A stretch of 41,064 bases of DNA from Cytophagales bacterium (GTDB lineage Bacteria > Bacteroidota > Bacteroidia > Cytophagales > Cytophagaceae). The notes beneath the pieces were generated by a model. The model had not been told where the DNA came from. It saw nothing but the letters and a program-made list of their open reading frames with translations, and did no database searches. The stretch covers positions 1-41,064 of the forward strand of contig JAAFID010000010.1 in NCBI GenBank assembly GCA_013297765.1, given 5' to 3'. Below are positions 1-41,064 of the stretch, in pieces (position 1 is the first letter of the stretch; every line of letters begins with the position of its first letter). The translations under genes and the position numbers were made by a program.

Positions 1-916
1 GTCGCCAAGGTGCAACCCTGTTGCCGCCCAATGGAATGTATAGATAATCTCGCAACCAACTTGACAACGATATGTGCCAACGCCGCCAGAACTCAGTAAG
101 ACTGGTGGCTTGGTAGGGGGCATTGGAGTTTTCGGGCAAGTGAAAACCCAATAACAAGGCTATCCCTATGGCCATATCTGAATAGCCCGAAAAGTCGCAG
201 TAAATCTGCAATGTGTAGCCATAGATGCCGAGTAAATTCTCAATTCCGGTGTATAAAGTAGGGTTGTCAAAAATGCGGTCTACAAAATTGCTACTGATGT
301 AATCCGAGATAATGGCTTTTTTCACCAGCCCGCATACAATTAGAAATACACCTCTGCCAGTGTCATCATTGGCTATGGTCAATTGCTTTTGCAACTGTGG
401 CAACAACTCTTTAGGCCTTACGATAGGCCCAGCCACCAAATGGGGGAAGAACGAAACGTAAAAGAAAAAATCGGTAATTCGTTTTACAGGTTTGAATAGC
501 CTACGGTGGGCATCTACCGCATAGCTAATAAGCTCGAAGGTGTAAAATGAAATACCAAGTGGTAAAAATATTTTGGGTAATGTAATTGCCAGTCCAGCTG
601 TGTCGTTGGCAACCGCAGCAAGAAAATTGGCATACTTAAACCAACCCAACAAACCAAGGCATAAAATAATGGCAAATGCCAACAGCCAGTTTCTTGTGGT
701 GCGATTACGACAGGCGTAAATATGTAGCGTTAGGTAATGCACCACCATTGATGTTGCAAGCATCAATATAAAATACCAGCCACTAGATTTGTAATAAAAA
801 TAAATGGAAAACAGCACCACAAAGCTGATGCGTAAACGTGGGGCAAAACGCAGCAAATTATATACAATTAAAAAACCTGCGAATAGCAAAAGAAACAACC
901 CGCTATTGAACAGCAT
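1..916 (-). CDS. MBOAT family O-acyltransferase (partial, C-terminus outside window)
   Basis: The minus strand reads open from about 976 to the window edge, so the gene is truncated at its 3' end. The translated product is a polytopic membrane protein with the MBOAT/AlgI-DltB hallmarks: FYTFELISYAVD near residue 125, FFPHLVAGPIVRP near residue 160, YCDFSGYSDMAIG near residue 240, and FWRRWHISLSSWLRDYLYIP near the edge, the last containing a conserved His. The family moves acyl (usually acetyl) groups across the membrane onto exopolysaccharide or teichoic acid. The ATG at 916 is a conservative start. The upstream codons, including a TTG at 976, also read plausibly (LDPNKIAALLRYQ) and would overlap the preceding SGNH gene, so the true start may lie there. 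It follows two SGNH genes and is probably the last cistron visible of an O-acetylation operon. Confidence 0.9.
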   Translation of the reverse strand, partial: MLFNSGLFLLLFAGFLIVYNLLRFAPRLRISFVVLFSIYFYYKSSGWYFILMLATSMVVHYLTLHIYACRNRTTRNWLLAFAIILCLGLLGWFKYANFLAAVANDTAGLAITLPKIFLPLGISFYTFELISYAVDAHRRLFKPVKRITDFFFYVSFFPHLVAGPIVRPKELLPQLQKQLTIANDDTGRGVFLIVCGLVKKAIISDYISSNFVDRIFDNPTLYTGIENLLGIYGYTLQIYCDFSGYSDMAIGIALLLGFHLPENSNAPYQATSLTEFWRRWHISLSSWLRDYLYIPLGGNRVAPWR

Positions 917-953
917 GGGTTGGCTTGCCTGATACCGCAGCAGGGCTGCAATT

Positions 954-2231
954 TTATTTGGGTCTAGTAAGTTCAAATTTCGAAAATCCAGAAATGATGG
1001 CTTGATACAATAATTCACCTTGCAGCTCGTAACCCTTGCGGTTCAGGTGTAGTAAATCTTTTGACGTTAAATTTTTTCCATGCCACTTAGCAATGCTACC
1101 AAGCCCTCCCATAATTTCAAACAAATCCCAGTAAGCGATATTGTTGTTATTGCAATAATCTATAAGCACATTTCTGGCAATGGGAATATTGTTGTTTTTA
1201 TACTTTTTACTTCTGAAATGATCGCCCGGAATGGTTATTAACAGAGAGGCTTGGGGGTTATTAATTTTTAATGCAGTAATCAAAGTATCTACTTGCAATT
1301 TAAAAATTGCTGGGTCAAAAGATCTAGAGAAGGCTTCGTTAGTGCCTAACGAAATAATAATTAGATTGGGTTTTAACACTTTTTGTTGCTCTTGAAAATA
1401 TACGGATTTGTTGTAGTGCCTATACTCTGCTCCATTGATGCCAATGGTATTGTAAACAATTCCTGGCCTACTATTTTCAAGTACCAAACCATAAATCATG
1501 GTGTAATTTGGGTGGGTAAATGATCTTATGCGGGTGTTCAAACTTATGGTATTTTCCACATTCAGCAAGGGAACTTCTGAGTGAAATTTTTTATCTTCCG
1601 ATGGCAAGGAAGACACCATAGCAGTAGTTCCGCCGCAGCTATCGGTGATTTCAAAATCAAAACAATTTGTACACTTTTCATGAAATAAAGTGACCTTATT
1701 AAACTGGTAATTCAAATTGGGTTTGTTGCCTACCGTGATTTGAATACTTGCATTCATCTCCTCTGTTTTCAAGGTGAGACCGCCCACACCTATAGGCATG
1801 GAGTCTGCAATGGCAATATTTCTTTTACTCTTCCAAATATTATTACTGGATGTCTTATAGGTGTATGGTTCATTGGTACGCCCTACTTTGTATGGCACTA
1901 CAAGGCCACGACCAGCATTGCCGTAGGCAAGCTGCAACTGCTCTCTCAATTTTCCTGAAAACAAATCAGCCTGCAAGTGCGAGTCGCCAATATGAGTAAT
2001 GCGTACAGTAGCATTTCTGTTGGTTTTTAACTGTTGCAAATGGATATAAAATGAATCTAGTGCTGTACCCTCATTTTGTAGTTTATTAGCTAATATTTTT
2101 ACAAAAGGATACAGCTTTTTGATTTCTTGCAAGTCTTGAGCAAAACCATGCGAAGTGCCCATGATTACTAGCGTAAACAAGAAAAGTAATGAACGCATAG
2201 AAAGATTAATTTTGCCCATATTTACTTTCAT
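954..2231 (-). CDS. Exported SGNH/GDSL-type hydrolase-like protein of O-acetylation operon
   Basis: This 425-aa protein has an N-terminal hydrophobic export signal (RSLLFLFTLVIMGTSHGFAQ). SGNH blocks are visible: block I ITHIGDSHLQAD (Ser nucleophile around residue 83), a central GING, block III LIIISLGTNEAF with the Asn, and block V DLLHLNRKGYEL giving Asp and His. DSH in place of the classical GDSL is common in AlgX/AlgJ- and PatB-like acetylation partners. It overlaps the upstream SGNH gene by 26 bp and abuts the MBOAT gene, so translational coupling is likely. By context it takes acetyl groups delivered by the MBOAT protein and transfers them to, or removes them from, a periplasmic polysaccharide; the substrate cannot be told from sequence. 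Confidence 0.8.
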   Translation of the reverse strand: MKVNMGKINLSMRSLLFLFTLVIMGTSHGFAQDLQEIKKLYPFVKILANKLQNEGTALDSFYIHLQQLKTNRNATVRITHIGDSHLQADLFSGKLREQLQLAYGNAGRGLVVPYKVGRTNEPYTYKTSSNNIWKSKRNIAIADSMPIGVGGLTLKTEEMNASIQITVGNKPNLNYQFNKVTLFHEKCTNCFDFEITDSCGGTTAMVSSLPSEDKKFHSEVPLLNVENTISLNTRIRSFTHPNYTMIYGLVLENSRPGIVYNTIGINGAEYRHYNKSVYFQEQQKVLKPNLIIISLGTNEAFSRSFDPAIFKLQVDTLITALKINNPQASLLITIPGDHFRSKKYKNNNIPIARNVLIDYCNNNNIAYWDLFEIMGGLGSIAKWHGKNLTSKDLLHLNRKGYELQGELLYQAIISGFSKFELTRPK

Positions 2232-3621
2232 AATGTTGCAAGTTTTCTATCATCCAATCATAAATCAGATGTCCAATTTTTTCCGCACCTCGATAATTGA
2301 AATGCGTGTAGTCTTTATTGGCAAGGGCTGTATCTGCCTCGACCCACTTCACCATCGTATTTTCGCCACCCATGCTTCGGTAAAGGTTAAAGAAGGCAAT
2401 ATTATTTTTTTTTGCAATTCTGTACTGAGCTTCTAGCAGATATTTCAAGTTTGGTTCGGTCACAAAAGCACCGTCCACTTTACTACTTTTGTCGCTAATG
2501 CCTACCAGCAATATTGCGGTATTGGGACAAGCTATTTTTAAATTTTGGATTACCTTGTTCATACCACGTTCATACCAATTGAAAACTTTTAAATCAGAAC
2601 TAAGCACGTTGAGCCCGTAGTGTAGCACAATCATATCGTAATGGAGGTACTGGTTGAAAGAGCGAATCATTTCCACATTTAACCTCGAGAGTAGCATACC
2701 TGAATTGCCACGCAAAGAAAAATTATCGACAAATATACCACTATCACTTTCCATACTTAGCCCGAAAATATTTTGTTTTGATGGACTAGAGACTCCAATC
2801 TGTGCGGTATTCAGCAATGTAGTTGAAGAGAGAATTTTTTCATTGACCATATTTTTGCCTAGCAATAAAAATTTTGTCGATGTTTTTCCATTGTAAAAAA
2901 TTGCCGTGGATGGCTTGCCAATAGAGGGGGCGTAATACATTTTCACAGTTTCAAATTGATGCAATCGAACACTATTTTTAACACCCCAATATTTTGCCCA
3001 CGTATAGTCTAGCTTACTAGAATCAATAGCAGCAGAGTCTATAGGTGCAAAAAATCCATAGCCCGATATGCCGCAGTCGCTTGCTTTATTTTTTGGATTT
3101 AGCAAGGAAAACGTTGTCCATTTGGCATCAAATTTATGGGCTATTGTTTTTCTGAAACTAGCTACAGCACTGGTGATGGGGACAAAGCCTATTCCTCTGC
3201 CACCATATTTATTTTGTAGCAGTCTTCTTAGATTTTCAGTAATTAAATCGCCTTCTATCACCGAATCGCCAAAGTAAGCGATGCGAATTTTTTTCTTTTG
3301 ATGCTTTATGTCTTGAATGGATTTATAAAAAATATTCATGCTGCAAGCACTGTCACCATTGAGGTTTGGAATCAATTCTGGATTTATAACACTGTCATCT
3401 TCTATTGGTAATTGTGCTATAACGGCTGTATCTAATGGGCGAGAGGTTGCAATCTCCACTTTTGCTGTCGAGGAAACATGTCGTATATCCGCAATAAGGT
3501 CAACTGATTTCAGTTTATTTGACAACAGAAATTCTTTAGGAATATATGCAATAGCCACGAGAAACAATAGTGTGCAAAGCACTATCCATAAAGGCTGGTA
3601 AGAATATTCTTGTTGTTGCAT
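2206..3621 (-). CDS. Membrane-anchored SGNH hydrolase-like protein
   Basis: I start this gene at the ATG at 3621 (MQQQEYSYQPLW), about 471 aa. The open frame extends upstream to 3765, but the extra 48 residues look like untranslated leader and would bury the single N-terminal membrane segment (PLWIVLCTLLFLVAIAYIP). The SGNH core follows: block I IRIAYFGDSVIEGD, RGNSG, block III MIVLHYGLNVLS with Asn, and block V DYTHFNYRGAEKIG supplying Asp and His. A paralogue-like SGNH protein follows with a 26-bp overlap, then the MBOAT gene. One membrane-anchored plus one secreted SGNH protein with an MBOAT resembles bacterial polysaccharide O-acetylation machines; this role is inferred from context. Confidence 0.77.
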   Translation of the reverse strand: MQQQEYSYQPLWIVLCTLLFLVAIAYIPKEFLLSNKLKSVDLIADIRHVSSTAKVEIATSRPLDTAVIAQLPIEDDSVINPELIPNLNGDSACSMNIFYKSIQDIKHQKKKIRIAYFGDSVIEGDLITENLRRLLQNKYGGRGIGFVPITSAVASFRKTIAHKFDAKWTTFSLLNPKNKASDCGISGYGFFAPIDSAAIDSSKLDYTWAKYWGVKNSVRLHQFETVKMYYAPSIGKPSTAIFYNGKTSTKFLLLGKNMVNEKILSSTTLLNTAQIGVSSPSKQNIFGLSMESDSGIFVDNFSLRGNSGMLLSRLNVEMIRSFNQYLHYDMIVLHYGLNVLSSDLKVFNWYERGMNKVIQNLKIACPNTAILLVGISDKSSKVDGAFVTEPNLKYLLEAQYRIAKKNNIAFFNLYRSMGGENTMVKWVEADTALANKDYTHFNYRGAEKIGHLIYDWMIENLQHYESKYGQN

Positions 3622-4202
3622 ACAGTCATAAAGGTAATCATATTTAGAAAAGATATGGAGATGGTATGAACTAGATTTTTGCGAATAGATTATGTTTTTG
3701 ATGAAATGTATTGTTCCTATTAAATCATTTTGCCATCGTTCAACCCAACAAATATGGCTTTTCAACGCTAAGTTTTAATTTTTATACTATTATTTTAGAA
3801 TATTTATTTGTTGCATTTGATAATAATTACTGCTTTAATTTTTTGCTTTTGATTATTTTAATCAACGCACTATAATCTCTACAAGTATTATGAATATTGG
3901 GTAGTAGCTCTTTTTAATCGATATCGTCTGGTTTGCAATTTCACATCGCTGCACGTAGAACGCAACGTAGGCAATGGTTGCATTTATTTATTTTGGCAAA
4001 TGAAGTAAAGAATATTAAACATTTTTTTTATTTTAGCGGTATAATGCATTGAATTAAATTCATTCATTTCGCCTAACAATAAAGATTATTTTAATAAAAT
4101 ATTTTTCTATAGTTTCCCTCTGTATCGCCCGTAGATACAAGGTTTCAGAAGAATTAAAATTGATTAGCCTGTTCACAACAATTACACCCAAACCAAACAA
4201 CT
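3622..4202. other. AT-rich divergent intergenic region
   Basis: This 581-bp stretch separates the minus-strand SGNH operon from the plus-strand AKP-rich gene and must hold promoters for both. I see no open frame with coding character apart from the doubtful upstream extension of the SGNH gene. No clear TAnnTTTG box or hairpin stands out. It is much richer in A+T than the flanking genes. Confidence 0.5.
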
Positions 4203-4592
4203 ATGTCTGCAACAAAAAAAACAACTCCTGCACCAGCGAAGAAAGCTGCTGCTCCTGCAAAGAAAGCTACACCTGCACCAGCAGATAAATCTGCTGCTCC
4301 AGCAAAGAAGGCTGCACCAGCACCTGCAAAGAAACCTGCTGCTCCAGTGAAAAAAGCTGCTGCACCAGCAAAGAAGGCTGCACCAGCACCTGCAAAGAAA
4401 GCTGCTGCTCCAGCGAAGAAAGCTGCACCAGCACCTGCTAAGAAAGCCGCTGCCCCAGTGAAGAAAGCTGCCCCAGCACCTGCAAAGAAAGCCGCTGCCC
4501 CAGTGAAGAAGGCTGCTCCAGCGAAAAAAGCTGCCCCAGCACCTGCAAAGAAAGCCGCTGCCCCAGCTAAAAAAGCTGCTGGTAAAAAATAA
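4203..4592 (+). CDS. Ala/Lys/Pro-rich histone H1-like basic protein
   Basis: This 129-aa product is made almost entirely of Ala, Lys and Pro in repeats of the type AAPAKKAAPAPAKK and ends AAGKK. It has no folded domain, no signal peptide and no membrane segment. Such tails resemble eukaryotic H1 C-termini and bacterial H1-like proteins (Hc1/Hc2, AlgP-type), which bind DNA non-specifically through lysine-rich, disordered segments. Nucleoid compaction is therefore the likely role, but it is inferred from composition alone. The DNA is also repetitive (units around gcaccagcacctgcaaagaa), so copy number may vary between strains by slippage. The gene is monocistronic, followed after 19 bp by a strong hairpin terminator. 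Confidence 0.75.
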   Translation: MSATKKTTPAPAKKAAAPAKKATPAPADKSAAPAKKAAPAPAKKPAAPVKKAAAPAKKAAPAPAKKAAAPAKKAAPAPAKKAAAPVKKAAPAPAKKAAAPVKKAAPAKKAAPAPAKKAAAPAKKAAGKK

Positions 4593-4607
4593 TTTTACCT
4601 CACCAAT

Positions 4608-4734
4608 TAATAAAAAAACTCCTGAATATATTTTCTGGAGTTTTTTTATGGCCTTTGAAAATACTTGCCACAAACCTAATCGGCATAGTTGTCTCTAATG
4701 TTGGCAAAGAATGCCTCTCTGTATATGTCGCCAA
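4608..4734. repeat. 127-bp tandem duplication, copy 1
   Basis: This copy is identical to 4735-4861. It contains the terminator hairpin and a second copy of the last 18 or so codons of the LytTR regulator gene, now stranded outside that gene. The duplication is bounded by CCAA at 4603-4606, at 4731-4734 and at the outer end of copy 2. Confidence 0.92.
4612..4647. terminator. Bidirectional hairpin terminator, copy 1
   Basis: The stem is AAAAAAACTCC paired with GGAGTTTTTTT, with a further GAA/TTC pairing inside the loop after a T-T mismatch. The A-run on one side and T-run on the other make it usable in both directions. It lies 19 bp after the AKP-rich gene. Confidence 0.85.
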
Positions 4735-4861
4735 TAATAAAAAAACTCCTGAATATATTTTCTGGAGTTTTTTTATGGCCTTTGAAAATACTTGCCACAA
4801 ACCTAATCGGCATAGTTGTCTCTAATGTTGGCAAAGAATGCCTCTCTGTATATGTCGCCAA
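4735..4861. repeat. 127-bp tandem duplication, copy 2
   Basis: This is the second perfect copy, offset by exactly 127 bp. It runs into the 3' end of the LytTR gene, whose stop codon lies at 4803-4805. It is the functional copy for that gene. Confidence 0.92.
4739..4774. terminator. Bidirectional hairpin terminator, copy 2
   Basis: Same hairpin as the copy at 4612-4647, 127 bp further on. It sits 29 bp beyond the stop codon of the minus-strand LytTR gene and most directly serves that gene. Confidence 0.85.
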
Positions 4862-5516
4862 CGGGTATCTCGTGTTCGCCAATATAAATGCGGTTCTTTT
4901 GAATTGAGTTTATTTTTTTCAGCGACACTATAAACGAGCGGTGCACTCTAATAAAAAGGTTAGTAGGCAATTTCTCTTCCATATATTTCAAACTTAAAAT
5001 GGTAAGTATGGGCTTACTACCATCAAATATTTTGATGTAATCTTTCAAACCCTCTATAAATAGAATATCCTCAAAATTAATTTTGATAATTTTGTAATCG
5101 GCACGCACATAAATATGGTCGTTGTGCGTATTGGCACTACCAATATTGGCTTGCGTGGTATATTGCAAGTATTCTTGGGCTTTGTTTACAGCTTTTAAAA
5201 ATCTGTCGTAGGCAAAAGGTTTCAGCAAATAATCTATGGCATCGAGCGTATAACTTTCTACTGCATAATGATTGTAGGCTGTAGAAAAGATAACAATGGG
5301 TGGATTTTTTAAACTTTTAAGCAATTGTATTCCCGAAAGGTCGGGCATTTGAATGTCCAAAAATATCAAATCTATTTTTTGGTCTGTCAATATTTGCAAG
5401 GCTTCCATGCCCGATTTGCATGTAGCCACTAGGCTCAAAAAAGGTACTTTGGCAATCATTCCCTTGAGTATATCTAGTGCCAAAGGTTCATCGTCTACAG
5501 CTATACAGGTCATCAT
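4803..5516 (-). CDS. LytTR-family two-component response regulator
   Basis: This 237-aa protein has an N-terminal receiver domain (acidic pocket AVDDEP, phospho-acceptor in LIFLDIQMPDLSG near residue 54, STAYNHY with the conserved Ser/Thr, DYLLKPF with the Lys) and a C-terminal LytTR DNA-binding domain from about residue 130 (ILFIEGLKDYIKI, RVHRSFIVSLKKI, IPVGDIYREAF). It is a transcription factor normally phosphorylated by a LytS-type histidine kinase. The likely partner is encoded at 7817-8863, on the same strand but separated by the secreted PKD protein gene. Its last codons lie in the 127-bp tandem duplication, so the duplication left the reading frame intact. Confidence 0.93.
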   Translation of the reverse strand: MMTCIAVDDEPLALDILKGMIAKVPFLSLVATCKSGMEALQILTDQKIDLIFLDIQMPDLSGIQLLKSLKNPPIVIFSTAYNHYAVESYTLDAIDYLLKPFAYDRFLKAVNKAQEYLQYTTQANIGSANTHNDHIYVRADYKIIKINFEDILFIEGLKDYIKIFDGSKPILTILSLKYMEEKLPTNLFIRVHRSFIVSLKKINSIQKNRIYIGEHEIPVGDIYREAFFANIRDNYAD

Positions 5517-5661
5517 ATTGCAAGAAGTTAAGTATTGTATAATTTAAAAGTAAGGGTTTTCTGTGTATTTATTATTCGTAACTTATTATTATTGTGGGTA
5601 CATTTTATTTAAAAAAAATATTTGATAGGATCAGGCAACCATTTTGTATTTGTGCAGACTA

Positions 5662-5669
5662 TAGATTTG
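5662..5669 (+). promoter_or_regulatory. Candidate -7 box (TAGATTTG) for the PKD-protein gene
   Basis: TAGATTTG matches the Bacteroidota TAnnTTTG box and lies 37 bp before the start codon. A TTTG at 5643 is a possible upstream element, but its 15-bp spacing is shorter than the usual value of about 19. Confidence 0.4.
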
Positions 5670-5705
5670 AAATCAAAAATATCAATATTTTAACAACTCA
5701 ATATT

Positions 5706-7778
5706 ATGAAAAAACTAAATCACCTTTCCTTGCCTTTATTGGTTTGGTTGTGTAGCTGGGTCATGGTGGCTCAGGCACAAGTAGCGGTTTCCAAGTGTGA
5801 GACAAATTTTAAATATAGTTTTCAAAATAATTTTTGCCCACCCACTGCTCTTTGTTTGGTGGCAGACCATGTGAATTATACTTTCGCTACTCAGCAAAAT
5901 GCTGATTACTATTCTTGGAATTTTGGCGATGGCAGTTCTGCCATAGATTCAATAGGTAAAATTGCTCATTCATATTTCAAGCCCGGCAAATATAAGGTTT
6001 CGCTAATTGCTTATTATAATGCGAAAACTCAAAATCCTTGCAAAGCCACTTACTTGGAAATAATTGAGGTCAAATTCCCCTACGACACCATACTGCCCTC
6101 GCCATGTGCCGCAGACTTACAAACCTCTACTAGCAGCTTGAGCATGAAGGCTTGGGATGCCAAACAGTCTATCACAACAGACGCCATGACCCAAACACTC
6201 TATTTTTGGAACTATGGCGATGGCAGTAAATCGGTGGGGTCTAATAGCGAGAGCGGCACAGCCCACGATTATAAAAAAGGAGGCAAATATTTACTAAAAA
6301 TGACCAAACTAATCCTTACTGCTTACAAATCTTCAGAATCGTGTACTGGTAGTATCACCGTTGATTCCATAATTTTCAAAGTACCCTGCTACCAAAAAGA
6401 GATTTGTCGTGAAACGCATTCAAAATGGATTGTGGTTGAAACAGAAAATACTACTAGCTGTACACTTGGCTTGATAAATTCTGTCGATAATTTCACGCTT
6501 ACTACTTATGATGCCAGCATGAGACCAACAATATATGACCCCAATACAAAATCTATTTTTCATTGGGATTTTGGCGATGGCAAAACCAATAGCACCAACA
6601 CTGCCGAGGTAAAATACACCTACCAAAAAGCAGGAAAATATTTGGTGACGATGAATATGGCGACATTGCGAGATGATTCTAAAATAGATCCCACCAAGGC
6701 CACTTGCTCTGCCGCTTACGCAGATTCATTGTTGCACATGAGCATTCCTTGTTTTTATACTGTAGTATGTCGCAACAAATATTCTTTTTGGGTAACTATA
6801 GGCACAGCAGATACTACTTATAATAACAATTGCCAAAGAAAAGCGATTGTAACGGTAAGTGGAAACACCATTTCTTATATCGACAACGCTGGCAAGATAG
6901 CACCAATCAATACGGTAAAATATAATTACTGGTCATTTGGCGATGGTACAGATACCGTAGCATTGAGTGGAGTTCATACCTATAAAAAAGCAGGAAAATA
7001 TTTGGTAAAACTTCACTCGGCTCAATACAATAATGTACAAATGTTGGTGTATTGTAATTCAATATCATATGATTCAATTTTACATACTTGGATACCTTGC
7101 TACCATCGTCTAAACTGCCGTAGCGTAGATTCTGTGTGGGTAGAGGTGGGTAAAGAAAATCCTATCAATACATGTTTGGAAATAACTTCTATTGGCAAAG
7201 AAATAACTGTCGATATGGCTTTGGCCTATACTGCCGATTTTAAACCAGGTGTTTTTCATCACCGCTACTACAATTTTGGCGATGGTAGCGATACCATGGG
7301 CGTAAACCAAGCCACGCATACTTATAAAAAAGATGGAACTTATTTGGTAACTGGAACGGAAGTGACCTATTACGCTGGGGCACTAGAGAGAGAGCAACTT
7401 TATCCCGATTCAGTAATCTATCAATGCAAAGCCATCATTGCCGACCCCAGTGTTCGCTTTGTAAGTCCTTACTGCCCTACCAAAGAATTAAGCAGAATAG
7501 TGTGTAGCGAATGGATTACCATCAACAACAACAAACTTGTTACCAGCATCAGCCCTAATCCTGCTAATGAGTTTGCAAATTTGTATTTAGAAAATGCAGT
7601 AAACAACGTAGATTTTATGATATACAATGCTGCAGGAATGTTGGTAAAGAAAATCGAAAATATAGCTAATGGTACACAGCAATTCGACACTACCGATATG
7701 GCTACAGGCCTGTATCTATACACCATTTCAAAAGATGGAAATATATTGAAACGTGATAAATTTGCTGTAAATAGATAG
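5706..7778 (+). CDS. Secreted five-PKD-repeat protein with T9SS type A sorting domain
   Basis: This 690-aa protein starts with a signal peptide ending near AQAQ (residue 25). Five PKD-like motifs follow at about residues 71, 168, 287, 408 and 521 (WNFGDG, WNYGDG, WDFGDG, WSFGDG, YNFGDG), each closed by a segment of the type YKKAGKYLV. Between them a second motif recurs: PC, then CR, then S-x-W-V/I, then a further Cys (PCYQKEICR, PCFYTVVCR, PCYHRLNCR), giving a composite unit of roughly 115 residues. From about residue 613 there is a type A T9SS C-terminal domain (SPNPANEF, TGLYLYTISKDG, ending FAVNR), which directs export and surface attachment. No catalytic site is visible, so it is likely an adhesin or structural surface protein. 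It lies between the LytTR regulator and LytS kinase genes, transcribed opposite to both. Confidence 0.87.
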   Translation: MKKLNHLSLPLLVWLCSWVMVAQAQVAVSKCETNFKYSFQNNFCPPTALCLVADHVNYTFATQQNADYYSWNFGDGSSAIDSIGKIAHSYFKPGKYKVSLIAYYNAKTQNPCKATYLEIIEVKFPYDTILPSPCAADLQTSTSSLSMKAWDAKQSITTDAMTQTLYFWNYGDGSKSVGSNSESGTAHDYKKGGKYLLKMTKLILTAYKSSESCTGSITVDSIIFKVPCYQKEICRETHSKWIVVETENTTSCTLGLINSVDNFTLTTYDASMRPTIYDPNTKSIFHWDFGDGKTNSTNTAEVKYTYQKAGKYLVTMNMATLRDDSKIDPTKATCSAAYADSLLHMSIPCFYTVVCRNKYSFWVTIGTADTTYNNNCQRKAIVTVSGNTISYIDNAGKIAPINTVKYNYWSFGDGTDTVALSGVHTYKKAGKYLVKLHSAQYNNVQMLVYCNSISYDSILHTWIPCYHRLNCRSVDSVWVEVGKENPINTCLEITSIGKEITVDMALAYTADFKPGVFHHRYYNFGDGSDTMGVNQATHTYKKDGTYLVTGTEVTYYAGALEREQLYPDSVIYQCKAIIADPSVRFVSPYCPTKELSRIVCSEWITINNNKLVTSISPNPANEFANLYLENAVNNVDFMIYNAAGMLVKKIENIANGTQQFDTTDMATGLYLYTISKDGNILKRDKFAVNR

Positions 7779-7802
7779 AGATATAAATTGGCTATATTCT
7801 CG

Positions 7803-7833
7803 AAGGGTAAGCATTTTTACAATGCTTGCCCTT
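7803..7833. terminator. Hairpin terminator between convergent PKD and lytS-like genes
   Basis: AAGGGTAAGCATT pairs with AATGCTTGCCCTT across a 5-nt loop, with one G-T pair. The plus-strand side is followed by a TATTATTTTT run. It overlaps the stop codon of the minus-strand kinase gene and probably serves both genes. Confidence 0.75.
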
Positions 7834-8863
7834 TATTATTTTTAGCACTAGTAATGCGCAGATGAACCTTAAATTTATGTTCAGTGGCATCAATACTCAA
7901 TAAAAAATTATCAGGATAAAGTAGTTCCAATCGCCTTTGTATATTGGCCAAGCCAATACCCGAGCTTTCGTCTTTTGCAGTGTGCGCTTGTTGAAATAAA
8001 TTGTTTTCTACTACAAAATCAATAGCTGTTGCAGAGGCTTTCAATGTGATGAAAATATAACTTTCTTGTCTATAGCTTACCCCATGCTTAAAAGCATTTT
8101 CTACTAGTGGTATCAGCAACATAGGCTCTATCATTGGGTTTCCTGTAATATTGTTGTCAAATGTTATTTTTACACTATCATCCAACCGTAGATGTTGCAG
8201 GGCGATATAGTTGTGGATGTACTCTACCTCTTTTTCTATTTCAATCCATTTTACATTAGATTCATACAGCATATACCTCATCAGTTGAGCCAGTTTTAGT
8301 AAGGCCTCTGGGGCATCGTCTGATTTTTTGAGGGTGAGCGAATAAATGTTGTTTAAGGTATTGAATAAAAAATGTGGGCTAACCTGATTTTTCAAAAAAA
8401 GTAGTTCTGAGGTCAATTTCTCTTTTTCTATTTCTTGAATTTGTCTGCTATTTTGAAGCCATTCTTTAGTAATGCGGTAACCGCCACTAATAAGCAAAAT
8501 CAATATACTGGAGAGTATGGCAGCACGCACACGTACCTCTATGAACCAATGTCTTTGAAACATACCACGGTTGAAATAATATTCTATAGCCAAATGGATT
8601 AAGGATATAGCAATAATGATAACAATCACTGAAATGATATAGAAAAAAATATGTTTGCGTGCCAGCAATTTCGGTATCAGTAGGTATAGATTGGCGTAGA
8701 AAAAAGAGGCTAAAAAAAAGGTGTTGATTAATAATTTGAAAAAGAAAAAACGGTCTATAAAGGGGGCATTGTGTGAAAAAAGTGGAATAGATAAAAATGC
8801 CAGCCATACCGAAAAGTGCATGATTACTAAAGCAATGGGATGTTGGAGCAATTTATTCATCAT
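7817..8863 (-). CDS. LytS-type sensor histidine kinase (His_kinase family)
   Basis: I choose the start at 8863 (MMNKLLQHPIAL), giving about 348 aa; the frame is open up to 8920. Four N-terminal membrane segments lie in the first 140 residues, with no recognisable extracellular sensor domain. After a short coiled linker comes the phosphorylation site block KNQVSPHFLFNTLNNIY, then an ATPase domain with LIPLVENAFKHGV (N box) and SSGIGLANIQRRL (G box). This layout is the LytS/YehU class, which pairs with LytTR regulators such as the one at 4803-5516. The two genes are co-oriented but separated by a convergent gene of 2 kb, so they are not an operon. Confidence 0.92.
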   Translation of the reverse strand: MMNKLLQHPIALVIMHFSVWLAFLSIPLFSHNAPFIDRFFFFKLLINTFFLASFFYANLYLLIPKLLARKHIFFYIISVIVIIIAISLIHLAIEYYFNRGMFQRHWFIEVRVRAAILSSILILLISGGYRITKEWLQNSRQIQEIEKEKLTSELLFLKNQVSPHFLFNTLNNIYSLTLKKSDDAPEALLKLAQLMRYMLYESNVKWIEIEKEVEYIHNYIALQHLRLDDSVKITFDNNITGNPMIEPMLLIPLVENAFKHGVSYRQESYIFITLKASATAIDFVVENNLFQQAHTAKDESSGIGLANIQRRLELLYPDNFLLSIDATEHKFKVHLRITSAKNNKGQAL

Positions 8864-9045
8864 AAAATTAGGTAAGATGGAGGAGGAGGCAATGATATAT
8901 TTTCGAAAGGGTAACATCAAGTATTTGAAGCTAGTAAAAATATTTTTATAGCGATGATAAAATATACCAATACCCTTTTTTTATCCTTAAAAATGGCTGT
9001 GCTGTGGGGGTAGAAATTGTAGCATGTCTTTTCCATGGTTTTTTA

Positions 9046-9053
9046 TAGCTTTG
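9046..9053 (+). promoter_or_regulatory. Candidate -7 box (TAGCTTTG) for fabD
   Basis: TAGCTTTG fits TAnnTTTG and lies 35 bp before the fabD start. No convincing TTTG element is seen at the usual distance upstream. Confidence 0.45.
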
Positions 9054-9088
9054 TAAAATTTAACAATATTTTAACATCATAAATTTTA

Positions 9089-9964
9089 ATGAAGGCATAC
9101 CTATTTCCAGGCCAAGGCTCACAGTTTTCGGGCATGGGCAAAGAACTTTACCACACCTCGGCCAAAGCAAAATCTCTTTTCGACCAAGCCAATGATATAT
9201 TAGGTTTCGAGATTACCAAAATAATGTTTGAAGGTAGCGATGATGAATTGAAGCAAACAAAAGTAACGCAGCCTGCCATATTTATTCACTCGGTAGTATT
9301 GGCAAAGATTTCAGCAACATTCATCCCTGAAATGGTGGCTGGCCATAGCCTTGGCGAGTTTTCGGCATTGGTAGCCAATGGTGCATTGTCGTACGAAGAC
9401 GGCCTGCAACTGGTTTATAAAAGAGCAATGGCCATGCAGCGGGCTTGCGACATAAACCCTTCTTCTATGGCTGCTATTCTTGGGCTAGACGATGCTAAGG
9501 TAGAAGAAATATGCAAAACTATTGCTGGCGAAATTGTGGTGGCCGCAAATTACAACTGCCCTGGTCAATTGGTTATTTCGGGATCTACCAAAGGCATAGA
9601 GCAAGCTTGTATTGCCATGAAAGAGGCTGGAGCTAAGCGTGCATTGCCGCTACCTGTGGGCGGTGCTTTTCACTCTCCATTGATGGAGCCGGCGAAAATA
9701 GAGTTGGAAGCTGCCATTAGAAACACTCATTTTTCAGCACCTATCTGCCCCATATATCAAAACGTAAATGCTAAACCCTCGACCGACACCGAGGTAATTA
9801 AAAACAATCTAGTGGCTCAATTGACCGCCCCTGTACGCTGGACACAAACCATACAGCACATGGTAGCCGATGGTGCTAGCCTATTTGTAGAATCTGGCCC
9901 TGGCAAAGTATTGCAAGGCTTAGTAAAGAAAATAAATGCAGGTAGCGAGGTGGCAAGTATTTAG
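9089..9964 (+). CDS. fabD: Malonyl-CoA:ACP transacylase FabD
   Basis: This 291-aa cytosolic enzyme transfers malonyl from CoA to acyl carrier protein, the entry step to fatty-acid elongation. The sequence begins with the family signature FPGQGSQFSGMGKEL. The nucleophile elbow GHSLGEFSAL (Ser near residue 88), an Arg in the region KRAMAMQRA, the active-site His in GGAFHSPLMEPA (near residue 194) and QNVNAKP are all present, as is the usual length. It stands alone here, without the other fab genes often found beside it in other phyla, and has its own probable promoter. Confidence 0.97.
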   Translation: MKAYLFPGQGSQFSGMGKELYHTSAKAKSLFDQANDILGFEITKIMFEGSDDELKQTKVTQPAIFIHSVVLAKISATFIPEMVAGHSLGEFSALVANGALSYEDGLQLVYKRAMAMQRACDINPSSMAAILGLDDAKVEEICKTIAGEIVVAANYNCPGQLVISGSTKGIEQACIAMKEAGAKRALPLPVGGAFHSPLMEPAKIELEAAIRNTHFSAPICPIYQNVNAKPSTDTEVIKNNLVAQLTAPVRWTQTIQHMVADGASLFVESGPGKVLQGLVKKINAGSEVASI

Positions 9965-10155
9965 CCAAGGTGTATTTAGCCAAATTTATATACTTCATAA
10001 TATGCAATTTACTCCATCGATGGCAAATGCCTGCAAATTAATAAGAGGCTATATCTTTCAAAGCATCACTAATGTTAGGAATTTAAGTCATTAAAAACCC
10101 GTACAGGTGAAAATCTGAATCGGTTTGTACAGGAATATATTTTAATTTATTCGCC

Positions 10156-10226
10156 TTTGCGTTTTACTTTCCCTTTCACCCACAGATTTATCTGTGAATG
10201 AAAGGGAAAATTTTATAATACGCAAA
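10156..10226. repeat. Long imperfect inverted repeat (hairpin) after fabD
   Basis: The core stem pairs 10167-10187 with 10190-10210 with only one two-base mismatch (CC against AA) and a minimal TT loop. A further outer stem, TTTGCG at 10156 with CGCAAA at 10221, encloses an internal loop. It lies between the convergent fabD and peroxiredoxin genes. An AAAATTTT follows on the plus strand, so it may terminate fabD. Its length is unusual for a simple terminator, and a small mobile or repetitive palindromic element is an alternative. Confidence 0.8.
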
Positions 10227-10242
10227 ACCAATATTGCTGGTG

Positions 10243-10839
10243 CTATAGATTGCTAATAACCTCTTTGACCGTTGCTCTCTTTTCATAATTTTGGTCAAAA
10301 TAGCGGTACTTAATCTTACCATCTTTGCCTATGATATATACCGCTGGTACTGGAAGGGTATTTTGCTTCGACGCATTTCTTTCTTTTAGGTCTATGCCGT
10401 ATGATTTGTATTTTTCGGTAGTAGCAGCATCCCAATCAAAGGCGACTTTGTAAGCGTTTATTATTTTCAAATCTAGATCTGATACTACTTGAAAACTGGC
10501 CTTTGTTTTCTGTATTGTTTTTTCCACATTGTCAGACTTCTCAGCAGTAATAGCCACCACAGTGGCACCTTTAGCAGTAATTTGCGACAACGAATCTTGC
10601 AAGGCCATCAATTGCCTGTTGCAGTATGGGCACCACTCTCCTCTATAAAATACCAATACTACTGAACCCGTTTTTAGCAATTGTTTCAACTGTACAGCAT
10701 TATTGCTTTGATTTTTACCTTTAAAATCAGGAGCAATATCGCCTACTTTTAAGCCTGTGGGCTGGGCTTGGGCAATGAAAGGAATGCTAAACAAAGCCAT
10801 AATAGCTAAAAGTAGTATTTCTTTTTTTGTATTCTTCAT
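10243..10839 (-). CDS. Exported AhpC/TSA-family peroxiredoxin-like protein
   Basis: This 198-aa protein has a signal peptide (LLLAIMALFSIPFIAQAQ) followed by a thioredoxin-fold AhpC/TSA domain. The active-site region is VVLVFYRGEWCPYCNRQL, with a CPYC pair in the position of the peroxidatic Cys, followed by VVAITAEKSDNVEKT and VPAVYIIGKDGKI. It probably reduces peroxides or exchanges disulfides outside the cytoplasm. CxxC in place of a single peroxidatic Cys is seen in the peroxiredoxin-like 2 and Bcp-related groups. It is a single gene, convergent with fabD. Confidence 0.87.
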   Translation of the reverse strand: MKNTKKEILLLAIMALFSIPFIAQAQPTGLKVGDIAPDFKGKNQSNNAVQLKQLLKTGSVVLVFYRGEWCPYCNRQLMALQDSLSQITAKGATVVAITAEKSDNVEKTIQKTKASFQVVSDLDLKIINAYKVAFDWDAATTEKYKSYGIDLKERNASKQNTLPVPAVYIIGKDGKIKYRYFDQNYEKRATVKEVISNL

Positions 10840-10935
10840 TAATATTGGGTGGGTTAAATTTATGAATGAAATAGTTTTTTATGTTTAGACGAATACTATT
10901 GACAAACCTTACAATAAGATTTTAAAAAATAATTG

Positions 10936-11208
10936 TTACAAATCTGATTTTGCCTTATTTATTTGGTCTTGAATATGTTCTTTTACTTCATCAGAAAGAG
11001 TGTGTACTTGTTTATCAGAATTATACATTCTTTTTATCTGTACAATCATTTCTTTCGATTGGGCAAAAAACTTTCTACAAGGTGGACAACTGAACAAATG
11101 CAGATACAATTGCAACCGCAATACAAACGAGAGTTTTCCCTCTTCTTTTTTAGAAGACAAATAAGTAGCCTGCTGGCAAGTAATGTTTATTTTGGGTTTG
11201 GCATCCAT
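10936..11208 (-). CDS. Small zinc-binding anti-sigma factor-like protein
   Basis: This 90-aa soluble protein overlaps the upstream ECF sigma gene by 22 bp, the usual arrangement for a co-translated anti-sigma. It has an early Cys (ITCQQAT) and the segment LHLFSCPPCRKFF, which fits the HxxxCxxC zinc motif of ZAS/zf-HC2 anti-sigma domains. Unlike many such proteins it has no membrane segment, so it would be a cytosolic regulator, possibly redox-responsive through the Cys cluster. The partner assignment follows from the overlap. Confidence 0.72.
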   Translation of the reverse strand: MDAKPKINITCQQATYLSSKKEEGKLSFVLRLQLYLHLFSCPPCRKFFAQSKEMIVQIKRMYNSDKQVHTLSDEVKEHIQDQINKAKSDL

Positions 11209-11804
11209 TTTGGATTGTTGTCAGTTGTAAACCAGTTTTTCTCTAGGCAACTACGCATCAGTAGCTTTGCACGGTGTACAATAACCCAAAAATTAGACGT
11301 TGAAATGTCATAATCCTTACAAATTTTTTCAGATTCTTCTTCCTCTACATATTTTGACACAAAAATAGGAATCATTCGTGGCGGCATTTTGCCTATGCAG
11401 GCTTGCAATATTTTGTGAAACTCTTCTTGATGCAGTGTATCGTCGGCTTCTACTTTCCAAGTGCTTGGCCGGGCACTGGATTTCCAATGGGCTGTAGAAT
11501 AACTGTCAGCCTGAAAAAATGATTCTTGGAAACTGTTTTCGGTGGCTATCAAATAATCGTCGGTGTTTTTCAACACATCTTTTTTTCTGTAGTAGTCAAT
11601 TATTTTTCGATTGAGAATAGCCACTAGCCAAGTTTTTTCTGTGCTCTCGCCCCTAAACGAATCCTTTGCTGTAAGGGCAGAAAGAAAAGTATCTTGCACC
11701 AAATCTTGAGCAACAACTTTGGTGTTGGTCTTCAACATTGCTAGCGAATACAAATAATCTCCATAGCGAGCAACCCATTCGTTAGTATAGAGCATAAAAA
11801 ACAT
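11187..11804 (-). CDS. ECF-type RNA polymerase sigma factor
   Basis: This sigma-70 family protein has region 2 (YGDYLYSLAMLKT, AQDLVQDTFLSAL, TWLVAILNRKIIDYYRK) and region 4 (LQACIGKMPPRMIPIF, EEESEKICKDYDIST, NFWVIVHRAKLLMRSCLE). The two regions are joined by a linker of about 60 residues, longer than usual. The frame starts at 11804, but a TAnnTTTG box ends only 12 bp before that ATG, so the second ATG at 11795 (MLYTNEW) may be the real start. It is followed by an overlapping anti-sigma gene. Targets cannot be read from this window; autoregulation is possible given the strong box in front. Confidence 0.9.
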   Translation of the reverse strand: MFFMLYTNEWVARYGDYLYSLAMLKTNTKVVAQDLVQDTFLSALTAKDSFRGESTEKTWLVAILNRKIIDYYRKKDVLKNTDDYLIATENSFQESFFQADSYSTAHWKSSARPSTWKVEADDTLHQEEFHKILQACIGKMPPRMIPIFVSKYVEEEESEKICKDYDISTSNFWVIVHRAKLLMRSCLEKNWFTTDNNPKWMPNPK

Positions 11805-11816
11805 GGCTTATGCTTA

Positions 11817-11824
11817 CAAACATA
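11817..11824 (-). promoter_or_regulatory. Candidate -7 box (TATGTTTG) for the ECF sigma operon
   Basis: Read on the minus strand, TATGTTTG matches TAnnTTTG and lies directly before the sigma gene. A second box for sbcD lies 14 bp away on the other strand, making a compact divergent promoter. Confidence 0.45.
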
Positions 11825-11837
11825 ATAATTATAAGCC

Positions 11838-11845
11838 TATTTTTG
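11838..11845 (+). promoter_or_regulatory. Candidate -7 box (TATTTTTG) for sbcDC
   Basis: TATTTTTG matches TAnnTTTG, 30 bp before the sbcD start codon, in the 71-bp divergent gap shared with the ECF sigma operon. Confidence 0.45.
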
Positions 11846-11875
11846 TTGGGCATACCTATTTTAATTCATTAGCCT

Positions 11876-13111
11876 ATGGCATATAAAATTATACATACCG
11901 CCGACTGGCATCTAGGCCAGTCGCTCCATCAAAAATCTAGAAAGGAAGAACACCAATTATTTATAGTATGGCTATTGCAATTTATGGAGCAAGAGCATAT
12001 CAATGCAATCATCATTGCAGGCGATGTGTTTGATGTAGCTAACCCCAGCATTGAGGCAATGGATATGTACCACCATTTCTTACTCGCAGCATATCGCCTC
12101 AATGTGGAAGTAATTGTGGTAGGTGGCAATCACGATTCTGCTGCCAGGCTTAATACTACAGGGTCGTTGCTACAATTGCTAAACGTACATGTGGTGGGGG
12201 GCGAGGCCACAGCCCTAGGCAAAATTATTCCATTAAAAAATAAAGAAAATAACACGATTGAAGCCGTTATAGTGGCAGTGCCTTACCTACGAGATGGAGA
12301 TTTGCGGCGAATTGCAGAAGGTGAAGCTATAAAAGAGGCAGATAGTGCCTTTGCAACAAGCGTAAAGCTGCATTACGACAGTCTAGCGGCAAAGGCAAAG
12401 TGTGAATTTGAAAATATCCCACTCATTGCCACAGCACATTTGTATGTAAATGGAAGCACTACTTCAGATGCCAGCCAAGCCCACATGCACAAAATAGGTA
12501 GTTTGGGCTACCTAGCATCGCATTGTTTTTCTAGCAATTATAGTTATATAGCCATGGGGCATATTCACAAGCCACAAACCATAAAACACCCAGAAAATGT
12601 AGTGGTGCGGTATAGCGGCTCGCCTATTCCGCTTAGCTTTAGCGAAAGAAACGATGAAAAGGAACTTACTGTTATTGCATTAGAAAATATCAGTTTAACA
12701 TACCAAAGTGTACCCATACCTACCAGTCGCAATTTAGTAAGGCTAAAGGGTACGCCACTACAAATTGTGGAAGCAATGAAAAACTATGAAAACAATACTC
12801 CACTAAGCACCTGGGCAGAAGTAGTGGTAACTGAAAATGTAAATTTTCTGGAGTTTAATAAAGAGATAGAAATGCTGGCCAGCCAAAAAAATGTAGAGCT
12901 TTTGAATAGAATTTTAGAAATTCCTAAAACCATATTTACCCACACCAGAGCTGAATTTGTGGCAGGTGCAGACAACAATCCACTAGATGATGTGGCAGAA
13001 ATATTTAAACTAAAATGCGAAAAACAAGGATTAGACGCAGGCAATATTCAGCAGTTAATGCCATTATTTGACGAAGTGTACAACGAGGTAAAAGGAAGCG
13101 AAAAAGTATGA
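11876..13111 (+). CDS. sbcD: Exonuclease SbcCD nuclease subunit SbcD
   Basis: This 411-aa protein is the Mre11-type nuclease subunit of SbcCD, which opens DNA hairpins and processes double-strand ends. The calcineurin-like phosphoesterase motifs are present in order: HTADWHLGQ (D and H), IIAGDVFD, GGNHDSAAR (the NHD), TAHLYVNG and IAMGHIHKPQ (the GHxH), followed by YSGSPIPLSFSE. The C-terminal part is the capping and SbcC-contact domain. It overlaps sbcC by 4 bp (ATGA), so the two subunits are translationally coupled. Confidence 0.97.
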   Translation: MAYKIIHTADWHLGQSLHQKSRKEEHQLFIVWLLQFMEQEHINAIIIAGDVFDVANPSIEAMDMYHHFLLAAYRLNVEVIVVGGNHDSAARLNTTGSLLQLLNVHVVGGEATALGKIIPLKNKENNTIEAVIVAVPYLRDGDLRRIAEGEAIKEADSAFATSVKLHYDSLAAKAKCEFENIPLIATAHLYVNGSTTSDASQAHMHKIGSLGYLASHCFSSNYSYIAMGHIHKPQTIKHPENVVVRYSGSPIPLSFSERNDEKELTVIALENISLTYQSVPIPTSRNLVRLKGTPLQIVEAMKNYENNTPLSTWAEVVVTENVNFLEFNKEIEMLASQKNVELLNRILEIPKTIFTHTRAEFVAGADNNPLDDVAEIFKLKCEKQGLDAGNIQQLMPLFDEVYNEVKGSEKV

Positions 13112-16100
13112 AAATCTTAAAAGTAAGCCTCTGCAACATTCATTCGCTAAAGGGCAAACATGAAATAGATTTTGCAAATGGACTATTGGGCAGTGTAGGG
13201 TTGTATGCCATCACTGGCAATACAGGTGCGGGCAAATCGACTATTCTCGATGCCATTACGCTGGCTTTGTACGGGCAAACGAATAGACATGGCAATAAAA
13301 GCCTTGACCAAGAAATAATCACTAGAAATGAAAAAGAGGCATATTCAGAAGTTACATTCGAGGTACACAACCAGCAATATTTTGCCGAATGGAAAGTATC
13401 ATTCAAGAGAAACAATAAAATAAATGATTCAAAAATACGCCTCTCTAAGATTATAGAAAATGACAAGCAATTATTGACAGACAAAAAAACAGAATCAAAG
13501 AATAAAATTGAAGAACTAATTGGATTAAGCTTCCATCAGTTTACCAAATCGGTATTGCTGGCACAAAACAATTTTTCAGCTTTCCTAAAAGCCAAGCCTG
13601 GAGAAAGAGCCGAAATGCTGAGCAAAATAACAGGAACTGAGATTTATGAGTATATTTCTAAAGCTGTTTTTGAGAAAACCAAAGCACTAGAAGATACCTT
13701 AACGGCTAGCAAATCTTTGTTAAATAACAATTTACTGACAGAAGAAGAAGTAGCAATACTCAAAGAAACCGTAGAAACAAAATCAGCCCAAACGGCTGAC
13801 ATAGCCACGGCCCTAACAAAAATAATCGCCGAGCTAAAATGGTACGATGACCTAGATAAAACCGAGGTCGAATACACGAAACACCGCCAAGAACTGACAG
13901 CTATTGAAAAAATAATTCAAGAGCAAAAAGACGATTACAATAAATTAGAAAAATACAACAAAGCAAAGCTGTTAGAAAAAGACTTAATCGCATTTGAAAA
14001 TGCAGATAGCCAATACAATGCAACTAAAGAAAAACTTCTGAAAGTAGAAAATGAAATTGTATTGGCCAATACCCTTTTGAAGGAATTGGTGCTCGATTTG
14101 GAAACAAAATACAGCCAGCAAACTATAGCCAAAGAAGAGCTAGACACCAGTCTGCCACTTGTAGAAAAAGCGAAAGAAAAATTGCAAGACCAGATGAGCC
14201 AAGAGAAGTTGATTGCCGAGTTGGACAAAGAAATGGAGGTTAAAAAAGACCAATTAGAAGAAAAGCAAAGCCAAAATATAAGATTAGTTGCAGAAAAAGA
14301 GATTCTTGCAAATTTAATTTCAAATTTAGAAATAGAAGTCGCAGCCCATAAAAAATATGAACACTGGGTAGAAGACAAAAAAGCAGTTGGTATTATTTAT
14401 AAAGAAATAGAAAAATTAGAAAAAGAAAACGCAACCATAAATTCTGATACGCTGGAGCAAGACATTGCACTGTATCGCAATAAGATAAATAAAAATATAG
14501 AAGATATAACAAACCTAACATCTAAGCTAGCTACCGAAGAACCTAAGTACAATAGCCTTGTACAAGAGCGAAATAAATTGAAGTCGGCCACGATTTTAAC
14601 GACTGAAAAAGAAATTGCACAAGCTAAGCTATCGCAATGGAACCTACTGCAAAATGAACTCTCCAAGTTGGCTGAAATAGAGGCTAAATTAACACCATGT
14701 AAACAGCGTATTACCGAATTGTTATGCCAAGAAAAATTGGCGAATGAAAAACTTAGATCACAAAATAAACATATAGAAGCACTTGTAGAAAATCTAATGC
14801 TACAAAAAACCATAGCTAGTTTAGAAGAGCATAGAACGAACCTAAAAGATGGAGAAGCGTGTCCGCTATGTGGTGCAAAAGAACATCCCTATGCCGTCGA
14901 AAAATTAGATTTAAAACCCAGTGAAGCAGAGCAAAGACTAGCCGATGAAAAAACAAATCTAGAAAAAATAAACAAAGAAATAAATACCATTGCCAAAGAG
15001 AAAATACAGCTTGAAGGCACTGTAAAATCGTATGAAGAAAATGTGCAAAATGCTGAAATAGAAATAAAAAAATCACTCGCTTTTTTGCAAATACCTGAGC
15101 CACCAGCACAGGAGCAACTAATCAAAAATGCTCAAAATTTAAAGCAGTTGATTGATAGCTACAGCCATGATTTGACAAGAAGTACAGCACTTACCGCTGA
15201 TATAGAAAAAAGTGCATTGGATATACAACTGCAAAAAGACGGCCTTCAAAAACTAGAGATAGCGAAACTGGAAACAGAAAATCAATTAAAATCATGGCAA
15301 CAAACAGCAAACAGCAACGAACAGTTGCTGGCAAAAAACAATGCATCAATCGTAGCAAAATATGAAGAATTTCAATCTATCATCAATAATTATGATGAGA
15401 AAATAACTACTAACGAAATAGCGAAATTCATAGAAATAGGAAAAAAATTGACCGCTAAACATGATAAATGGAAAATGGCCAATGAAGAATTGATTGCACA
15501 AAAAGAAAAAGAACGTACTATCGATACTGATATAAAAAACTTAGCATTCGCTCTAAATCTTATAGAAAAAGAGCACCTTCAATTGCTTGAAAAACAAAAT
15601 ACTGAAAATAATTTGCGCATAGAAACGAAAGCAACTATTGCATTGCTTACTGCAAATTTTAAACTAAAAAACCCTAGAGAAGAAGAAGATAGGTTGCGAG
15701 AGAATGTAACTACAATATCGAAAATAATCAATGAAGCAAATAATAAAAAGGCAGGATATGAAGCATCAATCGCTGAAAATTTAAAAGTGAAAGAAGAATT
15801 GTGGAAAGCCAAAATTATAGAAGAAGCCAGTGTAGCAAATAATGCTTTAAAGCTCAAGAAACTGCTTCAAGAAAATGAATTCGAATCAATCAATAGTTTG
15901 AAAAATGATTTGCAGTTGCTCAATCATGCCATAATCGCTGCAAATAAGGTTAAAAATGAAAATGATAGAATCTCATTGAAAAGCCTGCGGGATGCATCGA
16001 GTGACAAGTTGCTAAGTTTACAAAAATTACAACTTACCTCGCTCTCGGTAGAATTACTTGAGGCACAGAAGATAGAATTAACAACCAAGAACCAAGAGCT

Positions 16101-16719
16101 AAACCAACAAATAGGCGGTGCAAAAGAACAATTGAATAACAATGAAAAAGAAATTGCTGCCAACCAAAATCTACTAGCAAAGATTGAGAATCAAGAACAG
16201 ATATGCAGCCAGTGGAAGCAACTGAACCAATTGATAGGCTCGAGTGATGGAGATAGGTTCAAAAAGTTTGCTCAAGATTTCACCTTGTCTTTGCTAGTAC
16301 AGTATGCCAATCGCCACCTTGCCGTAATGTACAATAGATACGAACTGCACAAAGACGACCTTGCCGCCGAAATGGAATTGCAGATTAAAGACAAACATTT
16401 TTTTGAGCAAATACGCACCATTAATTCACTTTCGGGTGGCGAAACGTTTTTGGTAAGCCTAGCCTTGGCCTTGGGGCTGTCCGACTTGGCGAGCAAAAAT
16501 ACCAAAATTCGTTCGCTCTTTATCGACGAGGGTTTTGGCAGCCTTGATCCCGAAAGCCTCAACAATGCTCTAGATGCTTTAGAGTTGCTACAACAAACCG
16601 ACGATAGGCAAATAGGTATTATATCGCATGTGGAAGAACTTAAAAAACGCATTCATACCCAAATAAAAGTAACCAAAACATCTGCAGAATATAGCAAAAT
16701 AGAAGTTTGCGATAGCTAG
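13108..16719 (+). CDS. sbcC: Exonuclease SbcCD ATPase subunit SbcC
   Basis: This 1203-aa Rad50-like SMC-family ATPase forms the partner of SbcD. The N-terminal Walker A is GNTGAGKST near residue 40 and the Q-loop region VLLAQNNFSAFLKA follows. Two very long coiled coils flank a zinc hook with CPLC at about residues 585-588 that dimerises the complex. At the C-terminus are the ABC signature LSGGETFLVSLALALGLSD, Walker B RSLFIDEGFGSLD and the His switch region GIISHVEEL. The coils are Lys/Glu/Asn-rich, as expected. It starts within the sbcD stop codon. Confidence 0.97.
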   Translation: MKILKVSLCNIHSLKGKHEIDFANGLLGSVGLYAITGNTGAGKSTILDAITLALYGQTNRHGNKSLDQEIITRNEKEAYSEVTFEVHNQQYFAEWKVSFKRNNKINDSKIRLSKIIENDKQLLTDKKTESKNKIEELIGLSFHQFTKSVLLAQNNFSAFLKAKPGERAEMLSKITGTEIYEYISKAVFEKTKALEDTLTASKSLLNNNLLTEEEVAILKETVETKSAQTADIATALTKIIAELKWYDDLDKTEVEYTKHRQELTAIEKIIQEQKDDYNKLEKYNKAKLLEKDLIAFENADSQYNATKEKLLKVENEIVLANTLLKELVLDLETKYSQQTIAKEELDTSLPLVEKAKEKLQDQMSQEKLIAELDKEMEVKKDQLEEKQSQNIRLVAEKEILANLISNLEIEVAAHKKYEHWVEDKKAVGIIYKEIEKLEKENATINSDTLEQDIALYRNKINKNIEDITNLTSKLATEEPKYNSLVQERNKLKSATILTTEKEIAQAKLSQWNLLQNELSKLAEIEAKLTPCKQRITELLCQEKLANEKLRSQNKHIEALVENLMLQKTIASLEEHRTNLKDGEACPLCGAKEHPYAVEKLDLKPSEAEQRLADEKTNLEKINKEINTIAKEKIQLEGTVKSYEENVQNAEIEIKKSLAFLQIPEPPAQEQLIKNAQNLKQLIDSYSHDLTRSTALTADIEKSALDIQLQKDGLQKLEIAKLETENQLKSWQQTANSNEQLLAKNNASIVAKYEEFQSIINNYDEKITTNEIAKFIEIGKKLTAKHDKWKMANEELIAQKEKERTIDTDIKNLAFALNLIEKEHLQLLEKQNTENNLRIETKATIALLTANFKLKNPREEEDRLRENVTTISKIINEANNKKAGYEASIAENLKVKEELWKAKIIEEASVANNALKLKKLLQENEFESINSLKNDLQLLNHAIIAANKVKNENDRISLKSLRDASSDKLLSLQKLQLTSLSVELLEAQKIELTTKNQELNQQIGGAKEQLNNNEKEIAANQNLLAKIENQEQICSQWKQLNQLIGSSDGDRFKKFAQDFTLSLLVQYANRHLAVMYNRYELHKDDLAAEMELQIKDKHFFEQIRTINSLSGGETFLVSLALALGLSDLASKNTKIRSLFIDEGFGSLDPESLNNALDALELLQQTDDRQIGIISHVEELKKRIHTQIKVTKTSAEYSKIEVCDS

Positions 16720-16911
16720 CACATTTTTGCATCTGCAAATGCTAGGGATGGTTTTTTCCCATTGTTAAATTTAAAATTTCAGCCAACGCATGATTTTTTC
16801 TAGCGTATCTGTCAAAAGTTTCCTAATCATATTTCCTTTGCCAAATTTTAAATCATAAATTTGCAAGATAATTTGAGTACAGACTTTTCCATAATAAAAA
16901 TCATTGTTACC

Positions 16912-17292
16912 ATGAGCGAACAAAAATTACATTATTCGGCAGAAGAACTAAAAGAATTTGAAGTGCTGATAGCCGAGAAATTAGAAATAGCAAGAAAGGA
17001 ATTGCTGTACATCAAAAATTCGTTGAGTAAAAAAAATGACGAAGGTACCGACAATACCTCTGGCACCATGAAACTACTTGAAGATGGTGCAGATACTGCA
17101 GAAAAAGAAAGTTTTACCCAACTTGCAGCACGCCAACAAAAATTTGTACAGCAGCTAGAAAATGCCATGGGTAGAATTAAAAACGGCACTTACGGTGTAT
17201 GTATTGACAGCGGCAAGCTGATACCCAAAGAACGTTTGCGTGCTGTGCCACATACGCAGCATACCATAGAGGCAAAGATGAATAAACGATAG
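16912..17292 (+). CDS. DksA/TraR-family zinc-finger-like protein with degenerate Cys
   Basis: I use the ATG at 16912 (MSEQKLHYSAEELKEF), about 126 aa; an open frame reaches upstream to 16861 but lies in apparent leader. An N-terminal helical hairpin is followed by the DksA/TraR pattern IKNGTYGVCIDSGKLIPKERLRAVPHTQHTIEAK. Of the four zinc-binding Cys expected, only one remains; the others are replaced by Ser (CIDS) and a final HTQH. This loss is common in Bacteroidota homologues. By family it may bind the RNA polymerase secondary channel, but the role is unproven. scpB starts 5 bp after its stop codon, so the two are probably co-transcribed. Confidence 0.85.
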   Translation: MSEQKLHYSAEELKEFEVLIAEKLEIARKELLYIKNSLSKKNDEGTDNTSGTMKLLEDGADTAEKESFTQLAARQQKFVQQLENAMGRIKNGTYGVCIDSGKLIPKERLRAVPHTQHTIEAKMNKR

Positions 17293-17296
17293 TATT

Positions 17297-17857
17297 TTGG
17301 ATTTTCTTAGCAACCATATCGAAAGCCTGATTTTTTGTTCGCCCGATGCTCTCAAAGTAGAAGATATCAGTGCATGTATGGCTGAAATGTTCGAGGCTAC
17401 AGTTCCTAGCAAAGACATAGAGGTAGCACTAGAACAGCTAGTAAAAAAATATGAGGCAGATACCTATCCTTTTCAAATATTCAAAATTGCAGGTGGCTAT
17501 CAGTTTCTTACCAAGCCCGCCTACCAAGCCAGTATAGGTATATTGCTAAAGCAAAAATCCAAGAAAAGATTATCTACCTCGGCCCTAGAAACAGTAGCCA
17601 TTATAGCCTACAAGCAGCCCATTACTAAAACACAAATAGAGCAAATTCGTGGCGTAAACTGCGATTATGCCATCATGAAATTGCTAGAAAAGGAATTGGT
17701 AGAAATAAAAGGAAAATCAGATGGAGTGGGCAAGCCAGTACTGTATGGCACCAGCCAAAAGTTTATGGATTATTTTGGCATAGACGACTTGAAAAATCTA
17801 CCACTGCCCAAAGACATATCTAGTGATGAAAATTCGATTGGTAATGTAGAAGAGTAA
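17297..17857 (+). CDS. scpB: Segregation and condensation protein ScpB
   Basis: This 186-aa protein is the winged-helix kleisin-associated subunit of the SMC-ScpAB condensin. Family features are IESLIFCSPDALKVEDI at the start, the second winged helix STSALETVAIIAYKQPITKTQIEQIRGVNCDYA, and VGKPVLYGTSQKFMDYFGI. No in-frame ATG or GTG exists between the preceding in-frame stop and the conserved N-terminus, so translation must begin at TTG 17297 or an ATT just before it. It follows the DksA-like gene with a 4-bp gap. scpA is not in this window. Confidence 0.95.
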   Translation: MDFLSNHIESLIFCSPDALKVEDISACMAEMFEATVPSKDIEVALEQLVKKYEADTYPFQIFKIAGGYQFLTKPAYQASIGILLKQKSKKRLSTSALETVAIIAYKQPITKTQIEQIRGVNCDYAIMKLLEKELVEIKGKSDGVGKPVLYGTSQKFMDYFGIDDLKNLPLPKDISSDENSIGNVEE

Positions 17858-17879
17858 TTGAACAATTTTTAAATGTCAA

Positions 17880-17916
17880 AAAAAGTGGCAAATATAAACC
17901 CTATTTGCCACTTTTT
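17880..17916. terminator. Bidirectional terminator between scpB and der
   Basis: A perfect 15-bp stem (AAAAAGTGGCAAATA with TATTTGCCACTTTTT) around a 7-nt loop lies between the convergent genes, with A- and T-runs at the ends suited to termination in both directions. Confidence 0.93.
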
Positions 17917-17938
17917 AATATACAGGCAATACAGATGC

Positions 17939-19246
17939 CTATTTCTCTCTAAACACAATATTGATAGGAACACCCTCTAAATTGAAATTTTCTCTCAACC
18001 TGTTTTCCAAAAATCTTTCGTAAGGCTCTTTTACATATTGCGAGTGACTACAGAAAAATGCGAAGGTAGGGGTATGGGTAGGCAATTGTGTAATATATTT
18101 GATTTTTATATACTTACCTTTTAGTGCAGGCGGTGGTGTACGCTCTACTATAGGCAACATCACATCATTGAGTTTTGAAGTAGTAATTTTTGCTGCTCTA
18201 TTTTCATAGACTTCAATTGCCTTTTCTATCGCTTTAAAAATCCTTTGTTTGGTAAGCACCGATACAAATATGATGGGAATAAACGTCAATTCTCGCAACG
18301 TTTCCTTTAAATCTTCTTCAAATTTTTTTGCTGTATTGCTATCTTTTTCAATCAAATCCCATTTATTGACAAGAATAACAATGCCCTTTCTATTCTTATT
18401 GGCAAGACCAATGATATTCATGTCCTGCGACTCTAGTCCATTGATAGCATCAATCATTACAATGCATACATCGGAATCTTCTAATGCACGAATAGAACGC
18501 ATTACTGAATAAAATTCGATGTTTTCGTGTACTCTGCTTTTACGTCTTAGCCCTGCTGTATCTGTAATGATGAAATCTTTGCCAAAGGCATTGTAACGAG
18601 AATTTACTGCATCTCGAGTAGTGCCAGCAATGTCTGTAACTATACTTCTATCAACTCCTAACAGTACATTGGTAAATGAAGATTTTCCTACATTGGGTCT
18701 TCCCAAAATTGAAATTCTAGGAATGCCCTCATCAGGATTTTCGATGCCTTCAGTGGGGAAATGTTTGATTACCTCGTCTAGCAAATCGCCTGTTCCCGAA
18801 CCATTTTGAGAAGATATGGCAAATAGGTTGTCAAAGCCTAAACTATAAAATTCACCCGCCAAATGTGCACGTTGCGAAGTGTCTGCTTTATTAGCCACTA
18901 TGTAAACTGGCTTCTTAGTTCTACGCAATATATTAGCAAAATCCTGATCTAGTGGCGTAAGGCCACTCTCCACATCTACCACAAAAAGAATCACGGTAGC
19001 CTCTTCCATGGCCAGTGTCACTTGCTCTCTGATGGCTTGTTCAAATATATCATCCGAACCCTTCACATATCCACCAGTATCTATTACGCTAAAGTATTTT
19101 CCACCCCAATCTGAATAGCCATAATGCCTATCACGGGTTACTCCGCTTTCATCGTCCATGATGGCCGATTTTTTACCTACCAATCTATTGAAAAAAGTAG
19201 ATTTGCCTACATTGGGTCTGCCTACTACTGCTACTATATTTGCCAT
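17939..19246 (-). CDS. der: Ribosome-assembly GTPase Der (EngA)
   Basis: This 435-aa protein has the double GTPase layout unique to Der, which assists 50S subunit assembly. G domain 1 has GRPNVGKS near residue 8, DTGGY and NKAD; G domain 2 has GRPNVGKS near residue 184, DTAGLRR and NKWD. The C-terminal KH-like domain ends with RLRENFNLEGVPINIVFREK. Length is standard. It lies 40 bp downstream of era on the same strand, so two ribosome-biogenesis GTPases probably form one transcript. Confidence 0.97.
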   Translation of the reverse strand: MANIVAVVGRPNVGKSTFFNRLVGKKSAIMDDESGVTRDRHYGYSDWGGKYFSVIDTGGYVKGSDDIFEQAIREQVTLAMEEATVILFVVDVESGLTPLDQDFANILRRTKKPVYIVANKADTSQRAHLAGEFYSLGFDNLFAISSQNGSGTGDLLDEVIKHFPTEGIENPDEGIPRISILGRPNVGKSSFTNVLLGVDRSIVTDIAGTTRDAVNSRYNAFGKDFIITDTAGLRRKSRVHENIEFYSVMRSIRALEDSDVCIVMIDAINGLESQDMNIIGLANKNRKGIVILVNKWDLIEKDSNTAKKFEEDLKETLRELTFIPIIFVSVLTKQRIFKAIEKAIEVYENRAAKITTSKLNDVMLPIVERTPPPALKGKYIKIKYITQLPTHTPTFAFFCSHSQYVKEPYERFLENRLRENFNLEGVPINIVFREK

Positions 19247-19286
19247 ATTCTTTGTTAAATCTTAATACTTTTTGGAGACTTTTATT

Positions 19287-20171
19287 TTAGAATCCAAAAC
19301 TTTTTAGTGCTTTTTCTTTTGTTCGCCAATCGGCTTCCACCTTTACATGCTGTTCTAGAAAAACTTTCTTTTGAAAAAAATCTTCCATTTCTATTCTAGC
19401 TTCTCTACCTATTCTTTTTAGTGCCTCGCCACCTTTACCTATGATAATTCCTTTCTGACTATCTCTTTCCACATATATTTGAGCTCTAATGCGTAGTATG
19501 TTGCCCTCATGAACAAAATCGGTAATATTTACGTGGCAGCAATAGGGAATTTCTTGGTCAAAGTTTTTGAATATTTTTTCTCTAATAAATTCAGCAGCAA
19601 AAAATCTTTCTGTCTTGTCAGTCATCTCTTCCTTATCGAAATAGGCTGGATGTTCGGGCATTAAAGAAAGAATGGTATTGAAAATTGGCTCAATATTAAA
19701 TGCTTCCAATGCAGAAATGACAATAATTTCTTTATCGGGAAGCACCAGATTCCAATAGTCTATTTTCTCTTGCACTTCTGCTTGCGACTTGGCAAGATCT
19801 ATTTTGTTAATGACGATAATGATAGGAACAGTTGTTTTCTGCAACCTCCTTACCACATCTTCTTCTGCATATTGCTCGTGCAGGTCGGTTACAAATAAAA
19901 TTACATCGGCATCTTCCAACGCTGTAGTTACAAAACTCATCATGGCCTTGTGCAGCTCATATTTTGGTTCTATAATACCAGGCGTATCCGAATAAACTAT
20001 TTGAAAATCATCGCCATTAATGATGCCCATGATACGGTCACGAGTAGTTTGTGCTTTAGAAGTAATGATAGAAAGTCGCTCGCCTACCAGTTTATTCATC
20101 AAAGTAGATTTGCCTACATTTGGTTTACCTACGATACTAACGAAACCGGCTTTGTGCATTTTATTTTCCAT
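19287..20171 (-). CDS. era: Ribosome-assembly GTPase Era
   Basis: This 294-aa protein binds the 3' end of 16S rRNA during 30S maturation. It has G1 GKPNVGKST, G2 TTRDRIMG, G3 DTPG, G4 NKID, and the C-terminal KH domain with GIIIGKGGEALKRIG. The C-terminus VKVEADWRTKEKALKSFGF is typical. The start is the ATG at 20171; M5 is an alternative. A palindrome and a TAnnTTTG box lie directly upstream. Confidence 0.97.
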   Translation of the reverse strand: MENKMHKAGFVSIVGKPNVGKSTLMNKLVGERLSIITSKAQTTRDRIMGIINGDDFQIVYSDTPGIIEPKYELHKAMMSFVTTALEDADVILFVTDLHEQYAEEDVVRRLQKTTVPIIIVINKIDLAKSQAEVQEKIDYWNLVLPDKEIIVISALEAFNIEPIFNTILSLMPEHPAYFDKEEMTDKTERFFAAEFIREKIFKNFDQEIPYCCHVNITDFVHEGNILRIRAQIYVERDSQKGIIIGKGGEALKRIGREARIEMEDFFQKKVFLEQHVKVEADWRTKEKALKSFGF

Positions 20172-20173
20172 GA

Positions 20174-20194
20174 CTTTGTAAAAAGTTTACAAAG
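20174..20194. promoter_or_regulatory. Palindrome overlapping the era promoter
   Basis: CTTTGTAAA-AAG-TTTACAAAG is a perfect 9-bp inverted repeat that starts 3 bp before the era start codon and overlaps its -7 box. It could be an operator or a 5' mRNA hairpin. Confidence 0.5.
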
Positions 20195-20197
20195 ATA
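20190..20197 (-). promoter_or_regulatory. Candidate -7 box (TATCTTTG) for era-der
   Basis: On the minus strand, TATCTTTG matches TAnnTTTG 19 bp before the era start. Confidence 0.5.
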
Positions 20198-20220
20198 GTT
20201 GATTTATTAGAATTATCTAT

Positions 20221-20228
20221 TACCTTTG
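20221..20228 (+). promoter_or_regulatory. Candidate -7 box (TACCTTTG) for tRNA-fMet
   Basis: TACCTTTG matches TAnnTTTG and ends 11 bp before the tRNA 5' end, which fits transcription starting at or just before the tRNA. Confidence 0.55.
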
Positions 20229-20239
20229 TCATCCTACAT

Positions 20240-20312
<73 letters not shown>

Positions 20313-20321
20313 CAAACACTT

Positions 20322-20354
20322 AAACGCCTCAAATTTAATCAATTTGAGGCGTTT
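20322..20354 (+). terminator. Terminator of tRNA-fMet
   Basis: AAACGCCTCAAATT pairs perfectly with AATTTGAGGCGTTT across a 5-nt loop, followed by TATTTTAATTT. Confidence 0.92.
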
Positions 20355-20496
20355 TATTTTAATTTATATTCATACCGCTATAAACGGGGTTTATGGGTTA
20401 GCTGGTAGTATGTGACGGGATTTTAATTACAGCGTCGATATATGAATATTATTATTATCCACTCTAGTACAATATTCTACATAAATTTCAGATAAA

Positions 20497-21261
20497 ATGC
20501 TAGGCTTCATTTTTAAAGAATACCTATTTTTATTCTTTTTATTTTTGATTGTTTGTTTTGACTCTATGGGTCAAAAAAGAAAATCCATTTTGGTTAGAGA
20601 ACGTAGGCCTTATATTTCCTTCGGCATAGGAAGAAGTGTCCCTATTGCTGACAAATTAGCTGTTCCAGAAGATTCTCTCTCATTTGCAAAGCCAGGAATA
20701 GATTTTGTTGGCGAAGCCACAATTGTGTTTACACCTTTTGTGGGTTTTAAATGTTCAGGAGGAGGTATATTTAACCCAATTGATTTACAGTCTTATGAAG
20801 GTAATCTAAAGGCAACTTTGGCGTCCACGAATTTTTCTGGAAGATATGAAGCTAAAATTGGTGGTTGGTACACTGGATATTTTCTTATCGGGCCTATGTT
20901 TTCCCTTCCATTTAAAAAAGTGACTTTTGATTTTGATCTTCAAGCAGGTGCTACTCTATCCTACAAATATCCTTCTGAACTTACACTTTATCATATCAAT
21001 GGTGATGTAGAAAAAACAAAAAAAGGAAAAGGAAAAGGATGGTCTTTAGGGGTAAGTTATGGATTGTGTTTTAGATATACTTTATCAAAAAAAATTGCCT
21101 TATATACCAACACAAAAATGTTTCTAACAGTACCTGAAATTAAAACAAAAGTAAATCAAGTGTATAATGGCAATTTGGTAAGTTCTATAACAGAAAAGTA
21201 TGAACAGGCACTTGTACACTGGATAGTGGGTTTGGGAATTGCCTATCAAGTAGTGAGATAA
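20497..21261 (+). CDS. Hypothetical exported protein, probable outer-membrane beta-barrel
   Basis: I do not recognise a named family. The 254-aa product starts with a strongly hydrophobic segment (YLFLFFLFLIVCFDSMGQ) that looks like a signal peptide. The rest alternates short stretches of aromatic and hydrophobic residues with Gly and polar residues (RRPYISFGIGRSVPIAD, WYTGYFLIGPMFSLPFK, WSLGVSYGLCFRYTLS, HWIVGLGIAYQVVR), the pattern of transmembrane beta strands. Ending on an aromatic/hydrophobic strand is usual for barrels, which supports an outer-membrane protein of 8 to 10 strands. It is monocistronic and its base composition matches its neighbours. Confidence 0.7.
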   Translation: MLGFIFKEYLFLFFLFLIVCFDSMGQKRKSILVRERRPYISFGIGRSVPIADKLAVPEDSLSFAKPGIDFVGEATIVFTPFVGFKCSGGGIFNPIDLQSYEGNLKATLASTNFSGRYEAKIGGWYTGYFLIGPMFSLPFKKVTFDFDLQAGATLSYKYPSELTLYHINGDVEKTKKGKGKGWSLGVSYGLCFRYTLSKKIALYTNTKMFLTVPEIKTKVNQVYNGNLVSSITEKYEQALVHWIVGLGIAYQVVR

Positions 21262-21609
21262 TTAAGTTAGTATATTACGCCCCAATCAACAAAAGACTCA
21301 ATACATAGGGTCTGCTGAAAACTAAAATGGCGATATTTCCTTGTAAATTTAGCTTTAAACGTACATTTTTATAATTCATATTTAATTGAAGTGCAAGGTT
21401 TTTGAAGTATAACTTCAAAAATTCTTGCAGTGGATAACTTGCAATGAAAATATAAGATTTTTAATTTCCCTATTTTTGAGCGAAAGCCTACTAAATATGA
21501 ATACGCAGTGAAATATTGTGTCAATTTTTAACAAATCAACTCAGTTTTTGGATAATGTTTTTCAAATTTCTTATTTTTATTAATTTGCGAGTTTTTTAGC
21601 AGATGCTAA
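21262..21609. other. Non-coding region holding a possible MITE or IS remnant
   Basis: No open frame of coding character is seen here. Two ends resemble inverted repeats: GGGTCTGCTGAAAACT at 21308-21323 and, in reverse complement, GCATCTGCTAAAAAACT from 21606 back to 21590. Both are flanked by TA. A perfect palindrome lies inside at 21392-21429. A miniature or decayed transposable element is possible. Confidence 0.4.
21392..21429. repeat. Hairpin in the 21.3-21.6 kb non-coding region
   Basis: TGCAAG-g-TTTTTGAAGT-ata-ACTTCAAAAA-tt-CTTGCA forms 16 base pairs with only a small internal mismatch. It is too far from the upstream gene (130 bp) to be its obvious terminator. Confidence 0.7.
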
Positions 21610-23325
21610 TTATCTCATGATTTTTAATTTGAAGCAGTGTTCATTGATTTGGCAAGTATATAATCCATTGGCCAACGAACTTGCATCTATTTTTAAATTA
21701 GAATTTCCCGTAGGAATCGTAGTTTCGTAAACTATTTTTGAGTGAATATCTCTAACAGTTACTGTTGTGTGGTTTTCAAGGTTAGCATTGACAACTATTT
21801 CGTTGGTTTCTGAATTGTAAAATGCGGTATAATTTAAATCTGTCATTGCTATTGCATTGTTTGCAGCTACCATTCCAGATTCTTCCCCTATTATAGTAAC
21901 GATACTTTGCGGAGGCAATGTAATCAAATCCGTATTGGCAATAATTCCTTTGCTTTGATACATTATAGAAGGCTGTTGGCTTACAACCTGAGCAAAATAT
22001 TTTGGCACTTGTTGCGATTCATCGAAAGATAGTTTAACTGTTTTACTTTCTGTTGGATTATCATTCACCAAAACTATAGTTAAAGTTTTATTTTTGTTGT
22101 GTTGAAATGCAACTGAATACAAATCATTTTCCGTTGCTTCACAGGCAACCTGAATCGCTCCTTGGTTTATATTTTTTGAAAAATGTTTTAAAACTTGATA
22201 GTTATATTTTTTACTTAAGTCATTATTCAATAATCCACCATAATCGGGACTATAAATGGGTGAAAAATACAACCAAGCAGACACTTTACCGTGCTTTAAA
22301 GAATTAATGATATTCACAGGGAAGAATTCATCGCCTGCTTCTGTAGAATATATTTTTAAGGTAGGGTCATAATTATTAAATATTTTTTGCATTGAATTGA
22401 ATGAACTTGGAGATATTGAACTGGCGAAAATACCTCCTGTCTGATATCCTTGAATAGCTGCGATTTTCTTGAACTTGTTAGCTTCAGAATTAATTGCAAA
22501 TGATTTCATGAAATTTTTAAATCGCCCAATATCAATAATATCTTCATTGAATAATAAATTGGTTTCAAATTTTTTGTTTACAATTCTTTGCCCCACTTTG
22601 TTCAGTGTAGCTATGTATGAAGAGTCTCTATAAACACAACTGGAGTAAGGTTGCCCAAAGTAAGGGTTGTTTTGGATACTTAACCCATGAATCGAAATTC
22701 CTTCTTGTTTCATATATTGAAGATAAGCCTCACAAAATTCGGCAAACTCTTCTTTGTAGTCGTTATTGCTTATACCAGCTGGTTTAATTTTGGCATTTTC
22801 TTCTGATGTAATCAAACGATTGTAATCGAAATCAGTACCATTTGCACAGTTGTTATATTTCATCCATTTAGGCGGCGAGGCTATGCTGGTAATAAAAATT
22901 GCAGAGTCGCCATTCTTTTTGACTAGATTTTTTAATTTCAAAAAGGTGTTTTTAGTAATCTCTACAGGCATAAAAGCATCTCCATCGCAGGCAGTATTAA
23001 CTTTATTTTGCAAATTAAATTTTGGCAAATCAAGCACATTTGGGTCGTTATTATCATTGACCAATTCGAACTCAGGTTCTAAATAATTTCTAAAAATAGT
23101 AAGCCCCAAATCATTTACTAAAAGGTCGGCCAAAGTATCTCTCATTGGTTTTGTGGGTGGAAAATTTTCTGCGACTACCTTTGAACTGTGGTCTGTTGCC
23201 AATACCCCAAACCCATCTATTTGTTGGTATTGGATAGCTTTATTGATTTTGATAATAGTCTGTGCAATGCTAGAACCATAAATGGAGATGCTAAAAAAAA
23301 TTATAGACAGAAAAATTTTCATCAT
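21610..23325 (-). CDS. GH30-like secreted glycosidase homologue with T9SS sorting domain, acid/base Glu replaced
   Basis: This 571-aa protein has a signal peptide, then a GH30-type start (IDGFGV near residue 40), a (beta/alpha)8 barrel with SPPKWMK, and a C-terminal beta domain (LVNDNP, TLPPQSIVTII). The nucleophile is preserved as Glu329 in YSTEAGDEF. The usual acid/base motif QNEP reads QNNP here, with Asn220 encoded by AAC at 22666-22668. GH30 enzymes act on xylan, beta-1,6-glucan and similar polymers; this one may have lost hydrolysis and kept binding, or it uses another residue. The last 70 or so residues form a type A T9SS sorting domain (ASSLANGLYTCQI, ending KLKIMR), so it is a cell-surface or secreted protein. 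It stands alone, with no SusC/SusD pair nearby. Confidence 0.83.
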   Translation of the reverse strand: MMKIFLSIIFFSISIYGSSIAQTIIKINKAIQYQQIDGFGVLATDHSSKVVAENFPPTKPMRDTLADLLVNDLGLTIFRNYLEPEFELVNDNNDPNVLDLPKFNLQNKVNTACDGDAFMPVEITKNTFLKLKNLVKKNGDSAIFITSIASPPKWMKYNNCANGTDFDYNRLITSEENAKIKPAGISNNDYKEEFAEFCEAYLQYMKQEGISIHGLSIQNNPYFGQPYSSCVYRDSSYIATLNKVGQRIVNKKFETNLLFNEDIIDIGRFKNFMKSFAINSEANKFKKIAAIQGYQTGGIFASSISPSSFNSMQKIFNNYDPTLKIYSTEAGDEFFPVNIINSLKHGKVSAWLYFSPIYSPDYGGLLNNDLSKKYNYQVLKHFSKNINQGAIQVACEATENDLYSVAFQHNKNKTLTIVLVNDNPTESKTVKLSFDESQQVPKYFAQVVSQQPSIMYQSKGIIANTDLITLPPQSIVTIIGEESGMVAANNAIAMTDLNYTAFYNSETNEIVVNANLENHTTVTVRDIHSKIVYETTIPTGNSNLKIDASSLANGLYTCQINEHCFKLKIMR

Positions 23326-23392
23326 GGGAAATTGGTTATTAGGTGTGTAAGTGTAAATATAAAATAAATTTATCCATTTGCGCAGCTACATC

Positions 23393-23431
23393 TTCCTCCG
23401 CAAAAATTTCCCTATCTTTGCCCCTTATATC
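23393..23431. repeat. 39-bp direct repeat, left copy (DR-L)
   Basis: Identical over 39 bp to 24270-24308. It carries the TATCTTTG box (23413-23420) that belongs to the prfC promoter, but here no plus-strand gene follows. Confidence 0.93.
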
Positions 23432-23512
23432 AATTGAATATTTGATGTGGAATGTTTTGCATACATCGTATAAGTATTTAATTAATAATATTTTATTGGC
23501 AAAATGAAATTT

Positions 23513-23812
23513 TTAAATTACTACTCCATAATTTAAAACCTCTTTTAAAAAGCCGCTCTCATCATGATTATTATCAATTAATATTGGTTCTATCCTTTCG
23601 TCTATATCACGACGTAGTTTCCATAGCAACGGAGCGTACGTAAAAAAATCTCCTTGAATAGAATTGACAACTATTGCCACATCAATATCACTTTCCTCTT
23701 TTTGGCTGCCTCTTGCATACGAACCAAAAAGAACCATCTTATCGAGATCAAAGTATTTTGAAACGACAATTTTATATTTAGATAGCAACTCTACAGCTTC
23801 TCTTTTATCCAC
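23513..23812 (-). CDS. MNT-type minimal nucleotidyltransferase, antitoxin-like
   Basis: This 99-aa protein starts with GTG at 23812. It carries the polymerase-beta superfamily signature GSYARGSQKEESDID (G-S-x10-D-x-D), the MNT hallmark. MNT proteins paired with HEPN proteins act in some systems as antitoxins that AMPylate the HEPN partner. It overlaps the 3' end of the upstream HEPN gene by 22 bp, so the pair is co-translated. The pair lies between two identical 39-bp repeats. Confidence 0.9.
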   Translation of the reverse strand: MDKREAVELLSKYKIVVSKYFDLDKMVLFGSYARGSQKEESDIDVAIVVNSIQGDFFTYAPLLWKLRRDIDERIEPILIDNNHDESGFLKEVLNYGVVI

Positions 23813-24177
23813 AATTGCAATTTTTTAGTATTTGTTAATATGGATACACATCTTTCTTTTGAAAGGCTCTTCATCAACTGCTCTTTGTGTGAAGGATACC
23901 TCGCTTCAATATTTAATGGTTCCAAAATATCAATAAAATCTTTAAAATCATCAGAGAGTAAATCATAAATGTTAGCCTTTTTTGCTAAATAAGAAAGTCG
24001 ATGTGAAAATGGTGCAGCTTCCTCACTTACAGAATTATAATAGGCCTTAAATATTTTCTCGATGGTTTGATGACACATAAACCCAACATATAAATAACGC
24101 TTGCTTTGCTGCATAGCCTCAGCTGTGTCTAAATCATAGTCTGACAATTCTACCCAATATTTAACCTTAGAATTCAT
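23791..24177 (-). CDS. HEPN-domain protein, partner of MNT nucleotidyltransferase
   Basis: This 128-aa all-helical protein has the PF05168-type HEPN pattern: YWVELSDYDLDTAEAM, RYLYVGFMCHQTIEKIFKAY, and IEARYPSHKEQ. The Rx4-6H RNase motif of HepT-type toxins is not evident; the nearest match is R-x3-H in RYPSH. It may therefore be a binding partner and not an active nuclease. It is the first gene of the two-gene HEPN/MNT unit and begins 93 bp inside the right-hand 39-bp repeat. A toxin-antitoxin role is plausible but not established by the sequence. Confidence 0.85.
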   Translation of the reverse strand: MNSKVKYWVELSDYDLDTAEAMQQSKRYLYVGFMCHQTIEKIFKAYYNSVSEEAAPFSHRLSYLAKKANIYDLLSDDFKDFIDILEPLNIEARYPSHKEQLMKSLSKERCVSILTNTKKLQLWIKEKL

Positions 24178-24269
24178 AAAAGCTCATTTATCTACAAATT
24201 ACAAATTAATTAAATAGATTCATGAAAAGTGGTAACATTTGCTAGCCAAAAAAACTATTTGAGTAAAAT

Positions 24270-24308
24270 TTCCTCCGCAAAAATTTCCCTATCTTTGCCC
24301 CTTATATC
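24270..24308. repeat. 39-bp direct repeat, right copy (DR-R), carrying the prfC promoter
   Basis: Perfect copy of 23393-23431, 877 bp away. Identity stops abruptly at both ends. It ends 8 bp before the prfC start codon. Confidence 0.93.
24290..24297 (+). promoter_or_regulatory. Candidate -7 box (TATCTTTG) for prfC
   Basis: TATCTTTG matches TAnnTTTG and lies 19 bp before the prfC ATG, giving a short leader of about a dozen bases. Confidence 0.55.
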
Positions 24309-24316
24309 CATTTCCC

Positions 24317-25918
24317 ATGAGTACTACTTCTGAAATTACCAAACGCCGCACTTTTGCTATCATTAGTCACCCTGATGCTGGGAAAACCACACTTACTGAG
24401 AAACTTTTACTTTTTGGCGGTGCTATTCAAACTGCTGGGGCTGTAAAGTCTAACAAGATTAAAAAAACAGCAACCTCTGATTTTATGGAGATAGAGAAGC
24501 AACGTGGTATTTCAGTGGCTACCTCGGTAATGGTGTTTGATTATAAAGGCGTACGTGTAAACTTGCTAGATACTCCTGGTCACAAAGATTTTGCGGAAGA
24601 CACCTACCGTACCCTTACTGCAGTAGATAGTGTAATACTAGTAATTGACTGTGCAAAAGGCGTAGAAGCACAAACTGAGCGATTGATGGAAGTATGTCGC
24701 ATGCGTAATACCCCTGTAATTGTGTTCATCAACAAAATGGACAGAGAGGGCAGAGACCCTTTTGATTTGCTGGAAGAAATAGAAGAAAAATTATTCATAA
24801 AATTACGGCCTCTGGCTTGGCCCATAGGCATGGGCAGCACTTTTAAAGGAGTTTATAATTTGCATGAAAAAACATTAAACCTGTTTCAAGTTTCCAAAAC
24901 TACCATTGCCAAAGAAAAAATAAGCATTAACAACCTAGACGACCCAGCACTAGTTGCCGAAATAGGAGAGAGGGCTACAGCATCGTTGAAAGACGATGTA
25001 GAATTGATAGAAGGATTGTTTGAACCCTTTGACCAAGGGCTTTACGAAGATGCTTTGCTGGCTCCAGTTTTCTTTGGTAGTGGGGTAAACAACTTTGGAG
25101 TGCAAGAATTGCTAGATACTTTTATTGAAATAGCCCCTAAGCCTGCACCCAGAATTACGGACAAAAGAGAGGTGCTGCCAACAGAAGATAAATTCAGTGG
25201 TTTTGTATTTAAAATTCACGCCAACCTAGACCCTAGGCACCGTGACCGTATTGCGTTTTTAAGGGTTTGCTCAGGGGTTTTTGAACGCAATAAATTTTTT
25301 CACCATGTGCGGTTGAATAAAAATTTCAAATTTGCCAACCCCTATACCTTCTTGGCACAAGATAAAACAGTGATAGAAGAAGCCTACCCTGGCGACGTGA
25401 TAGGGCTCTACGATACAGGCAATTTTAAAATAGGCGATACGCTAAGCGAAGGAGAAAATTTCTTTTTCAAAGGTATTCCTAGTTTTTCGCCCGAGTTGTT
25501 TAAGGAAGTGGTCAATGCCGACCCTATGAAATCAAAGCAACTAGAGAAAGGCTTGATGCAACTAACCGATGAGGGTGTTGCACAATTGTTTGTACAGAAA
25601 ATTGGCAATAGAAAAATAATAGGCACGGTGGGCGAGTTGCAGTTTGAGGTAATTCAACATCGCTTGCTCAATGAATATGGGGCTTCTTGCAATTACCATC
25701 ACATGAATTACTACAAAGCGTGCTGGCTTACTACCACCGACAAGAAACGATTGGAAGAATTTATCCAACGGAAATCGAACCAAATTCTTTACGACAAAGA
25801 TGAAAACCCAGTATTCATGGCCGATTCGGAATGGACGTTGAGAACGCAAAAGGATAATTTTCCTGAAATCACTTTCCATACCACCTCTGAGTTTAAGATA
25901 GCATTGCCCGCAGTGTAG
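24317..25918 (+). CDS. prfC: Peptide chain release factor 3 (RF3)
   Basis: This 533-aa translational GTPase recycles RF1 and RF2 after stop-codon recognition. The G domain has [15 protein letters not shown] (P loop), [10 protein letters not shown] (switch I), DTPGHKDF (G3) and [11 protein letters not shown] (G4). Domains II and III follow ([29 protein letters not shown]-type segment and [17 protein letters not shown]). Length and the RF3-specific [13 protein letters not shown] segment separate it from EF-G. Its promoter lies inside a 39-bp sequence that is repeated on the far side of the HEPN/MNT pair. Confidence 0.97.
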
Positions 25919-26010
25919 TGGGAGATATACTCTACTCATCTTAGACCCATAGTTATTAATCCTTACTTTGCATTAGCACTTCTCTTATTTCTTTTATCTG
26001 TATCTGTTGA

Positions 26011-27426
26011 ATGATGAGTTTTTATAGGCGATGGCATTTTTGGACAACTGTGTTCTTTGTATTTTTATATGTATTTTTTCACATCAAAGCCGACTTTACA
26101 TTTCCTATTCCTTGGCCAGATGAAGCCGTATTCTATTATCCTACAAATAATTTATATTTTCATAGCACTTTTTTAAGTCCTGAAATTAATCCTAATCGAG
26201 TTTTGTTTTGGATGCCTCATGGTTTTATGTATGTATATGGTTTTCTTTTCCATTTTCTGGGCAACGGATTAGCAACTACTAGACATATATCCATGGTGTT
26301 AATGATTATCAACTTCTTATTACTGTTAAAATTATTGCCTAAAAAATACATAGATTTAATTTTTATTGCAGGCCTTGTATTCATCAGTACCAATTGCATT
26401 ATAGCGGGTAATGTGGCAAGAATGGAGGCCCTTCAATTAACTATTTCCCTTTTAGGATTTGTTTACCTAAAGCATGGTAGATATTTATTGGCAATCAGCA
26501 TATTATTACTTGGTTTATTGGTACATCCAGCAGGAGTTTTCTTATTATTCAGTGGCGTTGCATACATCATTTTCTACAAGCATAACATAGTAGAAGCAAA
26601 GAAATTTGATTATATAATATTGACTGTTATTATTTTAATTTGTTTTGCTTATCTGTATTATTTATCTCTGCATTTAGATGATGTAAAAATGGATTTTTAT
26701 GCACAGATAAATACCCGTAAGAATTTTTCATTTTTAGAAAATTTAGCCCAGTTTAATATTTTTATTTGCATTACTGGCTGCTTACTACTTTTAGTTATCT
26801 CGTTTGTAGCTTACAAATTTAGAAATCAAAGACCTGGTTTACTGTTTATTTTGGGGGCTACCCTAATAGTAATCAGGTTAATTGGTCGCAGCTTTTGGTA
26901 CAATTGCTACAGTTCATTGGGCATTCTGCTCATTTGTATTAGTTTTTACCCTCCTATACTTGATTTTTTAAATCATAAAATATCAAAACCAATTTACAGT
27001 AAATTGATTTTAAGTATTTTAATTATAATTTTTTTAATATTTACCTACGTTGTCAAAATTCCAATATCAAATAATGTTCAATGGCAAGGGATGTACATAG
27101 ATTATACCCATACCAACCCGTTTACTATTTCTAGAAAAAAAGAAATAATTAATCAATTAAAGCTCTTTCTTTCGACCGATAATAAACTGAAGATATACTT
27201 TGTACCTGAAGGTGATGGGGTATTGTTTGAAGACCAACTTCCCAACAATTGGATACATTTCTTTCCTATTTTCAATAACAATAAACCCGATTATTATCTC
27301 ATTCACCATTCGCCTCATTTGGGAAATACCTACCGTGAAAAAGTAAATCATATTTTAAAAACCAAAAAACACCATCTGATTTTTAGTGATAAAGAAGATA
27401 AATGGTATCTGGCCGAGAAAATATAG
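26011..27426 (+). CDS. Polytopic membrane protein, probable GT-C-type glycosyltransferase
   Basis: This 471-aa protein has about 10 to 11 membrane segments followed by a soluble C-terminal domain of roughly 110 residues. After the first segment an exported loop contains PWPDEAVFYYP, which fits the Asp-Glu loop motif of GT-C enzymes that use polyprenyl-phosphate sugars. ARMEALQL after the third or fourth segment and HPAGVFLL also fit PMT/GT39-type proteins. The substrate cannot be told. It has no close neighbours on its strand except prfC 92 bp upstream, and polysaccharide genes are not adjacent. Confidence 0.65.
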   Translation: MMSFYRRWHFWTTVFFVFLYVFFHIKADFTFPIPWPDEAVFYYPTNNLYFHSTFLSPEINPNRVLFWMPHGFMYVYGFLFHFLGNGLATTRHISMVLMIINFLLLLKLLPKKYIDLIFIAGLVFISTNCIIAGNVARMEALQLTISLLGFVYLKHGRYLLAISILLLGLLVHPAGVFLLFSGVAYIIFYKHNIVEAKKFDYIILTVIILICFAYLYYLSLHLDDVKMDFYAQINTRKNFSFLENLAQFNIFICITGCLLLLVISFVAYKFRNQRPGLLFILGATLIVIRLIGRSFWYNCYSSLGILLICISFYPPILDFLNHKISKPIYSKLILSILIIIFLIFTYVVKIPISNNVQWQGMYIDYTHTNPFTISRKKEIINQLKLFLSTDNKLKIYFVPEGDGVLFEDQLPNNWIHFFPIFNNNKPDYYLIHHSPHLGNTYREKVNHILKTKKHHLIFSDKEDKWYLAEKI

Positions 27427-28162
27427 TTGCACTTATTTGGTGATGTGTCATCTTCTAATACTACTTGTACCAACAAAATACTGGCTCTGCATCTAAAATG
27501 TGAAAATTTGAAAATATGAAATTAGGTCGAATTTCAGATTCTACCAGATGGATTTGTGGGTATAATTCATGGATTTAAATTTTTTATGTTCTCTAGACTT
27601 CTAGCGGGAAGCTGCAAAAATAAAAAGGTACAAGGGAGAATTCTTGGACTAGATGCTATTTCACAACCTTGGGACTAAAGGTGGGCTATAGTGTAAAAAA
27701 AGACCTACAGGCAACCTCATTCAAATATTTGAATGCTTCTGGTTTTAGTTTGGCTCTAGTTTTGGTAAATGCTCCTTTGGTAACAACTATGATATTAAAA
27801 TCTTCGTTGTTGAGTTCTTTAAAAAAAATCGGTCGGCTTTTCGCTGTATAGAAGCTTTAAACCCAAGTATCACAACTATTAAGTTATTGACCGTTAGCTT
27901 TATATTCCTCGACAATACCCCAACTTGGCCTATTCTGATGGGTTGCAACACTCATTATCATTGAGTTCATGGCCAGTATCGTTTGAAAATTCTGCTCTAA
28001 AATTGTAACTTGGATTAATGTTAGGGTTATCCCCTATATACTCCTCATAAATACAAAAATGTAATCTAATTAAAAAGTAATTAATTGTTCATTTATAATT
28101 ATTTAACAAATATATTAAGTAAACGACATTGATTCATAATCCATACCTCATATCTCAAGTTC
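27427..28162. other. 736-bp intergenic region containing a transposase relic
   Basis: No intact gene is present. The middle of the region holds a frameshifted transposase fragment on the minus strand (27686-27908). The sequence on either side shows no clear coding potential. The carboxylase promoter should lie in the last 100 bp, but I see no matching box. Confidence 0.6.
27686..27908 (-). pseudogene. Decayed IS4-like transposase N-terminal fragment
   Basis: On the minus strand, one frame reads RNIKLTVNNLIVVILGFK then ASIQRKADRFF. After a run of eight T (27821-27828 as A) the next frame continues KELNNEDFNIIVVTKGAF then TKTRAKLKPEAFKYLNE, ending at a stop at 27686. Joined, this matches the N-terminal pattern of IS4-type transposases (an initial RxxKL segment, SLQ-x2-LDRFF, VTKxAFTxARxKLKPEAF). 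A single-base frameshift and the loss of the catalytic DDE part make it a relic. No inverted-repeat ends were found. Confidence 0.72.
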
Positions 28163-29773
28163 ATGAACGAAGCAAACATCAAGAAGCTCACCGATACTCT
28201 GGCTAAAAAGCTAGAGGCAGTTCACTTAGGCGGTGGAGAGAAAAAAGCACAAGAGCAAAGGGATAAAGGCAAACTTACCGTATGGGAGCGTGTGCTTGGC
28301 CTGATAGATAAGGGAAGTGAATATACCGAAGTAGGTGCATTTGCAGGTGAAGGTATGTATGCCGATTATGGTGGTTGCCCTTCTGCTGGCGTAGTAGTAG
28401 TGCTAGGGTATGTTTCAAAAAGATTGTGTGTAATCGTTGCCAACGATGCCACGGTAAAGGCTGGTGCATGGTTTCCAATCACTGCCAAAAAAAATCTAAG
28501 AGCCCAAGAAATAGCCATGGAAAATAAGATTCCCATTATCTATTTAGTCGATAGTGCGGGTGTTTTTTTACCCTTGCAAGAAGAGGTATTTCCTGATAAA
28601 GAACATTTTGGACGCATATTTAGAAACAATGCCCAAATGTCGGCTATGGGCATAGTGCAAATCTCTGCCATCATGGGCAGTTGCGTTGCAGGTGGTGCGT
28701 ACCTTCCCATCATGTCGGACGAGGCAATGATTGTTGATAAAACTGCCTCTATATTTTTAGCAGGTTCGTACCTAGTAAAGGCAGCCATAGGCGAAGATGT
28801 GGACAACGAAACACTAGGTGGGGCCAGTACCCATACCGAAATATCGGGGGTGGTAGATTACAAATGTACCGACGATAAAGATTGCCTAAAACGGATCAGA
28901 AATATCATGAGCAAAGTAGGTGCATCGCCTACTGCAGGCTACGACCGGGTGAAACCAATGCCTCCTATAGAAAATCCCGAAGACATCTATCGCTTGCTGC
29001 CTGCCGATAGGGCAAAGCCTTACGATATGCTGGAAATAGTAAAACGACTGGTGGACAATTCGGAAATAGAGCAATATAAAGAACTGTATGGGCAAACCTT
29101 GATTTGTGGGCTGGCCCGCATAGATGGCTGGGCAGTAGGTATCGTGGCTAACCAACGAAAAATAGTAAAAACCAAAAAAGCGGAAATGCAAATGGGTGGG
29201 GTCATCTATTCCGATTCGGCAGACAAGGCGGCAAGATTTATCATGAACTGCAATCAGAAAAAAATTCCATTGCTTTTCTTGCAAGATGTAAGTGGCTTTA
29301 TGGTCGGCAGCCGGTCAGAGCATGCAGGCATCATCAAAGATGGTGCAAAGATGGTGATGGCTATGGCCAACTCAGTAGTGCCCAAATTTACCATATTGAT
29401 TGGTAATTCTTATGGGGCAGGCAATTATGCCATGTGCGGCAAAGCCTATGACCCACGGCTTATCTACGCCTGGCCTACGGCACAAATGGCGGTAATGAGC
29501 GGGGCATCGGCCGCCAAAACATTGTTGCAAATAAAAGTAAGCTCGCTCAAGGCAAAAGGTAAAGAAATTACCAAAGAAGCAGAGGAAGCTATGCTGAAAG
29601 AAATTACCGACCAGTACGCCGAACAACTATCGCCCTACTATGCTGCCGCCAGACTGTGGGTAGATGGCATTATAGACCCACTGGCTACTAGAAATACCAT
29701 ATCTATGGGTATAGCCGCCGCCAACCATGCACCGATAGAAAAACGGTTTAATGTAGGGTTGATGCAGGTGTAG
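28163..29773 (+). CDS. Acyl-CoA carboxylase beta (carboxyltransferase) subunit
   Basis: This 536-aa protein is the carboxyltransferase that moves CO2 from carboxybiotin to an acyl-CoA. It begins with GKLTVWERVLGLIDKGSEYTE and has two crotonase-like halves. The first shows SAGVFLPLQEEVFPDKEHFG and MGSCVAGGAYLPIMSDEA; the second shows FLQDVSGFMVG, GNSYGAGNYAMCGKAYDP and MSGASAAKTL. The sequence AGSYLVKAAIGEDVDNETLGGASTH in the first half and the C-terminus LWVDGIIDPLATR resemble methylcrotonyl-CoA carboxylase beta more than AccD, so branched-chain amino acid (Leu) catabolism is favoured, with propionyl-CoA carboxylase as an alternative. The biotin subunit is not in this window. Confidence 0.92.
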   Translation: MNEANIKKLTDTLAKKLEAVHLGGGEKKAQEQRDKGKLTVWERVLGLIDKGSEYTEVGAFAGEGMYADYGGCPSAGVVVVLGYVSKRLCVIVANDATVKAGAWFPITAKKNLRAQEIAMENKIPIIYLVDSAGVFLPLQEEVFPDKEHFGRIFRNNAQMSAMGIVQISAIMGSCVAGGAYLPIMSDEAMIVDKTASIFLAGSYLVKAAIGEDVDNETLGGASTHTEISGVVDYKCTDDKDCLKRIRNIMSKVGASPTAGYDRVKPMPPIENPEDIYRLLPADRAKPYDMLEIVKRLVDNSEIEQYKELYGQTLICGLARIDGWAVGIVANQRKIVKTKKAEMQMGGVIYSDSADKAARFIMNCNQKKIPLLFLQDVSGFMVGSRSEHAGIIKDGAKMVMAMANSVVPKFTILIGNSYGAGNYAMCGKAYDPRLIYAWPTAQMAVMSGASAAKTLLQIKVSSLKAKGKEITKEAEEAMLKEITDQYAEQLSPYYAAARLWVDGIIDPLATRNTISMGIAAANHAPIEKRFNVGLMQV

Positions 29774-29839
29774 GGCTGGCAAGCGTTGTATTGGTGCTGA
29801 AAAAAAACGTAAAACATAAAACGTAAAACTTATAACGTA

Positions 29840-31336
29840 TTACCTCACCACCTGCACCCAACCTTTATACTTCTTGTCTTTTACCTCGGCTTGATAGTAG
29901 TACACCCCATCTGCTAGACCATCGGCTGCCCAGTTGTGTTGGTAGTTTTGGCTGGTGTACACTTGGCTGCCCCAGCGGTTGTATATTTTTAGTTGTACTC
30001 CCATAGCAGGTATTTGGTTGCTCAATATTTCAAAGGTTTCATTTTGCCCATCGTTGTTGGGGGTGATGAGGTTGGGTATGGTATATACTGGTTCTAGCGG
30101 TGCTATATACGGTGCAGGCCTAGGGTCGGGGTGCATGGGGTTGCCTACACCTCCTATGCGGGCTATATAGCAGCCTTTTTCACATACGCCAGTAAAAACA
30201 AGCGAACTATCATTGGGTAAAAACATAAAACCATAATTATAACTGGTACAAATTTTCGAGTTGAGGTTCCAGCGGCTTAGCAACTCGCCTTCTTTAGAAA
30301 TTTTGAAAAAAGTAGTTTGCCTAAAATAGCCGCCCAAAGATTCTGATTCCAAACTGCAAACCAAATAGGTGCTATCTGCCATCTCTATAGCATTTGCAGG
30401 CTGGAGAAAGTTTTTCCCTGCTGTAAGGTATTGTACCCATTGGGTATTGAAATTGGAATCCAGCTTTACCACTGCGGTTACTTGGTCAGGAATATTCATA
30501 TTGCTCATAAATGTGTCTATAGCTGCCAAAAACAAATAACCTTTATCGGCAGTATAAACGAGTGCTTTATTATTAACATAAGCATCTTCCCTAACGTTTT
30601 TATTTCTTACAATAATTATTTTCGTCCTTACAGTATCTCCGCTTGGTTTTATTTCTACAAAATAGGGATGCTCAAATTTTTTACTTGTAATAGAAAAAGT
30701 TCCAGAGGCTACATAATTGCCTTTGGAATTTATCACCATATTAATGCTGTAAATTACAGTATCAATACCAATTTTAGGATATATTTTAAACCATAGTTGT
30801 GCTAAATTTGAATCGGTTCTAAGCACAGATAAAAATGGTGCTGAATTCAATGTAGTGCTCCATCCAGACGCTACAATAGAATTATTTAACGTATCTTCTA
30901 TTAAATTTAAAGCAATATTGCCTCCATTGGTAACATGATAGGTATGTCGTTGCAAGGTATCGCCCTCTGGAGTCAATTCTTGAATTAAAAAATTACTTCT
31001 TGAAGATGGGGGAGCGCTGTTAATTTGATTATAGTACGCTATACGATGATTTTTTCTCCTAATTAAACCTCCAACATAGTGTGCGTCGGCTACTACGCCA
31101 TTTATAGTGCGTATAAAATCCCCATTAATATTATATATATCTAAAAAATTCCCAGCCTTACCAGCAGATGCATAAACTATTATTTTATCGTTTTCCCACC
31201 ATGCAGTAGATCCATATCCTCCTACTCTAGCAGCACTATCCGTATTAAAATATTTCGCATTCTCCCATAGAATTTCTTGGGCAGGTATTTCTATACCACA
31301 AAAAAAACATAATATAATTATTAAAGTAAATTTCAT
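29840..31336 (-). CDS. Secreted protein with gliding-motility-type C-terminal domain (T9SS type B)
   Basis: This 498-aa protein has a signal peptide (LIIILCFFCGIEIPAQ) and a central region of about 370 residues made of repeating beta-type segments that resemble the blades of a beta-propeller (for example GDTLQRHTYH, YVASGTFSIT, FLAAIDTFM, VVKLDSNFNTQWV). The C-terminus is a CHU_C/gliding-motility type B domain: NLITPNNDGQNETFEI, IYNRWGSQVY and GLADGVYYYQAEV, ending in GWVQVVR. It is therefore exported by T9SS, probably to the surface. No catalytic residues are recognised. It starts 12 bp after a strong terminator of the next upstream gene, so it probably has separate control. Confidence 0.85.
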   Translation of the reverse strand: MKFTLIIILCFFCGIEIPAQEILWENAKYFNTDSAARVGGYGSTAWWENDKIIVYASAGKAGNFLDIYNINGDFIRTINGVVADAHYVGGLIRRKNHRIAYYNQINSAPPSSRSNFLIQELTPEGDTLQRHTYHVTNGGNIALNLIEDTLNNSIVASGWSTTLNSAPFLSVLRTDSNLAQLWFKIYPKIGIDTVIYSINMVINSKGNYVASGTFSITSKKFEHPYFVEIKPSGDTVRTKIIIVRNKNVREDAYVNNKALVYTADKGYLFLAAIDTFMSNMNIPDQVTAVVKLDSNFNTQWVQYLTAGKNFLQPANAIEMADSTYLVCSLESESLGGYFRQTTFFKISKEGELLSRWNLNSKICTSYNYGFMFLPNDSSLVFTGVCEKGCYIARIGGVGNPMHPDPRPAPYIAPLEPVYTIPNLITPNNDGQNETFEILSNQIPAMGVQLKIYNRWGSQVYTSQNYQHNWAADGLADGVYYYQAEVKDKKYKGWVQVVR

Positions 31337-31346
31337 AAAAATAGAA

Positions 31347-31379
31347 ATGCCTTTGCCCAGTATTCATGGGCAAAGGCAT
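31347..31379 (-). terminator. Terminator after the large beta-helix-type gene
   Basis: ATGCCTTTGCCCA and TGGGCAAAGGCAT form a perfect 13-bp stem around a 7-nt loop. On the minus strand it is followed by TTTCTATTTTT. It lies 15 bp past the stop of the 31394-34432 gene and 11 bp before the start codon of the next gene, so it could also act as a leader structure for that gene. Confidence 0.88.
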
Positions 31380-31393
31380 AAGTTTGGTTTCAA

Positions 31394-34300
31394 CTATTTT
31401 ACTACTACCAGTTTTTTGGTAGCTACAGGTATATCATTTACCTGTAAGGTATAGGTATATACCCCCGAGGCAAAGTCATTCAGGTTTAGCGTTATGTAGT
31501 CTTTGCCAGTTACGGTATATTCTTTTATAAATGCACCGCTTGCAGCATTGTTGATATGTAAGATACCTTTACTTGCCTCTTCTGGCACGTAGAAATAAAT
31601 CACTGTTTCGTCCTTTGCAGGGTTGGGAAGGCAGTTTCCTAGGTAAGTGTCGGTACTTACCTCCTCTTCCATATCTTCTGGATCTAGGTTACCACTTCTT
31701 GCATTGCTGGCTGTAGTGTCTGGTTCGGGGCAGTCGGCATTGGTGGTATTTAACCGCAACAACATACAGGCTAGGTCGGCTACCGAAGTACCAGAGTAGG
31801 CCAGTTCTTTCAGCACTTCGTCACGTTCATCAGTAGCGTCACCAGTGCGGGCAGTTTTGTTTTTGGCAGTGGGTTGTGGCAGGTTAAAATACTTTACCCT
31901 TGCTGCAATCTCTTTGCTGTCTGCATTAGTTACCAGCAACGCATTGGCGACTGCCTGTGCCTCGGTTTCTTTTCCATCAGCACGGAAGTAATCCATCAAA
32001 AACAATCCCAGCGTATTGGCTGCTCTTTTGTTGAAGCGGTTCATGGGTTTTTGCCAGGTGTACAGGTCGCCCATCTTGTTGGCTACGCCATAGTAGGCGA
32101 TCACCTTGCGCAGGTATTGATTTTGGTCTTGTGCATTTACATATTTGAACCGTATCTGGTTCAGCATTTCTTTGGCCTCGCCCTCGGTTACGGCTACCTC
32201 TTCAGCTATGCCTACACGTTTCGCCCCCGTAGTTCCTGTACAGCCACCTGCATAAGAAGATACTAAAAAAGGTTTAGAACTAGGTCCATCAGTTGAAGAT
32301 ATTTGTGAGTTTATTGGTGATGGATTCTCCATTGCGGAAGTAGAGCGTAAATAATTAAAGCTGGCATAAGAGCTATTTTGCCCTAAAAACTCTATCGGCC
32401 TAGCCATACCCGAGAAGGCGTTGGCATTGGGGTAGGTATTTCCACCGCCAGAGTTTTGCAGAGAGTTTAAGAACGCTTGTTCTTCTACCCTTATGGCAGC
32501 AGTACCCGCACGTGCGGCAGGGTTAGTAAATGAGTTGCAACTGGTAGTCACTAGGCTAGAGGTAGCACCAGCATTGGCTATGCGTATGGCATCTAGGTTA
32601 CTTACAAAGTTATTTCTTAACAATTCTGCCGTACCATTGTTAAAAGTTTTTAACCTCATGCCTTGGTGCAGGTTGCTAAGGCTATTGTCCCAGTATCGAC
32701 CAGAGAACGGCGAAGCATTATAGACACCTATTCTGGTAAGTAAATTGAAAGACACATTGTCTGCACCAATAATCACATTGTTAAAGGCATTTGCCCTCAT
32801 GGTATTGAATATACCATAGCTCGTTTTGTTGGTCGTAGGCAACTGCGGTGTAGCCGGCCAATTGCTTGGCAACTGTATGGTGTTGTTTTGGAAAAGGTAG
32901 TTAGAGGAAGTAGTATTGCTACCAGCATAAAAATCTACTGAAGATGCACCAATAACTTCGGCATAATTCAAATAATCATACATATAAATACTTTGAAATG
33001 TATTGGCAGTAATTTTATGAGATGCATTGTTAGCTTCTACACCTCTTATTGCTGTTGATAATGTATTATTATTAATTGGTGCATTGCTATAGTTTCCATT
33101 TCTAAGCGTTATGTGTGCATCTGGATATTCAGTACCTGCTGGCACAAGAGAACCTGTGTAGCCGAAATTTGGTATTGTTTTATACATTTTTTGTGCATCT
33201 GCAACAAATATTGAATTAGATATAGTGCTACCTGTTGCAGGAAGCCCACCATTCAAGTATATTCCGTATTTATTATTTTCAAAGTTTCCTTTGTTGACAT
33301 TGATAGTAGGTGCACCGGTAAGGGAATATATACCCACTACAGATTGACTTATGGTACTGTAGCAAGCAGGGTCTGAAGAGGTAGAGTTGAGAACTACTTT
33401 AGAAAGATTATCCATCAATGCTACACCACTCCAACGCATTTTGCATTTGGCTGTAATAGTACCATCATATATATCTAGCGTTGCATTTTTAAGTTGTATG
33501 CTTACAATGCCTGGAGAACAAGAAAGTGGGGTATCATCAGTCCTAACAGGAATAGTCAATGATCCAAAAGGTGGAGTATAGTTCCCGAAATAAGGGGAGC
33601 AACTAGGTCCATCTACATATAAAATTGTACCTGGTTCAACCTTAAAAGTACCATTAGTAAGCGTTAAATGATTCTTTACATTGTATGTGCCGCTAAATCT
33701 CACAATGCCTCCCGCAGCATCTATAGTTCCCGAAAGATTGGTATTTTGGTAAACACCAGCTTCATTTTTTGCAGCAAAAGAGGTAGGGCATTCTACAATA
33801 TTTCTATTTGGTGCAGGACATTTATCTATCTCTACATAATCTAATAAAACCCCACTGCCTACATTCCCCCCACAAATCCATAACTGAGAATAATTTGCTG
33901 TAGGTGTGTAATTGATGGTTACTTTACTATATTCGACTGCTCCAAAAACGTTTGTTATTGGCAATACATCCAAATTGTTATTTTGATAAATTACCTCATT
34001 GGGCACATTTGGCATAGACCCATTCACTCCTATAAAACCATTTACAAGTCCGGTCGCAGCTTTTACCATCATTGATTTTGATCCAAAATCAACATTTACA
34101 TAAAAACTGATTTTGTAGGTTCGTCCCATTTGAAAACTGTAATCAGTAAAAATACCTGTATTTGCATTACAAGCAGCAAAAGCTCTTCCAAAGGCGTAGT
34201 TGCCATTATTGCCTAATAACATAAAAGGAGAACCCGAAGTGTTTACTGGCGATGCATTCCAATTCGTGACTTTCCCATCTTTAAAAGCATTGGGAATTGT

Positions 34301-34432
34301 ATGAGAAAAATTAAGAGCATAACTTGAAAAGTCATTCTCAAAACTTCCATTTGGTAATAATAATTGTTGTGCATTAGTTTGTAAATAACATCCCAGCAAT
34401 AGGAATGCAATCCATAGATTCTGTTTTTTCAT
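31394..34432 (-). CDS. Large secreted parallel beta-helix-like protein with T9SS type A sorting domain
   Basis: I start at ATG 34432 (MKKQNLWIAFLLLGCYLQTNAQQ), a clean signal peptide, giving about 1012 aa; the frame is open for 16 codons more. Residues 25-220 look like a carbohydrate-binding-like beta-sandwich (LPNGSFENDF, FQMGRTYKISFYVNVDFG, LWICGGNVGSG). Residues 235-720 are rich in Asn, Gly, Thr and short repeated beta turns (VRFSGTYNVKNHLTLTNGTF, FENNKYGIYLNGG, NNFVSNLDAIRIANAG), as in right-handed parallel beta helices. A helical region follows (MLNQIRFKYVNAQDQNQYL), then a type A T9SS domain (NCLPNPAKDETVIYF, FASGVYTYTLQ, ending KLVVVK). It is probably a surface or extracellular protein; no enzymatic site is recognised. 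Confidence 0.83.
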   Translation of the reverse strand: MKKQNLWIAFLLLGCYLQTNAQQLLLPNGSFENDFSSYALNFSHTIPNAFKDGKVTNWNASPVNTSGSPFMLLGNNGNYAFGRAFAACNANTGIFTDYSFQMGRTYKISFYVNVDFGSKSMMVKAATGLVNGFIGVNGSMPNVPNEVIYQNNNLDVLPITNVFGAVEYSKVTINYTPTANYSQLWICGGNVGSGVLLDYVEIDKCPAPNRNIVECPTSFAAKNEAGVYQNTNLSGTIDAAGGIVRFSGTYNVKNHLTLTNGTFKVEPGTILYVDGPSCSPYFGNYTPPFGSLTIPVRTDDTPLSCSPGIVSIQLKNATLDIYDGTITAKCKMRWSGVALMDNLSKVVLNSTSSDPACYSTISQSVVGIYSLTGAPTINVNKGNFENNKYGIYLNGGLPATGSTISNSIFVADAQKMYKTIPNFGYTGSLVPAGTEYPDAHITLRNGNYSNAPINNNTLSTAIRGVEANNASHKITANTFQSIYMYDYLNYAEVIGASSVDFYAGSNTTSSNYLFQNNTIQLPSNWPATPQLPTTNKTSYGIFNTMRANAFNNVIIGADNVSFNLLTRIGVYNASPFSGRYWDNSLSNLHQGMRLKTFNNGTAELLRNNFVSNLDAIRIANAGATSSLVTTSCNSFTNPAARAGTAAIRVEEQAFLNSLQNSGGGNTYPNANAFSGMARPIEFLGQNSSYASFNYLRSTSAMENPSPINSQISSTDGPSSKPFLVSSYAGGCTGTTGAKRVGIAEEVAVTEGEAKEMLNQIRFKYVNAQDQNQYLRKVIAYYGVANKMGDLYTWQKPMNRFNKRAANTLGLFLMDYFRADGKETEAQAVANALLVTNADSKEIAARVKYFNLPQPTAKNKTARTGDATDERDEVLKELAYSGTSVADLACMLLRLNTTNADCPEPDTTASNARSGNLDPEDMEEEVSTDTYLGNCLPNPAKDETVIYFYVPEEASKGILHINNAASGAFIKEYTVTGKDYITLNLNDFASGVYTYTLQVNDIPVATKKLVVVK

Positions 34433-34731
34433 TTGTTGAATGTTTAATGTGGTGAAATTAAGTTGGGGGTTGAAACACAATAAGAGTATAGATGGAAGGC
34501 AAGTATAAAGGAAGAAATTTTACACTTACACTATTTATACTTTATTGTCTAGTTGTAAGTTAAGCTATATGAAATTAACCTCAAAACAAAACCCAAAATT
34601 TGTCGATATAAATAATGATTTGGTAATGTAGCTGCCTTTGGTGAGTGGTTGCAGCCATAGCGTCCAAACAAAAGCCTTCGTATCTATAATAAGGATACGA
34701 AGGCTTTTTATTTTTTTAAAATTTAATGAAT
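34433..34731. other. Intergenic region with one hairpin
   Basis: Apart from the perfect hairpin at 34671-34707 this stretch shows no coding potential. It probably holds the promoter of the downstream minus-strand beta-helix gene. Confidence 0.5.
34671..34707. terminator. Hairpin terminator next to the GH2 fragment
   Basis: AAAGCCTTCGTATC pairs with GATACGAAGGCTTT across a 9-nt loop. The longer T-run is on the plus strand (TTTTTATTTTTTT); the minus strand has a short one. It lies 24 bp past the stop of the minus-strand GH2-like fragment. Confidence 0.85.
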
Positions 34732-35292
34732 CTAATCGCTCACTCCATTCAAATAAGCTTGCTTTGGCTTGTTGTTGCTCACATTTTTGCCACGGTACAC
34801 AAAGGTGTATTCCGATTTTAGTTCAGGTTTGCCAGGAACGTTAAGTACAATTTTGAACAAATTACTTTTCATTTTTGGCAATGGTATGCGTGCTGTAGGT
34901 CCTGCATAATTTTTGTTTTCGGCCGAACCTGGGAAATCCCATTTCAATACAGAAACTTCTTTATTGTCGTCGTAAACCAATGTTACTTCATACGGCATGG
35001 CAGGCAATTTTTCATAAGAATCATTGAGCATAAACAATTCGCAAGAAAATGTTTCACCTTCATCCCATCTGAATTTTGGAAACCGTGCACTGGCTAGTAC
35101 AGGGCGGCAAGATTTGGCTACGTGATAAAAAGCTGGTTTTGGTTTTGCAGGCCAGTTGATAATACTGTTGTTTGCAGCACATGGCCATGGTTCTTGAAAA
35201 CACCAGTTCAGTGCCATGCTGCTATAGGGCTTTTGACGGCGAGATTCTTCAAATATGCATTTGTACCCTTCGCACTGGGTTAGTTGGCTAGT
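34732..35292 (-). pseudogene. C-terminal fragment of a GH2-family glycosidase (beta-mannosidase type)
   Basis: The minus-strand frame is open from 35292 to 34732. Before the first ATG (35217) it already reads QCEGYKCIFEESRRQKPYSS, directly followed by MALNWCFQEPWPCAANNS and WPAKPKPAFYHVAKSCRPVL. This is the conserved C-terminal part of GH2 beta-mannosidase-like enzymes (EGYRxAIExxRRxKPY, WQxNDPWP, YYGRPKPAYYxV), followed by a C-terminal Ig-like domain. The catalytic domain, some 500 to 600 residues, is missing and the upstream frame stops at 35293. I therefore call it a truncated relic; it could still be translated from ATG 35217. Confidence 0.75.
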
Positions 35293-35635
35293 TTAATGTT
35301 AGGCATTGTAATCTTATCAAACACATTGGTATAGTCGTCACGATTAGAAAATTACGGTCTTTGTAGTCTAGCGACTTGCCCGAGAGTGGGTTTATCCATA
35401 ATTGTAACAATTGTCTATCGAGGTTATATTCAATTCTCAATCCTGCGGGAGAATGCAGAAAAACAAATGATTCTGTATTCTTACTACCCCACTGCGAGGC
35501 CGTGCTGGTATATGGATTGTCATCTTCTACCGATTTGAATGTTTCTTTTTCAGTAATTGGTTCTTGCTTTTTTTCTTGGCAACCAACAATTTGGGTAAAT
35601 GCCCAAAATGGGAGTAAATAGTTTATCTTTTTCAT
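35280..35635 (-). pseudogene. Frameshifted N-terminal fragment of a lipoprotein gene
   Basis: The frame starting at 35635 has a lipoprotein-type signal (FWAFTQIVGCQEKK, Cys in the lipobox position) and continues through WINPLSGKSLDYKDRNF. A +1/-1 slip at a run of four T (plus strand 35347-35350) separates it from a frame that reads on as SNRDDYTNVFDKITMP then NIKLAN. The shifted frame looks coding, so the gene is probably broken. It abuts the GH2 C-terminal fragment in a third frame, which suggests that both are ends of one gene joined by a deletion, or two decayed neighbours. Family of the N-terminal part is not recognised. Confidence 0.6.
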
Positions 35636-35645
35636 CTAGTTATTT

Positions 35646-36011
35646 TTATTTAATAGAATATTTAATCAGTTGTGTCCAATCGTCTTTGTGTTTTTTCTTG
35701 GTTTTGTTGGCTTCTATCAATGCCAATATTTTTTGTTTGAAAGTCCAAAGCGTTGCAGGCTTTAGTTCTATTTCTGAAGCTAGCTCTGCAAGTGTAGCTG
35801 TTTCTTTAATAATAGTGCTGGTAATGTAAAATGCTTTAAGAATTAAAAATTTAAGTTTAGTGAATAAAGTGCCGATAGTTGCAGATTCTGTATAACTGTA
35901 TTTGCCGCACCACTGGTCTAACATTAGGCATAGAAGTATCTTAGACCTAAAATGAGAAAAGTATTCAACTTTAAAAATAGCAAAACGAGGAGTATAAAAA
36001 GTTAAAGTCAT
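35646..36011 (-). pseudogene. IS1595-like transposase N-terminal fragment
   Basis: The 121-codon frame contains WCGKYSYTESATIGTLFTK followed by LKFLILKAFYITSTI and ELASEIELKPATLWTFKQKI. This matches the zinc-ribbon and helix-turn-helix part of IS1595-type transposases (a final CxxC-like turn, S-x-T-A-x-T-L-FHK, LKxxLLKAFYI, ELSRKLxLxxKTxWxFKxKI). The catalytic DDE part is absent and the first residues before WCGKY look degenerate. A start at ATG 35924 (MLDQWCGKYS) is possible. It may be a relic or a small domesticated DNA-binding protein. It lies in a cluster of broken genes. Confidence 0.6.
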
Positions 36012-36077
36012 GAACTAAACCCACAGGGTATTATTTATTTAAGAGTTGATAAACACATTGCGACAAGTTAAGCCTCT

Positions 36078-37193
36078 TCAATATCTAGGCATGGTAAGGT
36101 TTACAGCCAATGCCCAAGCATCTATGCCGCCTGTCAAAGAGTAAAAATTGCCAGCCAAGTGGGTCTTTGCAATGGCAACAGCCTGCAAACTACGCACTCC
36201 GTGATGACAATAAAACACCACTGGAATTGTATGGTTAATTTCACCCAATCTACCCGAAAGCTGGTGTAATGGCAAATGCGAGCCTGGCAACTGACATATT
36301 TCACGCTCCCAATCTTCACGCACATCTATCCATTGAAACGGGACATTGTTTTTTATCCAAGATTGCACCTCAATCACATCAATATCCACTTCTTGTTGGC
36401 TTGCACAGCTATCTGTTGTTTGATAATCAGTAAGTGTTGTAGGGGTATTCTCTAATGGAAATAATTCTAAAGTAAATTTCTGAAAACGTACCGTTAGTGC
36501 GTCTATTACCAATACCTTGCCTGCCAAAGGTTGGCCTATTTTTGTGATAATTTTTATGGTTTCCATAGCCTGAATACTACCTACCAAAGCAGGTAATACC
36601 CCTAAAACACCAGCCGTGGCACAGTTGGCAACTACATTTAGTTTGTCAGAAAATGGAATGAAATGATGCAAAGATGGTATTGCAAAATTAGCTGTGCAAG
36701 AAACCCCAAATACACTTACTTGTCCTTCAAATTGTGACACAGCGCCATACACCATGGGCTTTTGGGCAATAAGGCAAGCATCATTGAGTAAGTATTTAGT
36801 CACAAAATTGTCTGTGCCATCTACCACTACATCATAGTTTGATACATGCACTAGCACATTGTCAAAAGATAATTTGCTAACAATAGAAATATATTTACTA
36901 AAAGGGTTGTGTTTTTCTAGAGCAGCAGCAGCACAGGCTGCTTTGGGCTTGCCTATATCGGCCCAAGTATAAAGTGTTTGACGATGCAGGTTTGTAGTTT
37001 CTACCACATCATAGTCTATGATACCAATGGTACCAACGCCTGCTGTTGCCAGTTGCAACAAGACGGGGCAACCTAATCCACCTGCCCCTACTACTAATAC
37101 CCGAGCATGCTTTAGCAGTTGCTGCCCAGCAATACCTAGCTCTGGCAAAATCAGTTGCCGTGCATACATTGATTGCTCTAGGTCGGTAAACAT
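36078..37193 (-). CDS. MoeB/ThiF-family adenylyltransferase fused to a rhodanese domain
   Basis: This 371-aa protein activates the C-terminus of a ubiquitin-like sulfur carrier (MoaD or ThiS type) by adenylation and may load sulfur from its rhodanese domain. The E1-like domain has YARQLILPELGIAGQ, nucleotide-binding VVGAGGLGCPVL, DVVETTNLHRQTLY, DGTDNF and the Cys region ANCATAGVLGVLPALVGSIQA. The C-terminal rhodanese domain (from about residue 270) has WIDVREDWE and the active Cys in YCHHGVRSLQ. The two CxxC pairs that bind zinc in MoeB and ThiF are missing; only a single Cys is near the first site (VSCTANF) and none near the second. It follows yicC by 15 bp, so they are co-transcribed. Molybdopterin, thiamine or tRNA thiolation pathways are all possible. 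Confidence 0.88.
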   Translation of the reverse strand: MFTDLEQSMYARQLILPELGIAGQQLLKHARVLVVGAGGLGCPVLLQLATAGVGTIGIIDYDVVETTNLHRQTLYTWADIGKPKAACAAAALEKHNPFSKYISIVSKLSFDNVLVHVSNYDVVVDGTDNFVTKYLLNDACLIAQKPMVYGAVSQFEGQVSVFGVSCTANFAIPSLHHFIPFSDKLNVVANCATAGVLGVLPALVGSIQAMETIKIITKIGQPLAGKVLVIDALTVRFQKFTLELFPLENTPTTLTDYQTTDSCASQQEVDIDVIEVQSWIKNNVPFQWIDVREDWEREICQLPGSHLPLHQLSGRLGEINHTIPVVFYCHHGVRSLQAVAIAKTHLAGNFYSLTGGIDAWALAVNLTMPRY

Positions 37194-37208
37194 GGGCTGT
37201 TACTAGTA

Positions 37209-38087
37209 CTATAATATATTCAATACTTGCTCTTTGATTTTTTCTAGTTCTTCTTTCATCTCTACCACTAGTCGTTGAATGGCGGCATCGTTGGCTTTGG
37301 AGCCTATGGTATTAATTTCTCTACCTATTTCTTGTGCAATAAAACCTAGTTTCTTTCCGCTAGCATCGGTATTGTTCATAGATGCTAAAAAATAGTCAAG
37401 GTGACTTTTTAGCCTTACTTTTTCTTCGGAAATATCTAGTTTTTCTATGTAGTATATTAGTTCTTGTTCAAAGCGATTTTTATCTATCTGTTCTTCATTG
37501 GCAAACTCTGCAAAAGCAAGTTTGATGCGATCTCTAATTCCCTGAATACGTCTAGGGTCTTGTGCCACAACTTCTTCTAAACTTTTCGCAATTTTCGCAA
37601 TATATTCTGAAAATTTATTTTCTAATAATTTGCCTTCATCCAATCTAAAATTTTCACATTTTTTCAATGCCTGATGAATGGTAGCAAATACCCCCTTCCA
37701 GTCGGCATCGTCGTCGGTGCTACCTGTATTGGTATCTACTGCACCTGGCATTTGCAACGCTATAGCCAGCAAACCATCAGTAGGTGCACCAGCAAGCTGT
37801 GCTGTTTGTAACAGTTCTTGATAATATTTTTTAACCAATTGTTGATTGATGGCTGCTTTTGGTTTTGCCTCTCCTTTGTCCGTCAATTCTACAATCATAC
37901 CTATTTTTCCCCGCTCTAGGCTAGTGCTCAAGATATTTCTAATCTCTATATCTTTATGCAAATACTCTTTTGGAAGTCGAATACTTGCATCTAAAAATTT
38001 AGAATTTAAAGATTTTATTTCCACCGATACTTTGAAATTATTCGTTTCGGCAGTACTAGCACCAAAGCCAGTCATTGATTTAAGCAT
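37209..38087 (-). CDS. yicC: YicC/YloC-family endoribonuclease
   Basis: This 292-aa protein is the YicC/YloC RNase that cleaves small RNAs and mRNA in a metal-dependent manner. The conserved ends are both present: the N-terminal LKSMTGFGASTAE with EIKSLNSKFLDASIRLP, and the C-terminal RLKSHLDYFLASMNNTDASG with KKLGFIAQEIGREINTIGSK. Length is typical. In this phylum the gene often stands near gmk, which is not found here. The moeB-like gene follows after 15 bp. Confidence 0.94.
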   Translation of the reverse strand: MLKSMTGFGASTAETNNFKVSVEIKSLNSKFLDASIRLPKEYLHKDIEIRNILSTSLERGKIGMIVELTDKGEAKPKAAINQQLVKKYYQELLQTAQLAGAPTDGLLAIALQMPGAVDTNTGSTDDDADWKGVFATIHQALKKCENFRLDEGKLLENKFSEYIAKIAKSLEEVVAQDPRRIQGIRDRIKLAFAEFANEEQIDKNRFEQELIYYIEKLDISEEKVRLKSHLDYFLASMNNTDASGKKLGFIAQEIGREINTIGSKANDAAIQRLVVEMKEELEKIKEQVLNIL

Positions 38088-38206
38088 GAGCTTTTATTTG
38101 AAATGAAAATTTTATTTGAACAATGCTGCAAATGAATGTATCTATTTTGACGATGATTCAAAATTCACCTGCATTCAAAATTAGGCTTTTACAGTCTCCA
38201 TTGAGG

Positions 38207-38617
38207 TTATATTTTTTTAATGCTATCTTGGGTCAAGGGCTTGTTAAGATATTTCATCACATATTGATTTTTCTTAGCTTTTGACATGTCTTGAGGGTTC
38301 AGTGAAGAGGTAAGCATCACTACTTTGCAATGGGTTTTAATTATATCAGAAAGTTTTTCAAACTCTTCTAAAAATTGAAATCCGTCCATCAGAGGCATGT
38401 CTATATCTAAAAAAATAACTTCTGGAAGGTAAAGATTTAGGTTGCCTTTGACTAATTTTTCTATATTCTTTAAAAATTCTATTGCACTTCTAGCACCCGA
38501 GTGAATAAATATATGCTCGCAAATGCCCGAAGCTTCTATCATTTTTTGGTTGATAAGATTGTCTATCTCATTATCATCTACCAACATTACTGCGTGATAT
38601 TTTTTTTCTTCTGACAT
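38207..38617 (-). CDS. Single-domain response regulator
   Basis: This 136-aa protein is a lone CheY-like receiver: acidic pair in MLVDDNEIDN, phospho-acceptor Asp in VIFLDIDMPLMDGFQFLEEF, switch Ser/Thr in KVVMLTSS and Lys in KYLNKPL. No output domain is attached and no kinase lies nearby. It fits the Rcp1-like or phosphorelay-carrier class common in Bacteroidota. It is 119 bp upstream of yicC on the same strand. Confidence 0.92.
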   Translation of the reverse strand: MSEEKKYHAVMLVDDNEIDNLINQKMIEASGICEHIFIHSGARSAIEFLKNIEKLVKGNLNLYLPEVIFLDIDMPLMDGFQFLEEFEKLSDIIKTHCKVVMLTSSLNPQDMSKAKKNQYVMKYLNKPLTQDSIKKI

Positions 38618-39024
38618 GTTTTAAAATTTTATTTTTTGCTAATTTATTACTTACTGTTATCAAGTCAAAATCTTAACGTTTGAATTTCAAATATTTCAAC
38701 CAAGTATTTATAATTTATTTAGAATTGCAATATCAAATTTTAGTTTAACCCTTAATTTTAGAACATTAACTAACTCTAATAGGAAAAAAATGTAGCTAGA
38801 ATTATTTTATTTTTTACTTCTACTTTTATTTCCATCAACTTTGATAAACTAATGTATTCTTTATACAATTTAAAAGCCCAATCCAATCTCTGTTGATTAT
38901 TTCGATTGGCTTGAATACAACTCAATATTAAAGTGATTTTTAAAGATATTTTCTACCAAATAAAGTTTTATGTATAACTTAAAATTTCGTTTTTATTAGA
39001 TGTTCCATTCCTTGAAAATAGTCC
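38618..39024. other. AT-rich divergent intergenic region
   Basis: This 407-bp gap lies between the response regulator (minus) and the flippase (plus). It must hold both promoters. I see no open frame with coding character and no TAnnTTTG box of good quality. There is a weak inverted repeat around 38875-38922 (AGCCCAATC with GATTGGCT), with one bulge. Confidence 0.45.
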
Positions 39025-40515
39025 GTGTCGATTCTTAAAAAACTTGCTGGCGAAACAGCACTTTATGGGGTAAGTAGTATTCTTGGGCGAACGCTCAATT
39101 TTTTGCTTACACCTTTGTTTGCAAGCTACTTGGCGGTGAGCGAATTTGGTGTATCGGTAGATATTTATTCTATAGCAGCTGTGCTCAATGTTATTTATTT
39201 GTTTGGTTTTGAAACTACCTATTTCCGATTTTCAAAAAAAGAAAATGCCCACGAGCCTAGTGTCTTTAACCAAATAGAGAGTACACTGTTGTTGTCAAGT
39301 CTAGTATTTTCTGCCATTCTAGTTCTATCCGCACAACCTATTGCCAATTTTTTGGAATACCCTACCCATGTCAATTACATTTATTACCTCGCCGCTATAT
39401 TGTTTTTCGACACTGTGGTTGCCATTCCCTTTGCACAGCTAAGGCTAGCCCACAAAGCCGCAAAATTTGCTAGTATAAAAATTGCAAATATTGTTTTAAA
39501 TGTTTTACTCAATATTTTTTTCCTAGCAATATGCAAACCTGTGTATGAAAGTGGAGCAACGGGAATGCTCGCCGACTTGGTGCAACTGGCATACAGCCCA
39601 GGCGACGATGTGAAATATGTTTTTATTTCTAACCTTGTTGCCAATGCTATTTTGATTCCTATTTTTTGCAAATCTTTTTTAAAAATGCGTTGGCAGTTTG
39701 ATAAAGTTGTTTTTTTACAAATGCTCCGCTATGCCTATCCCATAGTGATACTGGGACTAGCTGGCATGGTCAATGAAATGCTGAGCCGATTTATTTTCAA
39801 AAAAGTATTGCCTACTAATTTTTATCCTGGCTATACCGAGCAAGAGGCATTAGGTATTTTTGGTGCTTGCTACAAATTGTCTATGTTTATGAGTCTAGCG
39901 ATACAATCGTTTCGGTATGCGGCAGAGCCATTCTTTTTCTCTCAGGCACGAGATAAAAACTCGCCAGAAACATTTGCGGTAGTGATGAAGTGGTTTGTGA
40001 TTACTTGCTTGTTTTTGTTTCTTGCCATTAGCCTTAATGTAGAATTGCTAGGCAAAATTATGCTTCGCAAAGATGCCTACCAACTAGGGCTAGGCATTGT
40101 CCCCGTTTTGTTGATGGCAAATTTATTTTTGGGAATTTATTTCAATCTTACGATATGGTTCAAATTGACCGACCGCACTATTTACGGTACCTACATTAGT
40201 ATTTTAGGTGCAGTGGTTACAGTTGTTTTTAATTTTTTATTGATTCCTATTGCAGGCTTTGCTGGCAGTGCAGCCACCACTTTGTTATGCTATTTGGTAA
40301 TGACCATCGCCTGTTATTTACTGGGGCAAAAATATTACCCCATACCTTATAAAATTGGCAATGCAATGGGATATATTTTGCTGTCGGTAGCCTTGGTTTT
40401 TATCAGTAGAAATCTTCCAGACTTGGGAAAAATACAAGGCTTTGCAGCAAATGTAATGTTGCTTATGGTATTTGTAGCAAGTGTTTTTTGGAATGAAAAA
40501 AAAGGTTTAAATTGA
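39025..40515 (+). CDS. Polysaccharide flippase, MOP superfamily (Wzx/MurJ-like)
   Basis: This 496-aa protein has 12 to 14 predicted membrane segments over its whole length and the N-terminal pattern of polysaccharide transporters (LKKLAGETALYGVSSILGR then TLNFLLTPLFASYL). Related features are FRYAAEPFFFS in the seventh segment and EYPTHVNYIYYLA in the loop before. It probably flips a lipid-linked oligosaccharide to the periplasm. The start is GTG at 39025; an in-frame TAG two codons upstream rules out an earlier one. dut follows after 63 bp and may be in the same transcript. No other glycan genes are adjacent. Confidence 0.9.
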   Translation: MSILKKLAGETALYGVSSILGRTLNFLLTPLFASYLAVSEFGVSVDIYSIAAVLNVIYLFGFETTYFRFSKKENAHEPSVFNQIESTLLLSSLVFSAILVLSAQPIANFLEYPTHVNYIYYLAAILFFDTVVAIPFAQLRLAHKAAKFASIKIANIVLNVLLNIFFLAICKPVYESGATGMLADLVQLAYSPGDDVKYVFISNLVANAILIPIFCKSFLKMRWQFDKVVFLQMLRYAYPIVILGLAGMVNEMLSRFIFKKVLPTNFYPGYTEQEALGIFGACYKLSMFMSLAIQSFRYAAEPFFFSQARDKNSPETFAVVMKWFVITCLFLFLAISLNVELLGKIMLRKDAYQLGLGIVPVLLMANLFLGIYFNLTIWFKLTDRTIYGTYISILGAVVTVVFNFLLIPIAGFAGSAATTLLCYLVMTIACYLLGQKYYPIPYKIGNAMGYILLSVALVFISRNLPDLGKIQGFAANVMLLMVFVASVFWNEKKGLN

Positions 40516-40578
40516 TTTTCTGTTTTTAAATTACTGTAAAATCTACGATTTTTTATATCACCTATTAGATTAGAAATT

Positions 40579-41013
40579 ATGCACGTAAACATTGTTAATC
40601 ATTCAAAACATGCACTTCCATCGTACCAAACTGAAAACTCAGCAGGAATGGATTTACGTGCCGATATAGATAGCTCCATTACCTTAAAACCTTTGCAACG
40701 GGTGCTTGTGCCTACCAATCTTTTCATAGAATTGCCCACAGGATTTGAAGCCCAAATAAGACCCAGAAGTGGTTTAGCATTCAAAAATGGCGTTACCGTA
40801 CTAAACAGCCCTGGCACTATTGATGCGGACTACAGAGGCGAATTGAAAATTTTATTAATCAATCTTTCTGACCAAGATTTTGTGATTCAAGATGGCGAGA
40901 GAATAGCCCAAATGGTGGTGGCCAAACATGATCATGTAGATTGGGTAGAAGTAAAAGAACTGGCCAATACTCAACGTGCTGCTGGGGGATTTGGCAGTAC
41001 TGGGGTACGATAA
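40579..41013 (+). CDS. dut: Deoxyuridine 5'-triphosphate nucleotidohydrolase (dUTPase)
   Basis: This 144-aa enzyme hydrolyses dUTP to dUMP and pyrophosphate, preventing uracil incorporation into DNA and feeding dTMP synthesis. All five trimeric dUTPase motifs are present: SAGMDLRAD (I), RPRSGLA (II), [13 protein letters not shown] (III), GERIAQMVV (IV) and [10 protein letters not shown] (V). Length is standard. It lies 63 bp after the flippase gene and 15 bp before the start of the next gene. Confidence 0.97.
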
Positions 41014-41028
41014 TTTTATTTTATTAAA

Positions 41029-41064
41029 ATGGTTACATCCATCAAGATTGAAAATTACAAATCG
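41029..41064 (+). CDS. Start of a probable AAA-type ATPase gene (partial)
   Basis: The last 36 bp read ATG GTT ACA TCC ATC AAG ATT, giving MVTSIKIENYKS up to the window edge. This is the usual N-terminus of RecF-like/AAA15 ATPases (M-x-x-S-x-K-I-E-N-F/Y-K-S). The start lies 15 bp after the dut stop codon. Only twelve codons are visible, so the family is tentative. Confidence 0.55.
   Translation, partial: MVTSIKIENYKS

Follow-up and report, generated by a model that had tools for sequence, protein, structure and literature searches.

A HEPN/MNT Gene Pair Bracketed by a 39-bp Direct Repeat of the prfC Promoter and Similar Bracketing of Related Modules in Bacteroidota

The locus described here raises the question of how a pair of small genes with no recombinase of its own came to lie between two identical copies of another gene's promoter. 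A survey of Tn3 transposons described the molecular route by which toxin-antitoxin pairs are acquired as unclear (PMC7157771), and recent HEPN-MNT insertions have been noted in Deinococcus and Thermus, for which neither a mechanism nor flanking repeats were given (PMC2701414). The open literature that we searched, the coverage of which was incomplete, yielded no account of long target duplication affecting toxin-antitoxin-like modules. The recurrent bracketing reported below offers a hint as to how gene pairs this small can move in the absence of known jumping machinery.

The repeat, the gene pair, and prfC

A repeat scan of the window (i.e., the whole 41,064-nt stretch of Cytophagales DNA that was analyzed) bore out the 39-bp identity between positions 23393 to 23431 and 24270 to 24308 given in a preliminary description, with the two copies starting 877 bp apart. 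The same description had the copies diverging at once on both sides, which holds for the left side only; on the right, three more bases match after one mismatch, and the match reaches 43 bp if one mismatch is allowed. By our own estimate, the chance expectation for a 39-mer repeat in 41 kb is about 5e-14. A search of the whole 3.56-Mb assembly, which the preliminary description had proposed, located the 39-mer at two sites only with up to three mismatches allowed (reversed-pattern control, 0), and the possibility of a common dispersed repeat was rejected on this basis. No inverted repeat of at least 18 bp was found in the window, and the locus has neither the terminal inverted repeats nor the short (2- to 14-bp) duplications of a DNA transposon. 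Next in length come two repeats located elsewhere in the window, one a 127-bp tandem copy and the other a coding repeat rich in alanine and lysine. The tandem duplication (positions 4608 to 4861; perfect copies starting at 4608 and 4735, a spacing of exactly 127) has a terminator-like hairpin and is located between a response-regulator gene and a lysine/alanine-repeat gene. A short open reading frame at positions 4182 to 4673 has alanine/lysine/proline-rich internal repeats and a histone H1-like composition, with no Pfam match.

Both copies of the 39-bp repeat, read on the plus strand, contain a TATCTTTG box (23413 to 23420 in the left copy and 24290 to 24297 in the right copy). The ATG of an intact prfC gene (peptide chain release factor 3; 24317 to 25918, plus strand) lies 19 nt beyond the box in the right copy. 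In the congener G001, whose PrfC is 92% identical at the amino acid level, TATCTTTG is followed by the same 19 nt to the ATG, and a similar box, TATTTTTG, occurs upstream of prfC in the genome G012. Because these upstream boxes agree with the right copy, the right copy represents the native prfC promoter and the left copy the extra one, in line with the earlier claims that the repeat duplicates the prfC promoter and that the right copy holds its box. The left copy, as also described earlier, is an orphan prfC-type promoter aimed at the 3' end of the minus-strand MNT gene. The prfC gene of G001 sits among other neighbors, and no HEPN/MNT pair was found beside prfC in the relatives inspected (G001, G002, and G012), which rejects a HEPN/MNT-prfC arrangement fixed across relatives. 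At the threshold used, only 4 of the 19 family genomes had a prfC match. We found no empty prfC site for the host species, because its sole congener, G001, carries prfC elsewhere and is not syntenic.

With an intact TATCTTTG in both copies and the left one facing into MNT in antisense, the promoter might have been duplicated under selection, for antisense transcription against MNT/HEPN or for other regulation, rather than by insertion. In relatives, however, duplication is not confined to promoters but extends to gene ends, tRNA pieces, and terminators, and such an origin appears very improbable.

The unit between the copies (23432 to 24269; 838 bp) consists of the HEPN and MNT genes and short flanks only, with no recombinase, and the gene coordinates confirm that the pair lies wholly between the copies. 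The first gene encodes a HEPN-domain protein, the putative toxin (23791 to 24177, minus strand; PF05168, E = 3.6e-17), and overlaps by 22 nt the gene for a minimal nucleotidyltransferase (MNT), the putative antitoxin (23513 to 23812, minus strand; PF18765/PF01909; GTG start), in which the GSX10DXD active site is intact (GSYARGSQKEESDID). The MNT stop codon is 81 nt from the left copy, and the 92 nt from the HEPN start to the right copy (24178 to 24269, minus strand; G+C content, 23%) presumably include the promoter of the pair. The MNT protein scored 41.5 bits against the NCBIfam MntA equivalog, below the cut-off of 60, and matched the PADLOC candidate PDC-S09. The HEPN protein belongs to an "RYP" subfamily without the RX4-6H motif; its RYPSH represents RX3H, the H of which is not conserved among its relatives, and R-Y is conserved across the subfamily instead of RX4-6H. 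Several MNT-associated HEPNs without this motif were described in a survey of HEPN proteins (PMC3710099). The putative HEPN toxin is probably silenced by MNT nucleotidylation.

The left neighbor of the repeat (21610 to 23325, minus strand) encodes a secreted protein with a Por secretion tail and partial similarity to the glucanase/xylanase family. Its own family has nine matching places in the host genome (including contigs C137, C104, C25, C149, C132, and C239) and five in the congener; the remaining 17 family genomes had no match at the threshold used.

The HEPN gene is absent from the 18 other genomes of the family, and its best match in its own order was 44% (390 genomes searched). Homologs at 56 to 76% occur in many Bacteroidales and other Bacteroidota and in some Desulfobulbaceae, Cloacimonadota, and Bacillota metagenome-assembled genomes, the nearest (up to 76%) being in Bacteroidales. 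The absence from the family, together with the closer homologs in distant taxa, indicates that the pair is foreign, patchy in its distribution, and horizontally acquired. Neither a relative of this HEPN nor any 25-mer of the repeat was present in viral contigs, and carriage of the pair by phages was therefore rejected. All 14 genomes checked have one HEPN copy each. The second HEPN/MNT pair of the host genome (contig C267) has no bracketing repeat.

Bracketing at related loci

At 78 related loci, including the present one, we looked for similarity between the HEPN-upstream and MNT-downstream sequences, using repeat thresholds fixed only after a first look at the data. Near direct repeats were identified at 22 or 23 of the 78 loci, according to slightly different geometry, and in the set of 22 they are 29 to 334 bp long (median, 103.5 bp) and 71 to 100% identical (median, 86.5%). 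Inverted repeats, used as a control in the same sequences, were found at 1 of 78 loci, and ORF-bounded intervals at the same loci were bracketed in 1 of 115 cases (Fisher P of ~1.6e-9); about 6% of random non-spanning intervals were bracketed under a looser criterion. The loci are not fully independent (L057 and L060 share a target, as do L064 and L072, and the target of L059 is also present in L073). Most targets are unrelated in sequence from locus to locus. At L119 and at the present locus the target is the promoter or leader of the next gene, at L123 it is the 5' end of a PDDEXK-family gene, at L060 it is an FMN-reductase gene at its 3' end, and at L102 it is the 3' part of tRNA-Pro. In the HEPN tree, the bracketed loci are scattered (18 changes, versus 19.6 for shuffled labels).

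Several repeats are unlike clean target duplications: those of L082, L077, and L111 look dispersed or palindromic, those of L064 and L072 lie within RHS-like repeats, and L075 possibly represents tandem paralogs. The repeat of L118, an internal tRNA-Phe piece, was judged doubtful yet kept in the counts. Many copies are 71 to 90% identical, which fits age and also a chimeric origin. About 55 of the 78 loci have no near repeat; these may be old insertions, may have arisen by other routes, or may reflect a selective process. For the other HEPN/MNT subfamilies in the order of the host, bracketing was found at 1 of 24 loci, and an exact-repeat scan of the 24 was likewise positive at this locus (L044) alone. 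The L044 pair, in genome G130, lies between 431-bp repeats that are 89% identical, the repeat apparently representing a DUF5618-like gene that was duplicated. The HEPN copies of L062, L078, L089, L093, and L127 have an early stop in the frame taken from the match start and may be pseudogenes or frame-shifted assemblies.

At 11 of the 22 bracketed loci, the start of the right copy falls between -5 and +20 nt relative to the MNT stop, and the distance from HEPN to the repeat on the other side has a median of 98 nt (22 loci). Near-identical pairs at different sites mostly have in common only the DNA from ~60 to 100 nt before HEPN to approximately the MNT stop. As judged from these ends, the inserted unit is a promoter plus two genes. 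YafQ modules are also bracketed, so the footprint is, on small numbers, not limited to one family: 4 of 14 YafQ loci, including a module in G478, have close repeats (36 to 109 bp; 95 to 100% identical), and inverted-repeat controls were at the background level. In two of them, L188 and L196, only about 5 nt separate the YafQ toxin stop from the start of the right copy.

Empty sites were found for L102. The computed flank-joined sequence of this locus can be aligned over its full length with four congeners (91 to 95%) and over nearly its full length with two that are more distant (76%), and each empty site has a single copy of a 42-bp tRNA-Pro segment. These alignments demonstrate a precise insertion at L102, evidently with duplication of the 42-bp segment. 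For L119 (Muribaculaceae) and L123 (Bacteroides), no close match across the junction was found. The same tRNA-Pro site is occupied in other genomes: in G403 (L183) by a 5.8-kb element that encodes a phage-integrase-like protein and is bracketed by the same tRNA-Pro 3' segment, from the anticodon loop on; in G473 by about 27 kb of other genes; and in G478 (L176, positions 1833 to 3173) by the YafQ toxin-antitoxin module, between 109-bp repeats (98% identical) that correspond to the 3' part of tRNA-Pro plus its terminator.

These comparisons also bear on a false join at the 39-bp word, conceivable in a draft host genome of 290 contigs. The HEPN and MNT genes are, however, intact and in the same order as in relatives, the context of the right copy agrees with the congener prfC, and the same pattern recurs in many unrelated assemblies, with empty sites in congeners. 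We therefore find an assembly artifact hardly credible.

Possible routes of insertion

We conclude that a horizontally acquired HEPN/MNT module probably entered the prfC core promoter by insertion, duplicating 39 bp of its target. Insertion with target duplication, one of the origins put forward in the preliminary description, is well supported for the family by the patchy foreign pair, the native right copy, and bracketing far above the controls, and it also rests on the empty sites for one relative (L102). We infer that the present module entered by the same process as the related loci, and this process may be the "insertion with long target duplication" that has been documented in restriction-modification systems (PMC3874152, PMC3031569). 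In the candidate route, the two-gene module would enter the prfC core promoter by being end-joined into two opposite-strand nicks some 30 to 330 nt apart, and gap filling would then duplicate the target. With the 39 bp duplicated, prfC would therefore have retained a complete promoter, and the second copy would be left stranded past the far end of the insert. Recombination between the two copies is predicted, plausibly, to allow precise loss of the module. More generally, this HEPN/MNT subfamily and the YafQ pairs in Bacteroidota may be insertion units that arrive again and again at new genomic sites, each made up of little beyond a promoter and two genes, with a long and variable target duplication, no linked recombinase, and a common host process, a generalization that we offer tentatively.

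The candidate routes are expected to leave different marks. Staggered nicks followed by gap filling would produce variable duplications, integration of a circle would produce copies that are chimeric and targets that are shared, and an integrase acting in trans would produce one core. Under site-specific integration, the 39-bp copies would be attL and attR, produced by a tyrosine-recombinase integrase acting in trans or since deleted, with HEPN/MNT as the cargo left behind. Cores of 30 to 50 bp are typical of tyrosine-recombinase elements. The tRNA-Pro 3' segment at the L102 site also brackets the integrase-like element of G403; therefore, att-type integration is a real alternative at tRNA sites, and an integrase may be involved at this one. 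At the present locus, however, the target is a promoter and not a tRNA, and a Pfam scan of the window genes found no integrase, whether in the insert, next to it, or elsewhere, and no transposase was found. Moreover, a single integrase would reuse one core, whereas the repeats (29 to 334 bp) are mostly unrelated between loci and no conserved core common to the insertions was found. We consider site-specific integration unlikely here.

A further route is homologous or repeat-mediated integration of a circle: the pair would excise between its repeats together with a single copy of the target and then enter a different genome, again at that gene. The copies often differ by 5 to 15%, as chimeras would, L057 and L060 both target the end of the same FMN-reductase gene, and the stretch after the left copy of L102 is like the tRNA-Pro terminator found in other congeners and not that of the empty-site ones. 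The targets are, however, unrelated at most loci, for which carried homology would not account unless a first insertion step had come before, and the copies at the present locus are identical, which makes circle integration a doubtful explanation. Taken together, the evidence favors staggered nicks with gap filling for most loci. The tRNA-Pro site keeps a trans-acting integrase alive, and this route and repeat-mediated circle integration are live rivals, especially at tRNA sites.

Comparison with known systems

A footprint that can be counted makes the mobility of small toxin-antitoxin modules without a mobile element testable, since it supplies the exact ends of the insert, the empty sites, and the length of each duplication. 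It also ties toxin-antitoxin-like modules to restriction-modification systems, which are likewise addictive gene pairs and leave the same footprint.

The present pair resembles the HepT/MntA type VII toxin-antitoxin system in having two small overlapping genes, encoding a HEPN protein and a minimal nucleotidyltransferase with GSX10DXD. It differs in that its HEPN, of the PF05168 group, has RYPSH (RX3H) rather than RX4-6H and in that its MNT scores under the NCBI cut-off of the MntA model. The SXT/R391 integrative and conjugative elements (ICEs) of gammaproteobacteria integrate at the 5' end of prfC by means of an integrase and a short core that lies within this gene. The target gene neighborhood is thus the same, whereas the insert here is 838 bp long and lies in the promoter of a Bacteroidota prfC. 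Tyrosine-recombinase islands and integrative and mobilizable elements (IMEs) at tRNA genes likewise have direct repeats of 40 to 50 bp at their ends, and the L102 site is common to the G403 element. In contrast, the insert here has no integrase and a promoter as its target, and the repeat differs at most loci.

Insertion with long target duplication was reportedly described for restriction-modification systems by Nobusato et al. in 2000 and Furuta et al. in 2010 and is reviewed in PMC3874152. Those insertions concern restriction-modification genes in Helicobacter and the present ones HEPN/MNT and YafQ modules in Bacteroidota, half of the insertions here having an end no more than about 20 nt from the MNT stop. 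The two share a small addictive gene pair with no linked transposase, a direct duplication of tens to hundreds of base pairs (39 bp here and 29 to 334 bp in relatives) that varies in length and target, the lack of a transposase, integrase, or terminal inverted repeats, and genes that are patchy and horizontally moved.
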